Under the pieces are notes generated by a model, which searched no databases, was not told the origin of the DNA, and was given only the letters and a program-made list of their open reading frames with translations. Shown here piece after piece: positions 1 through 52,892 of a stretch of 52,892 nucleotides of DNA (position 1 is its first letter; every line of letters begins with the position of its first letter). The DNA is from a virus. A program made the position numbers and the translations under genes. The stretch is taken from IMG/VR virus record IMGVR_UViG_3300003937_000378, positions 1-52,892 of that record; one strand, given 5' to 3'.

Positions 1-357
1 GGCGCGCTGCCAGCGCTCACGCGCCTGCTGCCGGGCCACGGCCTGGCGTTGCGCACGCTCGGCCTGCTGCTGGCGCTGGGCGCGCACCACGGCCTCGCGC
101 AGCATCGCGCGGTCGGCCTCGCTCAGCGCCTCTCCTCCACCCTCGCACCAGGACTCATTGAGCCCGGTCTTCCAGTTGCCATAGGCACCGGCCTGCGGCG
201 GGCCTGCGTGCAGCACATACCAGCCGCTGCGCTGGCCACTGCCATCGCCCTCGGCGCGTACGCGGCACAGACGGCCATTGGCCAGGACAGATTCGCCCGT
301 GCCGACGCATAGACCTGCCGCACGCAGTGCCGCAATGAATCCCTCAGGCCGCGTCAT
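1..357 (-). CDS. P4-type primase/helicase, N-terminal part (cut by window edge)
   Basis: The gene starts with ATG at 357-355 and stays open to the left edge, giving the first 119 residues. The N-terminus (MTRPEGFIAALRAAG) and the region around residues 20-60 (a short GESVLANGRLCRVRAEGDG stretch, then WYVLHAGPP and GNWKTG) match the start of the TOPRIM-type primase/helicases of P4-like satellites and integrative elements. Residues 80-119 are a charged, Arg/Gln-rich helix. In P4 the homologous alpha protein primes, unwinds and binds iterons at the origin. Here the iteron clusters at 2926-3040 would be its natural target. The start overlaps the end of the upstream gene by 14 bases. The catalytic domains lie outside the window, so the assignment rests on the N-terminus and context. 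Confidence 0.6.
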   Translation of the reverse strand, partial: MTRPEGFIAALRAAGLCVGTGESVLANGRLCRVRAEGDGSGQRSGWYVLHAGPPQAGAYGNWKTGLNESWCEGGGEALSEADRAMLREAVVRAQRQQQAERAQRQAVARQQARERWQRA

Positions 358-982
358 CGTCGGCCTCCAGCTGGCTGCTGTGACGGGCGTTGGCCAACAC
401 GGCGGCGAGGTCCTCATGCACGTAGGCGGCGCTGAACGCTACAGCCTCAAAGGGCACCGCCATGCGCTCATCGACGCTGGCCAGCAGCAGTGCAGCCGAG
501 CGTGCACGCTCCACGCGATTGAAGCTGTCCTCGCTGATCCAGTAGCCAAAGGGCATGGGGGCAGCGCTGCGCGAAAGCGCTTGCGGCGGCGCGGCAGCAG
601 CCTGCTCGGCTTGCAGGTCGGCCAACTGCAAAGCCATGCCTCGGTCGAACTGTTCCTGCGACTCCGCAGGCGCGAACAACGACAGGCGCACGCGCACCCG
701 CGCCGCGACGGTGGCCAGCTCCAGGCAATCGCGCTCCAGCGGCCACAGCAGGCGCTCGCGCAGGCGGTCCTCCAACGGATGGCCTTCCAGCGCCTCATCC
801 AGTTCGCCACTGAGGATGGCCAGACGACGTGAGGCCTTGTTGTGCAGCCGCTCGACGCGGCGAGCCACCTCGACAATATGGGCGGTACGCTCGGCATCGA
901 ACCAGGTATCGGTGATGGTGGCGCTGAGTACGCCATCGGCCACGCCCGGTACGCCGGACACACTCACGGTTTCCGTGTTCAT
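344..982 (-). CDS. Hypothetical protein of the satellite primase operon (212 aa)
   Basis: A 212-residue acidic, helical protein with the base composition of its neighbours. It overlaps the next gene upstream by 4 bases and the primase start downstream by 14, so it is translationally coupled in a minus-strand operon. Residues 30-60 form a helix-rich segment (AERTAHIVEVARRVERLHNKA). No catalytic motif, membrane segment or signal peptide is visible. Proteins of this size precede the primase in many satellite-like elements of Xanthomonadaceae, which supports it as a real gene but gives no function. Confidence 0.7.
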   Translation of the reverse strand: MNTETVSVSGVPGVADGVLSATITDTWFDAERTAHIVEVARRVERLHNKASRRLAILSGELDEALEGHPLEDRLRERLLWPLERDCLELATVAARVRVRLSLFAPAESQEQFDRGMALQLADLQAEQAAAAPPQALSRSAAPMPFGYWISEDSFNRVERARSAALLLASVDERMAVPFEAVAFSAAYVHEDLAAVLANARHSSQLEADDDAA

Positions 983-1194
983 GCAGTCACCTGCGCATCA
1001 CGGACCATGGCCAACAACTGGCCTACGGAGAGTGCTTCCAGTGCACCGGGTCGGCGTTCCAGCGCGTTCACCAGCTGCGACAGTGCGGCCATCGGCATCG
1101 TATGGATGCGCTGCAACTGACACACAGCGCTGAACAGGTCATGCGTGGCCGCATCGTCGTTGGCGACGGCAGCATTCAGGGCGAGAGCGTTCAT
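979..1194 (-). CDS. Small hypothetical protein (71 aa)
   Basis: A 71-residue protein, mostly predicted helix, whose stop overlaps the next start by 4 bases (979-982) and whose own start overlaps the upstream stop by 4 bases (1191-1194). This tight chain of overlaps is the main evidence that it is translated. No recognised domain. It probably acts with the other small proteins of the satellite operon in replication or regulation, but that is inference. Confidence 0.6.
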   Translation of the reverse strand: MNALALNAAVANDDAATHDLFSAVCQLQRIHTMPMAALSQLVNALERRPGALEALSVGQLLAMVRDAQVTA

Positions 1195-1400
1195 CGCGCG
1201 GCCTCCTGGACGGTGGCGGCAATGGCGTGTTGCACCTCGCCCAGCGTCAACGCCTCGGGGGCCTTGCCGGTGGCCTCAAGGCGCGCAGTCAGCGCCAGCC
1301 AGCGGGAATGGTCCCAGTCGAGGGTGTCGGCGATTTCGCCAAGATGGTGTGCGATACGGGTGGCAAAGCGCGACGGCGCGGCCAGGGTGTCGAGAGACAT
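1191..1400 (-). CDS. Small hypothetical protein (69 aa)
   Basis: Read from ATG at 1400-1398, it begins MSLDTLAAPSRFATRIAHH and is 69 residues long, with predicted helices and a WDHSRWLALTARLEA core. The frame is open far upstream (to 1697) without a stop, so a longer Ash-like product could also be made. The ATG at 1400 was chosen because a GGATCC purine-rich stretch lies before it and the family-like region starts there. Function unknown. Confidence 0.55.
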   Translation of the reverse strand: MSLDTLAAPSRFATRIAHHLGEIADTLDWDHSRWLALTARLEATGKAPEALTLGEVQHAIAATVQEAAR

Positions 1401-1697
1401 GGCAGGATCCTTGTGTGAAATTGGATCCGCCAACTCGCTGCTAAACGAGGTGACGGACGGTACGCGGTTAGCAGACCGGCACAAGGACCGGCAGGCCTTT
1501 CGGCCTCCGCGCACCGCCCGCCATAGAACTGGCAAGCAATCGCCCGCGACGACACAGCGAGCAATAAAAAAGCGCCATGCATCGGTCGATGGGCGCTGGT
1601 GCGCCTTGTGAGTCGGGCTGCTAAACCCGGTCGCCGATTGTGCGGCGACGGGGCAATGCTGCGCCTGGTGAGCGGGTGCTGTCAACAGTTGCGTCAT
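1401..1697 (-). promoter_or_regulatory. Ash/CI-RNA-like leader with hairpins upstream of the satellite operon
   Basis: This 300-base stretch between the Ogr-like gene and the small-protein operon is open in the frame of the downstream gene and would encode a peptide containing STDAWRFFIARCVV and GRKACRSLCRSANRV. That resembles the Ash family, which overlaps the immunity RNA of phage P4. Two hairpins are visible: GCGCC with GGCGC arms enclosing CATCG-GT-CGATG at about 1573-1597, and AGGCC-TTTC-GGCCT at about 1493-1506. In P4 this region makes the CI antisense RNA that causes premature termination. The same role here is inferred. Confidence 0.45.
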
Positions 1698-1978
1698 CGC
1701 CGTGCCTTGCGTGGGGTCACGGGTTCTGGCGCGGCCTGTGCACTGAGCGCGGCGCGTTCAGCGGAGCTGCTGATGGGCAGGCAGACGTCCCCCCTCGGGC
1801 ACGCACTCTGCGTATGCGTACGCACGATTTCGGTGTAGGCCGAGAACGTGTGACCGCACAGCGCATTGCGGCACTGGAGCACGGATTCGCGCAACAGTTT
1901 GGAATGCAGCACGCTGGTGCGCACGATGGCGGGCGTATCGCAATGCGGGCAGCGCAGGAAGGCTCTGGATTGGCTCAT
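1694..1978 (-). CDS. Ogr/Delta-type zinc-finger transcriptional activator
   Basis: A 94-residue protein with the Ogr/Delta pattern: C10-P-H-C13, then a helical stretch, then C36 and C41 (QCRNALCGHTF), all within the first 50 residues. The family members P2 Ogr and P4 Delta are small zinc proteins that activate late promoters of P2-like phages. Satellites use them to switch on helper late genes. Here it sits in the satellite element, between the AlpA-type protein and the Ash-like leader, as expected for a P4-like gene set. The C-terminal 45 residues are longer than needed for the finger and low in complexity. The downstream leader begins within 4 bases of its stop. Confidence 0.8.
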   Translation of the reverse strand: MSQSRAFLRCPHCDTPAIVRTSVLHSKLLRESVLQCRNALCGHTFSAYTEIVRTHTQSACPRGDVCLPISSSAERAALSAQAAPEPVTPRKARR

Positions 1979-1987
1979 TGCAGTGCC

Positions 1988-2191
1988 TCAGCAGTCAGTG
2001 ATGGAACGGCTGCCCGCGACACCACGCGACAGCGCGATGCGGCCACCTTGCTCAGTCCGACTCTGCGAGAAATTCAGTGCCAGGTTCGGCTGCGCCACAG
2101 CTGTGCGCAGATGCTCAGCCAGGAACTTCGCCTCTGCCGGGCTGAGGCTGAATTTCTGGTTGGAGATGGTCAAGGTGATGGTGTCTTTCAT
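1988..2191 (-). CDS. Small hypothetical protein after the AlpA-type gene (67 aa)
   Basis: Starting at ATG 2191-2189, which overlaps the stop of the AlpA-type gene by 4 bases, it encodes 67 residues beginning MKDTITLTISNQKFSLSPAEAKF. The first 40 residues read like a compact beta-hairpin followed by a helix. No domain is recognised with confidence. Its position between an AlpA-type and an Ogr-type gene suggests a regulatory or accessory role. Confidence 0.6.
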   Translation of the reverse strand: MKDTITLTISNQKFSLSPAEAKFLAEHLRTAVAQPNLALNFSQSRTEQGGRIALSRGVAGSRSITDC

Positions 2192-2460
2192 GGCTGCACT
2201 CGCAGGTGGGTGTCGGGAATGTGGGTGGCAATCCACGCGTCCACGTCCGACTCCAACCAGACAGTTACGCGCGGGGAAAGGGGGATCGATGCGGGGAACC
2301 GGCCGCGCCTCATCAGCCAGTACAGGTGCGAGCGGGAAATGCCGGTGCGACTGAGCACTTCGGGCTTGCGCAGGAAGCGTTCACCGCGTGCGGCGTCAGG
2401 CCGAGAATGATCGGCAGGCTGACCGGGTGCGGTCGCCTGAGGGGCTGGGGAACCAAGCAT
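2188..2460 (-). CDS. AlpA-family phage regulator (MerR-like HTH)
   Basis: A 90-residue protein with a central helix-turn-helix of the AlpA type: FLRKPEVLSRTGISRSHLYWLM (about residues 29-50) followed by RGRFPASIPLSPRVTVWLESDVDAWI. AlpA proteins act as excisionase or as activator of integrase transcription in P4-like elements. The gene is the first of the minus-strand satellite operon. A dyad in an AT-rich stretch near 2560-2600 lies in its upstream region and may hold its promoter. Confidence 0.85.
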   Translation of the reverse strand: MLGSPAPQATAPGQPADHSRPDAARGERFLRKPEVLSRTGISRSHLYWLMRRGRFPASIPLSPRVTVWLESDVDAWIATHIPDTHLRVQP

Positions 2461-2559
2461 GTGAGAGGTCGCGGGGCTGACGTTTAGTCAACCGCCGCCC
2501 TGTGTTGTGGGCTTGGTTAGAAGGCTAGAGACAGCTGCCGCTCAACTCACGCAGCACGA

Positions 2560-2600
2560 TGTGTAGGGAAAATTTTTACAGTATTTTGTAAAATTACACA
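2560..2600. promoter_or_regulatory. AT-rich dyad upstream of the AlpA-type gene
   Basis: A perfect 7-base inverted repeat, TTTTACA at 2574-2580 and TGTAAAA at 2587-2593 with a 6-base centre, is flanked by TGTGTA (2560-2565) and TACACA (2595-2600). It is the most AT-rich patch of the element and lies 100 bases upstream of the AlpA-type start. It is a likely promoter/operator for the minus-strand operon. The binding protein is unknown. Confidence 0.45.
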
Positions 2601-2925
2601 TGACGAATTCCCCTTGACGGCGCACGTTCTCGATGCGAAAGCCAACTGGCGGGAGCTGACAATCGAGCGCAGCAGTCAAGCCGCCCGACTGGTTGCGCAG
2701 GACAAACGGACGCGCCTGGCAACCTGCTGCTCCAAGCCGACGGCGCAAAATGTGCGGCGAGCGAACTATCGATTACCGGCGGGTTCGGTCTGGTCATCGG
2801 CCGTCATGACGACAACTCGGCGGCCTACAAAGCCACCCGCTGGCCGGAAAGAGGCTGCGGCAGAGCCATTCAATCGGCGTGCGCCATCGATCCAGATACG
2901 TCCAATGTGGATCGATAGGGCGCAG
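2601..2925. other. Stretch without a supported gene
   Basis: Between the AT-rich dyad and the iterons I see no convincing gene. The open frames here have skewed composition and no ribosome-binding site. It may be part of the replication region served by the primase. Confidence 0.4.
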
Positions 2926-3040
2926 CTGTAACCAGCGTAACCAGCTGTAACCAGTGAATGCGGCGCTCCGAAAATGGACGCAACCGACTGATTTTTAATA
3001 CGTTTCTCAGCGGTGTAACCAGTGTTACCACTGTAACCAG
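2926..3040. repeat. Two clusters of GTAACCAG iterons, candidate satellite replication origin
   Basis: Five perfect GTAACCAG copies end the ten-base units at 2926-2935, 2935-2944, 2945-2954, 3013-3022 and 3031-3040. A degenerate GTTACCA lies at 3024-3030. They form two groups of three spaced 9-10 bases apart, about one helical turn, separated by some 58 bases. P4 alpha protein binds repeated octamer-like iterons at ori and crr, so this arrangement next to a P4-type primase suggests an origin. The sequence differs from the P4 iteron. Confidence 0.6.
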
Positions 3041-3082
3041 CAGAAACAGTAAGTTAGAAATGAAAGATGGAAGAACGGGAGG

Positions 3083-4273
3083 TCAGCTGGAGGCTCTCAA
3101 GCCGTCCAGATAGTCCGCCCACGCCTGCATCATTTTTGCCCGCTCAATCAGGTGAGCCGTACGGTTGTATGCCCGTCCGTTGGGATCACGCACAGCGTGT
3201 GCAAGCTGGTGCTCGATGTAGTCCGGACGGAAGCCCAGCACCTCATCCAGCACAGTGCGCGCCATCGCGCGGAAGCCATGCCCGGTCATTGTGTCGGAGT
3301 CGTAGCCGAGGCGACGTAGCGCCGCGTTGATCGTGTTCTCACTCATGGGCCGCCCCTTGCCACGCACACTGGGAAACACGAACTCTTTCCGTCCAGTCAG
3401 CGGGTGCACAGACCTAAGAATCGCCACAGACTGCGAAGCCAATGGAACAACGTGCGATTGGCCGGTCTTGCTTGCCGTGAACCGCCATTCGCCATTGTCC
3501 AGGTCGATGTCCGACCATCGTGCACGACGAAGCTCACCAGGGCGAACGAATACCAGCGGCGCTAGGCACAGGGCCGCCATGACAATCGGTGATCCTTGAT
3601 AGCCGTGTATTGAGCGCAGCAGTTCTGCGATCTGCTTGGGCTCAGTCATGCTGGCGAAGTGACGCCCTTCGGGCGAAGTGAGCGCTCCTTTCAGATCCTC
3701 TGCCACGTTTCTGTCTGCACGTCCTGTCGCAATCGCGTATCGAAGAACCTGGCTGACCAGCATCCGCGCCCGATGTGCAGTTTCGACCGCGCCGCGCCCC
3801 TCGATCTTGCGCAGCGTCTCCAACAGTTCACGCGCTGTGATCGCCGCAATGGGTCGTTGCCCGATGTACGGCGTCAGATCTTTCTCGATCAAGCGCGTCT
3901 CTCGTTTCACCGACCCGGCAGACAGCTTCTTGGCTCTCATCGCCAAGTGTTCGCGCGCCAGCGCCTCGAATGTGTTGGTGGCCAGTTCCAAGCTGGCCAC
4001 TTTCTGCGCCTTGCGCTGCTCGCCCGGATCAACACCTTCGGCCAACAGCTTTCGCGCAGCAGCATGGCGCTCGCGCACGGACGCCAGGCTCACCTCTGGA
4101 TAGGTGCCAAGCGACAGCGTGTTGCGCTTGCCGGTCACAGGACGCCGATAGTCCCAGCGCCACCATCTGGCGCCATCAGGTTTCAGCAGCAGGTACAGGC
4201 CTCCACCGTCTCGCAGCTTCTGCACGGCAGCGGTGGGCTTGGTCCTGCGAATGGCGGTATCGGTCAATGACAT
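3083..4273 (-). CDS. P4-family tyrosine integrase of element 1
   Basis: From ATG at 4273-4271 the protein has 396 residues and begins MSLTDTAIRRTKP, the normal opening of P4-type integrases with the N-terminal arm-binding domain. The catalytic set is complete: R244 in FVRPGEL, K269 in SKT, H332-G-F-R335, H359 and nucleophile Y369. An earlier TTG at 4330 would add 19 residues but runs through the repeat block at 4277-4340, so the ATG is preferred. The gene reads away from the tRNA-Met fragment, the usual int orientation for elements inserted in a tRNA 3' end. It catalyses integration and excision of the satellite. Confidence 0.93.
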   Translation of the reverse strand: MSLTDTAIRRTKPTAAVQKLRDGGGLYLLLKPDGARWWRWDYRRPVTGKRNTLSLGTYPEVSLASVRERHAAARKLLAEGVDPGEQRKAQKVASLELATNTFEALAREHLAMRAKKLSAGSVKRETRLIEKDLTPYIGQRPIAAITARELLETLRKIEGRGAVETAHRARMLVSQVLRYAIATGRADRNVAEDLKGALTSPEGRHFASMTEPKQIAELLRSIHGYQGSPIVMAALCLAPLVFVRPGELRRARWSDIDLDNGEWRFTASKTGQSHVVPLASQSVAILRSVHPLTGRKEFVFPSVRGKGRPMSENTINAALRRLGYDSDTMTGHGFRAMARTVLDEVLGFRPDYIEHQLAHAVRDPNGRAYNRTAHLIERAKMMQAWADYLDGLRASS

Positions 4274-4276
4274 GGT

Positions 4277-4340
4277 GGCGGTAACTGATTCGGCGGTAAC
4301 AGGTGTAGAGCGGGTGGAGGTTACCGCCAAAGATACCGCC
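4277..4340. repeat. Four-unit GGCGGTA inverted repeat block at the integrase start
   Basis: GGCGGTAAC occurs directly at 4277-4285 and 4292-4300. It recurs inverted as GTTACCGCC at 4320-4328 and as ATACCGCC at 4333-4340. The symmetrical layout immediately upstream of the int ATG suggests binding sites for a dimeric regulator such as the AlpA protein, or for the integrase itself. Confidence 0.5.
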
Positions 4341-4366
4341 AGAGAAGCCTGGATGCTCCTGGATCA

Positions 4367-4448
4367 CATAGGACGCAATCAGACGCAAAAAAAGCCGAAA
4401 CCCCTGTTTTTTCAGGATATTTCAGCCTTCATAGGACGACATAGGATC
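4367..4448. repeat. Direct repeats flanking the att core (possible integrase arm sites)
   Basis: CATAGGACG occurs at 4367-4375 and 4430-4438, and CATAGGATC at 4440-4448, on the element 1 side of the tRNA fragment. Repeats of this size beside an attachment core are typical arm-type sites of tyrosine integrases. Which of the two integrases uses them cannot be told. Confidence 0.4.
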
Positions 4449-4454
4449 ATCAAT

Positions 4455-4499
4455 TGGTGGGCCCATCAGGATTCGAACCTGAAACCAAGGGATTATGAG
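4455..4499 (-). other. attachment core: 3' half of a tRNA-Met gene
   Basis: Read on the minus strand this is the 3' part of a tRNA from the anticodon loop CTCATAA (anticodon CAT). It continues through the anticodon 3' stem, a five-base variable loop and a perfect T arm (TCAGG/CCTGA around TTCGAAT), to GGGCCCA's partner strand, the discriminator A and an encoded CCA. The bases upstream of 4499 do not pair as an anticodon or D arm, so this is not a functional tRNA. It is the duplicated core left by integration into an elongator tRNA-Met gene and marks the junction between the two elements. Confidence 0.8.
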
Positions 4500-4617
4500 G
4501 CCTCTACATGGCTTCCACGACCTTCCATGAGCGGCCCCGTTTTAAGCTAAGTGGTTGATTTTCTCAGGATGTGAGACCACCTGTGCCCATCATCGTCCAC
4601 CACTTTCCACGGACAAA

Positions 4618-4636
4618 CGGTCACCGAGCGGTCACC
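4618..4636. repeat. CGGTCACC tandem repeat before the prophage integrase
   Basis: CGGTCACC occurs at 4618-4625 and 4629-4636, 11 bases apart, directly before the first ATG of the integrase. Such helically phased pairs near an attachment site often bind excisionase or regulate int. The protein involved is not known. Confidence 0.35.
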
Positions 4637-4637
4637 A

Positions 4638-5969
4638 ATGGGCGCGATGAAGGGAATGCTTACAGCGAAGGGACTGGCCGCCTTGCCGGTCGGCGAATGG
4701 GCCTCCGATCCGGCCCCGCGTGGCACCGGCTGTCTGGACGTGCGCAAGCTGGCTGGTGGGCACCTGCGGTTCTACTACCGGTACACGAAGGCCAACGGGC
4801 AACGCGACCGCCTGCTGATCGGCACGGGCTTGGCACTGACGGCAGCGCGCGAGGCAGCGGCGGAATTGTCCCGCCGGTACCAGGCCGGCGAGCGGGATCT
4901 GCGCGACTCGATGACCGCCGAAGCTGCGGCAGCGGAGCGCGCGAAGGAAGAGGCGCTGGCCGAATCGACGCGCCGATCAGGCGCCACTCTCGGTGCCCTG
5001 ATGCTGGCCTATGCCCAGAGCCTGAAGGACGCCGGAAAGGTGTCTGCCGACGCCACCCGAGCGTCCATCAAGCGCCACATCGAGAAGCCGTGGCCAGCCC
5101 TGTGGGCGCGCCCTGCATCCGAGCTGGAACTGGACGACCTGATCCCGATCCTGTCGCGCCTGGTGCGCGGCAAGAAGATGCGCGAGGGTGGCAAGGTCAG
5201 GTCGTACCTTCGCGCAGCCTACGCGGCAGCGATCGCGGCAAAGCAGGACGCCGCCGCCCCTGACGCGCTGCGTGCGCTCAACGTGTCCAGGAACCCAGCG
5301 CGTGACTTGGCCACGTTGGACAGCGGGCAACCGCGCGACCGGGTTCTTTCGGTGGCGGAGCTTCGGGCCTACTGGCGCAGGATCGAGGCCATTCCCGGGC
5401 GGCCTGGAGCGCTCCTGCGCTTCCACCTGCTGACCGGCGGCCAACGCATCGCTCAGATGATCCGGCTGCAATGGTCAGATCACGATCACGACGCCGACAC
5501 CGATACCGGCTCCGTCCGCCTGCTCGACATCAAGGGCCGGCGGCGCCTGCCGCGCGTGCATCTGGTGCCGCTGCTCCCCCGCATCGCCACGGATCTCGAA
5601 ACGTTACGCGGTGACGGTGAAGGTCCGCACCTGTTCTCGCTTACCGCCGGTAAGAAGGCGGCCAGCTATGACGAGTTCCGGGGCATCATGGACCCGGTGG
5701 TGGCCAGCATGGTTGCCGCAGGGGAACTGGCATCGCCGTTCACGCCAGGCGACCTGCGCCGCACAGTGGAAACTCGGCTCGCGGCGCTGGGCCTGTCCGA
5801 GGAAGTTCGTGGCCACCTGCAGTCCCACGGCCTGAGCGGCGTCCAGAAGCGGCACTACAACTTCTTCGAGTACGACGCAGAGAAGCGCGCTGCCGTTGAG
5901 GCACTGCTGGAATTGCTCACCGGCTCCGGCGCTACGGTGCTGCAGATGCGCAAGGGCTCGGGCCGCTAG
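4638..5969 (+). CDS. Tyrosine integrase of the lambda-like prophage
   Basis: A 443-residue tyrosine recombinase. It has an N-terminal DNA-binding part (FYYRYTKANGQRDRL, 45-59), a SAM-like core-binding domain (about 115-215) and a catalytic domain. Visible active residues are R270 in LTGGQRIAQM, K299 in DIKGRR, R374/R375 in a DLRR box, H397 and nucleophile Y407 in KRHYN. The canonical HxxR box is DLRR here, so the first histidine is replaced by Asp, a known variant among phage integrases. ATGs at 4638, 4647 and 4656 are all possible. None has a strong ribosome site. It reads away from the tRNA fragment and is the only plus-strand gene at this end. Confidence 0.92.
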   Translation: MGAMKGMLTAKGLAALPVGEWASDPAPRGTGCLDVRKLAGGHLRFYYRYTKANGQRDRLLIGTGLALTAAREAAAELSRRYQAGERDLRDSMTAEAAAAERAKEEALAESTRRSGATLGALMLAYAQSLKDAGKVSADATRASIKRHIEKPWPALWARPASELELDDLIPILSRLVRGKKMREGGKVRSYLRAAYAAAIAAKQDAAAPDALRALNVSRNPARDLATLDSGQPRDRVLSVAELRAYWRRIEAIPGRPGALLRFHLLTGGQRIAQMIRLQWSDHDHDADTDTGSVRLLDIKGRRRLPRVHLVPLLPRIATDLETLRGDGEGPHLFSLTAGKKAASYDEFRGIMDPVVASMVAAGELASPFTPGDLRRTVETRLAALGLSEEVRGHLQSHGLSGVQKRHYNFFEYDAEKRAAVEALLELLTGSGATVLQMRKGSGR

Positions 5970-6184
5970 AACGGCAAGTCATCTGGAAGGTCCAGGCCTA
6001 CCAGACGGCTGGCGGCGCGCTGATGGCCGCTGGCCACCTGCCGGAGCCGTTGTGCACTCCGCTGTCGGCGCGCACGGGACCGCCAGCTCCCCGAGGTATC
6101 CCGTTCGAGATCCGATGCCTGCTGCAGCTTGGCCGCAGCCTGGGCCTCCAGTGATGCCTGACTACTTCCACGATAGGTCATCAT
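5966..6184 (-). CDS. Small hypothetical protein convergent with the integrase (72 aa)
   Basis: A 72-residue Gln/Arg/Ala-rich protein from ATG 6184-6182, ending GLDLPDDLPF. Its stop shares the CTAG bases with the integrase stop, so the two genes converge tail to tail. The ribosome site is weak and a second ATG follows at once. No domain is recognised. The coding case rests on the tight convergence and the ordered C-terminus, and it remains tentative. Confidence 0.4.
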   Translation of the reverse strand: MMTYRGSSQASLEAQAAAKLQQASDLERDTSGSWRSRARRQRSAQRLRQVASGHQRAASRLVGLDLPDDLPF

Positions 6185-6256
6185 CAGAGCTTGGCACCAC
6201 GCTGTCGCGCAGAACGCGACGGTCCAACAACCTCCCCCACTCAACCGCCAGCGGGC

Positions 6257-6280
6257 AAAAAAAGGGCCCCGGAGGGGCCC
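6257..6280 (-). terminator. Rho-independent terminator of the SDH-protease gene
   Basis: GGGCCCC (6264-6270), a GGA loop and GGGGCCC (6274-6280) form a 7-bp GC stem. On the minus strand it is followed by seven T residues (complement of 6263-6257). It closes the minus-strand transcript of the protease gene 25 bases after its stop. Confidence 0.85.
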
Positions 6281-6304
6281 TTATTCGGTCATCGACCGTG
6301 GATA

Positions 6305-7345
6305 CTACTCAGCACTAGGCTCTGATGCGTCGGCTGGCACACCACTTCCCGCCTGCGCTCCATTGCGTCCTGGGCGAACTCGAACGCGCGTACCACCTGC
6401 CCCTGGATTCCCGGCGTCCACTGGCTCTCCACGGCTCGGTTCGGAGCTTGGGGCTGCGCTTGGGTCTGCGTTTGCAGCTGGAATGTCGGATTCATGGGAC
6501 GTACCTTCGTGGGAATTGGGAAGAACCGGGAAATCGATGAATCGGGGTTGCTGGTGCTCGCTGGGGTATTGCAGCATCCCCCAAGCAAACTGAACGAGAG
6601 CGTTTTCCGCAGCGGTCAGCGGGGACACCCTCTTGAAGAGGTTCGAAGCTTCTTTTCGGTCAATGACGAAGCTATGAGACGGGTAGTCATTGATCAGTGA
6701 TTTTAAGGCGTCATCCTTAAGGTTCTGCGAATAGCTATCCAGCCGCCCGCCGTACTCAAAGGCGATTCGAGTAGCACGCTGGAGCTCTCCGAGCCGCAGG
6801 GGATCCACCTGGTTCAGGAGCGGCGCAGCCATGGCAGCACCAATGTGGGCAGCCATTTCCGCAGCCAGCTTGGTCGATAGCCCCATCCGCCTGGCTTCGC
6901 CCAGCATCTGGTGGTACCCCCACCGCACATGCTGTCCTACGACACCAAGGGCTTCTGTGATGTCCAGCCCAGAACTGCGCTCCTGCAGCTCGGTTCCCTT
7001 GAACACCTGGACGTCGAGAGGGCCCAACTCGCCCCGGTCGCCAATACCGAGCTCATTGGCAGCAATCGCGATCAAGGTGCCGGCACTCTTGCACCAGCTC
7101 GGGACTGCTACCCGGAGCCCATCCTTGTAATGATGACGGAGACAGCGAGCGATGCGGTATCCACCGTCCGGGTCGCCACCGAAGGTGCTCAGAACGACAG
7201 TAGCCCGCGGCTTGAGCGGCCGGCTCGCAAGCAAGTCGCTGAGCTGTGAGTGCAGCTCCCGCGTGATCGGGCTTGCGATAACAATGTAGTCGCGCCCCGG
7301 ATCTTCGCCCGAAAGCATGTCCAAAACCTCTGCGTACGTTGACAC
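6305..7345 (-). CDS. SDH-type Clp-fold serine protease (SppA/ClpP superfamily)
   Basis: A 346-residue protein of the serine dehydrogenase proteinase type. Residues 47-66 hold the STFGGDPDGG oxyanion loop, 82-95 hold PSWCKSAGTLIAIA with the probable nucleophile S87, and DRGELGPLD lies at 103-111. The C-terminal 70 residues are a Pro/Gly/Ala-rich tail. There is no signal peptide, so it should be cytoplasmic. The start is GTG at 7345 behind a GGGGGAAGG purine run. ATG at 7318 is an alternative. It is a single-gene unit with its own terminator between the integrase and an SOS cassette, the usual place for cargo genes. Related proteins occur in defence contexts, so a role in phage exclusion is possible but unproved. 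Confidence 0.75.
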   Translation of the reverse strand: MSTYAEVLDMLSGEDPGRDYIVIASPITRELHSQLSDLLASRPLKPRATVVLSTFGGDPDGGYRIARCLRHHYKDGLRVAVPSWCKSAGTLIAIAANELGIGDRGELGPLDVQVFKGTELQERSSGLDITEALGVVGQHVRWGYHQMLGEARRMGLSTKLAAEMAAHIGAAMAAPLLNQVDPLRLGELQRATRIAFEYGGRLDSYSQNLKDDALKSLINDYPSHSFVIDRKEASNLFKRVSPLTAAENALVQFAWGMLQYPSEHQQPRFIDFPVLPNSHEGTSHESDIPAANADPSAAPSSEPSRGEPVDAGNPGAGGTRVRVRPGRNGAQAGSGVPADASEPSAE

Positions 7346-7540
7346 CCTTCCCCCTATGAACGCCGTCCTGGCCGGCGAATCTTACACCGCGTTCCACACT
7401 TTCCAGATATCCCCCCATTCTCACGCCCTGAGAAATTCTGAACGAGATTCCATCCATTAAGGATTGGGAGGCCTCCACTAGAGGTCATGCAACTGGCGTG
7501 CCACGCGGGAAGCGCCAAATTTATGCCTCACCTCCATGAG

Positions 7541-7555
7541 TTAGTAATTGTACTA
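7541..7555 (+). promoter_or_regulatory. LexA box of the umuDC operon
   Basis: The sequence is TTAG at 7541-7544, six bases, then TACTA at 7551-7555, a perfect match to the TTAG-N6-TACTA LexA site reported for Xanthomonas and Xylella. It lies just upstream of umuD, so the cassette should be induced by DNA damage through the host LexA protein. Confidence 0.85.
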
Positions 7556-7605
7556 ATATGCGTGCCGTCTCGACTCGTGAGACAAGCCGCTCCCAGAGTA
7601 CGCCC

Positions 7606-8088
7606 ATGCAGTCCCTCCCCCTTCCCCACACCTTGGCGCAGCCCATCGGCCCGGCGCTGATCGACGGCCCGGCGCAGTTCGTGCCCTTGGCAGCAGCGCG
7701 CGCGCGGCTGGGCTTCCCGTCGCCGGCCGACGACTTCATGGATGAAGCGATCGACCTGCACCGCCTGCTGGTGCGCAACCCGGCCGCCACGTTCCTGTAC
7801 CGGGCCGATGGCTGGTCCATGAGCGGCGCCGGCGTCAGCGATGGGGACATCCTGGTGGTGGACCGGTCGGTGACGCCGCTGGCCGGTGACCTGGTCATCG
7901 CCATCTGGGATGGAAACCAGCCCACCTGCAAGGTGCTGCAGCTGTTCGAGAACCACATGGAGCTGCACTCGGCCAACCCAGACTTCCCGCCCATCGTGCT
8001 CGAGCAGGCCATCGAGGTTGAGGTGTTCGCTGTGGTGGGGGTCGTCCGCCAGATCAAGCGCCGGGGCGGCCATGTTCGGGCTCGTTGA
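7606..8088 (+). CDS. umuD: UmuD-like subunit of DNA polymerase V (S24 autoprotease)
   Basis: From ATG 7606 the protein has 160 residues (E. coli UmuD has 139). GFPSP at 36-40 marks the self-cleavage point, here L35-G36 rather than the usual Cys/Ala-Gly. The dyad is S71 in WSMSG and K109 in CKVLQL. The residue before the serine pair is Trp where relatives have Asp (GDSM). An ATG at 7558 would start only two bases after the LexA box, so it is less likely. After RecA-promoted cleavage UmuD' pairs with UmuC to make the translesion polymerase. It overlaps umuC by 17 bases. Confidence 0.9.
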   Translation: MQSLPLPHTLAQPIGPALIDGPAQFVPLAAARARLGFPSPADDFMDEAIDLHRLLVRNPAATFLYRADGWSMSGAGVSDGDILVVDRSVTPLAGDLVIAIWDGNQPTCKVLQLFENHMELHSANPDFPPIVLEQAIEVEVFAVVGVVRQIKRRGGHVRAR

Positions 8089-9322
8089 TGGGAACAACTT
8101 CTATGCCAGCTGTGAGCGGGTGTTTCAGCCGGCGCTGCGCGGCGTGCCGCTGGTGGTGCTGAGCAACAACGACGGCTGCGCGATCGCGCGCTCGGCGGAG
8201 GCCAAGGCCCTGGGCATCAAGATGGGCCAGCCGGCCCACGAGCTGAAACACCTGGTGCGTCGCCACGGTCTGCAGATGCGCTCGGCGAACTTTGGCCTGT
8301 ACGGCGACATGAGCGCTCGCGTCGTGACCATCCTGCGAGAAGCCGCGCCCCGGGTGGAGGTCTACAGCATCGATGAAAGCTTCATCGATCTGGAGGGCGT
8401 GCGGGACCGCGAGCGGTTCGCCCGGGATCTGCGGCAGCGCGTGCACCGATGGACCGGCATACCCAACTGCATCGGCATCGGGCCGACAAAGACGCTGGCC
8501 AAGCTGGCCAACAAGGTGGCCAAGACCGCCGACGGCGTGATCGACCTTGGGGACGCCGCCTACAGAGCCTCGGTGCTGCAGACCTTCCCCGTTGGTGATC
8601 TGTGGGGCGTTGGCCGCCGGCTGGCACCGCGGCTGGAAGCCATGGGCATCAGCACGGCGGCTGCTCTGCGCGACGCGCCGGCGGACGACATCCTGGCCAT
8701 CTTCGGGGTGACGCTCGCGCGCACCCAGCGCGAACTGCAAGGCCACTCCTGCATGGAGCTGGAAGAGGTGGAGCCGGACCGGCAGCAGATCATGGTCAGC
8801 CGATCATTCGCTGACCGAGTCGAGGACCACGAAGCCGTTGCCCAGGCGCTGGCCACCTTCGCCGTGCGCGCCTGCGAGAAGCTGCGTGCCCGGGGCCTGG
8901 TCACCGCCGGCGTGTGGGTGTTCGCCCATTCGGACGTATTCCGGCCGGAGCTGCGGCAGCACAACGCCAGCAGGACCGTGGGCCTGCCCGCGTCGACCGC
9001 AGACACCACCGTGGTGCTGGGCGTCGTGCGCAAGCTGCTACGCGGCCTGCTCCGCGACGGCATTGGATACAAGAAGGCCGGGGTGGCGCTGCTGGACCTG
9101 GCCCGGCCAGATGAGCTTCAGGAGGATCTGTTCGGGCCGACGGTGGTCGGCAACGAGAGGCTGATGGCCACCATGGACCGGATCAACCAAAAATTCGGCC
9201 GCGGCACGGCCGGCCTTGGCGCATCGGGTTGGCAGGCGCGGCCAGCGTGGGGCATGCGGCAGCACATGCTGTCGCCGAACTACACGACCTCCGTGCACGA
9301 GATCCCGCCGGCGCGATGCTGA
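8072..9322 (+). CDS. umuC: UmuC-like Y-family DNA polymerase
   Basis: From ATG 8072 it encodes 416 residues, close to the 422 of E. coli UmuC. The Y-family signatures are present: MFGLVDGNNFYASCERVF with D6, and VYSIDESF with catalytic D101/E102. They are followed by the helix-hairpin-helix region (near 110-170), a little-finger domain and the DUF4113-like tail after about 350. It forms Pol V with UmuD' and copies past lesions, raising mutation after damage. It is translationally coupled to umuD and controlled by the LexA box. Prophage umuDC copies are known SOS mutagenesis cargo. Confidence 0.93.
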   Translation: MFGLVDGNNFYASCERVFQPALRGVPLVVLSNNDGCAIARSAEAKALGIKMGQPAHELKHLVRRHGLQMRSANFGLYGDMSARVVTILREAAPRVEVYSIDESFIDLEGVRDRERFARDLRQRVHRWTGIPNCIGIGPTKTLAKLANKVAKTADGVIDLGDAAYRASVLQTFPVGDLWGVGRRLAPRLEAMGISTAAALRDAPADDILAIFGVTLARTQRELQGHSCMELEEVEPDRQQIMVSRSFADRVEDHEAVAQALATFAVRACEKLRARGLVTAGVWVFAHSDVFRPELRQHNASRTVGLPASTADTTVVLGVVRKLLRGLLRDGIGYKKAGVALLDLARPDELQEDLFGPTVVGNERLMATMDRINQKFGRGTAGLGASGWQARPAWGMRQHMLSPNYTTSVHEIPPARC

Positions 9323-9327
9323 TGCGC

Positions 9328-9382
9328 GGGCCAAAGGCCCGTGCCTGGCGGGAACCTGCGGCCGCCAGAAGGCGGCCGCAGG
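9328..9382. terminator. Bidirectional terminator hairpins between umuC and the KilAC-like gene
   Basis: Two hairpins lie between the convergent stops. GGGCC-AAA-GGCCC is at 9328-9340. A perfect 12-bp stem with arms 9355-9366 and 9371-9382 closes an AGAA loop. There is no T run on either strand, so it may work as an attenuating hairpin or an mRNA stabiliser. Confidence 0.6.
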
Positions 9383-9390
9383 GGTGTGGA

Positions 9391-9825
9391 TCAGGCCGGG
9401 TCGTCCAGGTGATCCAGCACGCTCTCCTTCCACTTCAGCTGCTGCACGTCGGTGCCAGCGAGCTGCTTCTTGTGGACCTGCAGCAGCACGCTGAAGGCCT
9501 TGCCGGCCTCAGTGGGGCACCACAGCCCATCACGCTTCTCCTGAAGGCCATGCTCCACCAGCAGGCGGTTGAACTTCTGGGGAGACAAACCCATGCGCCG
9601 ACCGAGGTCGGTGGGCGTGAAGAAGCGGATGCCGTCCACGTGGACCGCTACCGGCCCAGCCGACAGTGCGCCGGGCAGAGGCGGGGGCGGCACCTGGTTG
9701 GCCGCAGCCAACAGGGTAGCCAGAGGAACCTGGGAGGCCTCACTCAAATGGGACAGTGAAACCTGTTCCAATTTCGTAAATTCCGAAATTGATAAACCGC
9801 TCGTAACTTCATGTTTCTTAAACAT
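9391..9825 (-). CDS. KilAC/ANT-type phage DNA-binding protein
   Basis: The ATG at 9825 was chosen because AGGAAG lies 7 bases before it, giving 144 residues. The C-terminal half (HVDGIRFFTPTDLGRRMGLS, then KFNRLLVEHGLQEKRDGLWCPTEAGKAFSV) matches the KilAC (ANT) domain found at the C-terminus of phage antirepressors. The N-terminal half is a helical leader with a Pro run. The gene is preceded by two near-identical palindromes (9878-9887 and 9908-9920), which suggests autoregulation. It may antagonise the prophage repressor or regulate the cargo block. The exact role is inferred. Confidence 0.6.
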   Translation of the reverse strand: MFKKHEVTSGLSISEFTKLEQVSLSHLSEASQVPLATLLAAANQVPPPPLPGALSAGPVAVHVDGIRFFTPTDLGRRMGLSPQKFNRLLVEHGLQEKRDGLWCPTEAGKAFSVLLQVHKKQLAGTDVQQLKWKESVLDHLDDPA

Positions 9826-9866
9826 TTTCACGCTTCCTGTAGGTAGGAGCATGAACCATCGGGAGG

Positions 9867-9920
9867 TTGACCTTATACGCCTAGGCGATAAGATCAACTC
9901 CGTTCTAATCGCCTAGCGAT
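9867..9920 (+). promoter_or_regulatory. Promoter overlapped by twin CGCCTAG(G)CG operators
   Basis: On the plus strand TTGACC (9867-9872) is followed after 16 bases by TAAGAT (9889-9894). The palindrome CGCCTAGGCG (9878-9887) fills the spacer, and a second copy, ATCGCCTAGCGAT, is at 9908-9920, about 32 bases on and close to three turns. The site also covers the upstream region of the minus-strand KilAC-like gene, so one regulator could control both directions. Confidence 0.55.
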
Positions 9921-10056
9921 TACTCGCGCGGCGGCAGGACGGGAGCATTGATCGATTGGCGTCGATCTCCGCTTCTCCCGATGGCCATGCCATTGGTACA
10001 ACACGTTTAGTTTTGCGCGACCCTGAGGCTGACCTGATAGAAGGCCTCGGGGTTTT
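9901..10056 (+). ncRNA. Candidate small RNA between operator and terminator
   Basis: No open frame of useful length follows the 9867-9894 promoter on the plus strand. About 160 bases downstream a strong terminator ends at 10056. A short non-coding transcript is therefore likely. No known RNA family is recognised, and expression is not shown by sequence alone. Confidence 0.3.
10021..10056 (+). terminator. Rho-independent terminator
   Basis: CCCTGAGGC (10021-10029) pairs with GCCTCGGGG (10044-10052) with one G-U pair, followed by TTTT, GCG and a second TTTT. It ends plus-strand transcription in the intergenic region between the KilAC-like and SRAP genes. Confidence 0.7.
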
Positions 10057-10449
10057 GCGTTTTGTGGGTCAGACCCGTTGAACTAGACCCGTCGAATTGG
10101 GCTACCGACACCACGGGCCTGAAGATAGTGGGGGTGTTGGGGGCCGTCAACGCTAAATGTAGTGAATTCTGGTAATCCCTTGCGCCGCAAGCGTCATGCC
10201 ATCGGCGCCGATCAGAGGTGGTCTAGACCTGCTTGGGAAGGCTGCGCAGTCAAGCCCGATGGGCGTCACATCGGCGGTACAACGTGCTGCGGAAAGGGAA
10301 CAGTGACAGCTTCACACGACACGTAGCCGGCGGCCATGGACGGTGCTGTGGATAACCAGCGGGCAACGGTGCACGCCTGGATCGCATCCGCGCGGTGCTC
10401 GGCAAACAAGTACACGCGTCGCGCACGGCGGCGGGCATACCCTTCGGCC
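10057..10449. other. Intergenic stretch before the SRAP gene
   Basis: Nearly 400 bases without a convincing gene. A repeated AGACCCGT-GAA unit lies near 10071-10096. I see no LexA box, no complete promoter with good spacing and no known RNA. It separates the sRNA terminator from the SRAP gene and may carry the SRAP promoter. Confidence 0.35.
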
Positions 10450-11115
10450 ATGTGCGGCCGCTTCGTCCAGCTTCCCGTTGTCGACTTCGGCCTGCCCGAC
10501 TTGGCGGACCTCGCCCCTGGCTTGGCCGAGATCCAGCCCAGCTTCAACCTGGCCCCCACCCAGCGCGCGGCGGTCATTCTTGACCGCGGCGAAGGCCGGC
10601 AGGTCACCCGTATGGCATGGGGCCTCCTGCCATTCTGGGCGAAGACCAAGGGCATGCAGGGCAAGGCGATCAACGCGCGCATCGAGACGGTAGCCACCAA
10701 GCCCGCATTCCGCACCGCGTTCAAGAATCGCCGCTGCGTCGTCCCCATGGCCGGCTACTACGAGTGGTCGGAAAACCCGGAGGACGGCGGCAAAGACCCG
10801 TGGTTCATCCACGCAGCCGGGCCGCTGCTGGCGGCCGGCCTGTGGGAAGACACCAGCCCGCTGCTGCCCGATGGCAACCTGGGCACCTTCACAATCATCA
10901 CAGGCGACAGCAGCGGCGTCTCGGCGGACATCCACGACCGCATGCCGGTGTGGCTGCAAGCCGGCCAGATTGATGAATGGATGGCCGTAGGGCCAGATAA
11001 CGCAATGGCCATGCTGCTGGCCAGCACGCCCCCGTCTATGGAGGCGTACCGGGTGAGCCGGGCTGTGAACACGGCCGGCAACAACAAGCAACAGCTGCTG
11101 CAAGCTATTTCTTAG
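10450..11115 (+). CDS. SRAP (YedK/HMCES-like) abasic-site DNA-protein crosslinker
   Basis: From ATG 10450 the protein is 221 residues and begins MCGRF, placing the catalytic Cys at position 2 after methionine removal, as in E. coli YedK (222 residues). The other active residues are N75 in NARIET, E105 in YYEW and H162 in DIHDRMP. SRAP proteins crosslink to abasic sites in single-stranded DNA and shield them from cleavage and error-prone copying. It lies near an SOS-controlled umuDC pair, so this cargo block looks dedicated to DNA damage tolerance. The gene converges on the end of the late operon. Confidence 0.95.
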   Translation: MCGRFVQLPVVDFGLPDLADLAPGLAEIQPSFNLAPTQRAAVILDRGEGRQVTRMAWGLLPFWAKTKGMQGKAINARIETVATKPAFRTAFKNRRCVVPMAGYYEWSENPEDGGKDPWFIHAAGPLLAAGLWEDTSPLLPDGNLGTFTIITGDSSGVSADIHDRMPVWLQAGQIDEWMAVGPDNAMAMLLASTPPSMEAYRVSRAVNTAGNNKQQLLQAIS

Positions 11116-11145
11116 AACACCGCTGTCAAGCAGGGCTGAACCAGC

Positions 11146-11868
11146 TCAGATCTCAATGCCGCCTGCAGCAAGTGATTCCTTCGCGGATGCGTAGATGGTG
11201 TCCATCTGCTGGGTAGAAAGCGCACCGCTGATGAATGCCACCAATGCGCCCTCCACCGGTGCCGCGTAGAGCGCATGGCCCAAAACGCGAATGGATCCGG
11301 CGACCGCCGGTGGTGCACCAGGAAGATCAGCAGCCACCTCAGTACCAGTTCTTGGCCTGTACATCCTCGCTTTCAGACCTGCGGTATCGACCACTCCGAA
11401 CAACGCCTCAAACCGGTCTCCACCTTCGGCGGGAATCGTCGCATAGTGCGAACCGCCAATACGCATGGCGGTCGCCAGCGTGCCATTTGCGCGGTACATC
11501 CCGAAGCTCGCGTTGGCAGAATCAGCACTACCGCCCAGCCACTGGTATGGAGCGGCGCCTGCGCCGGCAACCTGGCGGGATACCACCAGCATGGTCATTG
11601 GGCCGGTGGGCATTGGTCGACTCGGAACCGCGAGGTGCTTTCCGGCAGCCAGCGCGGATGCGAAACCGTAAACCACATCTGCCCCGCTGTCGGCACTGAC
11701 CAAGGCGGCCCATTCACCCTGACGCGGCATCGCAGATTTCACCTCTGAAACTTTGAGACGATACTCAGCAAGCAGCCCGTCCGGGTATGAAATGAGCGGC
11801 TCCAGGTCAAGCACCAACGAATCGCTGAATGCCGCCGGTGCTGCGTAACGGCGAATGATCGCAACCAT
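11146..11868 (-). CDS. Last gene of the late operon, probable tail spike accessory protein (240 aa)
   Basis: The ATG at 11868 follows GGAGAG by 4 bases. A TTG at 11880 would add four residues. The protein is beta-rich with a lectin-like feel: SLVLDLEPLI near the start, a central SFGMYRANGTLATAMRIGG stretch, and a C-terminal segment on display of an object (APVEGALVAFISGALSTQQMD) like those of concanavalin-fold tail proteins. It follows the spike gene with a 12-base gap and ends the late operon, the normal place for receptor-binding or chaperone proteins. No catalytic motif is seen. The assignment is by position. Confidence 0.55.
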   Translation of the reverse strand: MVAIIRRYAAPAAFSDSLVLDLEPLISYPDGLLAEYRLKVSEVKSAMPRQGEWAALVSADSGADVVYGFASALAAGKHLAVPSRPMPTGPMTMLVVSRQVAGAGAAPYQWLGGSADSANASFGMYRANGTLATAMRIGGSHYATIPAEGGDRFEALFGVVDTAGLKARMYRPRTGTEVAADLPGAPPAVAGSIRVLGHALYAAPVEGALVAFISGALSTQQMDTIYASAKESLAAGGIEI

Positions 11869-11880
11869 CTTTCTCTCCAA

Positions 11881-13344
11881 TTAGCCGATTTCTTTCTGGA
11901 AGATGCCGTCTTCCAGGACGTTGTTCCAAAGCACGTCGTTGTCGTGACTTACACCAGGCACGATGGTGAGGTTGCAGAACCCACCAGCCGCACGAAGTGA
12001 GTCACGCAGGATCGGGTAGTTCAAGTCTCCGCCGAAGTCGACGGAATAGGTCGAATCCCCGCTACCTGCATAAAGGTGCATCCGTGGGAAGCCGAACTTT
12101 CGATTCGGCACCCCTTCGGAAATGCCCATGTTGAACCAGTCATACCCTGAGAAGAACTCTGCAGCGCGAGAGTCATCCGTGCCGTCCGCTGCCATTCCAA
12201 AGGCGCTGCGAATTGCACCCCGCCTTGCTGGAGCGTTGGCAAAGATGTAATTCAGAGACGGTACTGGCCCAATGCCCAGGCAAAGACGAATAGGAAATGG
12301 TTTGTAGTAGGCCAACTGCCCCATAACCAGACCACCCATGGAATCTCCGGCCAATACGACCGACGGGTGAAACTTGTAGCGCTCCATCAAATACTGGTAA
12401 AGAGCGACAACGCGGTTCCTTGAAACATCATTTCCCCAGCCAGTCGTGCCTCCCTCCTGCAGACTGATGCAAGCGTATGAAACGCGGTTTGCGCGCGCCC
12501 ATTCTTTGAAGGCGTTGTTAGGGGCGTAGGTGTAGTTTTTCGTGTTTCCGTGGCAGAGAACAATCAGGGTGTCACGACCAAACCCGTATCCATCGGAGGT
12601 TACGACGCGAGCATTGATTCCACCGACCCGAAAGTCGGAAACGTAGCGGCCGCGCATCGTACCGACATCATCAGATCCATCCTTCCACTTTACGCGCCCG
12701 ACCCGACCAAGCTCATCAATATCGACTTCGATCGCGTCTGCGAAGGCCGTTCCGGATAGATCCATCGCGTACTCATCGTACACCCCCCTGTTGTTCGACC
12801 TGCCCATTATCAGCGCAGAATCATCCCCATCACGGAGAACCCTGTAGCCACCAATCTTTGTACCGATGAATTCGCGAGTTCCATCACGATGAATTGCGAA
12901 CGCAACGTTACCATCGGGATCTTGATCTGCCTCGATGAAGCCACTCCGAATGCTGGCGACCAGCGTTCCTGCAACCTCGGCTACCTCAGCCTTGCCAGCC
13001 TTCAATGCGAGCATGTCGGCTCGCAGAAAATTCCACGAGCTGCCGTCCCAACTGTACTGCCCAGCACCATCGCCGTTGAGGACAAATGCACCCTGACCAA
13101 CATACGTGCCTGTAATTGCCTGCAGCGCACTCAATGTCGATGAGTAGATTGCGCTGGTGGACTGACCAGCTTTAAGTGAATCAATCTCCTCCTGAGTGAT
13201 CCGCGACGGGGGAATATCATTGATGGTGAAAGCGGCAAGGGAATTATCCTGCCGTACCACTCCCACGATCGCATCTGACCGCCCCGCTGGCCGCCTCGGA
13301 AGATCCGCTGCCGGAATGATCTGCCGGCCATCAATCGTCGTCAT
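11881..13344 (-). CDS. Tail spike/fibre with C-terminal alpha/beta-hydrolase (esterase) domain
   Basis: A 487-residue protein in two parts. Residues 1-130 begin MTTIDGRQIIPAADLP, like the virion-binding ends of siphovirus fibres, and contain a GQYSWDGSSWNFLRAD repeat. Residues 245-487 form an alpha/beta hydrolase: LIVLCHGNT with H265-G266, the nucleophile elbow AGDSMGGLV with S335, D430 in YAGSGD, and H467 in GVSHDND. The complete triad suggests an active esterase, most likely removing O-acetyl groups from surface polysaccharide during adsorption. The substrate is inferred. Base composition is lower in GC than the tail genes upstream, consistent with exchange of receptor modules. Confidence 0.75.
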   Translation of the reverse strand: MTTIDGRQIIPAADLPRRPAGRSDAIVGVVRQDNSLAAFTINDIPPSRITQEEIDSLKAGQSTSAIYSSTLSALQAITGTYVGQGAFVLNGDGAGQYSWDGSSWNFLRADMLALKAGKAEVAEVAGTLVASIRSGFIEADQDPDGNVAFAIHRDGTREFIGTKIGGYRVLRDGDDSALIMGRSNNRGVYDEYAMDLSGTAFADAIEVDIDELGRVGRVKWKDGSDDVGTMRGRYVSDFRVGGINARVVTSDGYGFGRDTLIVLCHGNTKNYTYAPNNAFKEWARANRVSYACISLQEGGTTGWGNDVSRNRVVALYQYLMERYKFHPSVVLAGDSMGGLVMGQLAYYKPFPIRLCLGIGPVPSLNYIFANAPARRGAIRSAFGMAADGTDDSRAAEFFSGYDWFNMGISEGVPNRKFGFPRMHLYAGSGDSTYSVDFGGDLNYPILRDSLRAAGGFCNLTIVPGVSHDNDVLWNNVLEDGIFQKEIG

Positions 13345-13352
13345 CGTCTCTC

Positions 13353-13739
13353 CTACAGAACAGCCGAGGCATCGACTGCCCCGGTATCAATGTTGGCCAG
13401 GGCCAATGCCTGGCGGATGCTCACGTCCAGCAAGACCTGGTCCGACCAGACCACCAGCTGCGGCGGCTCCCCGAGAAGTGCCAGCAGCACGTCCCGGGCG
13501 ACTTCGTCGGCCTTGGCCGGCCTGGGGTCGCTGTGCTGGAACTCGCGCTCGATGGCCTTGCCGTCCGTGCCGACCAGTGGCAGCCCCGCATCGGTAACGG
13601 CACGGGCCCAGCCACGGAACAGGATCTGTCCACCCTGCAGAGTCCTGGTGCAGACGACCGCCACCAGGTCTCCGGTGTCCAGCTCGACCACCGTCTGACC
13701 GGCCTCGGCAGCGACCCCGTCTTTCTTCACATAGCTCAT
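13353..13739 (-). CDS. Small tail-tip-associated protein (128 aa)
   Basis: A 128-residue protein beginning MSYVKKDGVAAEAGQTVVELDTG. It overlaps the FN3-like gene upstream by 4 bases and ends 8 bases before the spike gene. The N-terminal half is beta-rich and the C-terminal half helical (ADEVARDVLLALLG). It is unrecognised but lies firmly in the tail operon, perhaps bridging tip and spike. Confidence 0.65.
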   Translation of the reverse strand: MSYVKKDGVAAEAGQTVVELDTGDLVAVVCTRTLQGGQILFRGWARAVTDAGLPLVGTDGKAIEREFQHSDPRPAKADEVARDVLLALLGEPPQLVVWSDQVLLDVSIRQALALANIDTGAVDASAVL

Positions 13740-14386
13740 TGCAACACTTCCTCATATGCGGGATTTCTGACGCCACCGCTTCCGCCGCCGCCGCCGATGC
13801 CGCCACCGCCGCTGCCACTGGAGCCGGCGGCGGGGAACTGGATCTGCAGGGCACTGATGGCGACGTTGCCATTCGCGTTGGCCGACTCGACCACGTTGGT
13901 TGTTACTCGCAGCTGCTTGCTGCCGCCCTGCAGCAGCGGGTCGCTGTAGTACAGGTAAACGGTGACCTTCTGACCTGCCGTGCCGGTCAAGCTGGCGCTG
14001 CTGGCTGCGTAGGAGACCTGCACCGAGCCGATGACCAAGGTGCCTGCGGTCACGCTGATGGTGGCCACCGAAGCGCCTTCGGCATCGCTCGCCGCGGCGA
14101 ACGTCACGGAGGTCGCCATATCCCACATGGACTGCTGGTTGCCGATGTTCGGCAGCGCCGCCGCACCCACACGGTTGGTGTCAGGCACATTCACCGCCAC
14201 GTCGATCCATTCCGAGGATCTCCCGTTGACGCCGATGGATCGCATCTGCAGATCGTAGGGCGTGCCCCGCTGAAGCTCACGAACGACAAACACCTGCCCT
14301 GCCACCTGGCTGCGGTACTGCCAGGCGGTGTCCGGCGCACCCACTTCACGGAACCGAAGCTCATACGACGCGATCGCGACGGTCAC
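13736..14386 (-). CDS. FN3-containing tail tip protein with glycine-rich tail (216 aa)
   Basis: Residues 1-70 read like a fibronectin type III domain (YELRFREVGAPDTAWQYRS, then RGTPYDLQMRSIGVNGRSSEW), the module that follows the J/TipJ body in lambda-like tail tips. Residues 80-180 are a beta-rich domain, and 187-206 are glycine/serine-rich before a short C-terminus. It overlaps the TipJ gene by 4 bases, so the tip protein that is one chain in lambda seems to be split into two genes here. Host-surface contact is the likely role. Confidence 0.7.
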   Translation of the reverse strand: MTVAIASYELRFREVGAPDTAWQYRSQVAGQVFVVRELQRGTPYDLQMRSIGVNGRSSEWIDVAVNVPDTNRVGAAALPNIGNQQSMWDMATSVTFAAASDAEGASVATISVTAGTLVIGSVQVSYAASSASLTGTAGQKVTVYLYYSDPLLQGGSKQLRVTTNVVESANANGNVAISALQIQFPAAGSSGSGGGGIGGGGGSGGVRNPAYEEVLQ

Positions 14387-16905
14387 TGAAGCATCTCCAC
14401 TGTGTTGTAGCCATGGCGCGGCGCGGTGCCGATTCGCACCACTGCGGTAGGAATGCCGGCATCGTCCACCTCATCGTTTACCGGGTCCGACACCGCCACG
14501 GTGACTTTGGGCGCCGCCGGGACACCGTAATCGCGTCCGCTGATCTCGCTCACGATGCCCTCGGGCGGATTCTTCCAGTAGGCGTCCACGCGCTCGTCGT
14601 ACGCCACAGCGGTAAACGAGGACGACAGGTCTTCGGAGTAGCGCACGCCGGTGATGATCAGCGTGGTCATCTCCAGCCCGCGCTCTCCCACCACAACACG
14701 ATCACCGACGACGGCCGTAGCAAGCCGGCTATCCGTGTAGAAGGTGTCGCTGAAGGCGCTGTGCGGCCGGCAGTTCACCTTCCGTTTTGCGCCGCCCGAC
14801 GTGCGCGTCTGAATGCCATAGAGCTTCAGTGGATCGGTGTAGATCTCCGTGTCGAGCCTCAAGGTGGCGCCATCAGTACCTTCCGGCGTGCCGTTGACCA
14901 CGCTCACGATGCGGCCCCAGCCGGTGCCCCATTCGGCCACGTCATGCGCCACATCCACCACGTCGCCGCGGACGATTCCAAGGCCAGAGATATCGGTGGT
15001 GAAGCTGTAGACCGTGCTGCGGTACAGGCCCTGTGCCATGTGATACCGGGCAACGCGCCATGCCTGCTTCGCCAGCATGGCCCATTCCAGCCGCAGCGTT
15101 TCGAACAGGGTCGCCGCCGGCTCGGTAGAGGGGTTCCCCCGCGCGTCGACGCCGCGATAGCTGTAGCCGTCCTGGACCACGATGATCTCGTCGTCCTGCC
15201 AGTCCGCATCCGGGTTCTTGAACTGCACGCGCAGCGCGTGCGGCAGCTTGATGAACTGCCGGCTGCCGCTGAATTCCTTGATGTCCAGGGGAGACAGCTC
15301 GGCCGTGGCAGCGGAACTGTTCCGGTCGAACACAACGCAGTAGCGACCATCCCGGTTGCCGATGTCACCCAGCCCGCAGGCCAGCACCTTGCTCAGCAGA
15401 TCGCGGGCGGTCATCTGAGCATCGACCACCATCCGGCAGTCCAGAGCATTCGCCGAGCAGTGCGCGGCGAAGTCAGCAAACGAGTTCAGGTCGATGCGGG
15501 ACGCAGGCACATGTTCGGCCAGGGCCTGGCACCGCGTCATCAGCCAGTAAGCGATCCATGCCGGATTCCGCGTGTACTGGTTGCTCCAGGTGTTGGTGTT
15601 GCGGTTGTAGACCGGCACCATCGACCTGGCCAGCACGCTGAAGGTCTGCAGGGTGCCGGACAGCTGGTCGGTGCCCTTGACGCGCACATTCAGCTTGGAC
15701 GTGCCCGTAGTGCTCGGGGAGGTGTAGCGGATGCTTCGGAAAGAGGTCCAGATGGCGCCGTCGGCCCAGGTCCGATTGGTCTGGTTCTTGCGCGCTACGC
15801 GGGTGACGCGCACCTCGTACTGACCGGTGTCGACGTCCCAGGCGATGCCTGATGCGAACGGATCACGGGTTTGATCCCAGCTCAGGTAGAGGCCCGGTGC
15901 CGGCGGCGTGGTCGGGTACTCGCTCGCCCCAGCAGTCCAGGTGCCGAGCAGCTTCGACAGCCGCGGCGATGGGGGCGTCAGCCAGGCGGTGGTGCCAACC
16001 CGGCGGTACTCCACCCGCCACAGTACCCACATCGGCCAGCCCTTGTTGAGGGAGTCGCCGAACACCTTGAGGCCGTTGGAGAACAGCAGATCCAAGCTGA
16101 TCGCGTCCACCCCTTGTGCCGTGGTGCGCAGGACCTGGTCGCCTTCGGAATTCATTGTCGCGTTGACCGCCTGCTCGTCAACGTCGTTGGTGTACAGCTT
16201 CGGGGCTGCACCACCGGGCCAGGACAGCTCCCACTGGAAGTCTTGGTAGCTCTGCACGGGGGTGTCACCGATCCGGAGGTCGGAGATGCTCAGCGCCCCG
16301 AAGCCAAGGTCGAACATGCAGCACTGGTAGGCGTCGTAGCCGACGACATCGGTGTAGGGAATGGCGGCGTGCGTCGGGAAGAACCGGTGCTCGCCAAGGA
16401 TAAGGGGGATGGCGCCATAGGGGTTGATCTGATTGGAGCTGCCCGTCAGGGCGTTCCATGAACGCTGCGCCTCCGATCCACCCTCGGTGGACATGGGCAC
16501 GGCAACGAGAGCGTTCACGGCTAGCGAAGCGGCGAGCGTGATGCCCGACGCGATCGCATTGCCCGCAGCGGCGCTCCAACCTGCGCCCTTCGCCAGCGAA
16601 GCACCCCAGCCCGGGGCGTAGTAGGCGACCACGATCATCGCCACCGCGGCCAGAATCTGCCGCGCGCCGCCCTTGGCCAGGCCCTGTCGCAGCACATCGA
16701 CACGCACGCCGGCCTTGGGCCGCAGGCGGCCCCACGCCGCGCGCGGCACCACATAGCCACCAACCCGAACCACGACGTCGGCGGAGATCTCCGCGCCGCC
16801 GGCGGCAACCCTGAGCATCTGCAGCAGCGTCTGCCCGGGCTGGGCATAGACCACGCCTGGTGCATCGAACTCGTGCCCCCGAAGGTGCAGCGGAACTTCA
16901 TTCAT
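14383..16905 (-). CDS. TipJ-like host-specificity tail tip protein
   Basis: From ATG 16905 the protein is 840 residues. It opens MNEVPLHLRGHEFDAPG and has a hydrophobic segment near 85-140 (ILAAVAMIVVAYYAPGWGASL and more), followed by the conserved GSSNQINPYGAIPLILGEHR region and the long beta-rich tip body with the RVTRVARKNQTN and FAAHCSANALDCRMVVD segments. This is the architecture of TipJ/J-type proteins that form the central tail tip and contact the receptor. The start overlaps the end of the NlpC gene by 8 bases. At 840 residues it is shorter than lambda J (1132), with the FN3 part in the next gene. Confidence 0.85.
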   Translation of the reverse strand: MNEVPLHLRGHEFDAPGVVYAQPGQTLLQMLRVAAGGAEISADVVVRVGGYVVPRAAWGRLRPKAGVRVDVLRQGLAKGGARQILAAVAMIVVAYYAPGWGASLAKGAGWSAAAGNAIASGITLAASLAVNALVAVPMSTEGGSEAQRSWNALTGSSNQINPYGAIPLILGEHRFFPTHAAIPYTDVVGYDAYQCCMFDLGFGALSISDLRIGDTPVQSYQDFQWELSWPGGAAPKLYTNDVDEQAVNATMNSEGDQVLRTTAQGVDAISLDLLFSNGLKVFGDSLNKGWPMWVLWRVEYRRVGTTAWLTPPSPRLSKLLGTWTAGASEYPTTPPAPGLYLSWDQTRDPFASGIAWDVDTGQYEVRVTRVARKNQTNRTWADGAIWTSFRSIRYTSPSTTGTSKLNVRVKGTDQLSGTLQTFSVLARSMVPVYNRNTNTWSNQYTRNPAWIAYWLMTRCQALAEHVPASRIDLNSFADFAAHCSANALDCRMVVDAQMTARDLLSKVLACGLGDIGNRDGRYCVVFDRNSSAATAELSPLDIKEFSGSRQFIKLPHALRVQFKNPDADWQDDEIIVVQDGYSYRGVDARGNPSTEPAATLFETLRLEWAMLAKQAWRVARYHMAQGLYRSTVYSFTTDISGLGIVRGDVVDVAHDVAEWGTGWGRIVSVVNGTPEGTDGATLRLDTEIYTDPLKLYGIQTRTSGGAKRKVNCRPHSAFSDTFYTDSRLATAVVGDRVVVGERGLEMTTLIITGVRYSEDLSSSFTAVAYDERVDAYWKNPPEGIVSEISGRDYGVPAAPKVTVAVSDPVNDEVDDAGIPTAVVRIGTAPRHGYNTVEMLQ

Positions 16906-17227
16906 CTTTCTTCCCCGTGTATCGATAGAAGCCGGCGATGCGCGCCTCCCACATGGGGGAGCCAAGTCGCTCAATGCGACTGGTGCGGCCCAGCTCCACG
17001 TGCAGGAAATCGCCGCTACCCATGCATACGCCGACATGCCAGGGCCTGCCTGCGCTGTTGAACACGACCACGTCGAAGCGCTCCGGCATCTCGACCTCGG
17101 CCCAGCCAGTTGCATCAGCCGGTGCGGACACATCGGGCATGGGGATGCCCTGCTCGGCCAGCACCATGCGGGCGAACTCGCGGCAGAACTTCTCGCCCTT
17201 GTACGGGATGCCGATCCACTTCCTCAT
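16898..17227 (-). CDS. NlpC/P60-type tail assembly peptidase (lambda K-like)
   Basis: A 109-residue protein beginning MRKWIGIPYKG. C15 in KFCREF, H64 in PWHVGV and a third polar residue near H76 give the NlpC/P60 cysteine peptidase set. Lambda K carries the same fold, fused to a Mov34 domain that is absent here. It is thought to trim peptidoglycan at the tail tip during entry. The gene overlaps the L-like gene by 4 bases and TipJ by 8. Confidence 0.85.
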   Translation of the reverse strand: MRKWIGIPYKGEKFCREFARMVLAEQGIPMPDVSAPADATGWAEVEMPERFDVVVFNSAGRPWHVGVCMGSGDFLHVELGRTSRIERLGSPMWEARIAGFYRYTGKKDE

Positions 17228-17703
17228 ACGAACAGACCGGGCGAGTTGGACGGCGTGTAGGTCTGTGCGGGCACGCCTTGGTTGAGGAAGTCTTCCTGGT
17301 AGCCGATCTGCACACCCAGTTCCATGATGTCGAAGTCCACCTGCAGCACGGAGAAGTTGAACGGCCCCATCTCCACCACGCTGGGCTGGCTCGCCAGCAC
17401 GGCTTCCAGCCGCACCTGCGGGCGCGGCCCCTGCAGCGCCTTGATCTGCCTGGTGATGTCGCGGTCGACGTTGTCGATGCGCAGGGAGACGTTCGGCGTC
17501 GCGTCGTCCGTGTCGTCGGGGAACGATGCTTCGAACGGGTACGGCTGCCAGACGGTATTTCCCCGTGCCACGGGCTCGGTGTTGTTGACGATCCGGATCG
17601 TCTGCAGATCCGGATGGGTGATGGTGAGCAGGCACAGCCAGGTTTCGGCCGTGTCCTCGGCCAGAATCGATCTGGCGGCAGCGGCTGAGAGGACGCGTGG
17701 CAT
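17224..17703 (-). CDS. Minor tail protein, L-like (DUF1833 type)
   Basis: A 159-residue protein with the DUF1833 pattern: an N-terminal helix with LAEDTAETWLCLLTITHPDL, then IRIVNNTEPV and a beta-rich VSLRIDNVDRDITRQI segment, ending with QIGYQEDFLNQ. Such proteins take the place of lambda L in tails with a TipJ and an NlpC partner. The start shares one base with the stop of the upstream gene. Confidence 0.75.
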   Translation of the reverse strand: MPRVLSAAAARSILAEDTAETWLCLLTITHPDLQTIRIVNNTEPVARGNTVWQPYPFEASFPDDTDDATPNVSLRIDNVDRDITRQIKALQGPRPQVRLEAVLASQPSVVEMGPFNFSVLQVDFDIMELGVQIGYQEDFLNQGVPAQTYTPSNSPGLFV

Positions 17704-18104
17704 CAGGTTGTCGGCCAGTTGTTGGTGTCGTGAATGTCGAGCAGGAACTGCCCCTCAACGCTGGCGACGATCAGCAGGCTCAGTTCCGCCCGCCACATGT
17801 CCTGCCATTTGACGTAGCTGGGTCGCGCCGTGAACTTGTAGATGGCCCGGCTCTGCCCCGCGCCAGACCACCGCCAGTCCCACCAGTAGAACGGGAGCAC
17901 GCGGCGGGCGCTGATGGTGTAGAAGTCCAGCAACGTCTTCAGCTGCGCCGGCTCCAAGTAGAGCCGGCACTTGAACGCTTCGAGAGAGCTGGTCCGGACC
18001 GGGCGCGTCTTCGTCCCCGCCCCCATGGTCGATCGCATGACGTCCTCACCGTGTGGCGCGTAGTCCAGGCTCTCGTTCTCGGGGTCGGGGATGCTCGATG
18101 GCAT
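17703..18104 (-). CDS. Minor tail protein, M-like (133 aa)
   Basis: The ATG at 18104 lies 8 bases after the tape measure stop, with GAGGTGG in the right region. A start at 18194 would put 30 residues over the tape measure end. The protein carries a WWDWRWSGAG aromatic run and a beta-rich C-terminus, and sits where lambda M lies. It should join the tail tip baseplate. Identification is by position and aromatic pattern only. Confidence 0.7.
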   Translation of the reverse strand: MPSSIPDPENESLDYAPHGEDVMRSTMGAGTKTRPVRTSSLEAFKCRLYLEPAQLKTLLDFYTISARRVLPFYWWDWRWSGAGQSRAIYKFTARPSYVKWQDMWRAELSLLIVASVEGQFLLDIHDTNNWPTT

Positions 18105-18111
18105 GTAGAGA

Positions 18112-20907
18112 TCAACCACCTCGGTTCCCCCTGTAGGCAAGCCCGTATCGGCTGCGGAAGTCGTTGTCGAACGATCCGCCACGGATTTCGCCACGGATCA
18201 GATCGCGCAGGGACGCCCTGATATCGAGGTCACCTGAAGAGCCAACCTCTGCCTGGACCCCATTGGAGTCGCTCTTCACGCCGTCGATATAGACGTTGAC
18301 GTCCCCACGGGACATACCCATGGCGGCAGCGCGCGGCGCACCCACCACGCCACCATTCGCATACCCGCGCAGGCCAAGGCGCATCGCCTCCACGATTCCG
18401 ACACCGCCCGCGCGCGCGATGTCGGCCTGCGACCAGACAACCTCGCCGGCATGCACGATGCCGCGCGGGTCGTGCTTGGCGCCGTCGCCGGTGTAGCCGC
18501 CGTCGGCCTTGCCGTTCCGCTGAAGACGCTGGAACAGGTCGTTGTTGATGGAGGAGGTGCCTTGGGTGACAGCGGCGTTGCCGGCGGTGTTGATGGAGCC
18601 GGACTGCGCCGCGAAGGAGCCGCTGATCCAGTTGCCGATGCCCACGATCGCCTGCTTGATCTGGATCCGGGACAGGTCGGCCAGCACCGACTTCGTCAGG
18701 TCCGAGAAGCTCAGCTTGCCGGTTTCGGTAAACCGCACCCAGGCGTCCTCGAATCCACCGATGACGGTGGTGACCGTATCGCCCATCTGCCGGGCGTAGT
18801 TCCCGGCTTCCTGCTGGTAGTTGGCCCATGCCGCGCTGGCACCGGCCAGCCAGTTGCCCTCGGCTTGGCGCAGATCCTCGTAGCCATCTTTGATCAGTTG
18901 CAGGCGGTCGAGTGTCTTGGCCATCAAAGTGGCCCGCTCAGCTTCAAAGGTCTCCTGATCCACCTGGCCAGCATTCAACTGCAGCTGCAGCTCACGGAGC
19001 TTGTCGGCCTGGTCTGCGTATGCGTCGTTGATGCGCTGCTGGATTTCATACTCACGATCACCCATACCCACTCGCTGGGCTTGGGTGGCGAGCTGACGCT
19101 GCAGCGCCTGATTGCTCGCGTCCAGTGCATTCGCGTAGGCGGCGATGACGTTGGTCCTCGCCCGCATCGCCGCCGCCTCTTCCGTCGAGAGAACCTGCAG
19201 CGCGCTTGCACCCTCGGTTCGAATCTTCGTCAGCCGCGCTTCGATCTCACCGATCTGGCGATTTACACCGATGGCTTCCTTGCCAGCGACAGACTGCCGT
19301 TGGAGATAGGCCAACTGCTGTTCCAGCGACTTTGCCTGTGCATCCGTGTTCCTTTGCACCAGTTCACGCATGCGGCTGTAGTACTCAGCTGCCGTAATCT
19401 CACGCGCCGAGAATTGTGCGCGCAGCAGCTGCGTGCTGGCGGTGATTTGGGCCTGTTCGGCCACCAGGTCGTCTTTGTAACCTTGCAGCCCAGCTGCGCG
19501 CGTTACAGATCCTGTGCCGCCGCCAGTTTTCTTCTTCTCGGCATACTTCTTCTCGATCGCGGCGACAGCAGCAGCACGCCGTTCCTCGATCTTCTTCACA
19601 TCTTCGATCAAGCCAGCGGCTTCGGCCTGGCGTCGGACCTTCTCCGCCTCCCCATTGATCCGAGAGATCTCGTCCTTCTTCTTTTGCTCTTTGCTCGCCT
19701 GAGATTCGGCGATGGCATCGGCGCGCTGCAGGAAATCAACGCTCGCATCTTCTGCGGCTTTCACCTCCGCGTCTTTACGCTCCTTGATCAGGTCGGTGGC
19801 CAGCGCCTTGATCTTGTCCGACCGGTCCTTGATCGACTTCTCCATCGCCGCCAAGGCGATGGGATTCCTTGCCAGCGGCAGGCCGCGCTGATCACCGGAT
19901 GCCAGGGCGTTCAGCTTTGCCAGCTCGCGCTGATTCTCCGCCAGAAGGTGCTGCATCTGCGCCGCGGCCGGCCCGAGGCCAACGCTCGCCTGCATCGCTG
20001 ACCATGCACGGGTCGCTTCCACCCACAGATCCTTGAAGCCACTGATCACCGGGTTCTGGCTGGCGCGAACCTTTGCCAGGGCCATCACCGTTTCATCGGA
20101 AGCAGCGCGGGTGATCACCGTCACTGCATCCTGGTTGCGCCCCTGCTCCTGCAACGCCTTGACCTGCTCGTACAGAGCCACTGTCATGAAGTTGACCTGC
20201 TCGTTAAGCTTCTCCGCGCCCTTGACCGGATCCTCTGCCAGCTTCGCGTAGAGGGCGATGGTGTCTTCCAGCGCCTTCCCGCTGACCTCCCTCATGGCCA
20301 CAGCCGCGTTGGCCACGGCCTGCAGGTTCTGCGCGGCGATCTTGCCGTTGGACCCGACCTCCTGCGCCGCCTCGGCGCCAGCACCGGCAGACACCTGCAG
20401 CGCGTCACTGGTCTTCCTGGCCATATCGACAAGTGTCAGCGTCGTCGCGGCCGCCTCATTGCGGGACAGCACCAGGGCCTTCGTGTAGGCCTGCGCCTGC
20501 TGCTCTGCGTCGTACCACGCGAACACCACCAGGCCTACGGCCGCAGCGGCAACCGTATAGGGGTTGACCATGTCCAGCAGTGCCGTCGAAACGCCTTTCA
20601 GTGCCGGCGCCACGCCGCCAAAGCTGTCCTTGATCTGGCCGCCCTGCTGCACCAGCACGGTGAAGAACGGCATGCCGCCCTGCAGACTGGTGAAAATATC
20701 GGTGAACTGAGCAGGCAGTTGCCGCATCGCCTGCGCGGTCTGGCCGGCCGAGATGCCCAGATCACTGATGTTGTTCTTCGTCGGCAGCGGGCGAGCAGCC
20801 TCGGTGCGCACCTCGCGCAGCTGGCGGGTGAGCACGCCCAGGCCCTGCCGGATGTCGGCCAGGTCCGCACTGATACGGACGCGCAGATTCGCTGAAGGCT
20901 CAGCCAT
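18112..20907 (-). CDS. Tail tape measure protein
   Basis: A 931-residue protein beginning MAEPSANLRVRISADLADIRQGLG, typical of tape measures. Residues 50-130 include hydrophobic stretches (NPYTVAAAAVGLVVFAWYDAE). The middle is coiled coil rich in Lys, Glu and Ala (about 350-470 and 560-700). The C-terminus has the GGYTGDGAKHDPRGIVHAGEVV motif of lambda-type tape measures. It sets tail length and later passes into the cell during DNA entry. The start overlaps the GT stop by 8 bases. Confidence 0.92.
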   Translation of the reverse strand: MAEPSANLRVRISADLADIRQGLGVLTRQLREVRTEAARPLPTKNNISDLGISAGQTAQAMRQLPAQFTDIFTSLQGGMPFFTVLVQQGGQIKDSFGGVAPALKGVSTALLDMVNPYTVAAAAVGLVVFAWYDAEQQAQAYTKALVLSRNEAAATTLTLVDMARKTSDALQVSAGAGAEAAQEVGSNGKIAAQNLQAVANAAVAMREVSGKALEDTIALYAKLAEDPVKGAEKLNEQVNFMTVALYEQVKALQEQGRNQDAVTVITRAASDETVMALAKVRASQNPVISGFKDLWVEATRAWSAMQASVGLGPAAAQMQHLLAENQRELAKLNALASGDQRGLPLARNPIALAAMEKSIKDRSDKIKALATDLIKERKDAEVKAAEDASVDFLQRADAIAESQASKEQKKKDEISRINGEAEKVRRQAEAAGLIEDVKKIEERRAAAVAAIEKKYAEKKKTGGGTGSVTRAAGLQGYKDDLVAEQAQITASTQLLRAQFSAREITAAEYYSRMRELVQRNTDAQAKSLEQQLAYLQRQSVAGKEAIGVNRQIGEIEARLTKIRTEGASALQVLSTEEAAAMRARTNVIAAYANALDASNQALQRQLATQAQRVGMGDREYEIQQRINDAYADQADKLRELQLQLNAGQVDQETFEAERATLMAKTLDRLQLIKDGYEDLRQAEGNWLAGASAAWANYQQEAGNYARQMGDTVTTVIGGFEDAWVRFTETGKLSFSDLTKSVLADLSRIQIKQAIVGIGNWISGSFAAQSGSINTAGNAAVTQGTSSINNDLFQRLQRNGKADGGYTGDGAKHDPRGIVHAGEVVWSQADIARAGGVGIVEAMRLGLRGYANGGVVGAPRAAAMGMSRGDVNVYIDGVKSDSNGVQAEVGSSGDLDIRASLRDLIRGEIRGGSFDNDFRSRYGLAYRGNRGG

Positions 20908-21606
20908 GGGTCGTGGTTCCTTGTTTCTGCGGCGCAGGGGCCTTGCCGCTCAGTTCGGCCTGGTACGCCTGCCATTCGCTCTGCTCGGCCCACATCGCCG
21001 TTCGGATGGCGTTGGCTGTGTGGGCAAGGTGCGCACGCTCGCGCTCGCGCTCGTCGTGGGCTGCAGCGACGGTGAAGCCCCTGATCTGCGCCAGGGTGTA
21101 CGTCATGACCTCGGCCCTGCTGTGGCCTCGGGCGATCAGGTACTGGGCGAGGTCGGCGAGCCCGAGCTCTCTTCCGCCGGCGGCTTGGCCTGCATCAGCA
21201 GGTTCCGCAGGCGATGGGCGAAAAAATCCCGGTTCAGGCCCACCACGGCCGACAGCAGGTCCACGATCTCGTCCAGGGTGCCGCCGCCGATCCATGCCGC
21301 CTTCAGGCTCAGGGCCTCATCCAAGCCCGAGCCCGGAATCCACTCCGGTTCGGGGCAGATGGCCACCGCCAGTGCCGAGGCAAGCTCGGCACTGTCCTGC
21401 TCCAGCAGGTCCAGCAGGATCGCGCCGGTTGCGCCGGCCGGGGCATCCTCGACAGCGCCGACCATCATCGCCACGCGGCCGATGACGGTGCGGCTGGCCG
21501 TGATGAACGGACCGATCTGCTGCAGGCGGAGGGGCGTTACACGCACTGCCTCGCCACGGAATGGCACCGTGACCGACGGCGGGGTAATCACGTCCAGATC
21601 CGCCAT
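20900..21606 (-). CDS. Tail assembly chaperone G-T frameshift fusion
   Basis: A T TTT TTC heptamer (21226-21220) lies in the 0 frame of the G gene. A slip of -1 there joins the first 129 residues of G to 106 residues in the other frame (RPSPAEPADAG through the helical T part to QKQGTTTHG), giving about 235 residues. Lambda makes gpGT in the same way from a slip between G and T. gpG and gpGT chaperone the tape measure and tail tube. The T frame has no ribosome site of its own and ends 8 bases inside the tape measure start. The order tube-G-GT-tape measure supports the reading. Confidence 0.85.
21136..21606 (-). CDS. Tail assembly chaperone G
   Basis: A 156-residue protein starting MADLDVITPPSVTVPFRGE and ending in frame 0 after the slippery site. 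It is helical with an acidic middle, like lambda G (140 residues). Most ribosomes should make this form. The slippery heptamer at codons 127-129 makes the longer GT form. It coats the tape measure before the tube assembles. Confidence 0.85.
   Translation of the reverse strand: MADLDVITPPSVTVPFRGEAVRVTPLRLQQIGPFITASRTVIGRVAMMVGAVEDAPAGATGAILLDLLEQDSAELASALAVAICPEPEWIPGSGLDEALSLKAAWIGGGTLDEIVDLLSAVVGLNRDFFAHRLRNLLMQAKPPAEESSGSPTSPST
21220..21226 (-). promoter_or_regulatory. -1 programmed frameshift site (T TTT TTC)
   Basis: The 0-frame codons GAT TTT TTC give the X XXY YYZ heptamer TTTTTTC. Six T residues are rare in this GC-rich operon. The T-frame continues for 106 codons, so the site is functional in design. 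A GC-rich stimulatory structure could lie downstream but was not folded. Confidence 0.85.
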
Positions 21607-21609
21607 GGC

Positions 21610-22365
21610 TTACTTCTCCTGCTGCCAGTAGAAGTAGGCCGACTTGTCCGAGCCGGTGGCCTTGGCGGCGTCCTTCACGAGCTTGCCCGGCACGCTGCCG
21701 GCGCCGTACTCGTTGCCGATCAGGCCCATGTTCTCGATGACGCCGCCGGACACCTTGTGCGCCACCATGCGCACCAGCTTGCCGCCACGGGCCTCGTTGG
21801 CGCCGTAGAACTGCATCTCGTAGAACTGCTGCGAGGTGACAGCAGCCTCGACGTGGCCCAGGTCCGCGTTCTTGTAGGTGACCTTGACGTTGGCCGCGCC
21901 TGCAGTCGTCGGTGCCGCGATGGCCGAGCCGGCCGGGATGAACAGCATGCCGCGCTCGAAGCGGTAGTCCTTCCCAGCCACGTAGGTATCGGTGCCGGTG
22001 ACCGGCTTCACCGAGGTGATTTCGCTGGCCAGGCGCGACAGCGGGGAGAAGCGCTCTGGCGTTGCCACCACCAGCTCGTCGGTGACCGTGCCGGCGGCGA
22101 TGGTGCTGGCCTTGCCACGGGTGGCGCGCGCGAAGTTCTCGGCGTTGAAGTCGTGGAAGGTGTAGTTGAGGTTGTAGCCGGTGACGCGATCGACGCTGTT
22201 GGCCGTGCCGCCGCCCGGGTTCTGGCTGTCGGCCAGTTCGAGGGTGGTGGTCTGGGGCGCGACGGTGTAGGCGGAAACGTTGCCGACCTCGAGGAAGGGT
22301 TCGTTGCTATTCCACTTGCGAATCAGGACGATGCCGCTGCCCAGGTAGCTGTAATCTTCGGCCAT
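21610..22365 (-). CDS. Major tail tube protein
   Basis: A 251-residue protein that starts MAEDYSYLGSGIVLIRKWNSNEPF, followed by a beta-rich body with VGNVSAYTVAPQTTTLEL and an ANVKVTYKNADLGHVEA segment. It holds the position and size of the lambda V tube protein (246 residues), between the terminator U and the chaperone G. It stacks as hexamer rings to form the tail tube. A CCGC-TGT-GCGG hairpin at 22389-22399 lies upstream. Confidence 0.85.
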   Translation of the reverse strand: MAEDYSYLGSGIVLIRKWNSNEPFLEVGNVSAYTVAPQTTTLELADSQNPGGGTANSVDRVTGYNLNYTFHDFNAENFARATRGKASTIAAGTVTDELVVATPERFSPLSRLASEITSVKPVTGTDTYVAGKDYRFERGMLFIPAGSAIAAPTTAGAANVKVTYKNADLGHVEAAVTSQQFYEMQFYGANEARGGKLVRMVAHKVSGGVIENMGLIGNEYGAGSVPGKLVKDAAKATGSDKSAYFYWQQEK

Positions 22366-22401
22366 GGTGGCTCTCCAGTTGGGTTGCCGCTGTGCGGCGG
22401 G

Positions 22402-22857
22402 TTATTTCTTGGGGATGTAGGACTGGTAGGTGAGCAGCGCGCCCACCCAGCCGGCGCTGGCCTTCTCCGGCATCAGGGGCTCCATGCCGACGTACACCGG
22501 CACAGAGATGCCGTCAGGGAAGTTCCGGGCCGTCTCGCGGCTGTCCAAGGCCGCCTCGATGTCGGTCACCAGGTCGTCCAGCGCCTGCTGGTACGCATCG
22601 GTGTTGGAGGGAACCTTGGCGATGACGCTGACCGTGGTCAGCCGGTGCGTGTGGACCTTCGACGGGCTCTCCGCCCGCTGCTGCTTCTCGATCACGGCCG
22701 TCAGCACGACCTGGGTGTCCTGGTCTCCCGGCGCGGGCTCCAGCGTCCAGCCCTCGCCGGCGTTGGTCAGGTAGCCGTTGTCGGTATTGATCAGCTGCAG
22801 CGTCTTGCCCATGGCCAGCAGCAACTGCTTCCGTGGGCTGGGGGTGAGATCAGACAT
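22402..22857 (-). CDS. Tail terminator protein, U-like
   Basis: A 151-residue protein with the pattern of the U/tail terminator family: HTHRLTTVSVIAKVPSNTDAY followed by QQALDDLVTDIEAALDS and a final VYVGMEPLMPEKASAGWVGALLTYQ. It should cap the tail tube and join it to the head. It overlaps the upstream connector by 8 bases. Confidence 0.8.
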   Translation of the reverse strand: MSDLTPSPRKQLLLAMGKTLQLINTDNGYLTNAGEGWTLEPAPGDQDTQVVLTAVIEKQQRAESPSKVHTHRLTTVSVIAKVPSNTDAYQQALDDLVTDIEAALDSRETARNFPDGISVPVYVGMEPLMPEKASAGWVGALLTYQSYIPKK

Positions 22858-23182
22858 CGGCCACCTCCCACACCGCCGTTGACTCGTCGCCGCGGATCTT
22901 CTCCACCAGCTTCAGCTGGCGACCGGTGCCGTCGATGCGCACCACGCCGCCTGCGCGAGGGGTAACCTCGGCCAGCTGCAGCGTGATCTTGATGATTCTG
23001 GTTGCAACAGGTGCCACGTCGTCCGGTGTGAACGGCTCGACTGTTTCGTCCAGCAGCACCGTGCACGGCACTTCATCCGTGCTGGCCGATCCCTTGTAGT
23101 GGGCAGCATCGGCGACGCCGGCTGCACGGAAGGCCCCGAACGCGGCTGCGTCGAAGGCCTGCATGAAAGCTCTCTGGTTCAA
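22850..23182 (-). CDS. Head-tail connector protein, FII-like
   Basis: A 110-residue protein, MNQRAFMQAFDAAAFGAFRAAG, then a beta-rich core with GGVVRIDGTGRQLKLVEKIRGDE. Its size and position match FII-type head-tail stoppers, which bind the neck and receive the tail. The stop overlaps the tail terminator start by 8 bases. Sequence similarity to lambda FII is not visible by eye. Confidence 0.6.
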   Translation of the reverse strand: MNQRAFMQAFDAAAFGAFRAAGVADAAHYKGSASTDEVPCTVLLDETVEPFTPDDVAPVATRIIKITLQLAEVTPRAGGVVRIDGTGRQLKLVEKIRGDESTAVWEVADV

Positions 23183-23937
23183 GGCAGCGGCCTCGCGGTT
23201 TCCATGGCCTTCTCCAGCTCGCGCTTCAGGAAGAACGGCATCAGCCGCTTCCAGGTGTCCTCGGCCATGCCGAAGATGTCGTAGCGCGGCGTGTAGGCGG
23301 CCGTGGTGGTGAAGATGAAGATGGATCGGACACCGGATCCGCGTCCGATCCGCTCATAGATGCCCGGGCGCAGCACGCCGCGGCGCTTGGTGATCACGAA
23401 GTACTCGCCATCACGGTTGTTGCGTTTGCCCCGCCGCCGCTTCCGGCTGACGCTGGTCTCGTTCTGGTAGCCGTCCCGCTGGGCGCCCAGCTGGGACAGG
23501 ATCTTGGTGACCTGGCCGGCCGGCACGTTGCCGAACTGGTTTGCCTGGGCGCCGCGGCCCATCACCGCAAACTGCGTCGGCGACAGCAGACCTCGGCTCT
23601 GCAGCAACCGCTCGAAGCCCTTCCGGCGACGCTGACCACCATCCACCTCGGCCAGCAGGTACTTGGCCGGCGGCGTGCCCTTGAAGGCCTCGTCGCGGAT
23701 GAAGATCTCGGCGTACGGCTGATCCTTGGTGGCCTTGCGGTACATGGCCGCGTTGACCGTGAGCGGCGTCGGGCGGTCGAACACCTTCGGTGCCTGGCGC
23801 TTCCAGCGCTCGCGGATTTCGTAGGCCACCTTGTTGGCGGCTTGCGCTGCGGCGTATGGAAGCTGTGACTGCTCCAGCTCGTTCAGCTGCCGCCCGAACG
23901 CGTTGTCGGGGTCGACCCCGATCCTGATCTGGGCCAT
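23179..23937 (-). CDS. Minor tail protein Z-like
   Basis: A 252-residue basic protein, MAQIRIGVDPDNAFGRQLNELEQSQLPYAAAQAANKVA, that matches the start of lambda Z-type tail proteins. A highly basic KRRRGKRNNRDGEYFVITKRRG stretch lies near 165-185 and a C-terminal helix (EDTWKRLMPFFLKRELEKAM) ends it. It acts in tail completion at the head end. A hairpin at 23952-23969 lies before its GGAGG site. Confidence 0.75.
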   Translation of the reverse strand: MAQIRIGVDPDNAFGRQLNELEQSQLPYAAAQAANKVAYEIRERWKRQAPKVFDRPTPLTVNAAMYRKATKDQPYAEIFIRDEAFKGTPPAKYLLAEVDGGQRRRKGFERLLQSRGLLSPTQFAVMGRGAQANQFGNVPAGQVTKILSQLGAQRDGYQNETSVSRKRRRGKRNNRDGEYFVITKRRGVLRPGIYERIGRGSGVRSIFIFTTTAAYTPRYDIFGMAEDTWKRLMPFFLKRELEKAMETARPLP

Positions 23938-23951
23938 ACAACCTCCTGCCC

Positions 23952-23969
23952 GGCCCGCCGAAGCGGGCC
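23952..23969 (-). repeat. UUCG-type hairpin before the Z-like gene
   Basis: GGCCCGC (23952-23958) and GCGGGCC (23963-23969) enclose CGAA, which is a TTCG tetraloop on the minus strand. With no T run it is more likely an mRNA-stabilising or processing hairpin than a terminator. It mirrors the hairpin at 25017-25036. Confidence 0.55.
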
Positions 23970-23982
23970 AGGCACTGCTGGC

Positions 23983-24984
23983 TTACTTCGCGCCGGCCTT
24001 CAGGCGGATCACCGCATCCGGTCGGGTGTTGATGTTCAGCGGGTTGGACTGGCTTTCCAGCTGGATGCCCTTGTCCATGCGCATCTTCGCGGTCTTGGTG
24101 TAGTACGGCAGGCCGATACCGCGCACCGTCTCCAGGTAGTCCGCCGGCGCGAAGCGGGTCAGGAACATGTCGGGCACACCCAGCGGGAACGCGATCGCTT
24201 CACCGTCGGCCAGTGCCAGGTCACCGCCGGTGTTGCCCTGCAGCTCTTCGAAGGTGATATCGCCGAACACGAAGCCCTTGCGGACGTCATCGCGCAGCGC
24301 TGCACCGTCCTGCCAGCGCTCGTAGGCCTTCTGCACTTCCGGGTGGTCGGTCAGGGCATCGAAGAAGCCGGCGCTGCAGAACACGTGGATGCCGGTGTAC
24401 GGGACGCCGCCGAGCTTGTCCTCGATCGCGCGCTTGATGGCCATGCACTTGGCGCGGACCTTGGTGGCGTCCTTGTTCAGCTCCATGCCGATGACGGACT
24501 GGTCGACACCGAATTCTTCGTAGAAGTCGATGATCACCGAGCCGTCGGCATCGAGCAGCTTGCCCTGCAGCGCGCCCATCCGGTGGTACTCGATGGTGTA
24601 GTCCAGGTCGCGCTTGTGCACCACCTGCAGCGCGTTGACCACGGCGGCGACGTTGTTGCCTTCCGGGTCGGCCGGGTCATAGACACCCAGCAGCTGGTCA
24701 GCCATGACCGTCGAGTTCTGCGGCAGGTGGGTGGTTTCCAGCAGCTTCACCTTGCCGCGCTCCAGGCCCTTGGGCTGGCCGGGCGCACCACGCGGGACAT
24801 TCGGGACCAGCACCAGCTTGGTGCCGTTGATACCCACCTTGACGATGGTGGTGCCGACCAGGCCCTGTTCCTGGAACAGGCGCATGTCGGCCAGCCGGGT
24901 GGAGATGCGCGGCAGGTTGTTGATATAGGCGTTCAGGGCATCGAAGCTCAGCACGCCCAGCGCCAGAAGAATCTGCAGATCCAT
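23983..24984 (-). CDS. Major capsid protein (lambda E-like)
   Basis: From ATG 24984, behind GAGAGAG, it has 333 residues (lambda E has 341). MDLQILLALGVLSFDALNAYINNLPRISTRL at the start, the E-loop region near 50-80, and GIHVFCSAGFFDALTDHPEV with GVPDMFLTRFAPADYLETVRGIGLPYYTK near the end follow the HK97-fold capsid of the lambda E type. It is flanked by two TTCG hairpins, one on each side of the gene. Confidence 0.92.
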   Translation of the reverse strand: MDLQILLALGVLSFDALNAYINNLPRISTRLADMRLFQEQGLVGTTIVKVGINGTKLVLVPNVPRGAPGQPKGLERGKVKLLETTHLPQNSTVMADQLLGVYDPADPEGNNVAAVVNALQVVHKRDLDYTIEYHRMGALQGKLLDADGSVIIDFYEEFGVDQSVIGMELNKDATKVRAKCMAIKRAIEDKLGGVPYTGIHVFCSAGFFDALTDHPEVQKAYERWQDGAALRDDVRKGFVFGDITFEELQGNTGGDLALADGEAIAFPLGVPDMFLTRFAPADYLETVRGIGLPYYTKTAKMRMDKGIQLESQSNPLNINTRPDAVIRLKAGAK

Positions 24985-25016
24985 GGTGTTGTCTCTCTCG
25001 AAAGGGGATACGAAAA

Positions 25017-25036
25017 GGCCCCGCCGAAGCGGGGCC
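25017..25036 (-). terminator. Intercistronic TTCG hairpin between decoration and capsid genes
   Basis: GGCCCCGC (25017-25024), CGAA loop, GCGGGGCC (25029-25036) form an 8-bp stem with a TTCG loop on the minus strand. It is followed on that strand by four T residues (complement of 25016-25013). It may be a partial terminator or a processing/stability hairpin that sets the relative amounts of decoration and capsid protein. Confidence 0.6.
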
Positions 25037-25071
25037 AAGGGTCAACAAGTGAAAGGGGTGCCGCTCGGCTG

Positions 25072-25758
25072 TCAGCCGCCGGCGGCGGCGATGGTGATGG
25101 TGTCGGTGGTCGCTTCGTCCAGGTCGGCCGCGGTCACCTTGAGGGTGTAGTCGCCCGCGGCGCTCAGCGTCGCGGCATCCCAGGTGATCACGCCGCCCAC
25201 AGCGGCCTTCGCGCCGCCGCCGGTCAGGGTGCCGGTGCCAGTGGCCTTGGCCAGGGTGGCGCTGACGGTACTGCCGGTGACCAGGGCGCCGAAGACGTCC
25301 TTGACGTGCGCCACGATCGGGCCCAGCGCCACACCGGCGGTGCCGGTCAGCGGCGCGGACACGAACACCAGGTGATCGGCAGCGTTCGATGCGATCGGCT
25401 GCTGCGTCCAGCGGGTGATGATGCCGGACTCGGCCAGGCTCAGCGCGGCCAGCAGCTTCTGGTCAGCGGTGACGCCGCTGGCCCAGCCCAGCTTCTCGCC
25501 GAACACTTCGGCATCGCGCGCGATCGCCGCGCCCTTGACGGCCAGCGCCGCGGCATCGGTGCCGGTGTCGATCGGGCCATACAGCACCTTCACCGCGTCG
25601 GTGCCGTTGGCAGCGACGGTGTTGTCTGCCTTGAGCAGGGTGCCGGCGGACAGCATGCCCTGCCCGGCCGGCAGACGGATCAGTTCGCGGCTGCGCTCGC
25701 CGCCCGCTTCGGACAGCAGGAATTCGCCGGTACGGGTGCCGGCCAGGGAGATTTCCAT
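25072..25758 (-). CDS. Head decoration protein D with C-terminal Ig-like domain
   Basis: A 228-residue protein. Residues 1-125 resemble a lambda D-type decoration protein (MEISLAGTRTGEFLLSEAGGERS, then LPAGQGMLSAGTLL, then DAEVFGEKLGWASGVT). Residues 130-228 are a separate beta-rich unit, KDVFGALVTGSTVSATLAKATGTGTLTGGG to TLKVTAADLDEATTDTITI, with the look of a bacterial Ig-like domain. Lambda D is 110 residues, so the domain is an extension that would project from the capsid surface. Ig-like domains on heads are thought to bind surfaces or mucus. Confidence 0.8.
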   Translation of the reverse strand: MEISLAGTRTGEFLLSEAGGERSRELIRLPAGQGMLSAGTLLKADNTVAANGTDAVKVLYGPIDTGTDAAALAVKGAAIARDAEVFGEKLGWASGVTADQKLLAALSLAESGIITRWTQQPIASNAADHLVFVSAPLTGTAGVALGPIVAHVKDVFGALVTGSTVSATLAKATGTGTLTGGGAKAAVGGVITWDAATLSAAGDYTLKVTAADLDEATTDTITIAAAGG

Positions 25759-25760
25759 CG

Positions 25761-27122
25761 TCAGTTACCTCGTTGCTTGTAGATGTGAGTTGGATTCAGC
25801 TTCGCCTTGTTGTCGGCGGTGCGTTGTTCGGCCGTGGAGACCGGGTGTGCGGTGACGACCTGGGTGCTGCGGCCTTCCTCCGCCTTCATCGACAGCAGCT
25901 GTGCACGCACCGTGTCGAGGTCGGTGCTCTTCTCGATGAAGCTGGCGGCGAGGGTGTCATCGCCACGCAGCGCAGCAGCACAGGCGTCCTGCACTGCGGT
26001 CGCGTACTCGATGGCGCTGGCCGCCGGTTCGCCCTCCTGCAGGGGCCGGCGCAGCAGGGCCACCGCGAGCGCCGGCGGCAGCTCACTGTTTGCAACCGCA
26101 GCTGCCAACGCAGCGGCCGGGCTCTCCACCACGGCTGCAGGCGGTGCGGCTGCAGCCTCGGGCACCGGCGGCGCTGCCGCCGCCTCCGGCTCGTCGTCCG
26201 GATCAGGGTTGCCCGGCGCGGGCGGCGACGGCGCTTCGGCCGCACCGAGGTGCGCGATCAGGTCGTGCCAGGTGCCGAGCCGGGTAGCGAAGCCGACTGC
26301 CACGGCGGCCTGGCCGCGATAGCAGGCTGCCTCGGTAGCACGCACGGCCTCCGCATCCATGCCGAGGTTGCGCGCCACGGTGTCGACGAACATCGTGCGC
26401 ATGTCCTCCAGATCAGCCATGGCCTCGGCATGCGCTTCTTCGCTGAGCGGGAAGTTCGGGTTGAAGTCGACCTTGCGGGCGCCGGCGAACAGCGGGGTCA
26501 CCTTCAGGCCGATCTGAGCGTTGTTGCCGCTCCAGTCGTGGTGATAGCAGACCACGCCTACCGACCCCACGCCGCCGGTGCGGCTGATCCAGATCTCGTC
26601 GCACGCCGAAGCGAGGGCGAAGCCGGCGGAGTACGCATGGTCATCCACCAGCGCATAGACCGGCTTCCGGCCACGCGCCTCGAAGATGTGGTCGACCAGG
26701 TCGAAGCAGCCAGACGCCATACCGCCCGGCGTATCCAGCCGCAGGATGATCGACGTCACCGCATCGTCGTTCAGCAGTTCGTCGAACGTGTCGCGCACCG
26801 CGGCATAGCTCACCGGACCCGAACCGCTGGGGCCGGGCATCGGCCGGTTCACCATCCCACCGGACAAATTGATCACACCGATCAGGTTCTGGGCAATGCC
26901 CACCGGCTGACCGTCGGGGGCAGACACTTCGAAGCGGTCGGCCTTCAGCACGCTGTCGTCGCTGGTGACCTTCCCTTCCAGATAGCCGCCCACCAGCGCT
27001 TCGCCGATAGCCGGCTGCACCAGCAGGGGCTGATTGAGGACCGCGGCAGCGAGCGAGGCCACCACGGGCGCACGGCTGCCGCGACCCAGCATTCGGGCCA
27101 ACAGGCCAGGCTTACTCGTCAT
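25761..27122 (-). CDS. S49-type prohead protease, lambda C-like
   Basis: The ATG at 27122 follows AAGGA by 6 bases and overlaps the portal end by 11, giving 453 residues (lambda C has 439). The N-terminal part is an SppA-type protease: SIILRLDTPGG (124-134), catalytic S165 in AYSAGFALA and K217 in GARKVDF. The C-terminal half, from about 290, is Pro/Ala-rich then helical, like the scaffold part that lambda expresses as Nu3. It matures the prohead and may supply scaffold. No internal start can be named with confidence. Confidence 0.9.
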   Translation of the reverse strand: MTSKPGLLARMLGRGSRAPVVASLAAAVLNQPLLVQPAIGEALVGGYLEGKVTSDDSVLKADRFEVSAPDGQPVGIAQNLIGVINLSGGMVNRPMPGPSGSGPVSYAAVRDTFDELLNDDAVTSIILRLDTPGGMASGCFDLVDHIFEARGRKPVYALVDDHAYSAGFALASACDEIWISRTGGVGSVGVVCYHHDWSGNNAQIGLKVTPLFAGARKVDFNPNFPLSEEAHAEAMADLEDMRTMFVDTVARNLGMDAEAVRATEAACYRGQAAVAVGFATRLGTWHDLIAHLGAAEAPSPPAPGNPDPDDEPEAAAAPPVPEAAAAPPAAVVESPAAALAAAVANSELPPALAVALLRRPLQEGEPAASAIEYATAVQDACAAALRGDDTLAASFIEKSTDLDTVRAQLLSMKAEEGRSTQVVTAHPVSTAEQRTADNKAKLNPTHIYKQRGN

Positions 27123-28593
27123 CGTCATTCCTTTCATCGTCGTTGGCGCCAGGGGCGCCGGGTTCGTCGTCCTGCCGGGCACCGGAGGCGTTCGTTCGCC
27201 TCGGGTCGCTGTCGTAGCGAAGCCCGGCCGCGTCTGCACGCGCGTTGTCCTGCGCCTGCTCGGCGTCGACCTGTTCGGGATCCTCGCCGGCGCTCAGCAC
27301 CACCTTGCTGCGCGACTTGAAGCCGCCTCGCACCGCCTTGAGTTCGGACGTCACGTCCTGCACCGGGTGGCTCCAGGGCCAGCCCTCGGGCACCCACAGG
27401 GTTTCGGTCACGTCATCACGCAGGGCTGCATAGCGCGGCACCTTCAGCAGACCCGACAGCACCGCCTGGTCCATGAAGGCGTCGCGGACCCGCTGACAGA
27501 ACATGGGGATCATGAAGAGCCACTGGTCCTGCTCGATCACCCGGCGGAACTCGTTGAGGATCAGCCGCAGCGCGCGGTCAGAGACGTTGCGCAGGTCACC
27601 GGTCAGCACTTCATAGGGCACGTCCTGACTGGCACAGATCGCCAGCAGATGCCCGCGCAGGAACTCGGCATAGTCCGAGCCGGCGCTGGGCGGTGCGGCG
27701 AAGGTGACCTTGCGGCCCGGCGGCAGTTCCTGCAGTGTCCCGGGCTCGAGCCCACCGAGGGCCGTACCGTCTGCATCCTCACCGGTGATCAGGTCGCCGA
27801 TGGCCTCGCCGTCTTCCCCTTCCGCGTTCGCGTCGGTGGTGATGAAGCCTGCGAACAGGTTGGCAAGCGCCTGCCGTTCCAGCACCGCATCATCGAGGCG
27901 GTCCAGGTTGAACATGCGCAGGAGAGCCGGAGCAGAGCCGGGCACGCCGCGCATCGCACCCGCACGGTTCGGTCGGTACAGGTGCAGCACCTGGTCCGCC
28001 GGCACGCGCACCAGCTCATTGCCGTTGACGGTCAGCTGGAGGTCGCCGGGGTGCTCCCGGTACATCCAGTAGGCAACGCGGCGGCCGATGCTATCGACCT
28101 CGATGCCCTGCCGGATCACGTTGCCGTTGCTGGCCACGCCGTTGTAGTGCTGCGGGCACTGCTCCGATTCGATCAGCTGCACCTGCAGCGGCACAGGCAA
28201 GCCGTCCTCGGGCCGCCGGTACCGGATGCGGGCGAATACCTCGCCGGCCTCCTTCCACTCGCGCCAGGCCAGCGCCTGCAGCCCTTCCCACACCAGAACG
28301 CCATCGGCATCAGCGTATTTGCCCCAGCGCGTCCACAGCTTGGTGACCTTCTTCTTGTGCTCCTTCGTGCCCCAGATCGGCTTTGCCTGGATGCCGGTGG
28401 CGATGCCGTTGGACACGCTCTTGTTGAGCGCGCTGACCATCCACGGGTCATTCCTGGCCAGGTGCCGGGCCCGTGCCAGCAGCGTCGGCAGACCCAACAA
28501 CGATGCGTTGGGCCCGAGCGACGTCGGCCGGAAGGTACGAAGGCGGCGGCCGTTGCCGGCGGCGCGGTAGCTGCTCTCGGAGGTATCAGACAT
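27112..28593 (-). CDS. Portal protein (lambda B-like)
   Basis: From ATG 28593 the protein has 493 residues (lambda B has 533). It contains the portal signatures ARHLARNDPWMVSALNKSVSNGI (58-80), PLQVQLIESEQ, GMRGV-like RAGAMRGVPGSAPALLRM, and SQDVPYEVLTGDLRNVSDRALR. It forms the DNA-entry ring and binds the terminase and the connector. It overlaps the W gene by 8 bases. The C-terminal 60 residues are acidic and low in complexity. Confidence 0.92.
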   Translation of the reverse strand: MSDTSESSYRAAGNGRRLRTFRPTSLGPNASLLGLPTLLARARHLARNDPWMVSALNKSVSNGIATGIQAKPIWGTKEHKKKVTKLWTRWGKYADADGVLVWEGLQALAWREWKEAGEVFARIRYRRPEDGLPVPLQVQLIESEQCPQHYNGVASNGNVIRQGIEVDSIGRRVAYWMYREHPGDLQLTVNGNELVRVPADQVLHLYRPNRAGAMRGVPGSAPALLRMFNLDRLDDAVLERQALANLFAGFITTDANAEGEDGEAIGDLITGEDADGTALGGLEPGTLQELPPGRKVTFAAPPSAGSDYAEFLRGHLLAICASQDVPYEVLTGDLRNVSDRALRLILNEFRRVIEQDQWLFMIPMFCQRVRDAFMDQAVLSGLLKVPRYAALRDDVTETLWVPEGWPWSHPVQDVTSELKAVRGGFKSRSKVVLSAGEDPEQVDAEQAQDNARADAAGLRYDSDPRRTNASGARQDDEPGAPGANDDERNDDDE

Positions 28594-28801
28594 TGCCGGT
28601 CCCCGATTGGTAGAGGCGCACGATGCGTCGGCGCCGCGGTCCACCTGCGGCCTGGCTCAGCTCATCGCGCATCTGCTTCAGCAAACCGCGCATCTCCTTC
28701 AGGCTCTGGTAGGTCACGGTGCGGTCGGCATAGCGGACGCTCAGCACGCCGGCCGCAATCGCGGCCTCCAGTTGTTCGACTTGCTTGGTGGTGAATGCCA
28801 T
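28586..28801 (-). CDS. Head-tail joining protein W-like
   Basis: A 71-residue protein (lambda W is 68) that starts 2 bases after the GpA stop. MAFTTKQVEQLEAAIAAGVLSVRYADRTVTYQSLKEMRGLL matches the W family, which opens with a helix, a VxYxDRTVTY strand pair, and a second helix. It joins the head neck and stabilises packaged DNA. The last 18 residues are basic. Confidence 0.85.
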   Translation of the reverse strand: MAFTTKQVEQLEAAIAAGVLSVRYADRTVTYQSLKEMRGLLKQMRDELSQAAGGPRRRRIVRLYQSGTGNV

Positions 28802-28802
28802 T

Positions 28803-30890
28803 TCAGCGTCCCAGGTACTTGCTTCTGATGACGCGGCGGGTGCGCGCACGCGGCATTGGCGCCGGCGCGACGTCGTCTGCCCTCACGTCTGGGTTGTCGT
28901 CCCACGGCGCGGCCCATGCCGGCGGCGTGGTCCAGTTGATGGCCGGAACCTTCAGCCACAGCGCCATGCCCTCGGCATAGCCGCACAGGTCGAACGCCTC
29001 ATTGCGTCGCTTCGCCAGGTTCTCCCAACCCCTTGCAGTGCGCGATTCCGCCGTCAGCTCGGCGTAGAACGCCTCTGGCAGCCAGTCGGGGAAGTGGTAG
29101 TAGCCCGGCCCGGGCTCGGCCCGCTTCACGTTGGCGTCTACGGTGTCCTTCAGCCTGTCCACGTTGAGCAGCAGCTGCGGCACATCACCCTTTGACCCTG
29201 ATTTGCGGTCCCGGCGCTTGCTGCTGTCGGGGAAGGTCTCGCGAAAGAGACCGCCCTCGCGGCGTGCATCACCCTTGATCAGCCTGACCCTGGCGTGCAG
29301 CTTCCGGGCCTTGAGCGAGCGCCAGAACTCCAGTGCGCGCACCGAGGTGCCCGACTTGCCACCCCAGTCGATACCCACTGCGTGCACCGGCATGCTGCGG
29401 CCGGTGGCATCGTCCAGCGGGTAGCGACGGCTGATGACCTTCTCGACCAAGCGCTCCCAGTCCTCCAGGTACTTCGGCGGGTCCAGCGGCAGGAAACCGC
29501 CTGATCCGTCCTCGCGCTTGGAGGTGCGCAGGGTGAAGGAATCCACCACCCAGCGCTCCAGCTGACCGGAATCGCCAATACCGAAGCCCAGCACCAGCAC
29601 GACGAAGCGGTTGGCCTGAACGTCGACCTCACCCAGCAGGAAGCGCACGCCGGCGGGAACAGCACCAGCGGGCCAGACTTCGGCGCGCTCCTGCATCTCG
29701 TTCGGGTCACTGGCCGAGCGGGCAGCCATCGGCACGTAGTTGATCGCGCCGTCCACGTTGTGCGTGGTCTTCAGCGGACGCTCTTCGCCGGTCGTGGCGA
29801 AGGTTCGCAGCGCCTGGAGGTATCGCTCGATCAGCGATTCCCAGGACTGGTAGGACGCCGCCACACCGCCAAGCCAGTAGCTGGCGATGCGCGCCTCCGG
29901 CCTCTCACCGGTGACCGTTCCGTCGGCGTGCACGACCTGGCCCTCCGCAGCCCACACGCCGCTGCGGTTCATCCCGTCCTTCCACCGGTGCTTCAGTCCC
30001 ACACCGCAGTGCGGACAGTGCAGCAGCGAGTAGTGCCGCGCCATCTTCTGCACGTCGTCCAGAACCACCCGCTCGAGCAGTTCCTCCATCGGCGGCAAAG
30101 CGAATCCGTCATAGCCTGGCGCTGCCTGAAACCGCTCTCCGCACTCCGGGCAGGGCCAGTACCAGCGGCGGCGGTCACCACGCGCATACAGCGCGGCGAT
30201 GCCGGCGGCCGGTGGGCCCTGGTGCGGGTGCAGCGGCTTCCAGGCTCCGTCTGCATAGTCGGTTGCCGGGCTCGATTCGGCCACGACCATGCCGGCAGAC
30301 ATGTAGGTCTGCGTGCGCTTCAGGCCCAGGCCGAAGCACTCATCGATCGTCAGGTCGCCGGTGTAGTTGTCCACGTCCGTCATCAGGACGTCGTGGATGT
30401 CCTTGCCGGACAGCACCGACACCGACGGCCAGCCCATGCGCAACGACATTCCTGACCGGAAGAACTTCAGCAGGATGTTGTCGTCGTGGGCTCGTGGGCT
30501 CAGCCGGGAACGCAGTTCCGGGCTGGCGGCGATGCTGCGGGCGATACGGGTCTTGCTGTAGTCCTCGGCCGCATCCTTGGACATCTGCACAACCATGGCG
30601 TCGGCCGGGTTGCAGGTGATCAGGTAGGCCAGGCGCGCATCGATCAGCGAGATGGTCTTACCCGATCGCGCCGGCCCTACGAACACCACGGCCTCGTATT
30701 GCCGGCTGCCGGTCGTGTCCAGCGGCTCGACCATGTAGGGCGTCGTGTCCGGATCCCAGGAACCGGCGGCGCCGGCGGCATTGGCCACCTGCAGCACCCG
30801 CGCGCCCTCGCTCACCCTGATGCGGCGCGGCGGCCGGATCATCTCGGCAACGCCTTGGCGCACGCTACGCGCTGTCGCGTACGTCGTCAT
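28803..30890 (-). CDS. Terminase large subunit, GpA family
   Basis: A 695-residue protein (lambda A has 641). The ATPase half has GPARSGKT (72-79) and VLMTDVDNYTG (168-178). Two cysteine pairs, C247/C250 and C292/C295, form a zinc-binding insertion. The nuclease half has GEVDVQANRF (420-429) with the metal-binding Asp, and VGIDWGG (505-511). It translocates DNA and cuts cos, working with the Nu1-like protein. It overlaps that gene by 26 bases, longer than most of the overlaps in this operon. Confidence 0.95.
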   Translation of the reverse strand: MTTYATARSVRQGVAEMIRPPRRIRVSEGARVLQVANAAGAAGSWDPDTTPYMVEPLDTTGSRQYEAVVFVGPARSGKTISLIDARLAYLITCNPADAMVVQMSKDAAEDYSKTRIARSIAASPELRSRLSPRAHDDNILLKFFRSGMSLRMGWPSVSVLSGKDIHDVLMTDVDNYTGDLTIDECFGLGLKRTQTYMSAGMVVAESSPATDYADGAWKPLHPHQGPPAAGIAALYARGDRRRWYWPCPECGERFQAAPGYDGFALPPMEELLERVVLDDVQKMARHYSLLHCPHCGVGLKHRWKDGMNRSGVWAAEGQVVHADGTVTGERPEARIASYWLGGVAASYQSWESLIERYLQALRTFATTGEERPLKTTHNVDGAINYVPMAARSASDPNEMQERAEVWPAGAVPAGVRFLLGEVDVQANRFVVLVLGFGIGDSGQLERWVVDSFTLRTSKREDGSGGFLPLDPPKYLEDWERLVEKVISRRYPLDDATGRSMPVHAVGIDWGGKSGTSVRALEFWRSLKARKLHARVRLIKGDARREGGLFRETFPDSSKRRDRKSGSKGDVPQLLLNVDRLKDTVDANVKRAEPGPGYYHFPDWLPEAFYAELTAESRTARGWENLAKRRNEAFDLCGYAEGMALWLKVPAINWTTPPAWAAPWDDNPDVRADDVAPAPMPRARTRRVIRSKYLGR

Positions 30891-31368
30891 CGGTGATGCC
30901 CTCGTACATGGATTGCCGGACGCGATCGCACTCGTCCTGGACCTTCACCACCTGCTCTGGCGTGAGCCCAGCCTTACGCTCGAGCACATCAGGAAGCGTG
31001 TCGAAGAACTGCACGACCTTCTTCACCAGCTCGGCGTAGTCGGCCTCGACCTCTGCCGCCGGCACCAGCTGCCCGATGGTCGACTCCACCTTCAGGCGCT
31101 CGTTCTCCGACTGGTAGTAGGCGCGGCGCTCCATCGGCGGCAGGTCGCGCGGATCGACCACGCCCTCCGCGCCGAACGCCGCGGCCCCCGGATTCACCAG
31201 CGCAGGCGCTGCGTCGGCCAGGCGATAGACGTCGTGCCCGGCGCGCTTGGTCAGCGGCGGTACGCCGGCCTCCTTCAGCCGCTTGCTGGCCGTTCGGCGG
31301 TCTATCCCGAACTCATCCGCCAGCCTGGCCACGGACCAGCCCTTGGTGAATTCGTGGATGTCAGCCAT
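30865..31368 (-). CDS. Terminase small subunit, Nu1-like
   Basis: A 167-residue protein with an N-terminal winged HTH (WSVARLADEFGIDRRTASKRLKEAGV, 11-36), a linker and a C-terminal helix (VKVQDECDRVRQSMYEGITDDD) for GpA binding. Lambda Nu1 is 181 residues. It recognises cos and recruits the large subunit. The start lies 190 bases from the spanin gene, and the gap is the likely cos region. Confidence 0.9.
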   Translation of the reverse strand: MADIHEFTKGWSVARLADEFGIDRRTASKRLKEAGVPPLTKRAGHDVYRLADAAPALVNPGAAAFGAEGVVDPRDLPPMERRAYYQSENERLKVESTIGQLVPAAEVEADYAELVKKVVQFFDTLPDVLERKAGLTPEQVVKVQDECDRVRQSMYEGITDDDVRDSA

Positions 31369-31559
31369 GTCCTACCCGATGCACAGCCTATTCAGGCATG
31401 AAAATGCGGTTTCTCCCGGCAAAAACCGCCAAAAGTGCGGCCTGTGGTGGAGCACCCTAGAGGCCGAAATACTGTCTTTTACCGGGGTCCGAATTCCCCC
31501 CGGTGGCTGTGGATAAGCCCGGGGGCCCCGCCCCGTGGAACATTTCGCGTGAAACGCGC
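31369..31559. other. Gap holding the probable cos site
   Basis: In lambda-like phages cos lies directly before Nu1, and this is the only non-coding stretch there. It holds an inverted repeat ACCGGGG (31481-31487) / CCCCGGT (31498-31504), a perfect DnaA-box match TTATCCACA on the minus strand at 31508-31516, and a run of G/C blocks from 31517 to 31535. The exact cut cannot be read from one prophage sequence, since cos is joined in the integrated form. Confidence 0.5.
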
Positions 31560-31847
31560 TTAATCCGTGTTATCGGGGGTGGGCGCCGGCTTCCCCTGCA
31601 CCTGGTCGACGGCATCCAGCTGCGCCTCGTACTGAAGCAGGCATCGCTTCCTTCCGTTGCTCACCTCGAACACCTCGGATGGCTTCCCGTCGCGCACCCA
31701 ACGACAGCGCTTGGTCAGCGCGGCATCGATGGGAACGTAGGTCGCCACCGGAACTTTGATCACGGCTGGCGCGGGTACGTTGGGCTTGATGGGTGCGGCG
31801 TGACAGGCGGCCAGCAGCATGGCGAGGGCAAACACGGTGGCGCGCAT
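31560..31847 (-). CDS. Rz1-like outer-membrane spanin lipoprotein
   Basis: A 95-residue protein with an N-terminal signal of 14 residues and a lipobox LLAAC with C15. It is then Pro-rich (APIKPNVPAPAVIKVPVATYVP). Lambda Rz1 is a 60-residue o-spanin encoded inside Rz. Here the gene follows Rz in tandem with a single base between stop and start. With the Rz-like i-spanin it fuses inner and outer membranes at the end of lysis. Confidence 0.75.
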   Translation of the reverse strand: MRATVFALAMLLAACHAAPIKPNVPAPAVIKVPVATYVPIDAALTKRCRWVRDGKPSEVFEVSNGRKRCLLQYEAQLDAVDQVQGKPAPTPDNTD

Positions 31848-31848
31848 T

Positions 31849-32331
31849 TCAGTACCCCTTCAATGCTGGGCAGGCTGAATCAAGCAGCTCCAGCGCTGCC
31901 TTGCAGGTGTCCGGCCTCTGCTCATACCGGCCGCGCCAGGTTGATGCCTCCTTCTCGGACGCCTCGATCTTGCCTGCCAGGCTTTGCAGAGCAGCTGCGC
32001 TCTCGGCCTTCAGGGCTTCCAGCTTCTCGGCCTCCGCCCGGAGTGCGATGGCCACCTCGGCCAGACGCTGATCACGAGTATCAACATCAGCCTGCAACCG
32101 CGCCGCGTCGGCTTTCCAGTCAGCCTGGACCTTGATGACCTGGGCGTTCAAATCGCGGATCTTCTGCTCTTTCTCCCAAGCCGTCAGGCCGGAGACCAAG
32201 CACCCGAAGGCCAGCACGGCACACACCAGCTTGACCTTGCTCCCAGGTTTGCCCAACCAGCGCAACGCGTCGGCAGCTGCACCCACGACCAGCGCCCACA
32301 GCGCGCCCAGGAATCGAATCAGTACGCTCAT
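31849..32331 (-). CDS. Rz-like inner-membrane spanin
   Basis: From ATG 32331 the protein has 160 residues. Two hydrophobic stretches, one near the start (FLGALWALVVGAAADA) and a second near 35-50 (LVCAVLAFGCLVSGLTAW), precede a long coiled coil (about 55-135, EKEQKIRDLNAQVIKVQ and onward). This is the i-spanin plan: an anchor and a periplasmic coiled coil. The start overlaps the holin stop by 4 bases. Confidence 0.8.
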   Translation of the reverse strand: MSVLIRFLGALWALVVGAAADALRWLGKPGSKVKLVCAVLAFGCLVSGLTAWEKEQKIRDLNAQVIKVQADWKADAARLQADVDTRDQRLAEVAIALRAEAEKLEALKAESAAALQSLAGKIEASEKEASTWRGRYEQRPDTCKAALELLDSACPALKGY

Positions 32332-32783
32332 GGCTTCTCGCCTCCGATGGCGCCGGTGGCTCTCTCCACCATGCGCACGTAGCCGGGCAGCAACCGGCGG
32401 ATCAGAACGCCGGACAGACCGGCCAGCGGCAGCTGTGGGGCGCCGGCCAGTGCCGGCCAGATGGACGCCGCAACTGCGATGACCCATGCGGCCACGATGG
32501 CGTACGCCACCACTGCCACTGCCAGCGCGGCCCAGCGCGCAGCCGTCTGCAGGAATCGGTGGCCACGCCTGCGGTTGGAATCAGCGGCCACCCGCTCTGC
32601 GTCCTTCTCGGGCAGCAACAGAACGCCGATCAGTGCACCAGCCATAGCCACCAGCAGCACGGACTGCGGCACGCCCAGGATGATTCGCTCGGCCTCGCGC
32701 AACGCGTCAGCCGTCGCCGGTGCCACCACCGCAGCGGTGAACGTCCCGACGAAGGTTTTCAGGGTGCTCATCGGCTCGGTCAC
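32328..32783 (-). CDS. Putative holin
   Basis: A GTG at 32783 overlaps the endolysin stop as GTGA. An ATG at 32771 would give 147 residues instead of 151. Two to three hydrophobic segments are visible: SVLLVAMAGALIGVLLL (about 39-55) and a long AALAVAVVAYAIVAAWVIAV run (about 86-105) with a third hydrophobic stretch after. It lies between endolysin and spanins, the holin position. The family resembles LydA-type holins but this was not tested. Its role would be to release the endolysin. Confidence 0.65.
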   Translation of the reverse strand: MTEPMSTLKTFVGTFTAAVVAPATADALREAERIILGVPQSVLLVAMAGALIGVLLLPEKDAERVAADSNRRRGHRFLQTAARWAALAVAVVAYAIVAAWVIAVAASIWPALAGAPQLPLAGLSGVLIRRLLPGYVRMVERATGAIGGEKP

Positions 32784-33292
32784 GGCGCCACTGCCCCGCC
32801 AGCGTTGCGGTAGGCAGCCAGCAGCTTCTCCAGCGCGTGCTCCGGCTGGCCGTAGCCTGCGCCCGGCAGGCTCGCCCAGATGTTGCGCACGGCCTTGATG
32901 GCGTCGGTGATGCGGCCGGCCTGGATCATCGGAAGTGCGCGGCGCTCGCGGATCAGCTGGATGGCCCAGAGATCCTGCGACAGCGGCCCGAAGTCCGGCA
33001 GCTTCAGCAGCGCGCGGTAGTGGGCATAGTCCTTCAGCATGAACTGGTAGCGTCCGGACGCGTTCGAGGTCAGGCCCTTGCTGTTGATGGCCTTCGACTT
33101 CCGTCCGCGGGAGAACGGGTGTACCGAGTAGTCGGTGAAGATCTCCGGCACCCGGTCGGCACCGGTCACGATCACGTCGTAACCTTGGCTCTTCGTGGCC
33201 GGGCTGGTGCTGGTGCCCTCCGACCAGGCCAGCATATCCAGGAAGGCGACGACGTTGGTGCCGCCGGCCTGTTGAGCGGTGATCTTGGCCAT
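32780..33292 (-). CDS. Endolysin, lambda R-like lytic transglycosylase
   Basis: From ATG 33292 the protein has 170 residues (lambda R has 158) and aligns by eye with R over most of its length: AFLDMLAWSEGT (16-27, with catalytic E25), GYDVIV, FTDYSVHP, GRYQFM, SQDLWAIQLIRERRALPMI and NIWASLPGAGYGQPEH. The enzyme cleaves the glycan strand to 1,6-anhydro ends. It has no signal peptide, so it needs the holin. Confidence 0.95.
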   Translation of the reverse strand: MAKITAQQAGGTNVVAFLDMLAWSEGTSTSPATKSQGYDVIVTGADRVPEIFTDYSVHPFSRGRKSKAINSKGLTSNASGRYQFMLKDYAHYRALLKLPDFGPLSQDLWAIQLIRERRALPMIQAGRITDAIKAVRNIWASLPGAGYGQPEHALEKLLAAYRNAGGAVAP

Positions 33293-33374
33293 CAGAGGTT
33301 CCTGCAGAAAGGTGCCCGCCCCGCAGCCGGCTAGGCACGAGGGTTGATCCGGTCGGGAAACGGGCATAGAGACC

Positions 33375-33392
33375 GCTGGGCCGAGGCCCAGC
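33375..33392. repeat. 8-bp hairpin after the methylase gene
   Basis: GCTGGGCC (33375-33382), GA, GGCCCAGC (33385-33392) is a perfect stem at the end of the methylase gene. No T run follows on the minus strand, so it may be an mRNA stability or read-through hairpin before the endolysin. Confidence 0.45.
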
Positions 33393-34156
33393 TACGTGGT
33401 GTAGATCAGCTCAGTGCGCGCAACCCCAGCACCGCCGCCAACCGTGTATCGAATTGGGACGCTGATGCGATGGAAGCGATCGAACAGCGCGCGCATCTGC
33501 GGGTGGTCGTTGATGGTGAGGATCGCCCTACCCTTCAACGCTCCCATCACCGTGGCCAGCTGCTTGTACTCTTCAAGCGGGAATGCCTGGCCATAGCCGG
33601 TGGTCTGCCAGTACGGCGGGTCCAAGAAGAACAGCGTCTCGGGCCGGTCGTACTTTGCAATGCAGCGCTGCCAGGGCAACTGCTCGATTACCACGCCATG
33701 CAGCCGCATGTGGGCATCGCTCAGATCCTGTTCCAGCCGGAGCAGGTTGATGCGCTTCGCACCAGTCGGGCCCACTCCGAGCGTCTGGCCTTCCACCTTC
33801 CCGCCAAAGCTGAGCTTCTGCAAATAGTAGAACCGAGCCGCGCGCTGGATATCGGTCAGCGTGTCGACGTGCTGCAGCTGTGCCCACCGATACATCTCAC
33901 GACTGGTCAGGGACCAGCGGAAGTGTCGAACGAACTCGTCCAGGTGGTTCGCCACAACGCGGTACAGGCGTACCAGCTCGCCGTGCGTGTCGTTGAGCAC
34001 CTCGATCTTCGCCGGCGAGCGCTCGAACAGCATCGCAGCACTGCCCGCGAAGGCTTCAACGTAGCAGGAGTGATCCCGCTGGTTGATCAGGGGAAGCAGG
34101 TGTTTCACCAGGCGCGTTTTACCGCCCGGCCAAGGGAATAGGGTCTTTGTGTTCAA
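33392..34156 (-). CDS. D12-class adenine-N6 DNA methyltransferase (Dam-like)
   Basis: A 254-residue protein with FPWPGGKTRL (7-16), motif I VEAFAGSA (33-40) and motif IV FLDPPYW (178-183), the pattern of the D12 family that includes Dam and phage T4 Dam. It starts with TTG at 34156. An in-frame stop lies just upstream and no ATG occurs before the PWPGGK motif. The gene heads the lysis/late operon, so the phage DNA can be methylated late in infection, protecting it or regulating packaging. The target is unknown but GATC is plausible. Confidence 0.9.
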   Translation of the reverse strand: MNTKTLFPWPGGKTRLVKHLLPLINQRDHSCYVEAFAGSAAMLFERSPAKIEVLNDTHGELVRLYRVVANHLDEFVRHFRWSLTSREMYRWAQLQHVDTLTDIQRAARFYYLQKLSFGGKVEGQTLGVGPTGAKRINLLRLEQDLSDAHMRLHGVVIEQLPWQRCIAKYDRPETLFFLDPPYWQTTGYGQAFPLEEYKQLATVMGALKGRAILTINDHPQMRALFDRFHRISVPIRYTVGGGAGVARTELIYTT

Positions 34157-34559
34157 GTCTCAACTGTTGCGACATTCGTTAAGCAAACTGCTCGCGCTCT
34201 CCGGAGAGCGGCAGGGCTTAGGCCAATGGCACGCGGCTGAAACGCGTGTACTGAGGCGGCGCCGCGCTGCTGCCAGGCATCGGGGCGTCGCTCTGTTTAA
34301 TGGTTGGGCTTCGCACCCAGAAACGACGAACCGCAGGTCACTGGACCTCCCGAGTCCAGGCCTGCGGCCGTTGAGTGCGGGTTGGTTGGAACCTCGCCCA
34401 CGGTAGCTACTGTGGCCTAAGTCTGGTTCCCGCTGCAACTGCGGTAAGGTTCCTTACCGCAGTCGGGCGAATGCGGTAAGGTTCGCGGCGAATGCGGTAA
34501 TGTTCATTAACGTTTACGGGTGGGGATGCGTGGCTTAAGCGAATTCCGTGTAGAACGGC
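34157..34559. promoter_or_regulatory. Late-operon control region with GCGGTAAGGTTC repeats
   Basis: No convincing gene is present in this stretch of 400 bases. A perfect 24-base palindrome has arms CTGCGGTAAGG (34439-34449) and CCTTACCGCAG (34452-34462). Direct copies TGCGGTAAGGTTC lie at 34440-34452 and 34472-34484, and TGCGGTAATGTTC at 34492-34504. A CTGGAC/GTCCAG hairpin is at about 34343-34362. It lies directly upstream of the late operon, so a binding site for a late activator or antiterminator is likely. Confidence 0.5.
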
Positions 34560-35306
34560 TCACACGCGCCGGACGAAGTTCGCGCCCTCAAGCCATCCTT
34601 TGTTAGGACCTTCGATTCGATCGTCGAAGCCCCCAATCTCTCGCTCGATGAAGTCAAACCACTTCCGCCCGATGTCATCGACGAAATCAACCAAATTATC
34701 TGAAGCTCGTTCCTGATAGCTTGGAATCCAAATTAATCGTGCGAAATCATCACCAGGAACGTCAATGTACTCGTTAACAGTGATGAGCACTATTCCCGTT
34801 ATCGACGAGTAATCATGAAGAAGGATCTTTGCAACGAGCGCCAGCAAAAATTGCGGAGCAACACTGCGCAAACCGTCGATCACAAGCAACAAGATACCTT
34901 CGCCTGACTGATGCCGAAGATTCTCATGCGTATCCCTAATCTGACGATTGGCTTTTTCCAGGATACGTTTAATTGGTTTGCGTAAGAGCTGAAGGAAGTC
35001 TCGCCGAACATCCCTCGGCAGCTGTAGGTCGCCAGCCAAATGCCGAGCCGTGACTCGACCATCATTCGCGAATTTGAGCCACAGATCATTGATCTTTTGC
35101 TGGTAGTCCTCCAGCAGTGGCCAATCCGTAGTTAGCTCTTTAAGCTCCAGAACGAACTGCTTTTCTGTGAAAACATAGTCTGCATTAGCGAAAGCAGGTG
35201 TCTGACCCACAATTGAACCGACACGAGCCCCTCCAACCAACTCAATGAATCTATCAAAGGTGGCTTCAACTGGCAGGGGATCGTGAGGGTTATCTAAAAT
35301 ACGCAT
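34560..35306 (-). CDS. Low-GC gene with PD-(D/E)XK-like motif, possible cargo nuclease
   Basis: From ATG 35306 the product is 248 residues. A D43, E54-x-K56 arrangement in ADYVFTEKQFVLELKEL fits the PD-(D/E)XK nuclease core. A second part (GILLLVIDGLRSVAPQFLLALV, near 160-180) is hydrophobic but not a clear membrane helix. The gene is visibly richer in A/T than all its neighbours and sits alone between the late control region and the Lar-like gene. This fits an acquired cargo gene. No homologue family is recognised. Confidence 0.6.
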   Translation of the reverse strand: MRILDNPHDPLPVEATFDRFIELVGGARVGSIVGQTPAFANADYVFTEKQFVLELKELTTDWPLLEDYQQKINDLWLKFANDGRVTARHLAGDLQLPRDVRRDFLQLLRKPIKRILEKANRQIRDTHENLRHQSGEGILLLVIDGLRSVAPQFLLALVAKILLHDYSSITGIVLITVNEYIDVPGDDFARLIWIPSYQERASDNLVDFVDDIGRKWFDFIEREIGGFDDRIEGPNKGWLEGANFVRRV

Positions 35307-35504
35307 GGGTTCGATGATCGTCCGTTGAATTTGACACCGTCTTGACCGTGCATCACGGGCGGATGGCAAGACGAATTTTCCTGCTAGACAGCTGCAATCG
35401 TATGCTGGCCATGGTCGACCATCAAGCCATTGGAGCGCATTTTTGTAGGCGGGACTTGGCAGCACTCGAGCAGCGAACTCTGGCTGCCTTACTCACCAGA
35501 CGGG
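35307..35504. other. Gap upstream of the cargo nuclease
   Basis: Nearly 200 bases, AT-rich like the neighbouring gene. I see no gene and no clear consensus promoter. The promoter for the low-GC gene should lie here on the minus strand. Confidence 0.35.
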
Positions 35505-36266
35505 TCAGTTAAATACCCTTCCGCTGAACTCCTTCCGTCCATCCTCCAGCGCCTGTCGCAGCGTTGCGGCAGCGATCCCGTACACGCGCAGGTAGTCCCC
35601 CTTCCGCATCTTTGCCGCCTTGGCAGCATCCTGCGCGGCGATCTTTCCTTCGGGCCACACCAGGTCGTTCACGGCGTCCTGCAGCACCAGCCTCATGCGC
35701 CAGCGGTCCGCCGGGTCATCCATTCGCAGCGCTGGCTTTGTGCCGTTGCGCCGCTGCCATTGAATCTGCCGCATCACTCGCCTTGCCAGGGAACGCCCCA
35801 GCGACGACAGGGACACCCCCTGCCCGCGCAGCGCCACCGCCAGCACGGCCTGCTTTGCTACCGAATCGCGCATCATGCCGACGGCACCGGCGATGTCGGC
35901 AGATGTCAGCGGCGGCATGGTTGACCGGCCGTCGGTTGGCTCGCGGAAGCTCCCTCCTACCAGCATGCGAGCGATCAGCTCGAGCGGATCTCGCTCCAGG
36001 GTCGGCTCTGGCACCGGCACTCGGCCATGCACCACCCTGGCCGCCGTTGGAGCCGGCATGTAGACCGGTCGGTTCGCCCAGACCCTGCATGCGCGCTCTT
36101 CTGCATCTGCACCAACATGCAGCTCACCGCGCGCAGTGCAGCGCGCGCACACCACCTGCGCGGTTCGGCGGCTACCGGCGCTACCGCGCGCGCGCATGCG
36201 CACGTCGTCGCTGCCGCAGTTGCCGCACGGCGTCAGGTTTCCCGCGGGCGCGGCCACTGCCGACAT
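35505..36266 (-). CDS. Lar-like zinc protein with a C-terminal regulatory domain
   Basis: From ATG 36266 the protein has 253 residues. The first 65 have the Lar (restriction alleviation) zinc pattern: PCGNCGSDDV (14-23), then VCARCTARGELHVG with C42 and C45, and a terminal ACRVWANRP. The rest is different: residues 110-253 form a helical domain with an MDDPADRWRMRLVLQDAVNDL stretch and a basic end. It is the last gene of the early rightward operon, the place of lambda Q, so a late regulator is conceivable. The ATG overlaps the upstream stop (ATGA). Confidence 0.6.
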   Translation of the reverse strand: MSAVAAPAGNLTPCGNCGSDDVRMRARGSAGSRRTAQVVCARCTARGELHVGADAEERACRVWANRPVYMPAPTAARVVHGRVPVPEPTLERDPLELIARMLVGGSFREPTDGRSTMPPLTSADIAGAVGMMRDSVAKQAVLAVALRGQGVSLSSLGRSLARRVMRQIQWQRRNGTKPALRMDDPADRWRMRLVLQDAVNDLVWPEGKIAAQDAAKAAKMRKGDYLRVYGIAAATLRQALEDGRKEFSGRVFN

Positions 36267-36418
36267 CAGGCCACCTCGCAGTTGCTGACCCAGCGGGACC
36301 GACCGTCCTGCCAGACATCCCACAGGCTGCCGTCTACCCGGCACCTGATGGGGCCCTCCTTTCCTTCCAGGTACAGGTGGTGAGTTGCCTCGTCCAGGCT
36401 GGGGAAATTGGGAATCAT
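36266..36418 (-). CDS. Very small hypothetical protein (50 aa)
   Basis: A 50-residue product, MIPNFPSLDEATHHLYLEGKEG and so on, with the stop overlapping the Lar-like start and its ATG overlapping the helicase stop by 4 bases (36415-36418). A GGAGACC site lies before the ATG. It is too short to classify but fits the chain of overlapping genes. Confidence 0.6.
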   Translation of the reverse strand: MIPNFPSLDEATHHLYLEGKEGPIRCRVDGSLWDVWQDGRSRWVSNCEVA

Positions 36419-38163
36419 CGGGAGGTCTCCATGGTTGTAACGTTGGTTGTTTCCAGGGCCACGCCCTGCTGTTGAAGGAACTGCTGGGCCAGCGCGCGCA
36501 GCTGGTTCTCGCCTACATCCAGACGCTCCGCCAGGTGTTCTCCCGGGCTGCGCACGCCCTCGATCTGCTCCCGCTTCACCCCGAGCACGTCCGACACGAT
36601 CGGGTCGCTGCCGCTGTCGGAGAGCAGGAAGTACGCCATAACCGGCTCGGTCTGCCCGTCGCGGTGGACGCGGCCGATGCACTGCTCGTGGACACCTGGC
36701 GACCAGTCCAGTTCGCCGAACACCACGGTGCTGCATACGTGCTGCAGCCCGTCTATACCCGCACCCGAGCGGAGGCTGATCAGCATCACCTGGCTAGCGC
36801 CGCTGATGAATGCGTCTTTCGCTGCCTGCTTCTGGCTCGGCGACTCGCTGCCGGTGTACATGACGGGGTTGTACGCAGCGAGCTTCTCCTGCCAGATGCT
36901 GTAGACCTCGCGGTGCCATCCGAACAGCAGCACCTTCTGGCCGCTCTCCAGCAGCAACCTGACGAACTCGGCCACGTAGGGCGCCTTGGCCACGCCGGTC
37001 GCCTGCCGCAGCAGGCGGTCGAATTCGCCGGCGGCCTGCATCTTCTCGCCGCGGTACTGCTCGTTGGCCCGCAGGATGATCCGCGCCAACGCCGCAGCGT
37101 CGCCGGTGATGGCATCCAGTGCTTTGGCGTCGGATTCCACCTCGTGCGGAATCTTCGACAGCGCCGGCAGCTCGCGACCCACTTCCTTGCGGGTGCGGCG
37201 CAGCATGATTCCCTGGCGCCGCAGGTACTGGCCGAACTGCTCTGCGTCCTGCAGCTTGGCCTTCTCCCCGGGCGCGGAGATGCACCATTCCCGGAGGAAC
37301 TCGTCATAGGTGCCCAGGCAGCCCGGCAGCAGCGGGTCGACCACATGGAAGAACTCGCAGCCGTAGTTGTAGATCGGGGTGGCGGTCAGGCCCATGCGGA
37401 GCCGCGCACGGCTGGCCAGGTGGCGGCAAGCGCTGTGGATGCTGCTGTCCGGGCTACGCAGCTGCTGGCATTCCTCGAACACCACGTACTGCGCGATCTC
37501 CGCCAACGTCTCGGCCCAGCCCCGAAGCTTGTGGTAGCTGACCAGGATCACGTCCGGCAGCGTGTCCCACAGATCCTTGATCCTCTGCTTCGGCTGGCGC
37601 ACGAGGGGGTACGGCGCGCTCTTCCTGATGTGGTGCACCCGCAGCTGCGGTGCAAATTCGGCAAGCTTCTCCGGCCAGTGGTTCGGCAGCGCCGCCGGGT
37701 ACACCACCACGGCCGGCAGGTTGCCCGGCGCGGCCATCGGGCAGATGCCGGTGACCGTCTTGCCGAGGCCAAGATCGTCGGCCAGCAGCAGCCCGCCGCG
37801 GATGGACAGCTGCGCCCCCGCCACCCGCTGGTACTCCCGCGGCGGCTTGGCCAAGGTGAACTCTGGAATCTGAACGCGACCGGCCAGCAATTCGCCCAGG
37901 CTGCGCTCCATGTCCACGTGCTCGTCCGCCAGCTGCTGCAGCGCGCGCTGCGTGTCGGCATCCATCGCCAGCGGATAGCGCTGGGTGAACCACTGCAGCT
38001 CCCGGCTGTTCTCTGGCGTGGCAGACAGGTCGATGTGCTCTGCGGCGTGCTGGCGCACACGGGGAAATACGCGCTTCATGCGCGCGCGGACCTGCGGCTC
38101 GCAGATCACCCGCCAGGTACTGCCGGCGGCGCTGTACAGAAGGGTTCCATAGGTCGTCTGCAT
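36415..38163 (-). CDS. SNF2-type DEAD-box-like helicase
   Basis: A 582-residue SF2 protein. Motif I is DDLGLGKT (129-136), motif II is VVFEECQQL (228-235) where the usual DEAH is replaced by FEEC, motif III is LTATP (259-263), and motif VI is QCIGRVHRDGQ near residue 500. The overall plan, with an N-terminal domain of about 110 residues, suits a Snf2-like translocase without separate accessory domains. It probably remodels or unwinds phage DNA during replication. Its start overlaps the nuclease-like gene by 1 base (TAATG). Confidence 0.85.
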   Translation of the reverse strand: MQTTYGTLLYSAAGSTWRVICEPQVRARMKRVFPRVRQHAAEHIDLSATPENSRELQWFTQRYPLAMDADTQRALQQLADEHVDMERSLGELLAGRVQIPEFTLAKPPREYQRVAGAQLSIRGGLLLADDLGLGKTVTGICPMAAPGNLPAVVVYPAALPNHWPEKLAEFAPQLRVHHIRKSAPYPLVRQPKQRIKDLWDTLPDVILVSYHKLRGWAETLAEIAQYVVFEECQQLRSPDSSIHSACRHLASRARLRMGLTATPIYNYGCEFFHVVDPLLPGCLGTYDEFLREWCISAPGEKAKLQDAEQFGQYLRRQGIMLRRTRKEVGRELPALSKIPHEVESDAKALDAITGDAAALARIILRANEQYRGEKMQAAGEFDRLLRQATGVAKAPYVAEFVRLLLESGQKVLLFGWHREVYSIWQEKLAAYNPVMYTGSESPSQKQAAKDAFISGASQVMLISLRSGAGIDGLQHVCSTVVFGELDWSPGVHEQCIGRVHRDGQTEPVMAYFLLSDSGSDPIVSDVLGVKREQIEGVRSPGEHLAERLDVGENQLRALAQQFLQQQGVALETTNVTTMETSR

Positions 38164-38594
38164 TACAGTGCCTGCCTCTTCAGGCGAATGATGTTGAAGG
38201 GTTTCCCCTGCCAGGCCGGCCGGGCTACGAGCGGGCGTTCACCCCAGCGCTCGGTAGTAGCGAGCAGCACGCCGCGCACCTGCGGCAGGCTGATGTAGCG
38301 CCCGACCTGCCGCAGGGCGTCGGCGAGTGAGCCGGCCACCTTCACCTCGATCACCAGGCCGTCCAGCCAGAAGTCCGCGCGGTTGCTGGCATCGAGCCGG
38401 TACTCGCGTACGTGGGCGTGGCCGGCATGGTCAAGGACGGACGACAGAGCCTGGTGCAGCTGCACCTCAGAGCCGTAGCGATACCCGAATCCGGCAAGCA
38501 GCCGACCAATACCCTTCAGCTGCAGCTGCTCTTCCATGGCGGTACCCGGCTTCACCGGTGCCACCTCCCGCTGCATGATGATCGGACCGCCCAT
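38163..38594 (-). CDS. PD-(D/E)XK-like nuclease beside the helicase
   Basis: Read from ATG 38594 it is 143 residues. A GTG at 38597 is the alternative. D74, E83 and K85 in NRADFWLDGLVIEVKVAG form a PD-(D/E)XK core and Q97 in a following helix fits. It is translationally coupled to the helicase, so the pair may process DNA ends or branched DNA together. The closest group by eye is the VRR-NUC/Holliday resolvase-like class, not confirmed. Confidence 0.65.
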   Translation of the reverse strand: MGGPIIMQREVAPVKPGTAMEEQLQLKGIGRLLAGFGYRYGSEVQLHQALSSVLDHAGHAHVREYRLDASNRADFWLDGLVIEVKVAGSLADALRQVGRYISLPQVRGVLLATTERWGERPLVARPAWQGKPFNIIRLKRQAL

Positions 38595-38836
38595 CACTCC
38601 CCCTCCGGCCGCTGTGCGGCCTCAATTGCTTGCCGCATGTCTCTGCGCACCGCTTGGGCCAGACAGGCAAGGCGAGCCGCGCGGGTGAAGGCCTCGGCCA
38701 AAATCTGTTGGGCCTCGTCCTTCAGGTTCCACACGACAAGGCATTCCGGATCATTGCTGCGCACGTCTCGATCCATTGCCGCAACTTCGGCCAGGGCATG
38801 CACTGCGCGGTCCGCAAGGCTCGGATGGTCAGCCAT
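38594..38836 (-). CDS. Small helical hypothetical protein (80 aa)
   Basis: An 80-residue mostly helical protein (VWNLKDEAQQILAEAFTRAARLACLAQAVRRDMRQAI). Stops and starts overlap both neighbours. It has a good GC profile and no recognisable domain. Confidence 0.6.
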   Translation of the reverse strand: MADHPSLADRAVHALAEVAAMDRDVRSNDPECLVVWNLKDEAQQILAEAFTRAARLACLAQAVRRDMRQAIEAAQRPEGE

Positions 38837-39626
38837 GGACCACCTCCGCAGCCAGCTGCAAACCGGTGGCCGCGTCCGCCTGCGCCCAGCTCATCTGCCC
38901 CCGGTCGATGCTCTCCGCCAGCCGCGACAGGCCCTTCGCGGTCACCAGCACCTGCTCGTGTACGCGCTCCTGCTCACCGTCAGTGCGCTGGATGCACGCC
39001 TTGTGCACCAGCACGCCCTGCTGCAGCCGGTTCTGGTACGCCAGCCAGTTCTTGCTGCCCGCGCGGCGGTAGATCCAGCCGTGCTCGGACAGCCAGGCGA
39101 ACAGCTGGCGCGGCTGGACCTGCAGCATCTTGGCGGCGGTGCTGATGTTGAAGGCACCGTCAGCCTGGGTCAGCCTCAGCAGCGCGCGGACCTGCGGTTC
39201 CTGGTACTGCACGCGCGCCTCAAGGATCTCGGCCTTTTCGCTGTAGGACAGCAGCAGCGCGCGCAGCGTCGCCGGATCGGTCAGCGCCTGCATCGGGTCA
39301 GGCGCCGCCGCCCCGGCCGCGAGCGCGTCATAGGCGCGGATCACCTGCAGGCTGAAGCTGGGACTGATCCACATGGCGTAGGCATAGACCAGTTCGCGAA
39401 CCACGTAGCTGCCGCCGTAGCGGCCTGCCACCGAGTGCACTGGGTAAATCCGGGAATCACCGGAGTTGACCAGCTCGGCCACCAGTTCCTCGGTCTGCTT
39501 CAGGCGCTGCCAGTCGCTGGGCTGGTGGCGCTTCGCACCACCAGATGCCTGGTGCAGGTCGTTCAGGCAGAACCTGCCCACGTCGTCGCGGCGCACAGTG
39601 ACCCCGCCAATCATCATTGCGTTCAA
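38829..39626 (-). CDS. KilA-N/KilAC-type phage antirepressor
   Basis: The start is TTG at 39626 with GGAGG 7 bases upstream, overlapping the previous stop (TTGA). The ATG at 39617 has no site in range. That gives 265 residues. An N-terminal KilA-N domain (VTVRRDDVGRFCLNDLHQASGG, then VRELVYAYAMWISPSFSLQVIRAYDALA) is followed by a KilAC/ANT domain (GAFNISTAAKMLQVQPRQLFAWLSEHGWIYRR). Antirepressors of this type release CI or other repressors and promote lysis. It lies in the early operon controlled by Cro. Confidence 0.88.
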   Translation of the reverse strand: MNAMMIGGVTVRRDDVGRFCLNDLHQASGGAKRHQPSDWQRLKQTEELVAELVNSGDSRIYPVHSVAGRYGGSYVVRELVYAYAMWISPSFSLQVIRAYDALAAGAAAPDPMQALTDPATLRALLLSYSEKAEILEARVQYQEPQVRALLRLTQADGAFNISTAAKMLQVQPRQLFAWLSEHGWIYRRAGSKNWLAYQNRLQQGVLVHKACIQRTDGEQERVHEQVLVTAKGLSRLAESIDRGQMSWAQADAATGLQLAAEVVHG

Positions 39627-40135
39627 GAGAACACCTCCGTTTTCCAGCCGCCGCCTGGGGCACGCTGGACTGCCAGGAATCGAAACGGGTACATCTCCGC
39701 GGCCACCTTCACCTTCACGCGGGCGTCTTCCTCCCAAAAGCCCTTCACCTCGTGGGCCTCCAAGTCACCAGCGGCCGTCATCACGAAGAAGTCGATGGTG
39801 AGGTGAGTCTTTTCGGCCAACTTCAGCTTCACGGACTCGAACCGGAACCATGCGATCTCGCCGGCGGCCAGCTGCAGCGCCAGATGCGCGGCATAGGCTT
39901 CTTCGGTCTTGTTCATCTCCCCGGGCACGTGCCGCGGCCTCCCGCGTGCGACCTTGCCGGCGGCGTTTCCGCTGCCAGAGGGCTGACCAGCAGACGGCGG
40001 ACGGTAGGCGCGCGGCGCGGCCGGTGCTGGCCCGGCTGCCGGCGCACTGGCCTGCACGAGGCGGCGCATGCCTTCCGGCATGTCCTGCACGGTTGCGTAG
40101 CGCAGGGAGCGGCTGGATGTCTTCTTCGGCGGCAT
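39623..40135 (-). CDS. DUF1064-like PD-(D/E)XK endonuclease
   Basis: From ATG 40135 the protein has 170 residues. The DUF1064 pattern is clear: MNKTEEAYAAHLALQLAAGEI (74-94), DFFV with D115, and HEVKG with E129 and K131, followed by a helix with AEMYPFRFLAV. A basic Pro-rich leader of 70 residues precedes. Such phage nucleases are thought to resolve branched DNA. It overlaps the neighbouring genes by 4 bases each side. Confidence 0.75.
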   Translation of the reverse strand: MPPKKTSSRSLRYATVQDMPEGMRRLVQASAPAAGPAPAAPRAYRPPSAGQPSGSGNAAGKVARGRPRHVPGEMNKTEEAYAAHLALQLAAGEIAWFRFESVKLKLAEKTHLTIDFFVMTAAGDLEAHEVKGFWEEDARVKVKVAAEMYPFRFLAVQRAPGGGWKTEVFS

Positions 40136-40665
40136 CAGACAGATGCCTCCATAGCGCTCCACACTCGCATTGCGCGCTGCCTGAATGCGTCGAACTCCTG
40201 CCGGGCGCGTTGCTGCGCGGCCTGGTGCTCGCGGTCCATCTGCTCAAGCATGCAGTCGAATTCAACGTTCAGCAGTGCCATCAGCTGTTCCATGGACAAC
40301 CCGCCGCGCGTGCGCTGCCCCGATGGTGGCGCGAGCATTGGCATGGCCAGCTGCTGCTGACCCGAGGGCGGCGCCGGCGCACGCTCCACGCGGCCGGCCA
40401 CGGTCGCAGCCCACGTCGCCACCGGCCGCCCATCGCGGCCGCTGTCGCGGTTCTCGCACCTGCGCACCAGGCCATCACCGTCCAGCTCTCGCAAAAGGCC
40501 AGCCACGGCGGCCGTGCTCAGCAGCATCACCTCGCGTGGCGCGCCGGACTCGAGCGCGGCGTTCCCCATCAGCTCCAAGGCCTCCGCTGCAGTGCTCTCG
40601 CCGTGGATGCCCAAGCAGAACAGCAGCAGCTGCCGCTGGTAGGCGCGGATTTCAGCTGGCTCCAT
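40135..40665 (-). CDS. Hypothetical early protein with a winged-helix-like start (176 aa)
   Basis: A 176-residue protein whose first 90 residues (MEPAEIRAYQRQLLLFCLGIHGES, then LLSTAAVAGLLRELDGDGLVRRCENRDSGRDGRPVATW) look like a winged helix reading a one-layer HTH. The rest is coiled and Gln/Arg-rich. It overlaps the P-like gene by 14 bases. A role in replication or control is likely from context only. Confidence 0.55.
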   Translation of the reverse strand: MEPAEIRAYQRQLLLFCLGIHGESTAAEALELMGNAALESGAPREVMLLSTAAVAGLLRELDGDGLVRRCENRDSGRDGRPVATWAATVAGRVERAPAPPSGQQQLAMPMLAPPSGQRTRGGLSMEQLMALLNVEFDCMLEQMDREHQAAQQRARQEFDAFRQRAMRVWSAMEASV

Positions 40666-41365
40666 GAGCGCCTCCGAAACCCAGATCCGCCGCGGCCTGC
40701 GCCATAGCGTTGCGCGCGGCGTCGCGGTTGCGCACCACGTGTAGCTCTGGCCTGGGTGCAGGCAATGCAGCCATCGCCTCGGGCACCGCCCCGCCGTCCA
40801 TGACGTGTTTCACCGCCCTCTCATAGGCGTTCACCAACATGCGCTGCTGCTGCGCGCCGCTCTCGGCCGTGGCGTAGGCATGTAGGTCCAGATTCGATCG
40901 CACCAGCACGGTGAACCCGCTATGAGCCTGGCCGGGTCGCATCTGGCCATCAACCTCTGCCAACGACGGCACGCCCAGGCACATGGCCCGGAATTGCCCG
41001 GGGTTCGGTGGCCACTGCAGCGCACTGCGCAGGCAGTTGCCCATACCGTCAGCGACCCGTCGTGGGGTGATGCCAACCAGCACCTGGAGCCACAGTTCAC
41101 CGGCGGTGGTCAGGCTGCCCGCGTTGTTCACTGGGGCTGAGCCGTTCTCACGCACCCACTTCCCCGGAAACATGCCAGCCATCCGTTCCCACACCGTCCA
41201 CAGCATGCTCACCGCGCGCTGGTCCGGCTCAGTGGTGGACGGGCTCGAACTCGACGTCGATGACGTCGCCGCCCGTTCCGCCAAAGCCGCCAACTCCCGC
41301 GCGCTGCTCGAATTGTCGTCGCTGCTCTGTGACCTGATCGGCAGAACCTGGCTGATGGCTTGCAT
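40652..41365 (-). CDS. Lambda P-like helicase-loading protein
   Basis: The ATG at 41365 has GGAGG 5 bases before it, giving 237 residues (lambda P has 233). The central part (WTVWERMAGMFPGKWVRENGS, then WLQVLVGITPRRVADGMGNCLRSALQWPPNPGQFRAMCLG) matches the P family, which loads the host DnaB helicase. The gene begins 137 bases before the end of the initiator gene in another frame, an unusual overlap. It continues the O-P order of lambda. Confidence 0.75.
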   Translation of the reverse strand: MQAISQVLPIRSQSSDDNSSSARELAALAERAATSSTSSSSPSTTEPDQRAVSMLWTVWERMAGMFPGKWVRENGSAPVNNAGSLTTAGELWLQVLVGITPRRVADGMGNCLRSALQWPPNPGQFRAMCLGVPSLAEVDGQMRPGQAHSGFTVLVRSNLDLHAYATAESGAQQQRMLVNAYERAVKHVMDGGAVPEAMAALPAPRPELHVVRNRDAARNAMAQAAADLGFGGAHGAS

Positions 41366-42230
41366 TGGTGCCTCCGGTGGTATTGGGGATTGCGGGCATT
41401 GCGCCTGCCGCATGGCGATTGCGGGCGGTCTTGATTGCCCAAGGGAACGGGTTCGTGACCGGTGGCGATCGCGCCAGCCCTTCAGCGACCGTGTGCCCCA
41501 GCGTCTCGGGCGTCACGCCCTCCTTCAGGGCGGCCAGCAGGTCGGGGTGGCTCGGGTTGGTGGAATGGCAACCGACCTTGCGCATCAGCAAGCACGCACG
41601 CCCCGCGTCGGTCACGCCTCCCAGAGATCCATGAGTGAGATGTGATGTATCTGGAGTAGTAATGGGGTCTGGGGTCTGGGTACCCGTGTTCACACCTGTG
41701 TTCACACCACCTGTCACACGTGACTCTGCGTGACATGTCACGCGTGACAACTGATCAAATGTCACGCGCTCGTCGCCCGTGACATGCGTGACGTGGAGCG
41801 CCTTCAGCTGTGCCATCGTGACCATGCCTCCCGGCACGACGCCGACGGCGCGCAGGTCTTCGAACAGCATGGTTCTGCGTGCTCGGGTGCGTGCCTGGCG
41901 CTCGGTTTCATTGCTCTTTCGGGCATCGCGGCGGCCTTGGCCCTCGGCAATACGGCCTTGCGCCTTGGCAATTTGCTCATCGCAGCGCTTGCTGTGCCGC
42001 AATCCGTCTTCTGCCACGGGGAAGTAGCGGTCGGCGACCTTCTTGACCGCGGCCTTGTCCGCCGCAGTGATTGCGCCGGCGATGATGTACAGCTCGGCCA
42101 GGCTCTCTGGCAGCGCCTGCTCTTCCGAGTAGTACGCCAGCATCAGCTTGAAGTAGACGCCGTGGTCGGTCAGGGACAGTCGGGTCGTGTCCTTGAGGTA
42201 GTCGCCCGGGAACATCTCGAAGTAGATCAT
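41229..42230 (-). CDS. DUF1376-type replication initiator with embedded iterons
   Basis: A 333-residue protein. Residues 1-110 have the DUF1376/YdaU pattern (YFEMFPGDYLKDTTRLSLTDHGVYFKLMLAYY, then KQxxAR-like region with EGQGRRDARKSNETERQARTRARR). The codons at residues 146-172 (HVTHVTGDERVTF and onward) lie over the GTGAC/GTCAC iteron cluster, as the origin lies inside O in lambda. The C-terminal third is a helical Pro/Thr-rich region with FPWAIKTARNRH. It should bind the iterons and bring in the P-like loader. Confidence 0.8.
   Translation of the reverse strand: MIYFEMFPGDYLKDTTRLSLTDHGVYFKLMLAYYSEEQALPESLAELYIIAGAITAADKAAVKKVADRYFPVAEDGLRHSKRCDEQIAKAQGRIAEGQGRRDARKSNETERQARTRARRTMLFEDLRAVGVVPGGMVTMAQLKALHVTHVTGDERVTFDQLSRVTCHAESRVTGGVNTGVNTGTQTPDPITTPDTSHLTHGSLGGVTDAGRACLLMRKVGCHSTNPSHPDLLAALKEGVTPETLGHTVAEGLARSPPVTNPFPWAIKTARNRHAAGAMPAIPNTTGGTNASHQPGSADQVTEQRRQFEQRAGVGGFGGTGGDVIDVEFEPVHH
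41713..41792. repeat. Iteron cluster (GTGAC/GTCAC), candidate prophage replication origin
   Basis: Eight GTGAC or GTCAC pentamers occur in 80 bases, at 41713, 41720, 41730, 41737, 41744, 41761, 41779 and 41788, with one or two as GTCAC-RC-GTGAC palindromes (41713-41724 and 41737-41748). The cluster is inside the initiator gene and keeps its reading frame. Lambda's ori has iterons in the middle of O. Confidence 0.65.
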
Positions 42231-42616
42231 CAGGGTTCCCCGGCCCCTTGCTTGCCGCGCGCAGCAGCACCGGAGCTGCCAATCCTGGTCAGCTCATGCT
42301 CGTTGGGCGGCAGCGTCTCCAGCCGGTATGTCTCACCCAGACTGTTGCGCCAGCGATACGCCGTGGCGCGGCTCACGCCGAAGTGCCGGACAATCGCCTC
42401 AACAGTTGGGAAATCGCTGAGCTCGACTGCCCAGCGCATGAACTCCATGACGATCCTGGTGGTGTTGTAGCCGGCAAGGGCGTGCTGCGGCGCGCTGCGC
42501 CGCAGCTTCTTTTCAGACATCGCGGCGGCGACCGGAGCTACGGCCGGCTCTCGCTCGGTCGGAGCGGCGCGAAGCGCAGGGCCACAGCGCAGACCGAGGG
42601 TCGGACTGATGTTCAT
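42230..42616 (-). CDS. HTH protein of the early operon (128 aa)
   Basis: A 128-residue protein with a helix-turn-helix at about residues 74-95 (AIVRHFGVSRATAYRWRNSLG) between two helices. It is a likely small DNA-binding regulator. The C-terminus is Gly/Ala-rich. A similar SRATAYRW helix is found in the next gene, so the two are likely paralogues. Start and stop overlap neighbours. Confidence 0.7.
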   Translation of the reverse strand: MNISPTLGLRCGPALRAAPTEREPAVAPVAAAMSEKKLRRSAPQHALAGYNTTRIVMEFMRWAVELSDFPTVEAIVRHFGVSRATAYRWRNSLGETYRLETLPPNEHELTRIGSSGAAARGKQGAGEP

Positions 42617-42939
42617 CCTGTCGCCCCCGCATGACCCGATACGGGAACCTCACGCCCCATCGCGGTGCTCAGCTGCCGCAGGCTGGGAAGCCGCCGCCTG
42701 GCGGCCGCCGGGTCGTTGAGGTCCTGCAGCGCTAGCTGCCAGCGATATGCCGTCGCGCGCGAAAGGCCGAATCGCTTCTGGAGCACATCAACGCGCACCG
42801 GCTGCGGCTGCTCTTTGGCCCAGAGGACTACATCCACCATGGGCAGAAGCGGCACCACACTCTCGGGGATGCGACGGCCGGCACTGTCGAATTCACTGAC
42901 CACGGCGATTGCCCAGCTCACCATTGCACCGCCGCTCAT
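42613..42939 (-). CDS. HTH protein of the early operon, paralogue (108 aa)
   Basis: A 108-residue protein with an HTH at about 52-72 (VLQKRFGLSRATAYRWQLAL) that shares the SRATAYRW core with the neighbouring gene. The preceding helix (VDVVLWAKEQPQPVRV) looks equivalent. The stop overlaps the next start by 4 bases. It may act with its paralogue on early promoters. Confidence 0.65.
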   Translation of the reverse strand: MSGGAMVSWAIAVVSEFDSAGRRIPESVVPLLPMVDVVLWAKEQPQPVRVDVLQKRFGLSRATAYRWQLALQDLNDPAAARRRLPSLRQLSTAMGREVPVSGHAGATG

Positions 42940-43538
42940 CGCTGCGCACCCTGCACCGCTCGCGGCGCCAGATCCTGCAGGTGACCCGACACGTAGCGCT
43001 TGGCCGTCACCAGTTCCGCCTCGAGCTGACCGATCTCGTCCAGCGCGCGGCGCAGCTCAGGTATGTCCTTCGGGCAGATGCGGCCGTCGGCCAGGACGTT
43101 GGTGATCGCTTCGAGCGTGTGACCGAACTCCACCGACAGGCGGGCGACAGCCAGCACGCCGGCATGCGGCTCCATCATCGGAATACGGGCACCGAGAAAG
43201 CCATAGCGCTGGGCTAGCTCGCGCGAGCAGGCGTCGCGCCAGTGCGGCGGCAGCGCACGAACCCACGACTCTTCCAGGTCAACAGGCATCTTGACTGTGC
43301 CATTGCGGATGCGGGCAATGAGCTGGCCGTTGGACTTCAGCGCTTTTTCGGTGCTGTCGGCGTCTACACCGACATGGAAGTGCAGGATGCGCTCGGCTGG
43401 CGCTACGTCCGCCATGTACTGCTCGGCGATCGCCTGGGCGAGGCTGCTGTCGGTGTGGCCGCTGTTGCGGATGGCGTCGGTCGTGTGCCGGAACACCACC
43501 GCAGAGCGCGGCTCGTGGTACTGAGGATCAGGCTTCAT
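42936..43538 (-). CDS. Hypothetical early protein (200 aa), possible CII-like regulator
   Basis: A 200-residue protein in the slot following Cro, where lambda has CII. The middle has a basic HTH-like stretch (STEKALKSNGQLIARIRNGTVKMP, about 60-84) and the C-terminal half is helical (ADGRICPKDIPELRRALDEIGQLEAELVTAK). The size and position resemble CII-type regulators of some Xanthomonadaceae phages. No clear signature was seen, so the name stays open. Confidence 0.5.
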   Translation of the reverse strand: MKPDPQYHEPRSAVVFRHTTDAIRNSGHTDSSLAQAIAEQYMADVAPAERILHFHVGVDADSTEKALKSNGQLIARIRNGTVKMPVDLEESWVRALPPHWRDACSRELAQRYGFLGARIPMMEPHAGVLAVARLSVEFGHTLEAITNVLADGRICPKDIPELRRALDEIGQLEAELVTAKRYVSGHLQDLAPRAVQGAQR

Positions 43539-43646
43539 TTACGCACCTCGGGAGGCGATGCAAAGTGGCCGCCATGGACAGGGCGACCGAATTTCAGGGA
43601 TTGGGTGGCTTGGGGATCGCGGCTCAGCGGTCTGGCGGGAACGCGG

Positions 43647-43889
43647 TCACACCGCGTCGACCGGCACGATCCGGTCAGCGTCCGGGTCGTTTTCCGGAGG
43701 TCGCTCAAGCGCTTGGAAGTGGGCTGGCATCAGCACGAAGCGCAGCTTCAGCGCCCAAAGATCGTCGATCTGGCCATCGGGCCACTGATAGACAGCCGAC
43801 GGCGTGATTCCGAGAGCGCGTGCGAGCGCGGCGGCATTGCCGTCGTAAGCGGCAATGGCTTCTTCCTTGGTGATCCGGGGCATGTTCAT
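43647..43889 (-). CDS. cro: Cro-like repressor
   Basis: An 80-residue protein from ATG 43889, with ATG 43883 as alternative. The ATG at 43898 lies inside the -10 box, so it cannot be the start. ITKEEAIAAYDGNAAALARALGITPSAVYQWPDGQIDD is a YdaS/P22 Cro-like HTH. The gene is divergent from cI across three operators. It should repress PRM and modulate PR, favouring lysis. Confidence 0.85.
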   Translation of the reverse strand: MNMPRITKEEAIAAYDGNAAALARALGITPSAVYQWPDGQIDDLWALKLRFVLMPAHFQALERPPENDPDADRIVPVDAV

Positions 43890-43896
43890 GCCGCCC

Positions 43897-43925
43897 ATAT
43901 AAGCACGCTTTCATTGCCAGTGCAA
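43897..43925 (-). promoter_or_regulatory. PR promoter
   Basis: On the minus strand TTGCAC (43925-43920), a 17-base spacer and TTATAT (43902-43897) make a near-consensus sigma70 promoter. Operators OR1 and OR2 overlap it. Transcription starts near 43890, right at the cro start. Confidence 0.8.
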
Positions 43926-43958
43926 GCACGCTTACTTAACGGACTAATAAGCTCGCTA
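43901..43958. promoter_or_regulatory. OR operators (three AAGCACGCTT-type sites)
   Basis: AAGCACGCTT is at 43901-43910 and 43924-43933, and AAGCTCGCTA at 43949-43958, spaced 23 and 25 bases. The first two overlap PR and the third is next to the cI start. Six matching sites in two groups, here and at 45385-45430, are the CI/Cro operators of a lambda-like switch. Confidence 0.85.
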
Positions 43959-43960
43959 AC

Positions 43961-44668
43961 ATGACTACAGCCCTCGCTACCCGCCTGAAGCGCGCACGAA
44001 CTGAGTGCGGCATTACCGAACCCGCTGATGCCGCGCGTCGTGCTGGCATCACCGCATCAGCTCTGTACCAGCTGGAGGACGGCAAGACGAAGTCGCTCAG
44101 CGGCGAGACGGCGGTGAAGCTGGCCCGTGTCTACAAGCCTTTTCGGGTCGAATGGCTGATCACTGGTGAGCTCCCTGAGCGCTGGGACGAGTCTCATGGG
44201 TCCTCGATATCAGACGGTGAGACACCCGCTGGCTATGTTCGCCTTCGAGTAATGGAAGGCGAGGCTTCAGGGGGCTTTGGCGCAATGAATCAGGATTACC
44301 CGGATGTGGTCCGGGAGCTCGACATCGCGGAGTGGCAGGTTCGCCAACAGCTGGGCTTCGTGCCCGAGGGTGACCGCGTGCGCCTGGTGACCGTGCGCGG
44401 GGACTCGATGTATCCCGACATCAAGAATGGCGACGTGGTGTTCGTGGACGTCGCCAAGGACTACTTCGACGGCGATGGCCTGTATCTGATCAATCTGCAT
44501 GGGCTGACCTACGTCAAACGCCTGCAGCTGCTGCGGGATGGCCTGCACGTCATCAGCACCAACCGGAAGTACCTCAGCGAGGTAGTTCCTCCCCACGAGG
44601 CTGATCAGCTGCACGTGGGTGGCAAGATTTTGGGCCTGGCGCTGCTGCGCAGCGCGCAGGAAGTCTGA
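43961..44668 (+). CDS. cI: CI repressor (HTH plus S24 peptidase-like domain)
   Basis: A 235-residue protein: an HTH at about 5-60 (LKRARTECGI, AARRAGITASALYQLEDGK) and a LexA-like domain with S149 in RGDSMYP and K186 in YVKRLQL. The canonical Ala-Gly cleavage pair is missing at the expected distance before the serine. Only SG at 103-104 is near, so SOS cleavage may be weak or use another bond. ATG is 11 bases after a TAATAA -10-like box, so the mRNA may be leaderless as in lambda PRM. It ends 3 bases before the convergent exported protein. Confidence 0.92.
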   Translation: MTTALATRLKRARTECGITEPADAARRAGITASALYQLEDGKTKSLSGETAVKLARVYKPFRVEWLITGELPERWDESHGSSISDGETPAGYVRLRVMEGEASGGFGAMNQDYPDVVRELDIAEWQVRQQLGFVPEGDRVRLVTVRGDSMYPDIKNGDVVFVDVAKDYFDGDGLYLINLHGLTYVKRLQLLRDGLHVISTNRKYLSEVVPPHEADQLHVGGKILGLALLRSAQEV

Positions 44669-44670
44669 CG

Positions 44671-45348
44671 TTAGAACGATTTGGTCTGTGCTTTCTGGCG
44701 CTGTGCCTCACGCGCCTGCTGCTCAGGGGTATAGACCAAAATCAGACCGGAATCGATGGCCCCGACGATCCCACTAAAACGGACATAGACGTTTGGCAGA
44801 TTCCACACTGCCTCAGGGCTTGAGAACTTTGCGCCTACCCCTGAAACAACGTCGCTGGTTCCCTGGGTCGTCGGCTTCCCGAGCTTCTGCTGCAGCTGCT
44901 CAAAAAGCTGCTGCGCATGTTGAAACCCATCTGTTTCAACCATGAGTCCTTCGATTCTGCCATCTACAACAACCGCTGTGACGTTACGCGTGCCTGTAGG
45001 TCTCTTCTTTGAAACAGGCACAACAGTCAGCGCATCGTTGTTCCGCAGGTTAGGACGCGGGTCTTGGCGCATGTCCGAGGTCGCCCAGCACGCCGTTTCC
45101 AGCGATGACAGATCGTAAATTGCCCCGCCATAGAGTTGCTTTACGGGGCACTCACGCACCAGTCGTCCACCGACAAAAATTCCCATGAACTCAAAGCCGG
45201 TGTTCGGCCTTTCATCTGATCGGCGGGACGTATTCGCTTTTTCGACAGAGATAGCCTGCCGTTTGACCTCGCTCGGGTCCGGGGTCTGGGCACCAACTGT
45301 TCCGACTGCGCCAAGAGCCAGCAACACCAACGATTTCCGCCAATCCAT
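44671..45348 (-). CDS. Exported hypothetical protein in the rex-like position (225 aa)
   Basis: A 225-residue protein with a cleavable signal peptide (MDWRKSLVLLALGAVGTVGA, cut near AQT). Two cysteine-bearing regions (VRECPVK, ETACWATSD) fit a periplasmic protein. A charged middle and helical end (FQHAQQLFEQLQQKLG) follow. It lies between cI and OL and converges on cI, the place of lambda rexAB, so it should be expressed in the lysogen. This fits a lysogenic conversion or superinfection exclusion protein. No family is recognised. Confidence 0.7.
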   Translation of the reverse strand: MDWRKSLVLLALGAVGTVGAQTPDPSEVKRQAISVEKANTSRRSDERPNTGFEFMGIFVGGRLVRECPVKQLYGGAIYDLSSLETACWATSDMRQDPRPNLRNNDALTVVPVSKKRPTGTRNVTAVVVDGRIEGLMVETDGFQHAQQLFEQLQQKLGKPTTQGTSDVVSGVGAKFSSPEAVWNLPNVYVRFSGIVGAIDSGLILVYTPEQQAREAQRQKAQTKSF

Positions 45349-45384
45349 TCCTATTCCTCGTGCTCCTTTGAGCTAGTAGCGTAG

Positions 45385-45430
45385 AAGCACGCTGAATAAG
45401 CGTGCTTGCATTCTTCGTATAAGCGTGCTT
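45385..45430. promoter_or_regulatory. OL operators and PL promoter
   Basis: AAGCACGCTG (45385-45394) and AAGCGTGCTT (45398-45407 and 45421-45430) repeat the OR motif, two in the reverse direction. On the plus strand TTGCAT (45406-45411) with an 18-base spacer to TTTATA (45430-45435) is the likely PL, lying in the middle of the operators. It starts the plus-strand operon at 45476. Confidence 0.8.
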
Positions 45431-45475
45431 TTATAGTTGCGCAGCCGGCTTCTGCCGCACACGGAGAGACACGCA

Positions 45476-45991
45476 ATGCCCCTGACCCTCAGCACCAAGC
45501 GCACCGCCCGCGTCGGCATGGCCGCCTTGGCGTGCTTCATCGCCCTGGGCGTGGTTGCCTGGGCCACCCCCACCGATGCACCCGCCGCGGCTACCGACGA
45601 CGCGCCAGACGGCCTCGTGATCACCAGCCCCCGCATCTGCGCCGCTCTGGCTGTGTATGAGCTGGCCGCCGGGGACGATTGGGCACTGCGTGCCACCGTC
45701 GCCAACACGACCCTCAACGCTTTCCGCGATGCAGACCGGGTGCCCGACTGCGCAGCCGGCGTCACTGCGGCGCTGACGCAGAACTTCGAGCCGGCGCGCT
45801 GGCAGCTTTCCCTCGACGCGGCAGATGCCGTCCTGAGCGGCTCCTATGAGATTTCCCCGGCGGCATGCGTCCGGGCCAATGCGGTTGTCCCCCTGTCGAC
45901 CGCAGACGGCAAAGAGCCGAGCACCTCCCCGGTGCTGGCCCGGGCGCAGTGCGTCATGCACGAACTGGCCTTCGTGGAGGTGGCGCCGTGA
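45476..45991 (+). CDS. First protein of the leftward operon, exported or membrane-anchored (171 aa)
   Basis: From ATG 45476 it has 171 residues. The start has an N-terminal helix (ARVGMAALACFIALGVVAWA, about 10-29) that could be a signal anchor or uncleaved signal. The rest is a Cys-bearing globular part (RICAALAVYE, VPDCAAGV, SPAACVRAN, ARAQCVMHE) with pairs of Cys that may form disulphides in the periplasm. It is the first gene after PL. The downstream gene overlaps by GTGA. Confidence 0.6.
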   Translation: MPLTLSTKRTARVGMAALACFIALGVVAWATPTDAPAAATDDAPDGLVITSPRICAALAVYELAAGDDWALRATVANTTLNAFRDADRVPDCAAGVTAALTQNFEPARWQLSLDAADAVLSGSYEISPAACVRANAVVPLSTADGKEPSTSPVLARAQCVMHELAFVEVAP

Positions 45992-46272
45992 TCACCGGCC
46001 TCCTTACCGAACCGCGCGCCGCGATGATCGGCACACAGCGCCTGCCCCTGAGCCCCACTGAATCTAGGGTGCTGCAGCTGATCATCAACGCAGGTGACAC
46101 CCCGATCAGCCGCTTCCAGATCGAGCGGGAGATCTACGGCGCCTCTGGCCGCAAGTCGAACACCGTCGAGGTGACCATCTGCCGCCTGCGCCAGAAGCTG
46201 GCCCAGCACGGCTACCGCATTAATGCCACCCGCAGCCGTGGCTACACGATCAGCCAGGTCGGTGCAGCATGA
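45988..46272 (+). CDS. Stand-alone OmpR/PhoB-type winged helix
   Basis: The GTG at 45988 has GGAGG 8 bases before it and overlaps the previous stop, giving 94 residues. The whole chain is a PhoB-type winged helix: LPLSPTESRVLQLIINAGDTPISRFQIEREIYG, then SNTVEVTICRLRQKLAQHGYRINATRSRGYTI. No receiver domain is present. Such a truncated response-regulator domain could bind operators or mimic a host regulator. Confidence 0.8.
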   Translation: MITGLLTEPRAAMIGTQRLPLSPTESRVLQLIINAGDTPISRFQIEREIYGASGRKSNTVEVTICRLRQKLAQHGYRINATRSRGYTISQVGAA

Positions 46273-46493
46273 TCGCCGTCATCACCTACCCGCTCGCACA
46301 GCGCGCGGCCGTTGCCGCCAAGGCAGCCGCTACCGCCGCCACTGGTATGGGCTTCGCCCCGAATCAGGTCGCCGCAGCCGCTGACGTTGCCGCGCACGCA
46401 GTGCTCGAGCGCCGCTCCAGCGCCGGCCGAGCCATTGCCGACGTGCGCAAGAACCTTCGCCGCATGATGCGGGCACAAGGCGGTGCTGCATGA
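46269..46493 (+). CDS. Small Ala-rich protein (74 aa)
   Basis: A 74-residue Ala/Arg-rich helical protein (AQRAAVAAKAAATAATGMGF, ending VRKNLRRMMRAQGGAA). Its start overlaps the previous stop by 4 bases and its stop the next start by 4. Coupling and GC content support it. No function is visible. Confidence 0.55.
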   Translation: MIAVITYPLAQRAAVAAKAAATAATGMGFAPNQVAAAADVAAHAVLERRSSAGRAIADVRKNLRRMMRAQGGAA

Positions 46494-46684
46494 GGGCGCC
46501 TGCGATCAAGCTCCCAGCACCCGATCTGACGCCCGACCAGCGCGCGGTCTTGGAGCGCGCGAAGCGCCCCCGCCGCCATCCCTACCGTGTGTATTGCACG
46601 CACCAGGCGAGCGCGCAGCGTCAGCGCGAGGCAGAAGAGCAACGCCAGCGCGTCGCGCCGAACCTGCACAGGTTGGTGCGCTGA
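46490..46684 (+). CDS. Small basic protein (64 aa)
   Basis: A 64-residue Arg/Gln-rich protein (KRPRRHPYRVYCTHQASAQRQREAEEQRQR). Overlaps both neighbours by 1-4 bases. It may bind nucleic acid by charge. No family is recognised. Confidence 0.5.
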   Translation: MRAPAIKLPAPDLTPDQRAVLERAKRPRRHPYRVYCTHQASAQRQREAEEQRQRVAPNLHRLVR

Positions 46685-46929
46685 TGGACGGCCTGCATCC
46701 GATCGGCGGCGGCTTGGACGCGGTGATCGTCAGCACGGCCGCACCGACGCCCGAAGAACGGCTGCAGCGGTATGCGGCGGCCGTTGCTGCCCACCCGTGC
46801 CGCTGGTTCTCGCTGCGCGTGCAGTTCGGGCAGATCCTGCAGCGCTCGCTCAAGAGCGGCCGCCGGGTGGGCTACGCAGCCTGGCAACGGCAGATGCCGG
46901 CTCTCTGGCCCCGGGTACACATCAACTGA
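46684..46929 (+). CDS. Small hypothetical protein (81 aa)
   Basis: An 81-residue protein (MDGLHPIGGGLDAVIVS and so on) whose ATG shares its A with the upstream TGA. The end has a helical segment with HPCRWFSLRVQFGQILQRSL. It is in the coupled operon and unrecognised. Confidence 0.5.
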   Translation: MDGLHPIGGGLDAVIVSTAAPTPEERLQRYAAAVAAHPCRWFSLRVQFGQILQRSLKSGRRVGYAAWQRQMPALWPRVHIN

Positions 46930-46944
46930 CTGGAGAAGCTTCGT

Positions 46945-47169
46945 ATGCCGACCATCACTGTCGACGTCGACCTTGACGACTTCGATGACCAGGACCTCTT
47001 GGAGGAGTGCAGGGTTCGCGGTCTCAATGTGCTGCCCACTGCCCCTGCCGATGTGCCTGTTGCGGAGCTGGTTGTAGAGCGCGCCTATCTCGCGGCTCGC
47101 GCCATGACCGAACTTCCGCAGGAGCTGAAAGACATGTTCTGGGTCGTGCATGGCCGCGCAATCGCATGA
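46945..47169 (+). CDS. Acidic small protein (74 aa)
   Basis: A 74-residue protein with a strongly acidic start (ITVDVDLDDFDDQDLLEE) followed by a helical end. A GGAGAAG site lies 9 bases before the ATG. Acidic early proteins can act as DNA mimics, but no such family is recognised here. Confidence 0.55.
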   Translation: MPTITVDVDLDDFDDQDLLEECRVRGLNVLPTAPADVPVAELVVERAYLAARAMTELPQELKDMFWVVHGRAIA

Positions 47170-47188
47170 CGTCGAAGGGCCGCCTGAG

Positions 47189-47395
47189 ATGGACCTCCGC
47201 AACCAGCTCGACATCTTCGACCACGACCCAGCCCGCCTGGCCAAGGCCAACCGCGCCGCCGCCGAGCACGCACTGACCGATCCGTTCTTCTCCGCGAAGG
47301 TCCGTCAGGACCGCCACGACTACTACATCGCCGAAGCCGAACGCCTTGAGCGCTTGGCAGCCATGGCCGAGAAGCCGGCCACCACCGCAGCCTGA
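47189..47395 (+). CDS. Small protein with an N-terminal QLDIF clamp-binding-like peptide (68 aa)
   Basis: From ATG 47189 the product is 68 residues, MDLRNQLDIFDHDPARLAKANRAA and so on. Q6-L7-D8-I9-F10 fits the QLxLF/QLxIF peptide by which many proteins bind the beta sliding clamp of DNA polymerase III. The rest is one helix (EHALTDPFFSAKVRQDRHDYYIAEAERLERLAAM). An ATG at 47150 would overlap the previous gene. The role is inferred from the peptide only. Confidence 0.5.
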   Translation: MDLRNQLDIFDHDPARLAKANRAAAEHALTDPFFSAKVRQDRHDYYIAEAERLERLAAMAEKPATTAA

Positions 47396-47405
47396 GATCT
47401 CCCGA

Positions 47406-47858
47406 ATGAAACAGCCTCAGCCCAGCGAAGCCAAATCTTCAACTCCGATCCCCGACAGCGCGATTGAAGCGTTCCGCGCTGCCTACGCCACCCACGGCGC
47501 CCAGAAGGGCTACGCCGAGGCCATCCGCGCCGGCCTCGCCGCCGCGGCGCCACTGATCAGCCATGACGCCATGCTCTCGCTCGAGCAGGATGCGCAGGCC
47601 TACCTGGTGCGCCAACTGGACATTGCCCTGAATGGTGAAGCCGCCGCAGCGCGCGAGCCGGTGCTGGGTGATCTTCTAAGCCAGTGCCAGGACGAGGTTC
47701 GCCGCCGCAGCGGCCCAGTTCTAACCACGCTTCCGATTGGCGTGCAGCACCACCTACGGCAGGTGTTCAGCGATATGGCCGATCGCGCGCGCCTGCTGTC
47801 CGACGCCGCCGTGCGTGAAGTTGTGCTGATGGGCACTACGGAGGTGCGCTGTGGCTGA
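47406..47858 (+). CDS. Hypothetical helical protein (150 aa)
   Basis: From ATG 47406, 150 residues, mostly helical (SAIEAFRAAYATHGAQKGYAEAIRAGLAAAAPLI), ending with a VREVVLMGTTEVRCG tail. It is coupled with the following plus-strand start region. No domain is known by eye. Confidence 0.6.
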   Translation: MKQPQPSEAKSSTPIPDSAIEAFRAAYATHGAQKGYAEAIRAGLAAAAPLISHDAMLSLEQDAQAYLVRQLDIALNGEAAAAREPVLGDLLSQCQDEVRRRSGPVLTTLPIGVQHHLRQVFSDMADRARLLSDAAVREVVLMGTTEVRCG

Positions 47859-47862
47859 TCAC

Positions 47863-48099
47863 TCAGTCCAGGTCCAACGGATGAGCTCGCGCGTAGTCAG
47901 CCCCCAGGCCTTCGGCGATTCTCTCGGCCTCATCCTGGCTTGCGTGGTGCGCCATCGTGTGATCACGGAACGCAGGCGCGTCATCACCCTCGCGCCAGAC
48001 CTCAACTTCCGCGCGCCAGAACGGCAGCGGTTGGCCCTCTGCGATGTACTGGGAGTCGATGTCCAGATGCCATCCGGAAACCAATCGGGTGAAAGGCAT
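47863..48099 (-). CDS. Antisense small protein in the plus operon (78 aa)
   Basis: A 78-residue minus-strand product from ATG 48099 with an unusually protein-like sequence: MPFTRLVSGWHLDIDSQYIAEGQPLPFWRAEVEVW, then TMAHHASQDEAERIAEGLGADYARAHPLDLD. It sits opposite the gap in the plus operon between 47858 and 48098. Its ATG shares the CATG bases with the downstream plus gene start. A competing plus-strand frame with GTG at 47851 and GGAGG looks less protein-like. Confidence 0.5.
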   Translation of the reverse strand: MPFTRLVSGWHLDIDSQYIAEGQPLPFWRAEVEVWREGDDAPAFRDHTMAHHASQDEAERIAEGLGADYARAHPLDLD

Positions 48100-48883
48100 G
48101 GCTAAGCGTCCGATACTGACGAATGGAACCATCGTACGCGCTTCCCTGGCGGACGTGCAGCCCGGTGGGAGGGTGAGGCTGGAGGATCATCGCTCCGACC
48201 TGGTGCCGGGCATCGTGCGCTGTGCGAAGTGCCAGTTCCAGCTTGTGCGGTCGAATCTCAACATGCACGACGGAACCGTGACCGCTGGCGACAGCAAGAC
48301 TGAGCCGTGCCCGAATGGCTGCGGCCCGCTCTGGCCCGTAACGTGGGAAACGTGGGCGCGCGAAGGCTGGGCCGAGGCCGAACGACTGCACCTGGAGAAT
48401 GCCGCCCTCTCTGCCCAGCCCTCCCCGGGTGGTCAGGGGGATGCGCTTTTGGAATCGCTGGTCGCCCGGTGGCGCAACCACGCCGAGGAGATCGGAGTCA
48501 GCGACAACTTGCTGTGCCAGAAGATCGCGAACTGCACGATGCGACACGCGGCCGAACTGCAGGCCGCCCTCGCCGCCCGCCAGCCGGTGGGGGAGCCGGT
48601 GGCTTGGTACTACGGTTTCTCTGACACCGGCGAGGCCGGGCCGGTCACATTCGGCGGGAACCCTGGCGCGGAAGCAATCGCATGGGCAGAGCGCCACGGT
48701 CACACGCTGCACTACCTCTACGCCGCCCCGCCCGCGAAGCAGCCCGCGAAGGCCGTGGACCTGGGTGCGGTGCGCGAGGCCGTCCGCAAAGCATGGCAAA
48801 AATGCGCCGCTGGCGAGAGTGTCGACCTTCAGTTCGGCACGCTGTTGGCCCTGATCGACGGCCAGGCGGTGGGCAATGGCTAA
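48098..48883 (+). CDS. Hypothetical protein with zinc-ribbon-like motif (261 aa)
   Basis: From ATG 48098, AAAGG before it, the protein has 261 residues. C42 and C45 in RCAKCQF with C71 and C75 in PCPNGCGPLWP make a possible zinc ribbon near the start. The C-terminal half (AWYYGFSDTGEAGPVTFGGNPGAEAIAWAERHGHTLHYLY) resembles the Ea22-like early proteins of lambdoid phages. The exact function is unknown. Confidence 0.65.
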   Translation: MAKRPILTNGTIVRASLADVQPGGRVRLEDHRSDLVPGIVRCAKCQFQLVRSNLNMHDGTVTAGDSKTEPCPNGCGPLWPVTWETWAREGWAEAERLHLENAALSAQPSPGGQGDALLESLVARWRNHAEEIGVSDNLLCQKIANCTMRHAAELQAALAARQPVGEPVAWYYGFSDTGEAGPVTFGGNPGAEAIAWAERHGHTLHYLYAAPPAKQPAKAVDLGAVREAVRKAWQKCAAGESVDLQFGTLLALIDGQAVGNG

Positions 48884-49238
48884 CCAGACGACTGGCGGCG
48901 CTCTGCCGGATGTCGAGCTGCAGATCCTTCGCCACGCCCTGGGCGTCGGCGAAGGCGGCTTGGAGCGCAGCTACCGCAGTCACTTCGTCACCGGCCCCGG
49001 CGGCGCCGACCACCAGTACTGCATGGCGCTGGTCGCTCGCGGGTTCATGGTTCGGCGAGCGGGCAACGCGATCACCGGCGGCAGCGACCTGTTCAACGTC
49101 ACCCAGGCCGGCCGCGCAGCGGTGCAGGAGCACACTCCACCACAGCCGAAACTGACCAGGTCGCAGCAGCGCTACCAGCAGTTCCTGCGCTACGACGGTG
49201 GCGTGACGTTCGGCGAGTATCTGCGGGGCTGGCGATGA
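48876..49238 (+). CDS. Hypothetical protein, winged-helix-like (120 aa)
   Basis: A 120-residue protein. The first 60 residues read as a winged-helix-like fold (VELQILRHALGVGEG, then YCMALVARGFMVRRAGNAI), ending with a helical QQRYQQFLRYDGG tail. It overlaps the previous gene by 8 bases and the next by 4. Possible transcription regulator. Unconfirmed. Confidence 0.55.
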   Translation: MANQTTGGALPDVELQILRHALGVGEGGLERSYRSHFVTGPGGADHQYCMALVARGFMVRRAGNAITGGSDLFNVTQAGRAAVQEHTPPQPKLTRSQQRYQQFLRYDGGVTFGEYLRGWR

Positions 49239-49429
49239 AGGCGATCACCACCAACACGTCGGCGCTTATGGCTGACCAGCTGCTGCTGTTTCCGATCATG
49301 ACGTTCGATGTTGAGGACGCCATCCAGAAGATCCTGACGCTGCGCCGGAAGTACTGCTGCAGCGGTCATGCCGGCGAAGACATTGAGCTTATCCGGGCCG
49401 CATTGATGGAGGAGCACGGCCATGGCTGA
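49235..49429 (+). CDS. Small protein with QLLLF clamp-binding-like peptide (64 aa)
   Basis: A 64-residue protein with Q15-L-L-L-F19 in MADQLLLFPIM near the N-terminus, a match to the QLxLF clamp-binding peptide. The remainder is a helix-turn pair (FDVEDAIQKILTLRRKY, then EDIELIRAALMEEHG). The start is ATG 49235 with GGGG in reach. ATG 49268 is possible. Overlaps both neighbours. Confidence 0.5.
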   Translation: MKAITTNTSALMADQLLLFPIMTFDVEDAIQKILTLRRKYCCSGHAGEDIELIRAALMEEHGHG

Positions 49430-50165
49430 CCAGCTGCTCACCGCTGCGCCATGGAAAGGGAAAGGCGCCATCGATCAAGATCTGGCCCTCAAGGTCGCCG
49501 ACGGCATTGTTTCGCGGAGACTGGTTAAGGGGTGGTCGCGTCAAGCCATCCTATCAAGCATCGAGGGAGGTCCGTCGCCATGCGGGCGTGCGTTCTATTT
49601 GATGCGCGGTGGCGTCATCGTCGTCGCCCTCTTCCCGATGACGCAGCTGAGCGATATGAACGGTCGCGGGTACTGGTACTCAATCCGCGACCTGTTCCCG
49701 CCGCTTCCCGATCGCACCCATGCAGGTACCGACGATCTGCAGCCGTTCCAGGTCGGTGACAAGGTCTGGGCTTGGTACAAGGACGAGCCCAGGGCTGATT
49801 ATGGCCAACCCGATCAGCCGGGCGACGACACACGCTGGAGTCGGTGCTTTCCTCTGTTCACCGTCAAGAGCGTGACGGGTCCACACCTCGAACCGGCAAA
49901 GTTCGCCGGTCGATCGCACTACCAGGTGCAGCTCAGGTATCGCGAAGGGCCGCCCGCCACCCACTACGACGCGGGCTACCACGACGTTTGCCCGATCAAG
50001 GGGCGTCCCTGGCAGATGCGCGGAGACGGCGACTACCTGCAGTTGGTGCACCGTGCACCGCCTGCGGCAAAGCCACGCCGTGCTGCTGCGGTGCCACCGC
50101 CCACCCCCACCCTGCCGCCGCCGTTGCCGTTGCCGTTGCCGGCCCAACTGGACCTGTTCGCATGA
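49422..50165 (+). CDS. Hypothetical early protein ending in a QLDLF clamp-binding-like peptide (247 aa)
   Basis: A 247-residue protein. Residues 1-100 are an alpha/beta unit (RGGVIVVALFPMTQLSDMNGRGYWYSIRDL). Residues 106-200 look like a small SH3-like domain (FQVGDKVWAWYKDEPR, then YQVQLRYREG). A Pro-rich linker follows (VPPPTPTLPPPLPLPLP) and ends with A-QLDLFA, the consensus clamp-binding peptide at the extreme C-terminus. This is the usual design for partners of the sliding clamp. It precedes the methyltransferase and overlaps it by 4 bases. Confidence 0.55.
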   Translation: MADQLLTAAPWKGKGAIDQDLALKVADGIVSRRLVKGWSRQAILSSIEGGPSPCGRAFYLMRGGVIVVALFPMTQLSDMNGRGYWYSIRDLFPPLPDRTHAGTDDLQPFQVGDKVWAWYKDEPRADYGQPDQPGDDTRWSRCFPLFTVKSVTGPHLEPAKFAGRSHYQVQLRYREGPPATHYDAGYHDVCPIKGRPWQMRGDGDYLQLVHRAPPAAKPRRAAAVPPPTPTLPPPLPLPLPAQLDLFA

Positions 50166-51352
50166 TCCACATCGGAGACTGCCTGAAAGTGATGCGCGGC
50201 ATGGCCGACAACTCAGTTGATGCCGTCGTGACCGATCCACCCTACGGCCTGTCGTTTATGGGCAAGCGCTGGGATTACGACGTACCCAGCACCGAGATTT
50301 GGGCCGAGTGCCTGCGCGTGTTGAAGCCAGGCGGCCACCTGCTGGCGTTCGCCGGCACACGTACGCAGCACCGCATGGCAGTGCGAATTGAGGATGCTGG
50401 CTTCGAGATCCGCGACATGATCGCGTGGGTCTACGGCAGCGGTTTCCCAAAGTCGCACAACGGTGCTTGGGGCGGTACCGCTCTGAAGCCAGCGCTCGAA
50501 CCGATCACCGTCGCCCGCAAGCCTCTTACAGGTACGGTGGCAGCCAACTGGCATCAGCATGGCACCGGTGGGCTCAACATCGACTCTTGCCGGATCGAGA
50601 CGATGGACAAGCTCGGCGGCGGCGACCAATCGGCCGCGCCGAAGATTGCTTCCGATGGTTGGCACCGGCCATGGATGGAGGACGAGCAGGCAAAAGCCGC
50701 ACATGCTGACCGTTGCAACACCAACGTAGCGAAGGCGGAAGCGCTGGGTCGCTGGCCTGCTAACCTGATCCACGATGGCAGCGAGGAAGTACTCGCGGCA
50801 TTCCCTGCAGCGCCGGGACAGAAAGCGGACCTGAGCGATGATGGGGAAAGCGCCCGATTCTCGGTCGTCTACGACGGCGGGCCCCTCCCGCGAGGCGGCG
50901 AAGCGAGTTCGAACAGCGTCAACGATGGAGCGGTGGGCTTCAAGATGCGTCCTGGTGCACGCCGTTTGGATAGCGGCAGCGCTGCCCGGTTCTTCTACTG
51001 CGCCAAGGCAACGCGTGAAGACCGCAACGACGGCCTCGATTCTGGCCCGGTGCCAGCAGTCTCGGCTGGCGCAACGATGCGCGACCGCGAGACTGCCAAC
51101 TGGCCGGCGCGGAACGGCAACCACCACCCCACCGTGAAGCCGACTGACCTCATGCGCTACCTGTGCCGGCTTGTCACTCCTGCCGGCGGCATGGTGCTGG
51201 ACCCGTTCATGGGTAGCGGCAGCACCGGCAAAGCTGCCGTTCTCGAGGGCTTCCAGTTCATCGGCATCGAGCTGGACCCCGCCTATGCCGCAATCGCCGA
51301 GGCGCGCATCCGGGTCGCACAGCCTGGCCTTTCATTTGGAGACGTCGCATGA
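50162..51352 (+). CDS. Beta-class DNA N4/N6 methyltransferase
   Basis: From ATG 50162 it has 396 residues. Motif IV TDPPYGL (24-30) comes first and motif I DPFMGSGSTG (347-356) near the end, the order of beta-class enzymes such as CcrM and many phage methylases. SVDAVV before motif IV and PTVKPTDLMRYL after the middle region fit. It modifies adenine N6 or cytosine N4 in phage DNA. No restriction enzyme accompanies it, so it is probably a protective orphan. It overlaps the upstream gene. Confidence 0.9.
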   Translation: MIHIGDCLKVMRGMADNSVDAVVTDPPYGLSFMGKRWDYDVPSTEIWAECLRVLKPGGHLLAFAGTRTQHRMAVRIEDAGFEIRDMIAWVYGSGFPKSHNGAWGGTALKPALEPITVARKPLTGTVAANWHQHGTGGLNIDSCRIETMDKLGGGDQSAAPKIASDGWHRPWMEDEQAKAAHADRCNTNVAKAEALGRWPANLIHDGSEEVLAAFPAAPGQKADLSDDGESARFSVVYDGGPLPRGGEASSNSVNDGAVGFKMRPGARRLDSGSAARFFYCAKATREDRNDGLDSGPVPAVSAGATMRDRETANWPARNGNHHPTVKPTDLMRYLCRLVTPAGGMVLDPFMGSGSTGKAAVLEGFQFIGIELDPAYAAIAEARIRVAQPGLSFGDVA

Positions 51353-51675
51353 GCCCAGGACGCAACGCCGCATCTATCCGCGCTGCTCTTCGCGGCCCAG
51401 CGCCCGCGCACGTAACGGCGCGCGACATGATCCGCCGCCACTGCCGGGAGCACGGCAAGCAGCTTGCCTGCCTTGCGCCCGCCTGGGGCTGCCAGGTGTT
51501 CAGCGTTTGGCGCGCATTCGGCCGGACGTCCCGCCCCCTGCAGCCGCATCAGGTTGAGGGCGCGATCACAACGCTGCAGCTGGACGAGTTCGATGCGAAC
51601 GAGCTACGGCTGCGTGCTGCTCGCGAAGCAGGGTGGCACATCGATCCCAAGATGCTGCTCGAGGGCGGAGCATGA
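51349..51675 (+). CDS. Hypothetical protein (108 aa)
   Basis: A 108-residue protein with helices near the start (ASIRAALRGPAPAHVTARDMIRRHCREHGKQL) and a central FSVWRAFGRTSRPLQPHQVEGAI. It could be a helical DNA-binding protein. Starts and stops overlap the neighbours by 4 bases each. Confidence 0.5.
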   Translation: MSPGRNAASIRAALRGPAPAHVTARDMIRRHCREHGKQLACLAPAWGCQVFSVWRAFGRTSRPLQPHQVEGAITTLQLDEFDANELRLRAAREAGWHIDPKMLLEGGA

Positions 51676-52244
51676 GCGGCGATGCCTCGACCATCAGCAC
51701 AGCACCGCCGCAGACTGCGAGTGACGCCGTGCGCGAGATGCGAGCAGCAGGCCGCGCCGGGCATGCGGTGCCGGCCGATCAGGTGAATCGATGGGCCACC
51801 ACGCTGATGCGTCTGTTCGGCCAGCAGCGGGCCGTCAGGCTCGAGCAATGGGGCGGATCGTTCTGGTATCAGATCGATGAAAGGCAGTGGTACCGAGCCC
51901 TTGCAGCTGGCGAACAGGTCCGGGCTCTTTACACCCAGCCGCTTCTCCACGAGGTCCGCAGGGCCGGCAAAGATCGGGATCACATCTGGTCGGCGGATCG
52001 AACGCACTGCACCGTCTGTAACGACCCCTTCGATTGGGCCGATCCGTACTGCAACCCACCCAAGCCGCCGGCCCCGATCGCCCTGAAACCCCAGCCGTTC
52101 AATCCGTCCTGGGTTCTCCCGCTGCTCGACCGACTGGAGCGAGCGTTGAAGCGTGAAGGCAAGCGGGAAAGGGACGAGTGGGGTTTCCGAATTGCGCAGA
52201 TGCGTAAGTCAATCGAAGAGCATACGAAGGAGAAATCACATTGA
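51672..52244 (+). CDS. Hypothetical protein (190 aa)
   Basis: From ATG 51672 (in ATGA overlap) the product is 190 residues. A central part with CTVCNDPFDWADPYCNPP holds three cysteines and may bind zinc. Helical ends (LDRLERALKREGKRERDEW) flank it. No family is recognised. It continues the coupled operon. Confidence 0.55.
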   Translation: MSGDASTISTAPPQTASDAVREMRAAGRAGHAVPADQVNRWATTLMRLFGQQRAVRLEQWGGSFWYQIDERQWYRALAAGEQVRALYTQPLLHEVRRAGKDRDHIWSADRTHCTVCNDPFDWADPYCNPPKPPAPIALKPQPFNPSWVLPLLDRLERALKREGKRERDEWGFRIAQMRKSIEEHTKEKSH

Positions 52245-52651
52245 CCGTTGAGCACATCAAGGCCGCCGCTGGCGAGCGGTCACCACTGATCCACCAGCAG
52301 CGCGCGGCCATAGCGGTTGCAGCAGCTCTCGAAACCGCCCTGACCAGCACGCGCCCCGCCAGCGGCGGCGGCCGCGCATTGACCTTCACCTTTGCCGGTG
52401 AGCCGCAGCTGCAGGCCGCGTGCGACGCCTGGCGCGCATACGCCCTCGCCACCATCGACACGCAGGCGCCGCTGGCGGAGACGGCGGCCCAGCGGCTGAC
52501 GGCCCAGATCGGCCTTGCCCTTTTCGATGACCCCACCATGGACCTGACACAGATCGCAAACCTTGTGTCCACGGCGCGGTTGGATTCGCACACTGCGCTG
52601 CTGTTGGCGCCCACCACTGAAGTAACGGAGGCCCGAGATGGGCGCAGCTGA
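52241..52651 (+). CDS. Hypothetical protein with TTG start (136 aa)
   Basis: It starts with TTG at 52241 with AAGGAG 8 bases upstream, and overlaps the previous stop. 136 residues, mostly helical, with AIAVAAALETALTST near the start. A Thr/Ala-rich end overlaps the AlpA-type start by 14 bases. No family is recognised. Confidence 0.5.
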   Translation: MTVEHIKAAAGERSPLIHQQRAAIAVAAALETALTSTRPASGGGRALTFTFAGEPQLQAACDAWRAYALATIDTQAPLAETAAQRLTAQIGLALFDDPTMDLTQIANLVSTARLDSHTALLLAPTTEVTEARDGRS

Positions 52652-52892
52652 GAACATCCCCGAAGTCCTGCTGAAGCTCGAACAGGTCGAAGCCCAGACC
52701 GGGATGAAGAAGAGCTACATCTACCGCGAGATGGAGAAGGGCACTTTCCCGCCCAGGCACAAGGTCGGCGGCGGCACTCGCTGGTACCAGAGCGACATCC
52801 AGCGTTGGATCCGCGCACGTAGGAGCGCCCCGCAGTGGACGCCCGAGGATGTGGGGCGACCAGCGGCCAACTGCGACAGCAGCGGAGCGTAA
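52638..52892 (+). CDS. AlpA-type excisionase/regulator of the prophage
   Basis: An 84-residue protein with an AlpA/MerR-like HTH: LLKLEQVEAQTGMKKSYIYREMEKGTFPPRH (about 11-41) followed by a GGGTRWYQSDIQRWIRAR winged end. It is the last gene of the plus operon and reaches the right edge of the window. With the integrase at the opposite end of the prophage it would lie next to int across attP in circular phage DNA, so it is a likely excisionase. The stop is the last codon in the window. Confidence 0.85.
   Translation: MGAAENIPEVLLKLEQVEAQTGMKKSYIYREMEKGTFPPRHKVGGGTRWYQSDIQRWIRARRSAPQWTPEDVGRPAANCDSSGA

Follow-up and report, generated by a model that had tools for sequence, protein, structure and literature searches.

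Putative beta-clamp-binding peptides at the termini of small early proteins in a lambda-like prophage

Motif-bearing genes of the rightward operon

The window, the whole 52,892-nucleotide stretch of DNA analyzed here, is a linear IMG/VR virus record that reads as a lambda-like prophage. Its minus strand carries genes for Cro-like, CII-like, DUF1376 O-like, and P-like helicase-loader proteins, followed by an antirepressor, an SNF2 helicase, and the late genes, and its plus strand carries an S24 repressor gene (position 43961) and a rightward operon (45.4–52.9 kb), which by its layout would be the counterpart of the lambda PL operon. Because O-like and P-like initiation proteins are present in the window and no polymerase was found within the stretch scanned, the phage probably needs the host clamp itself.

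Three plus-strand genes of this operon encode short peptides resembling the one that binds the bacterial β clamp. The 68-residue protein (47189–47395) has a flexible N-terminus with QLDIF at residues 6–10 (47204–47218), followed by a helical hairpin in the AlphaFold model; every genome with a name that carries it is a Stenotrophomonas, except for one uncultured bin. QLLLF, a weak candidate, occupies residues 15–19 (49277–49291) of a 64-residue reading frame (49235–49429), although the real protein probably has 53 residues (49268–49429) and the N-terminus MADQLLLFP, since the starts of three relatives (L062–L064) line up with the internal ATG at 49268. The 247-residue protein (49422–50165), as judged from alignment and a low-confidence AlphaFold model, consists of an N-terminal domain, a beta-rich C-terminal half, and a Pro/Ala linker, and closes with QLDLF (residues 242–246; 50145–50159) and one Ala. 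Its stop codon overlaps, as ATGA, the start of a gene for an N6/N4-type DNA methyltransferase (50162–51352; Pfam PF01555, E = 2.6e-32). The motif-bearing peptides of the three proteins read PAQLDLFA, MDLRNQLDIFDHD, and MADQLLLFP, and the 68-residue protein begins MDLRNQLDIF.

Pfam, NCBIfam, PADLOC, and PHROGs provided no annotation for the motif proteins beyond a weak match of the 68-residue protein to phrog_29330, a family without known function; this match covers the helical part of the protein (E = 1e-5), as it does in a lytic-phage relative (E = 6e-6), and not the motif. Foldseek searches of the PDB with the models of the 68- and 247-residue proteins returned no significant match, and tblastn at strict E-values against annotated phages found no match for the three proteins or for members of the tail families described below. 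Sliding clamps did appear among the Foldseek matches of the 247-residue protein; these were at chance level, came from a poor model, and were discounted.

All three peptides lie in frame in the proteins to which a preliminary description had assigned them, and its impression that three in one operon exceed chance is borne out. Across the operon's 17 genes (2,425 amino acids), 0.028 matches to QLx[LI]F are expected and three are observed (Poisson P about 3.5e-6, or about 4e-9 when only terminal positions are counted), and the count never exceeded two in 20,000 within-protein shuffles of the operon. A background count over the whole genome, which the same description had proposed, gave 0.22 expected matches in the window (16,178 amino acids from crude gene calls) and one observed beyond the operon's three. 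This additional match is a QLLLF in a helix-turn-helix-like protein of 176 residues (40135–40665, minus strand), where it is probably part of a helix, and we set it aside as a clamp motif. Among the reading frames of the window and 65 related loci, QL.[LI]F was terminal in 11 clusters compared to a mean of 1.2 over 60 letter permutations of the motif, a ratio that is indicative only, as some clusters are split parts of one family.

A C-terminal peptide borne by different proteins

In the 247-residue protein, QLDLFA terminates a disordered Pro/Ala linker, and residues 215–247 of the AlphaFold model fall below a pLDDT of 50. The same Pro/Ala leash and QLDLFA are borne by different proteins in related Stenotrophomonas prophages. 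Family F1 has the body ARVFLSECRARRHGLGFWFAFNAAQRAR, F4 the body MIAAGFPLARHRLL, and F5 the body EYDRRRLPGAYSQ; F2, the type found in the window, joins an F3-like domain to the beta-rich half; F3 proteins stand alone, are related to the N-terminal domain of the 247-residue protein, and end in QLEMFR, QLEMFA, or QLELFA; and F6 is a distant relative of F3. Profile comparison related only F3 and F6 (92%) and detected no mutual relationship among F1, F3/F6, F4, and F5, so that the tail is common to at least four unrelated bodies. This recurrence, as judged by comparison of sequences, is a larger pattern that was absent from the preliminary description. Several phages carry two tail genes in tandem (L030, L031, L032, L043, L108, L148, L151, and L161), and some tail proteins amount to hardly more than a short helical body and the motif.

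To avoid selecting for the tail itself, homologues were sought with the protein bodies stripped of their tails. Of 102 distinct homologues found in this way, 100 carry Qxx[LM]F at the C-terminus, and both exceptions have disrupted frames; the regular expression required Q and F, and only these two proteins failed it. Across the body-found homologues, Gln at position 1 and Phe at position 5 are invariant, with silent codon changes only. Position 2 tolerates L, M, P, Q, R, and G, position 3 is almost always D or E, and position 4 is only L or M. The last residue is free (V, R, E, G, and P also occur), and is mostly a small residue following the hydrophobic pair. A few tails read QPDLF, which falls short of the best motif. 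Since positions 2 and 4 share their main codon (CTG), the contrast in tolerance between them is not simply mutational bias.

At loci chosen without regard to the tail, 118 of 118 distinct occurrences of the tail DNA are in frame with the upstream reading frame. Most C-terminal tails, including those on unrelated bodies, share the main codons CAA CTG GAC CTG TTC, which indicates that these tails are related by descent or recombination; an independent origin of all of them was rejected for the same reason. In 247 genomes from the family of the host, eight homologues of F1 were found, whose bodies have mostly diverged strongly; their tails are QLELF, QLDLF, QLELGL, QSELF, QGGLF, QGVLW, QRGLF, and QADLF. 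QLELGL corresponds to the hexameric form known from Pol IV, and QADLF resembles the QADMF of Pol III alpha. A loose clamp pattern fits all eight tails, whereas 5,000 shuffles gave 0.53 on average and never more than 4, a contrast that is optimistic because the pattern was written after the sequences had been seen; a stricter pattern fits four of the eight (mean 0.23).

The stop codon of the tail gene overlaps the start of the next gene in each of the 127 tail genes examined (ATGA in 124, GTGA in two, and TTGA in one). That next gene is highly variable: it may encode a DNA methyltransferase, of which there are apparently three kinds, a phosphosulfate-reductase-like protein, or one of many unknowns, with the names taken from N-terminal sequence except for the methyltransferase of the window. 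The tail position thus has the look of a slot for gene exchange, and swapping of genes at the tail would account for the codons common to unrelated bodies.

The N-terminal motif and the QLLLF protein

QLDIF sits directly before the helical hairpin of the 68-residue protein (helices at residues 14–29 and 36–61), in a segment of low model confidence (mean pLDDT of 53 for residues 1–10). It is kept in 20 of 20 aligned close homologues, which by themselves prove little because the adjacent DPARLAKANR is equally invariant. More distant relatives are of greater use. Profile comparison supports homology of the family to a lytic-phage group (97.7%), whose members were found by tblastn at relaxed E-values, and at the site of QLDIF these phages have QLDLY (Silvergun), NLDLW (SOVA965), NLDIW (Kintu and CUB19), and NLDVF (S72), while two phages labeled cyanobacterial have QQTLAL and QQELAM. 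Homologues in genomes show QLGLY, QLDLV, QLDLI, QRDLY, QPQLPM, and QQPLPL, and QLDSF in one. The loose clamp pattern, here too written after the sequences had been seen, fits 13 of 18 distant relatives, whereas shuffles gave 1.08 on average and at most 7. NLDIW, NLDVF, and QLDSF fall short of the best motif. Since the C-terminal tails use other codons, QLDIF seems to be a second case in which the same peptide was taken up independently.

Both protein types are found beside recombination genes in distant phages. In one genome (G004), genes for a PD-DEXK nuclease and RecT come in succession, the end of the RecT gene is overlapped by the F1 gene, and a homologue of the 68-residue protein lies a little downstream. 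In Cr-LKS3 and Cy-LDV1, genes for an exonuclease and SSB come before the homologue of the 68-residue protein, and in Cy-LDV1 these are in turn preceded by Bet. These layouts suggest that the two types accompany recombination genes, and each other.

The QLLLF protein may or may not belong with this set. Its motif fits QLxLF at an N-terminus, as QLDIF does, and is kept in four of five close sequences, with relatives starting MAEQLLLFP. The fifth, L064, has QLLLS, and a search for relatives without the motif returned only the same four sequences from the collection searched. An identical run of 17 bases, ATGGCTGACCAGCTGCT, opens both the QLLLF gene (49268) and the 247-residue gene (49422), and the other QLLLF of the phage lies in the probable helix of the helix-turn-helix-like protein. 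We lean slightly towards the view that this peptide is a by-product of the start segment (MADQLL) common to the neighboring genes, and is no clamp motif.

Docking on the clamp and possible roles

According to published clamp specificity, Gln is important, position 2 is tolerant, position 4 is Leu or Met, and position 5 is Phe; exchanging Gln for Asn alters peptide binding only modestly, and QLDLF is the strongest known clamp peptide (PMC11139829). The substitution pattern of the tails, as read from the aligned homologues, matches these rules (PMC11139829). QLDLF and QLLLF fit the consensus Q-aliphatic-x-[L/M]-[F/L] (or its hexameric form) exactly, and QLDIF is close, with Ile at position 4. 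Burial in a predicted fold, which the preliminary description had named as a point against binding, is not seen in the two proteins modeled, where QLDIF and QLDLF lie in low-confidence, exposed terminal segments. Clamp binding is thus strongly backed by the comparison of homologues in the case of QLDIF and QLDLF, and only weakly in that of QLLLF. We consider it very probable that QLDLFA and QLDIF dock in the DnaN pocket, and somewhat less likely than not that QLLLF does so.

The tail could instead be conserved as DNA, serving as the recombination boundary of the accessory-gene slot and supplying the ribosome-binding region and overlapping start of the next gene. The invariable stop/start overlap, the wide variation of the gene that follows, and the codons common to unrelated bodies are all consistent with such a function. 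It does not account, however, for Gln and Phe varying only silently, for the different tolerance of positions 2 and 4, which follows clamp chemistry in spite of a common CTG, for a motif that is always in frame and takes hexameric and divergent forms elsewhere, or for an N-terminal motif with no overlapping start, and we regard it as very improbable. Still harder to credit is the idea that the terminal LFA is a protease-recognition tail and not a clamp ligand. The ending resembles the LAA endings of ssrA tags, and most tails do close with a small residue after a hydrophobic pair, but V, R, E, G, and P are also found at this last position, while the Gln five residues earlier never changes.

A further alternative accepts clamp binding and assigns it to competition, in which occupation of the pocket would benefit the phage by slowing replication in the host, translesion synthesis, mismatch repair, or the control of DnaA through Hda. 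The strength of QLDLF as a clamp peptide, the growth inhibition of E. coli by overexpressed MGPRQLDLF (PMC11139829), and the tail proteins that hardly exceed a helical body and the motif are in keeping with this, and the block of host replication raised in the preliminary description is to that extent possible. As the main role it is less likely, because a phage that seems reliant on host replication, and probably needs the host clamp, would itself be harmed by a strong block, and variable bodies on a constant tag suggest a job for the bodies. We judge competition to be unlikely, and favor early fork-tethered adaptors over a pure blocker of host replication. Recruitment of the host polymerase, as first proposed, is unsupported in that form, as what such a motif binds is the clamp and not the polymerase. 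The precedent from phages of Gram-positive hosts does not transfer either: Twort gp168 is likewise a phage protein proposed to act on DnaN, but it sits in the DNA channel of the clamp and not in the peptide pocket (PMC11139829).

The 68- and 247-residue proteins are thus best explained, with good probability, as early DnaN-docking proteins with a modular C-terminal tag. The 68-residue protein would dock on the β clamp of host DNA polymerase III (DnaN) by its N-terminal QLDIF, and the 247-residue protein by the C-terminal QLDLFA on its disordered Pro/Ala leash. The C-terminal motif would act as a modular address tag, carried in related Stenotrophomonas prophages by at least four small bodies without mutual relationship. 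One body would replace another at a fixed place in the operon, immediately before an overlapping accessory gene that varies and often encodes a DNA methyltransferase. Tethering to clamps at forks would then bring different effector domains to the sites where copying, recombination, or modification of phage DNA takes place. That clamp tethering of small effector domains probably aids phage recombination, replication, or modification seems to us a little better than an even call; recombination is perhaps what is aided, since relatives adjoin RecT or exonuclease/SSB genes. A broader scheme, which we hold tentatively and at somewhat short of even confidence, is that Xanthomonadaceae prophages keep an exchangeable C-terminal clamp cassette with its overlapping start, and that recombination swaps unrelated effector bodies, which would be brought to replicating DNA along with a partner adaptor bearing the N-terminal motif.

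Known clamp clients such as Hda, whose motif is N-terminal, have QLxLF or QLxLxF at a disordered terminus, as here (PMC11139829). They bear enzymatic or AAA+ domains, however, whereas the phage proteins are small and unannotated, with one tail common to unrelated bodies; the 68-residue protein, with no Pfam match and a helical hairpin, lacks the AAA+ domain that would follow the N-terminal motif in an Hda-like RIDA factor. Also comparable are the β-clamp-binding transposases of insertion sequences, mobile-element proteins that use the host clamp by a short motif across unrelated families (PMC4549789), although the proteins described here have no transposase domain and their motif occupies the exchange slot of a prophage early operon. 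In the titles, abstracts, and passages covered in the open-access literature, we found nothing on such phage clamp motifs, on Stenotrophomonas prophages and clamps, or on RecT and clamps. If our reading is correct, the conserved unit of a fast-changing phage gene slot would be a short linear motif and not a fold, and a simple rule, a terminal QLxLF on a small protein that is otherwise uncharacterized, would assign many phage proteins lacking annotation to the replication fork. The peptides would also be natural clamp ligands for a bacterium with a solved clamp structure (PDB 7RZM). The Stenotrophomonas clamp in L297 matches this entry over its full length, and its peptide pocket is largely conserved: the positions given in PMC11139829, shifted by one residue in the first half of the clamp, agree except for Ala 246, Asn 344, and Leu 364.

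Shared starts and the position after the tail gene

Two consecutive genes in the window, with starts at 49268 (the probable start of a 53-residue QLLLF protein) and 49422 (the tail gene, whose product ends in QLDLFA), share their first 17 bases, ATGGCTGACCAGCTGCT (MADQLL), and the genes of F1 and F3, families of small proteins with this type of C-terminal tail, open alike in other phages. The tail-gene stop overlaps the start of the next gene as ATGA, both in the window (50159–50170) and in related loci. This next gene differs widely from phage to phage; several are DNA-modification enzymes, all but the window methyltransferase being named from N-terminal sequence. With its overlapping start and variable content, the position looks like an accessory-gene slot.

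Clamp-like peptides in other proteins

The window methyltransferase (50162–51352) ends in AQPGLSFGDVA. Its homologues carry QPGLSL (L115) and QPGLAL (L141), candidates that would match a weak clamp motif of the hexameric form. In L178, another viral contig, QLDLFA terminates a methyltransferase, and a second, methyltransferase-like ORF carries QMTIF close to its end.

Adjoining the P-like helicase loader, a 176-residue protein (40135–40665, minus strand) has QLLLF close to its N-terminus, where it is probably part of a helix; a Pro-rich linker of this protein contains QQLAMPM.

Phages labeled with a cyanobacterial host

The 68-residue (QLDIF) family is common to Stenotrophomonas phages and two phages with the host label Cylindrospermopsis, a cyanobacterium (L298, OM373202.1; L304, BK059895.1), a label that may be doubtful. 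One of these two, Cr-LKS3, also has a methyltransferase in common with Stenotrophomonas phages.
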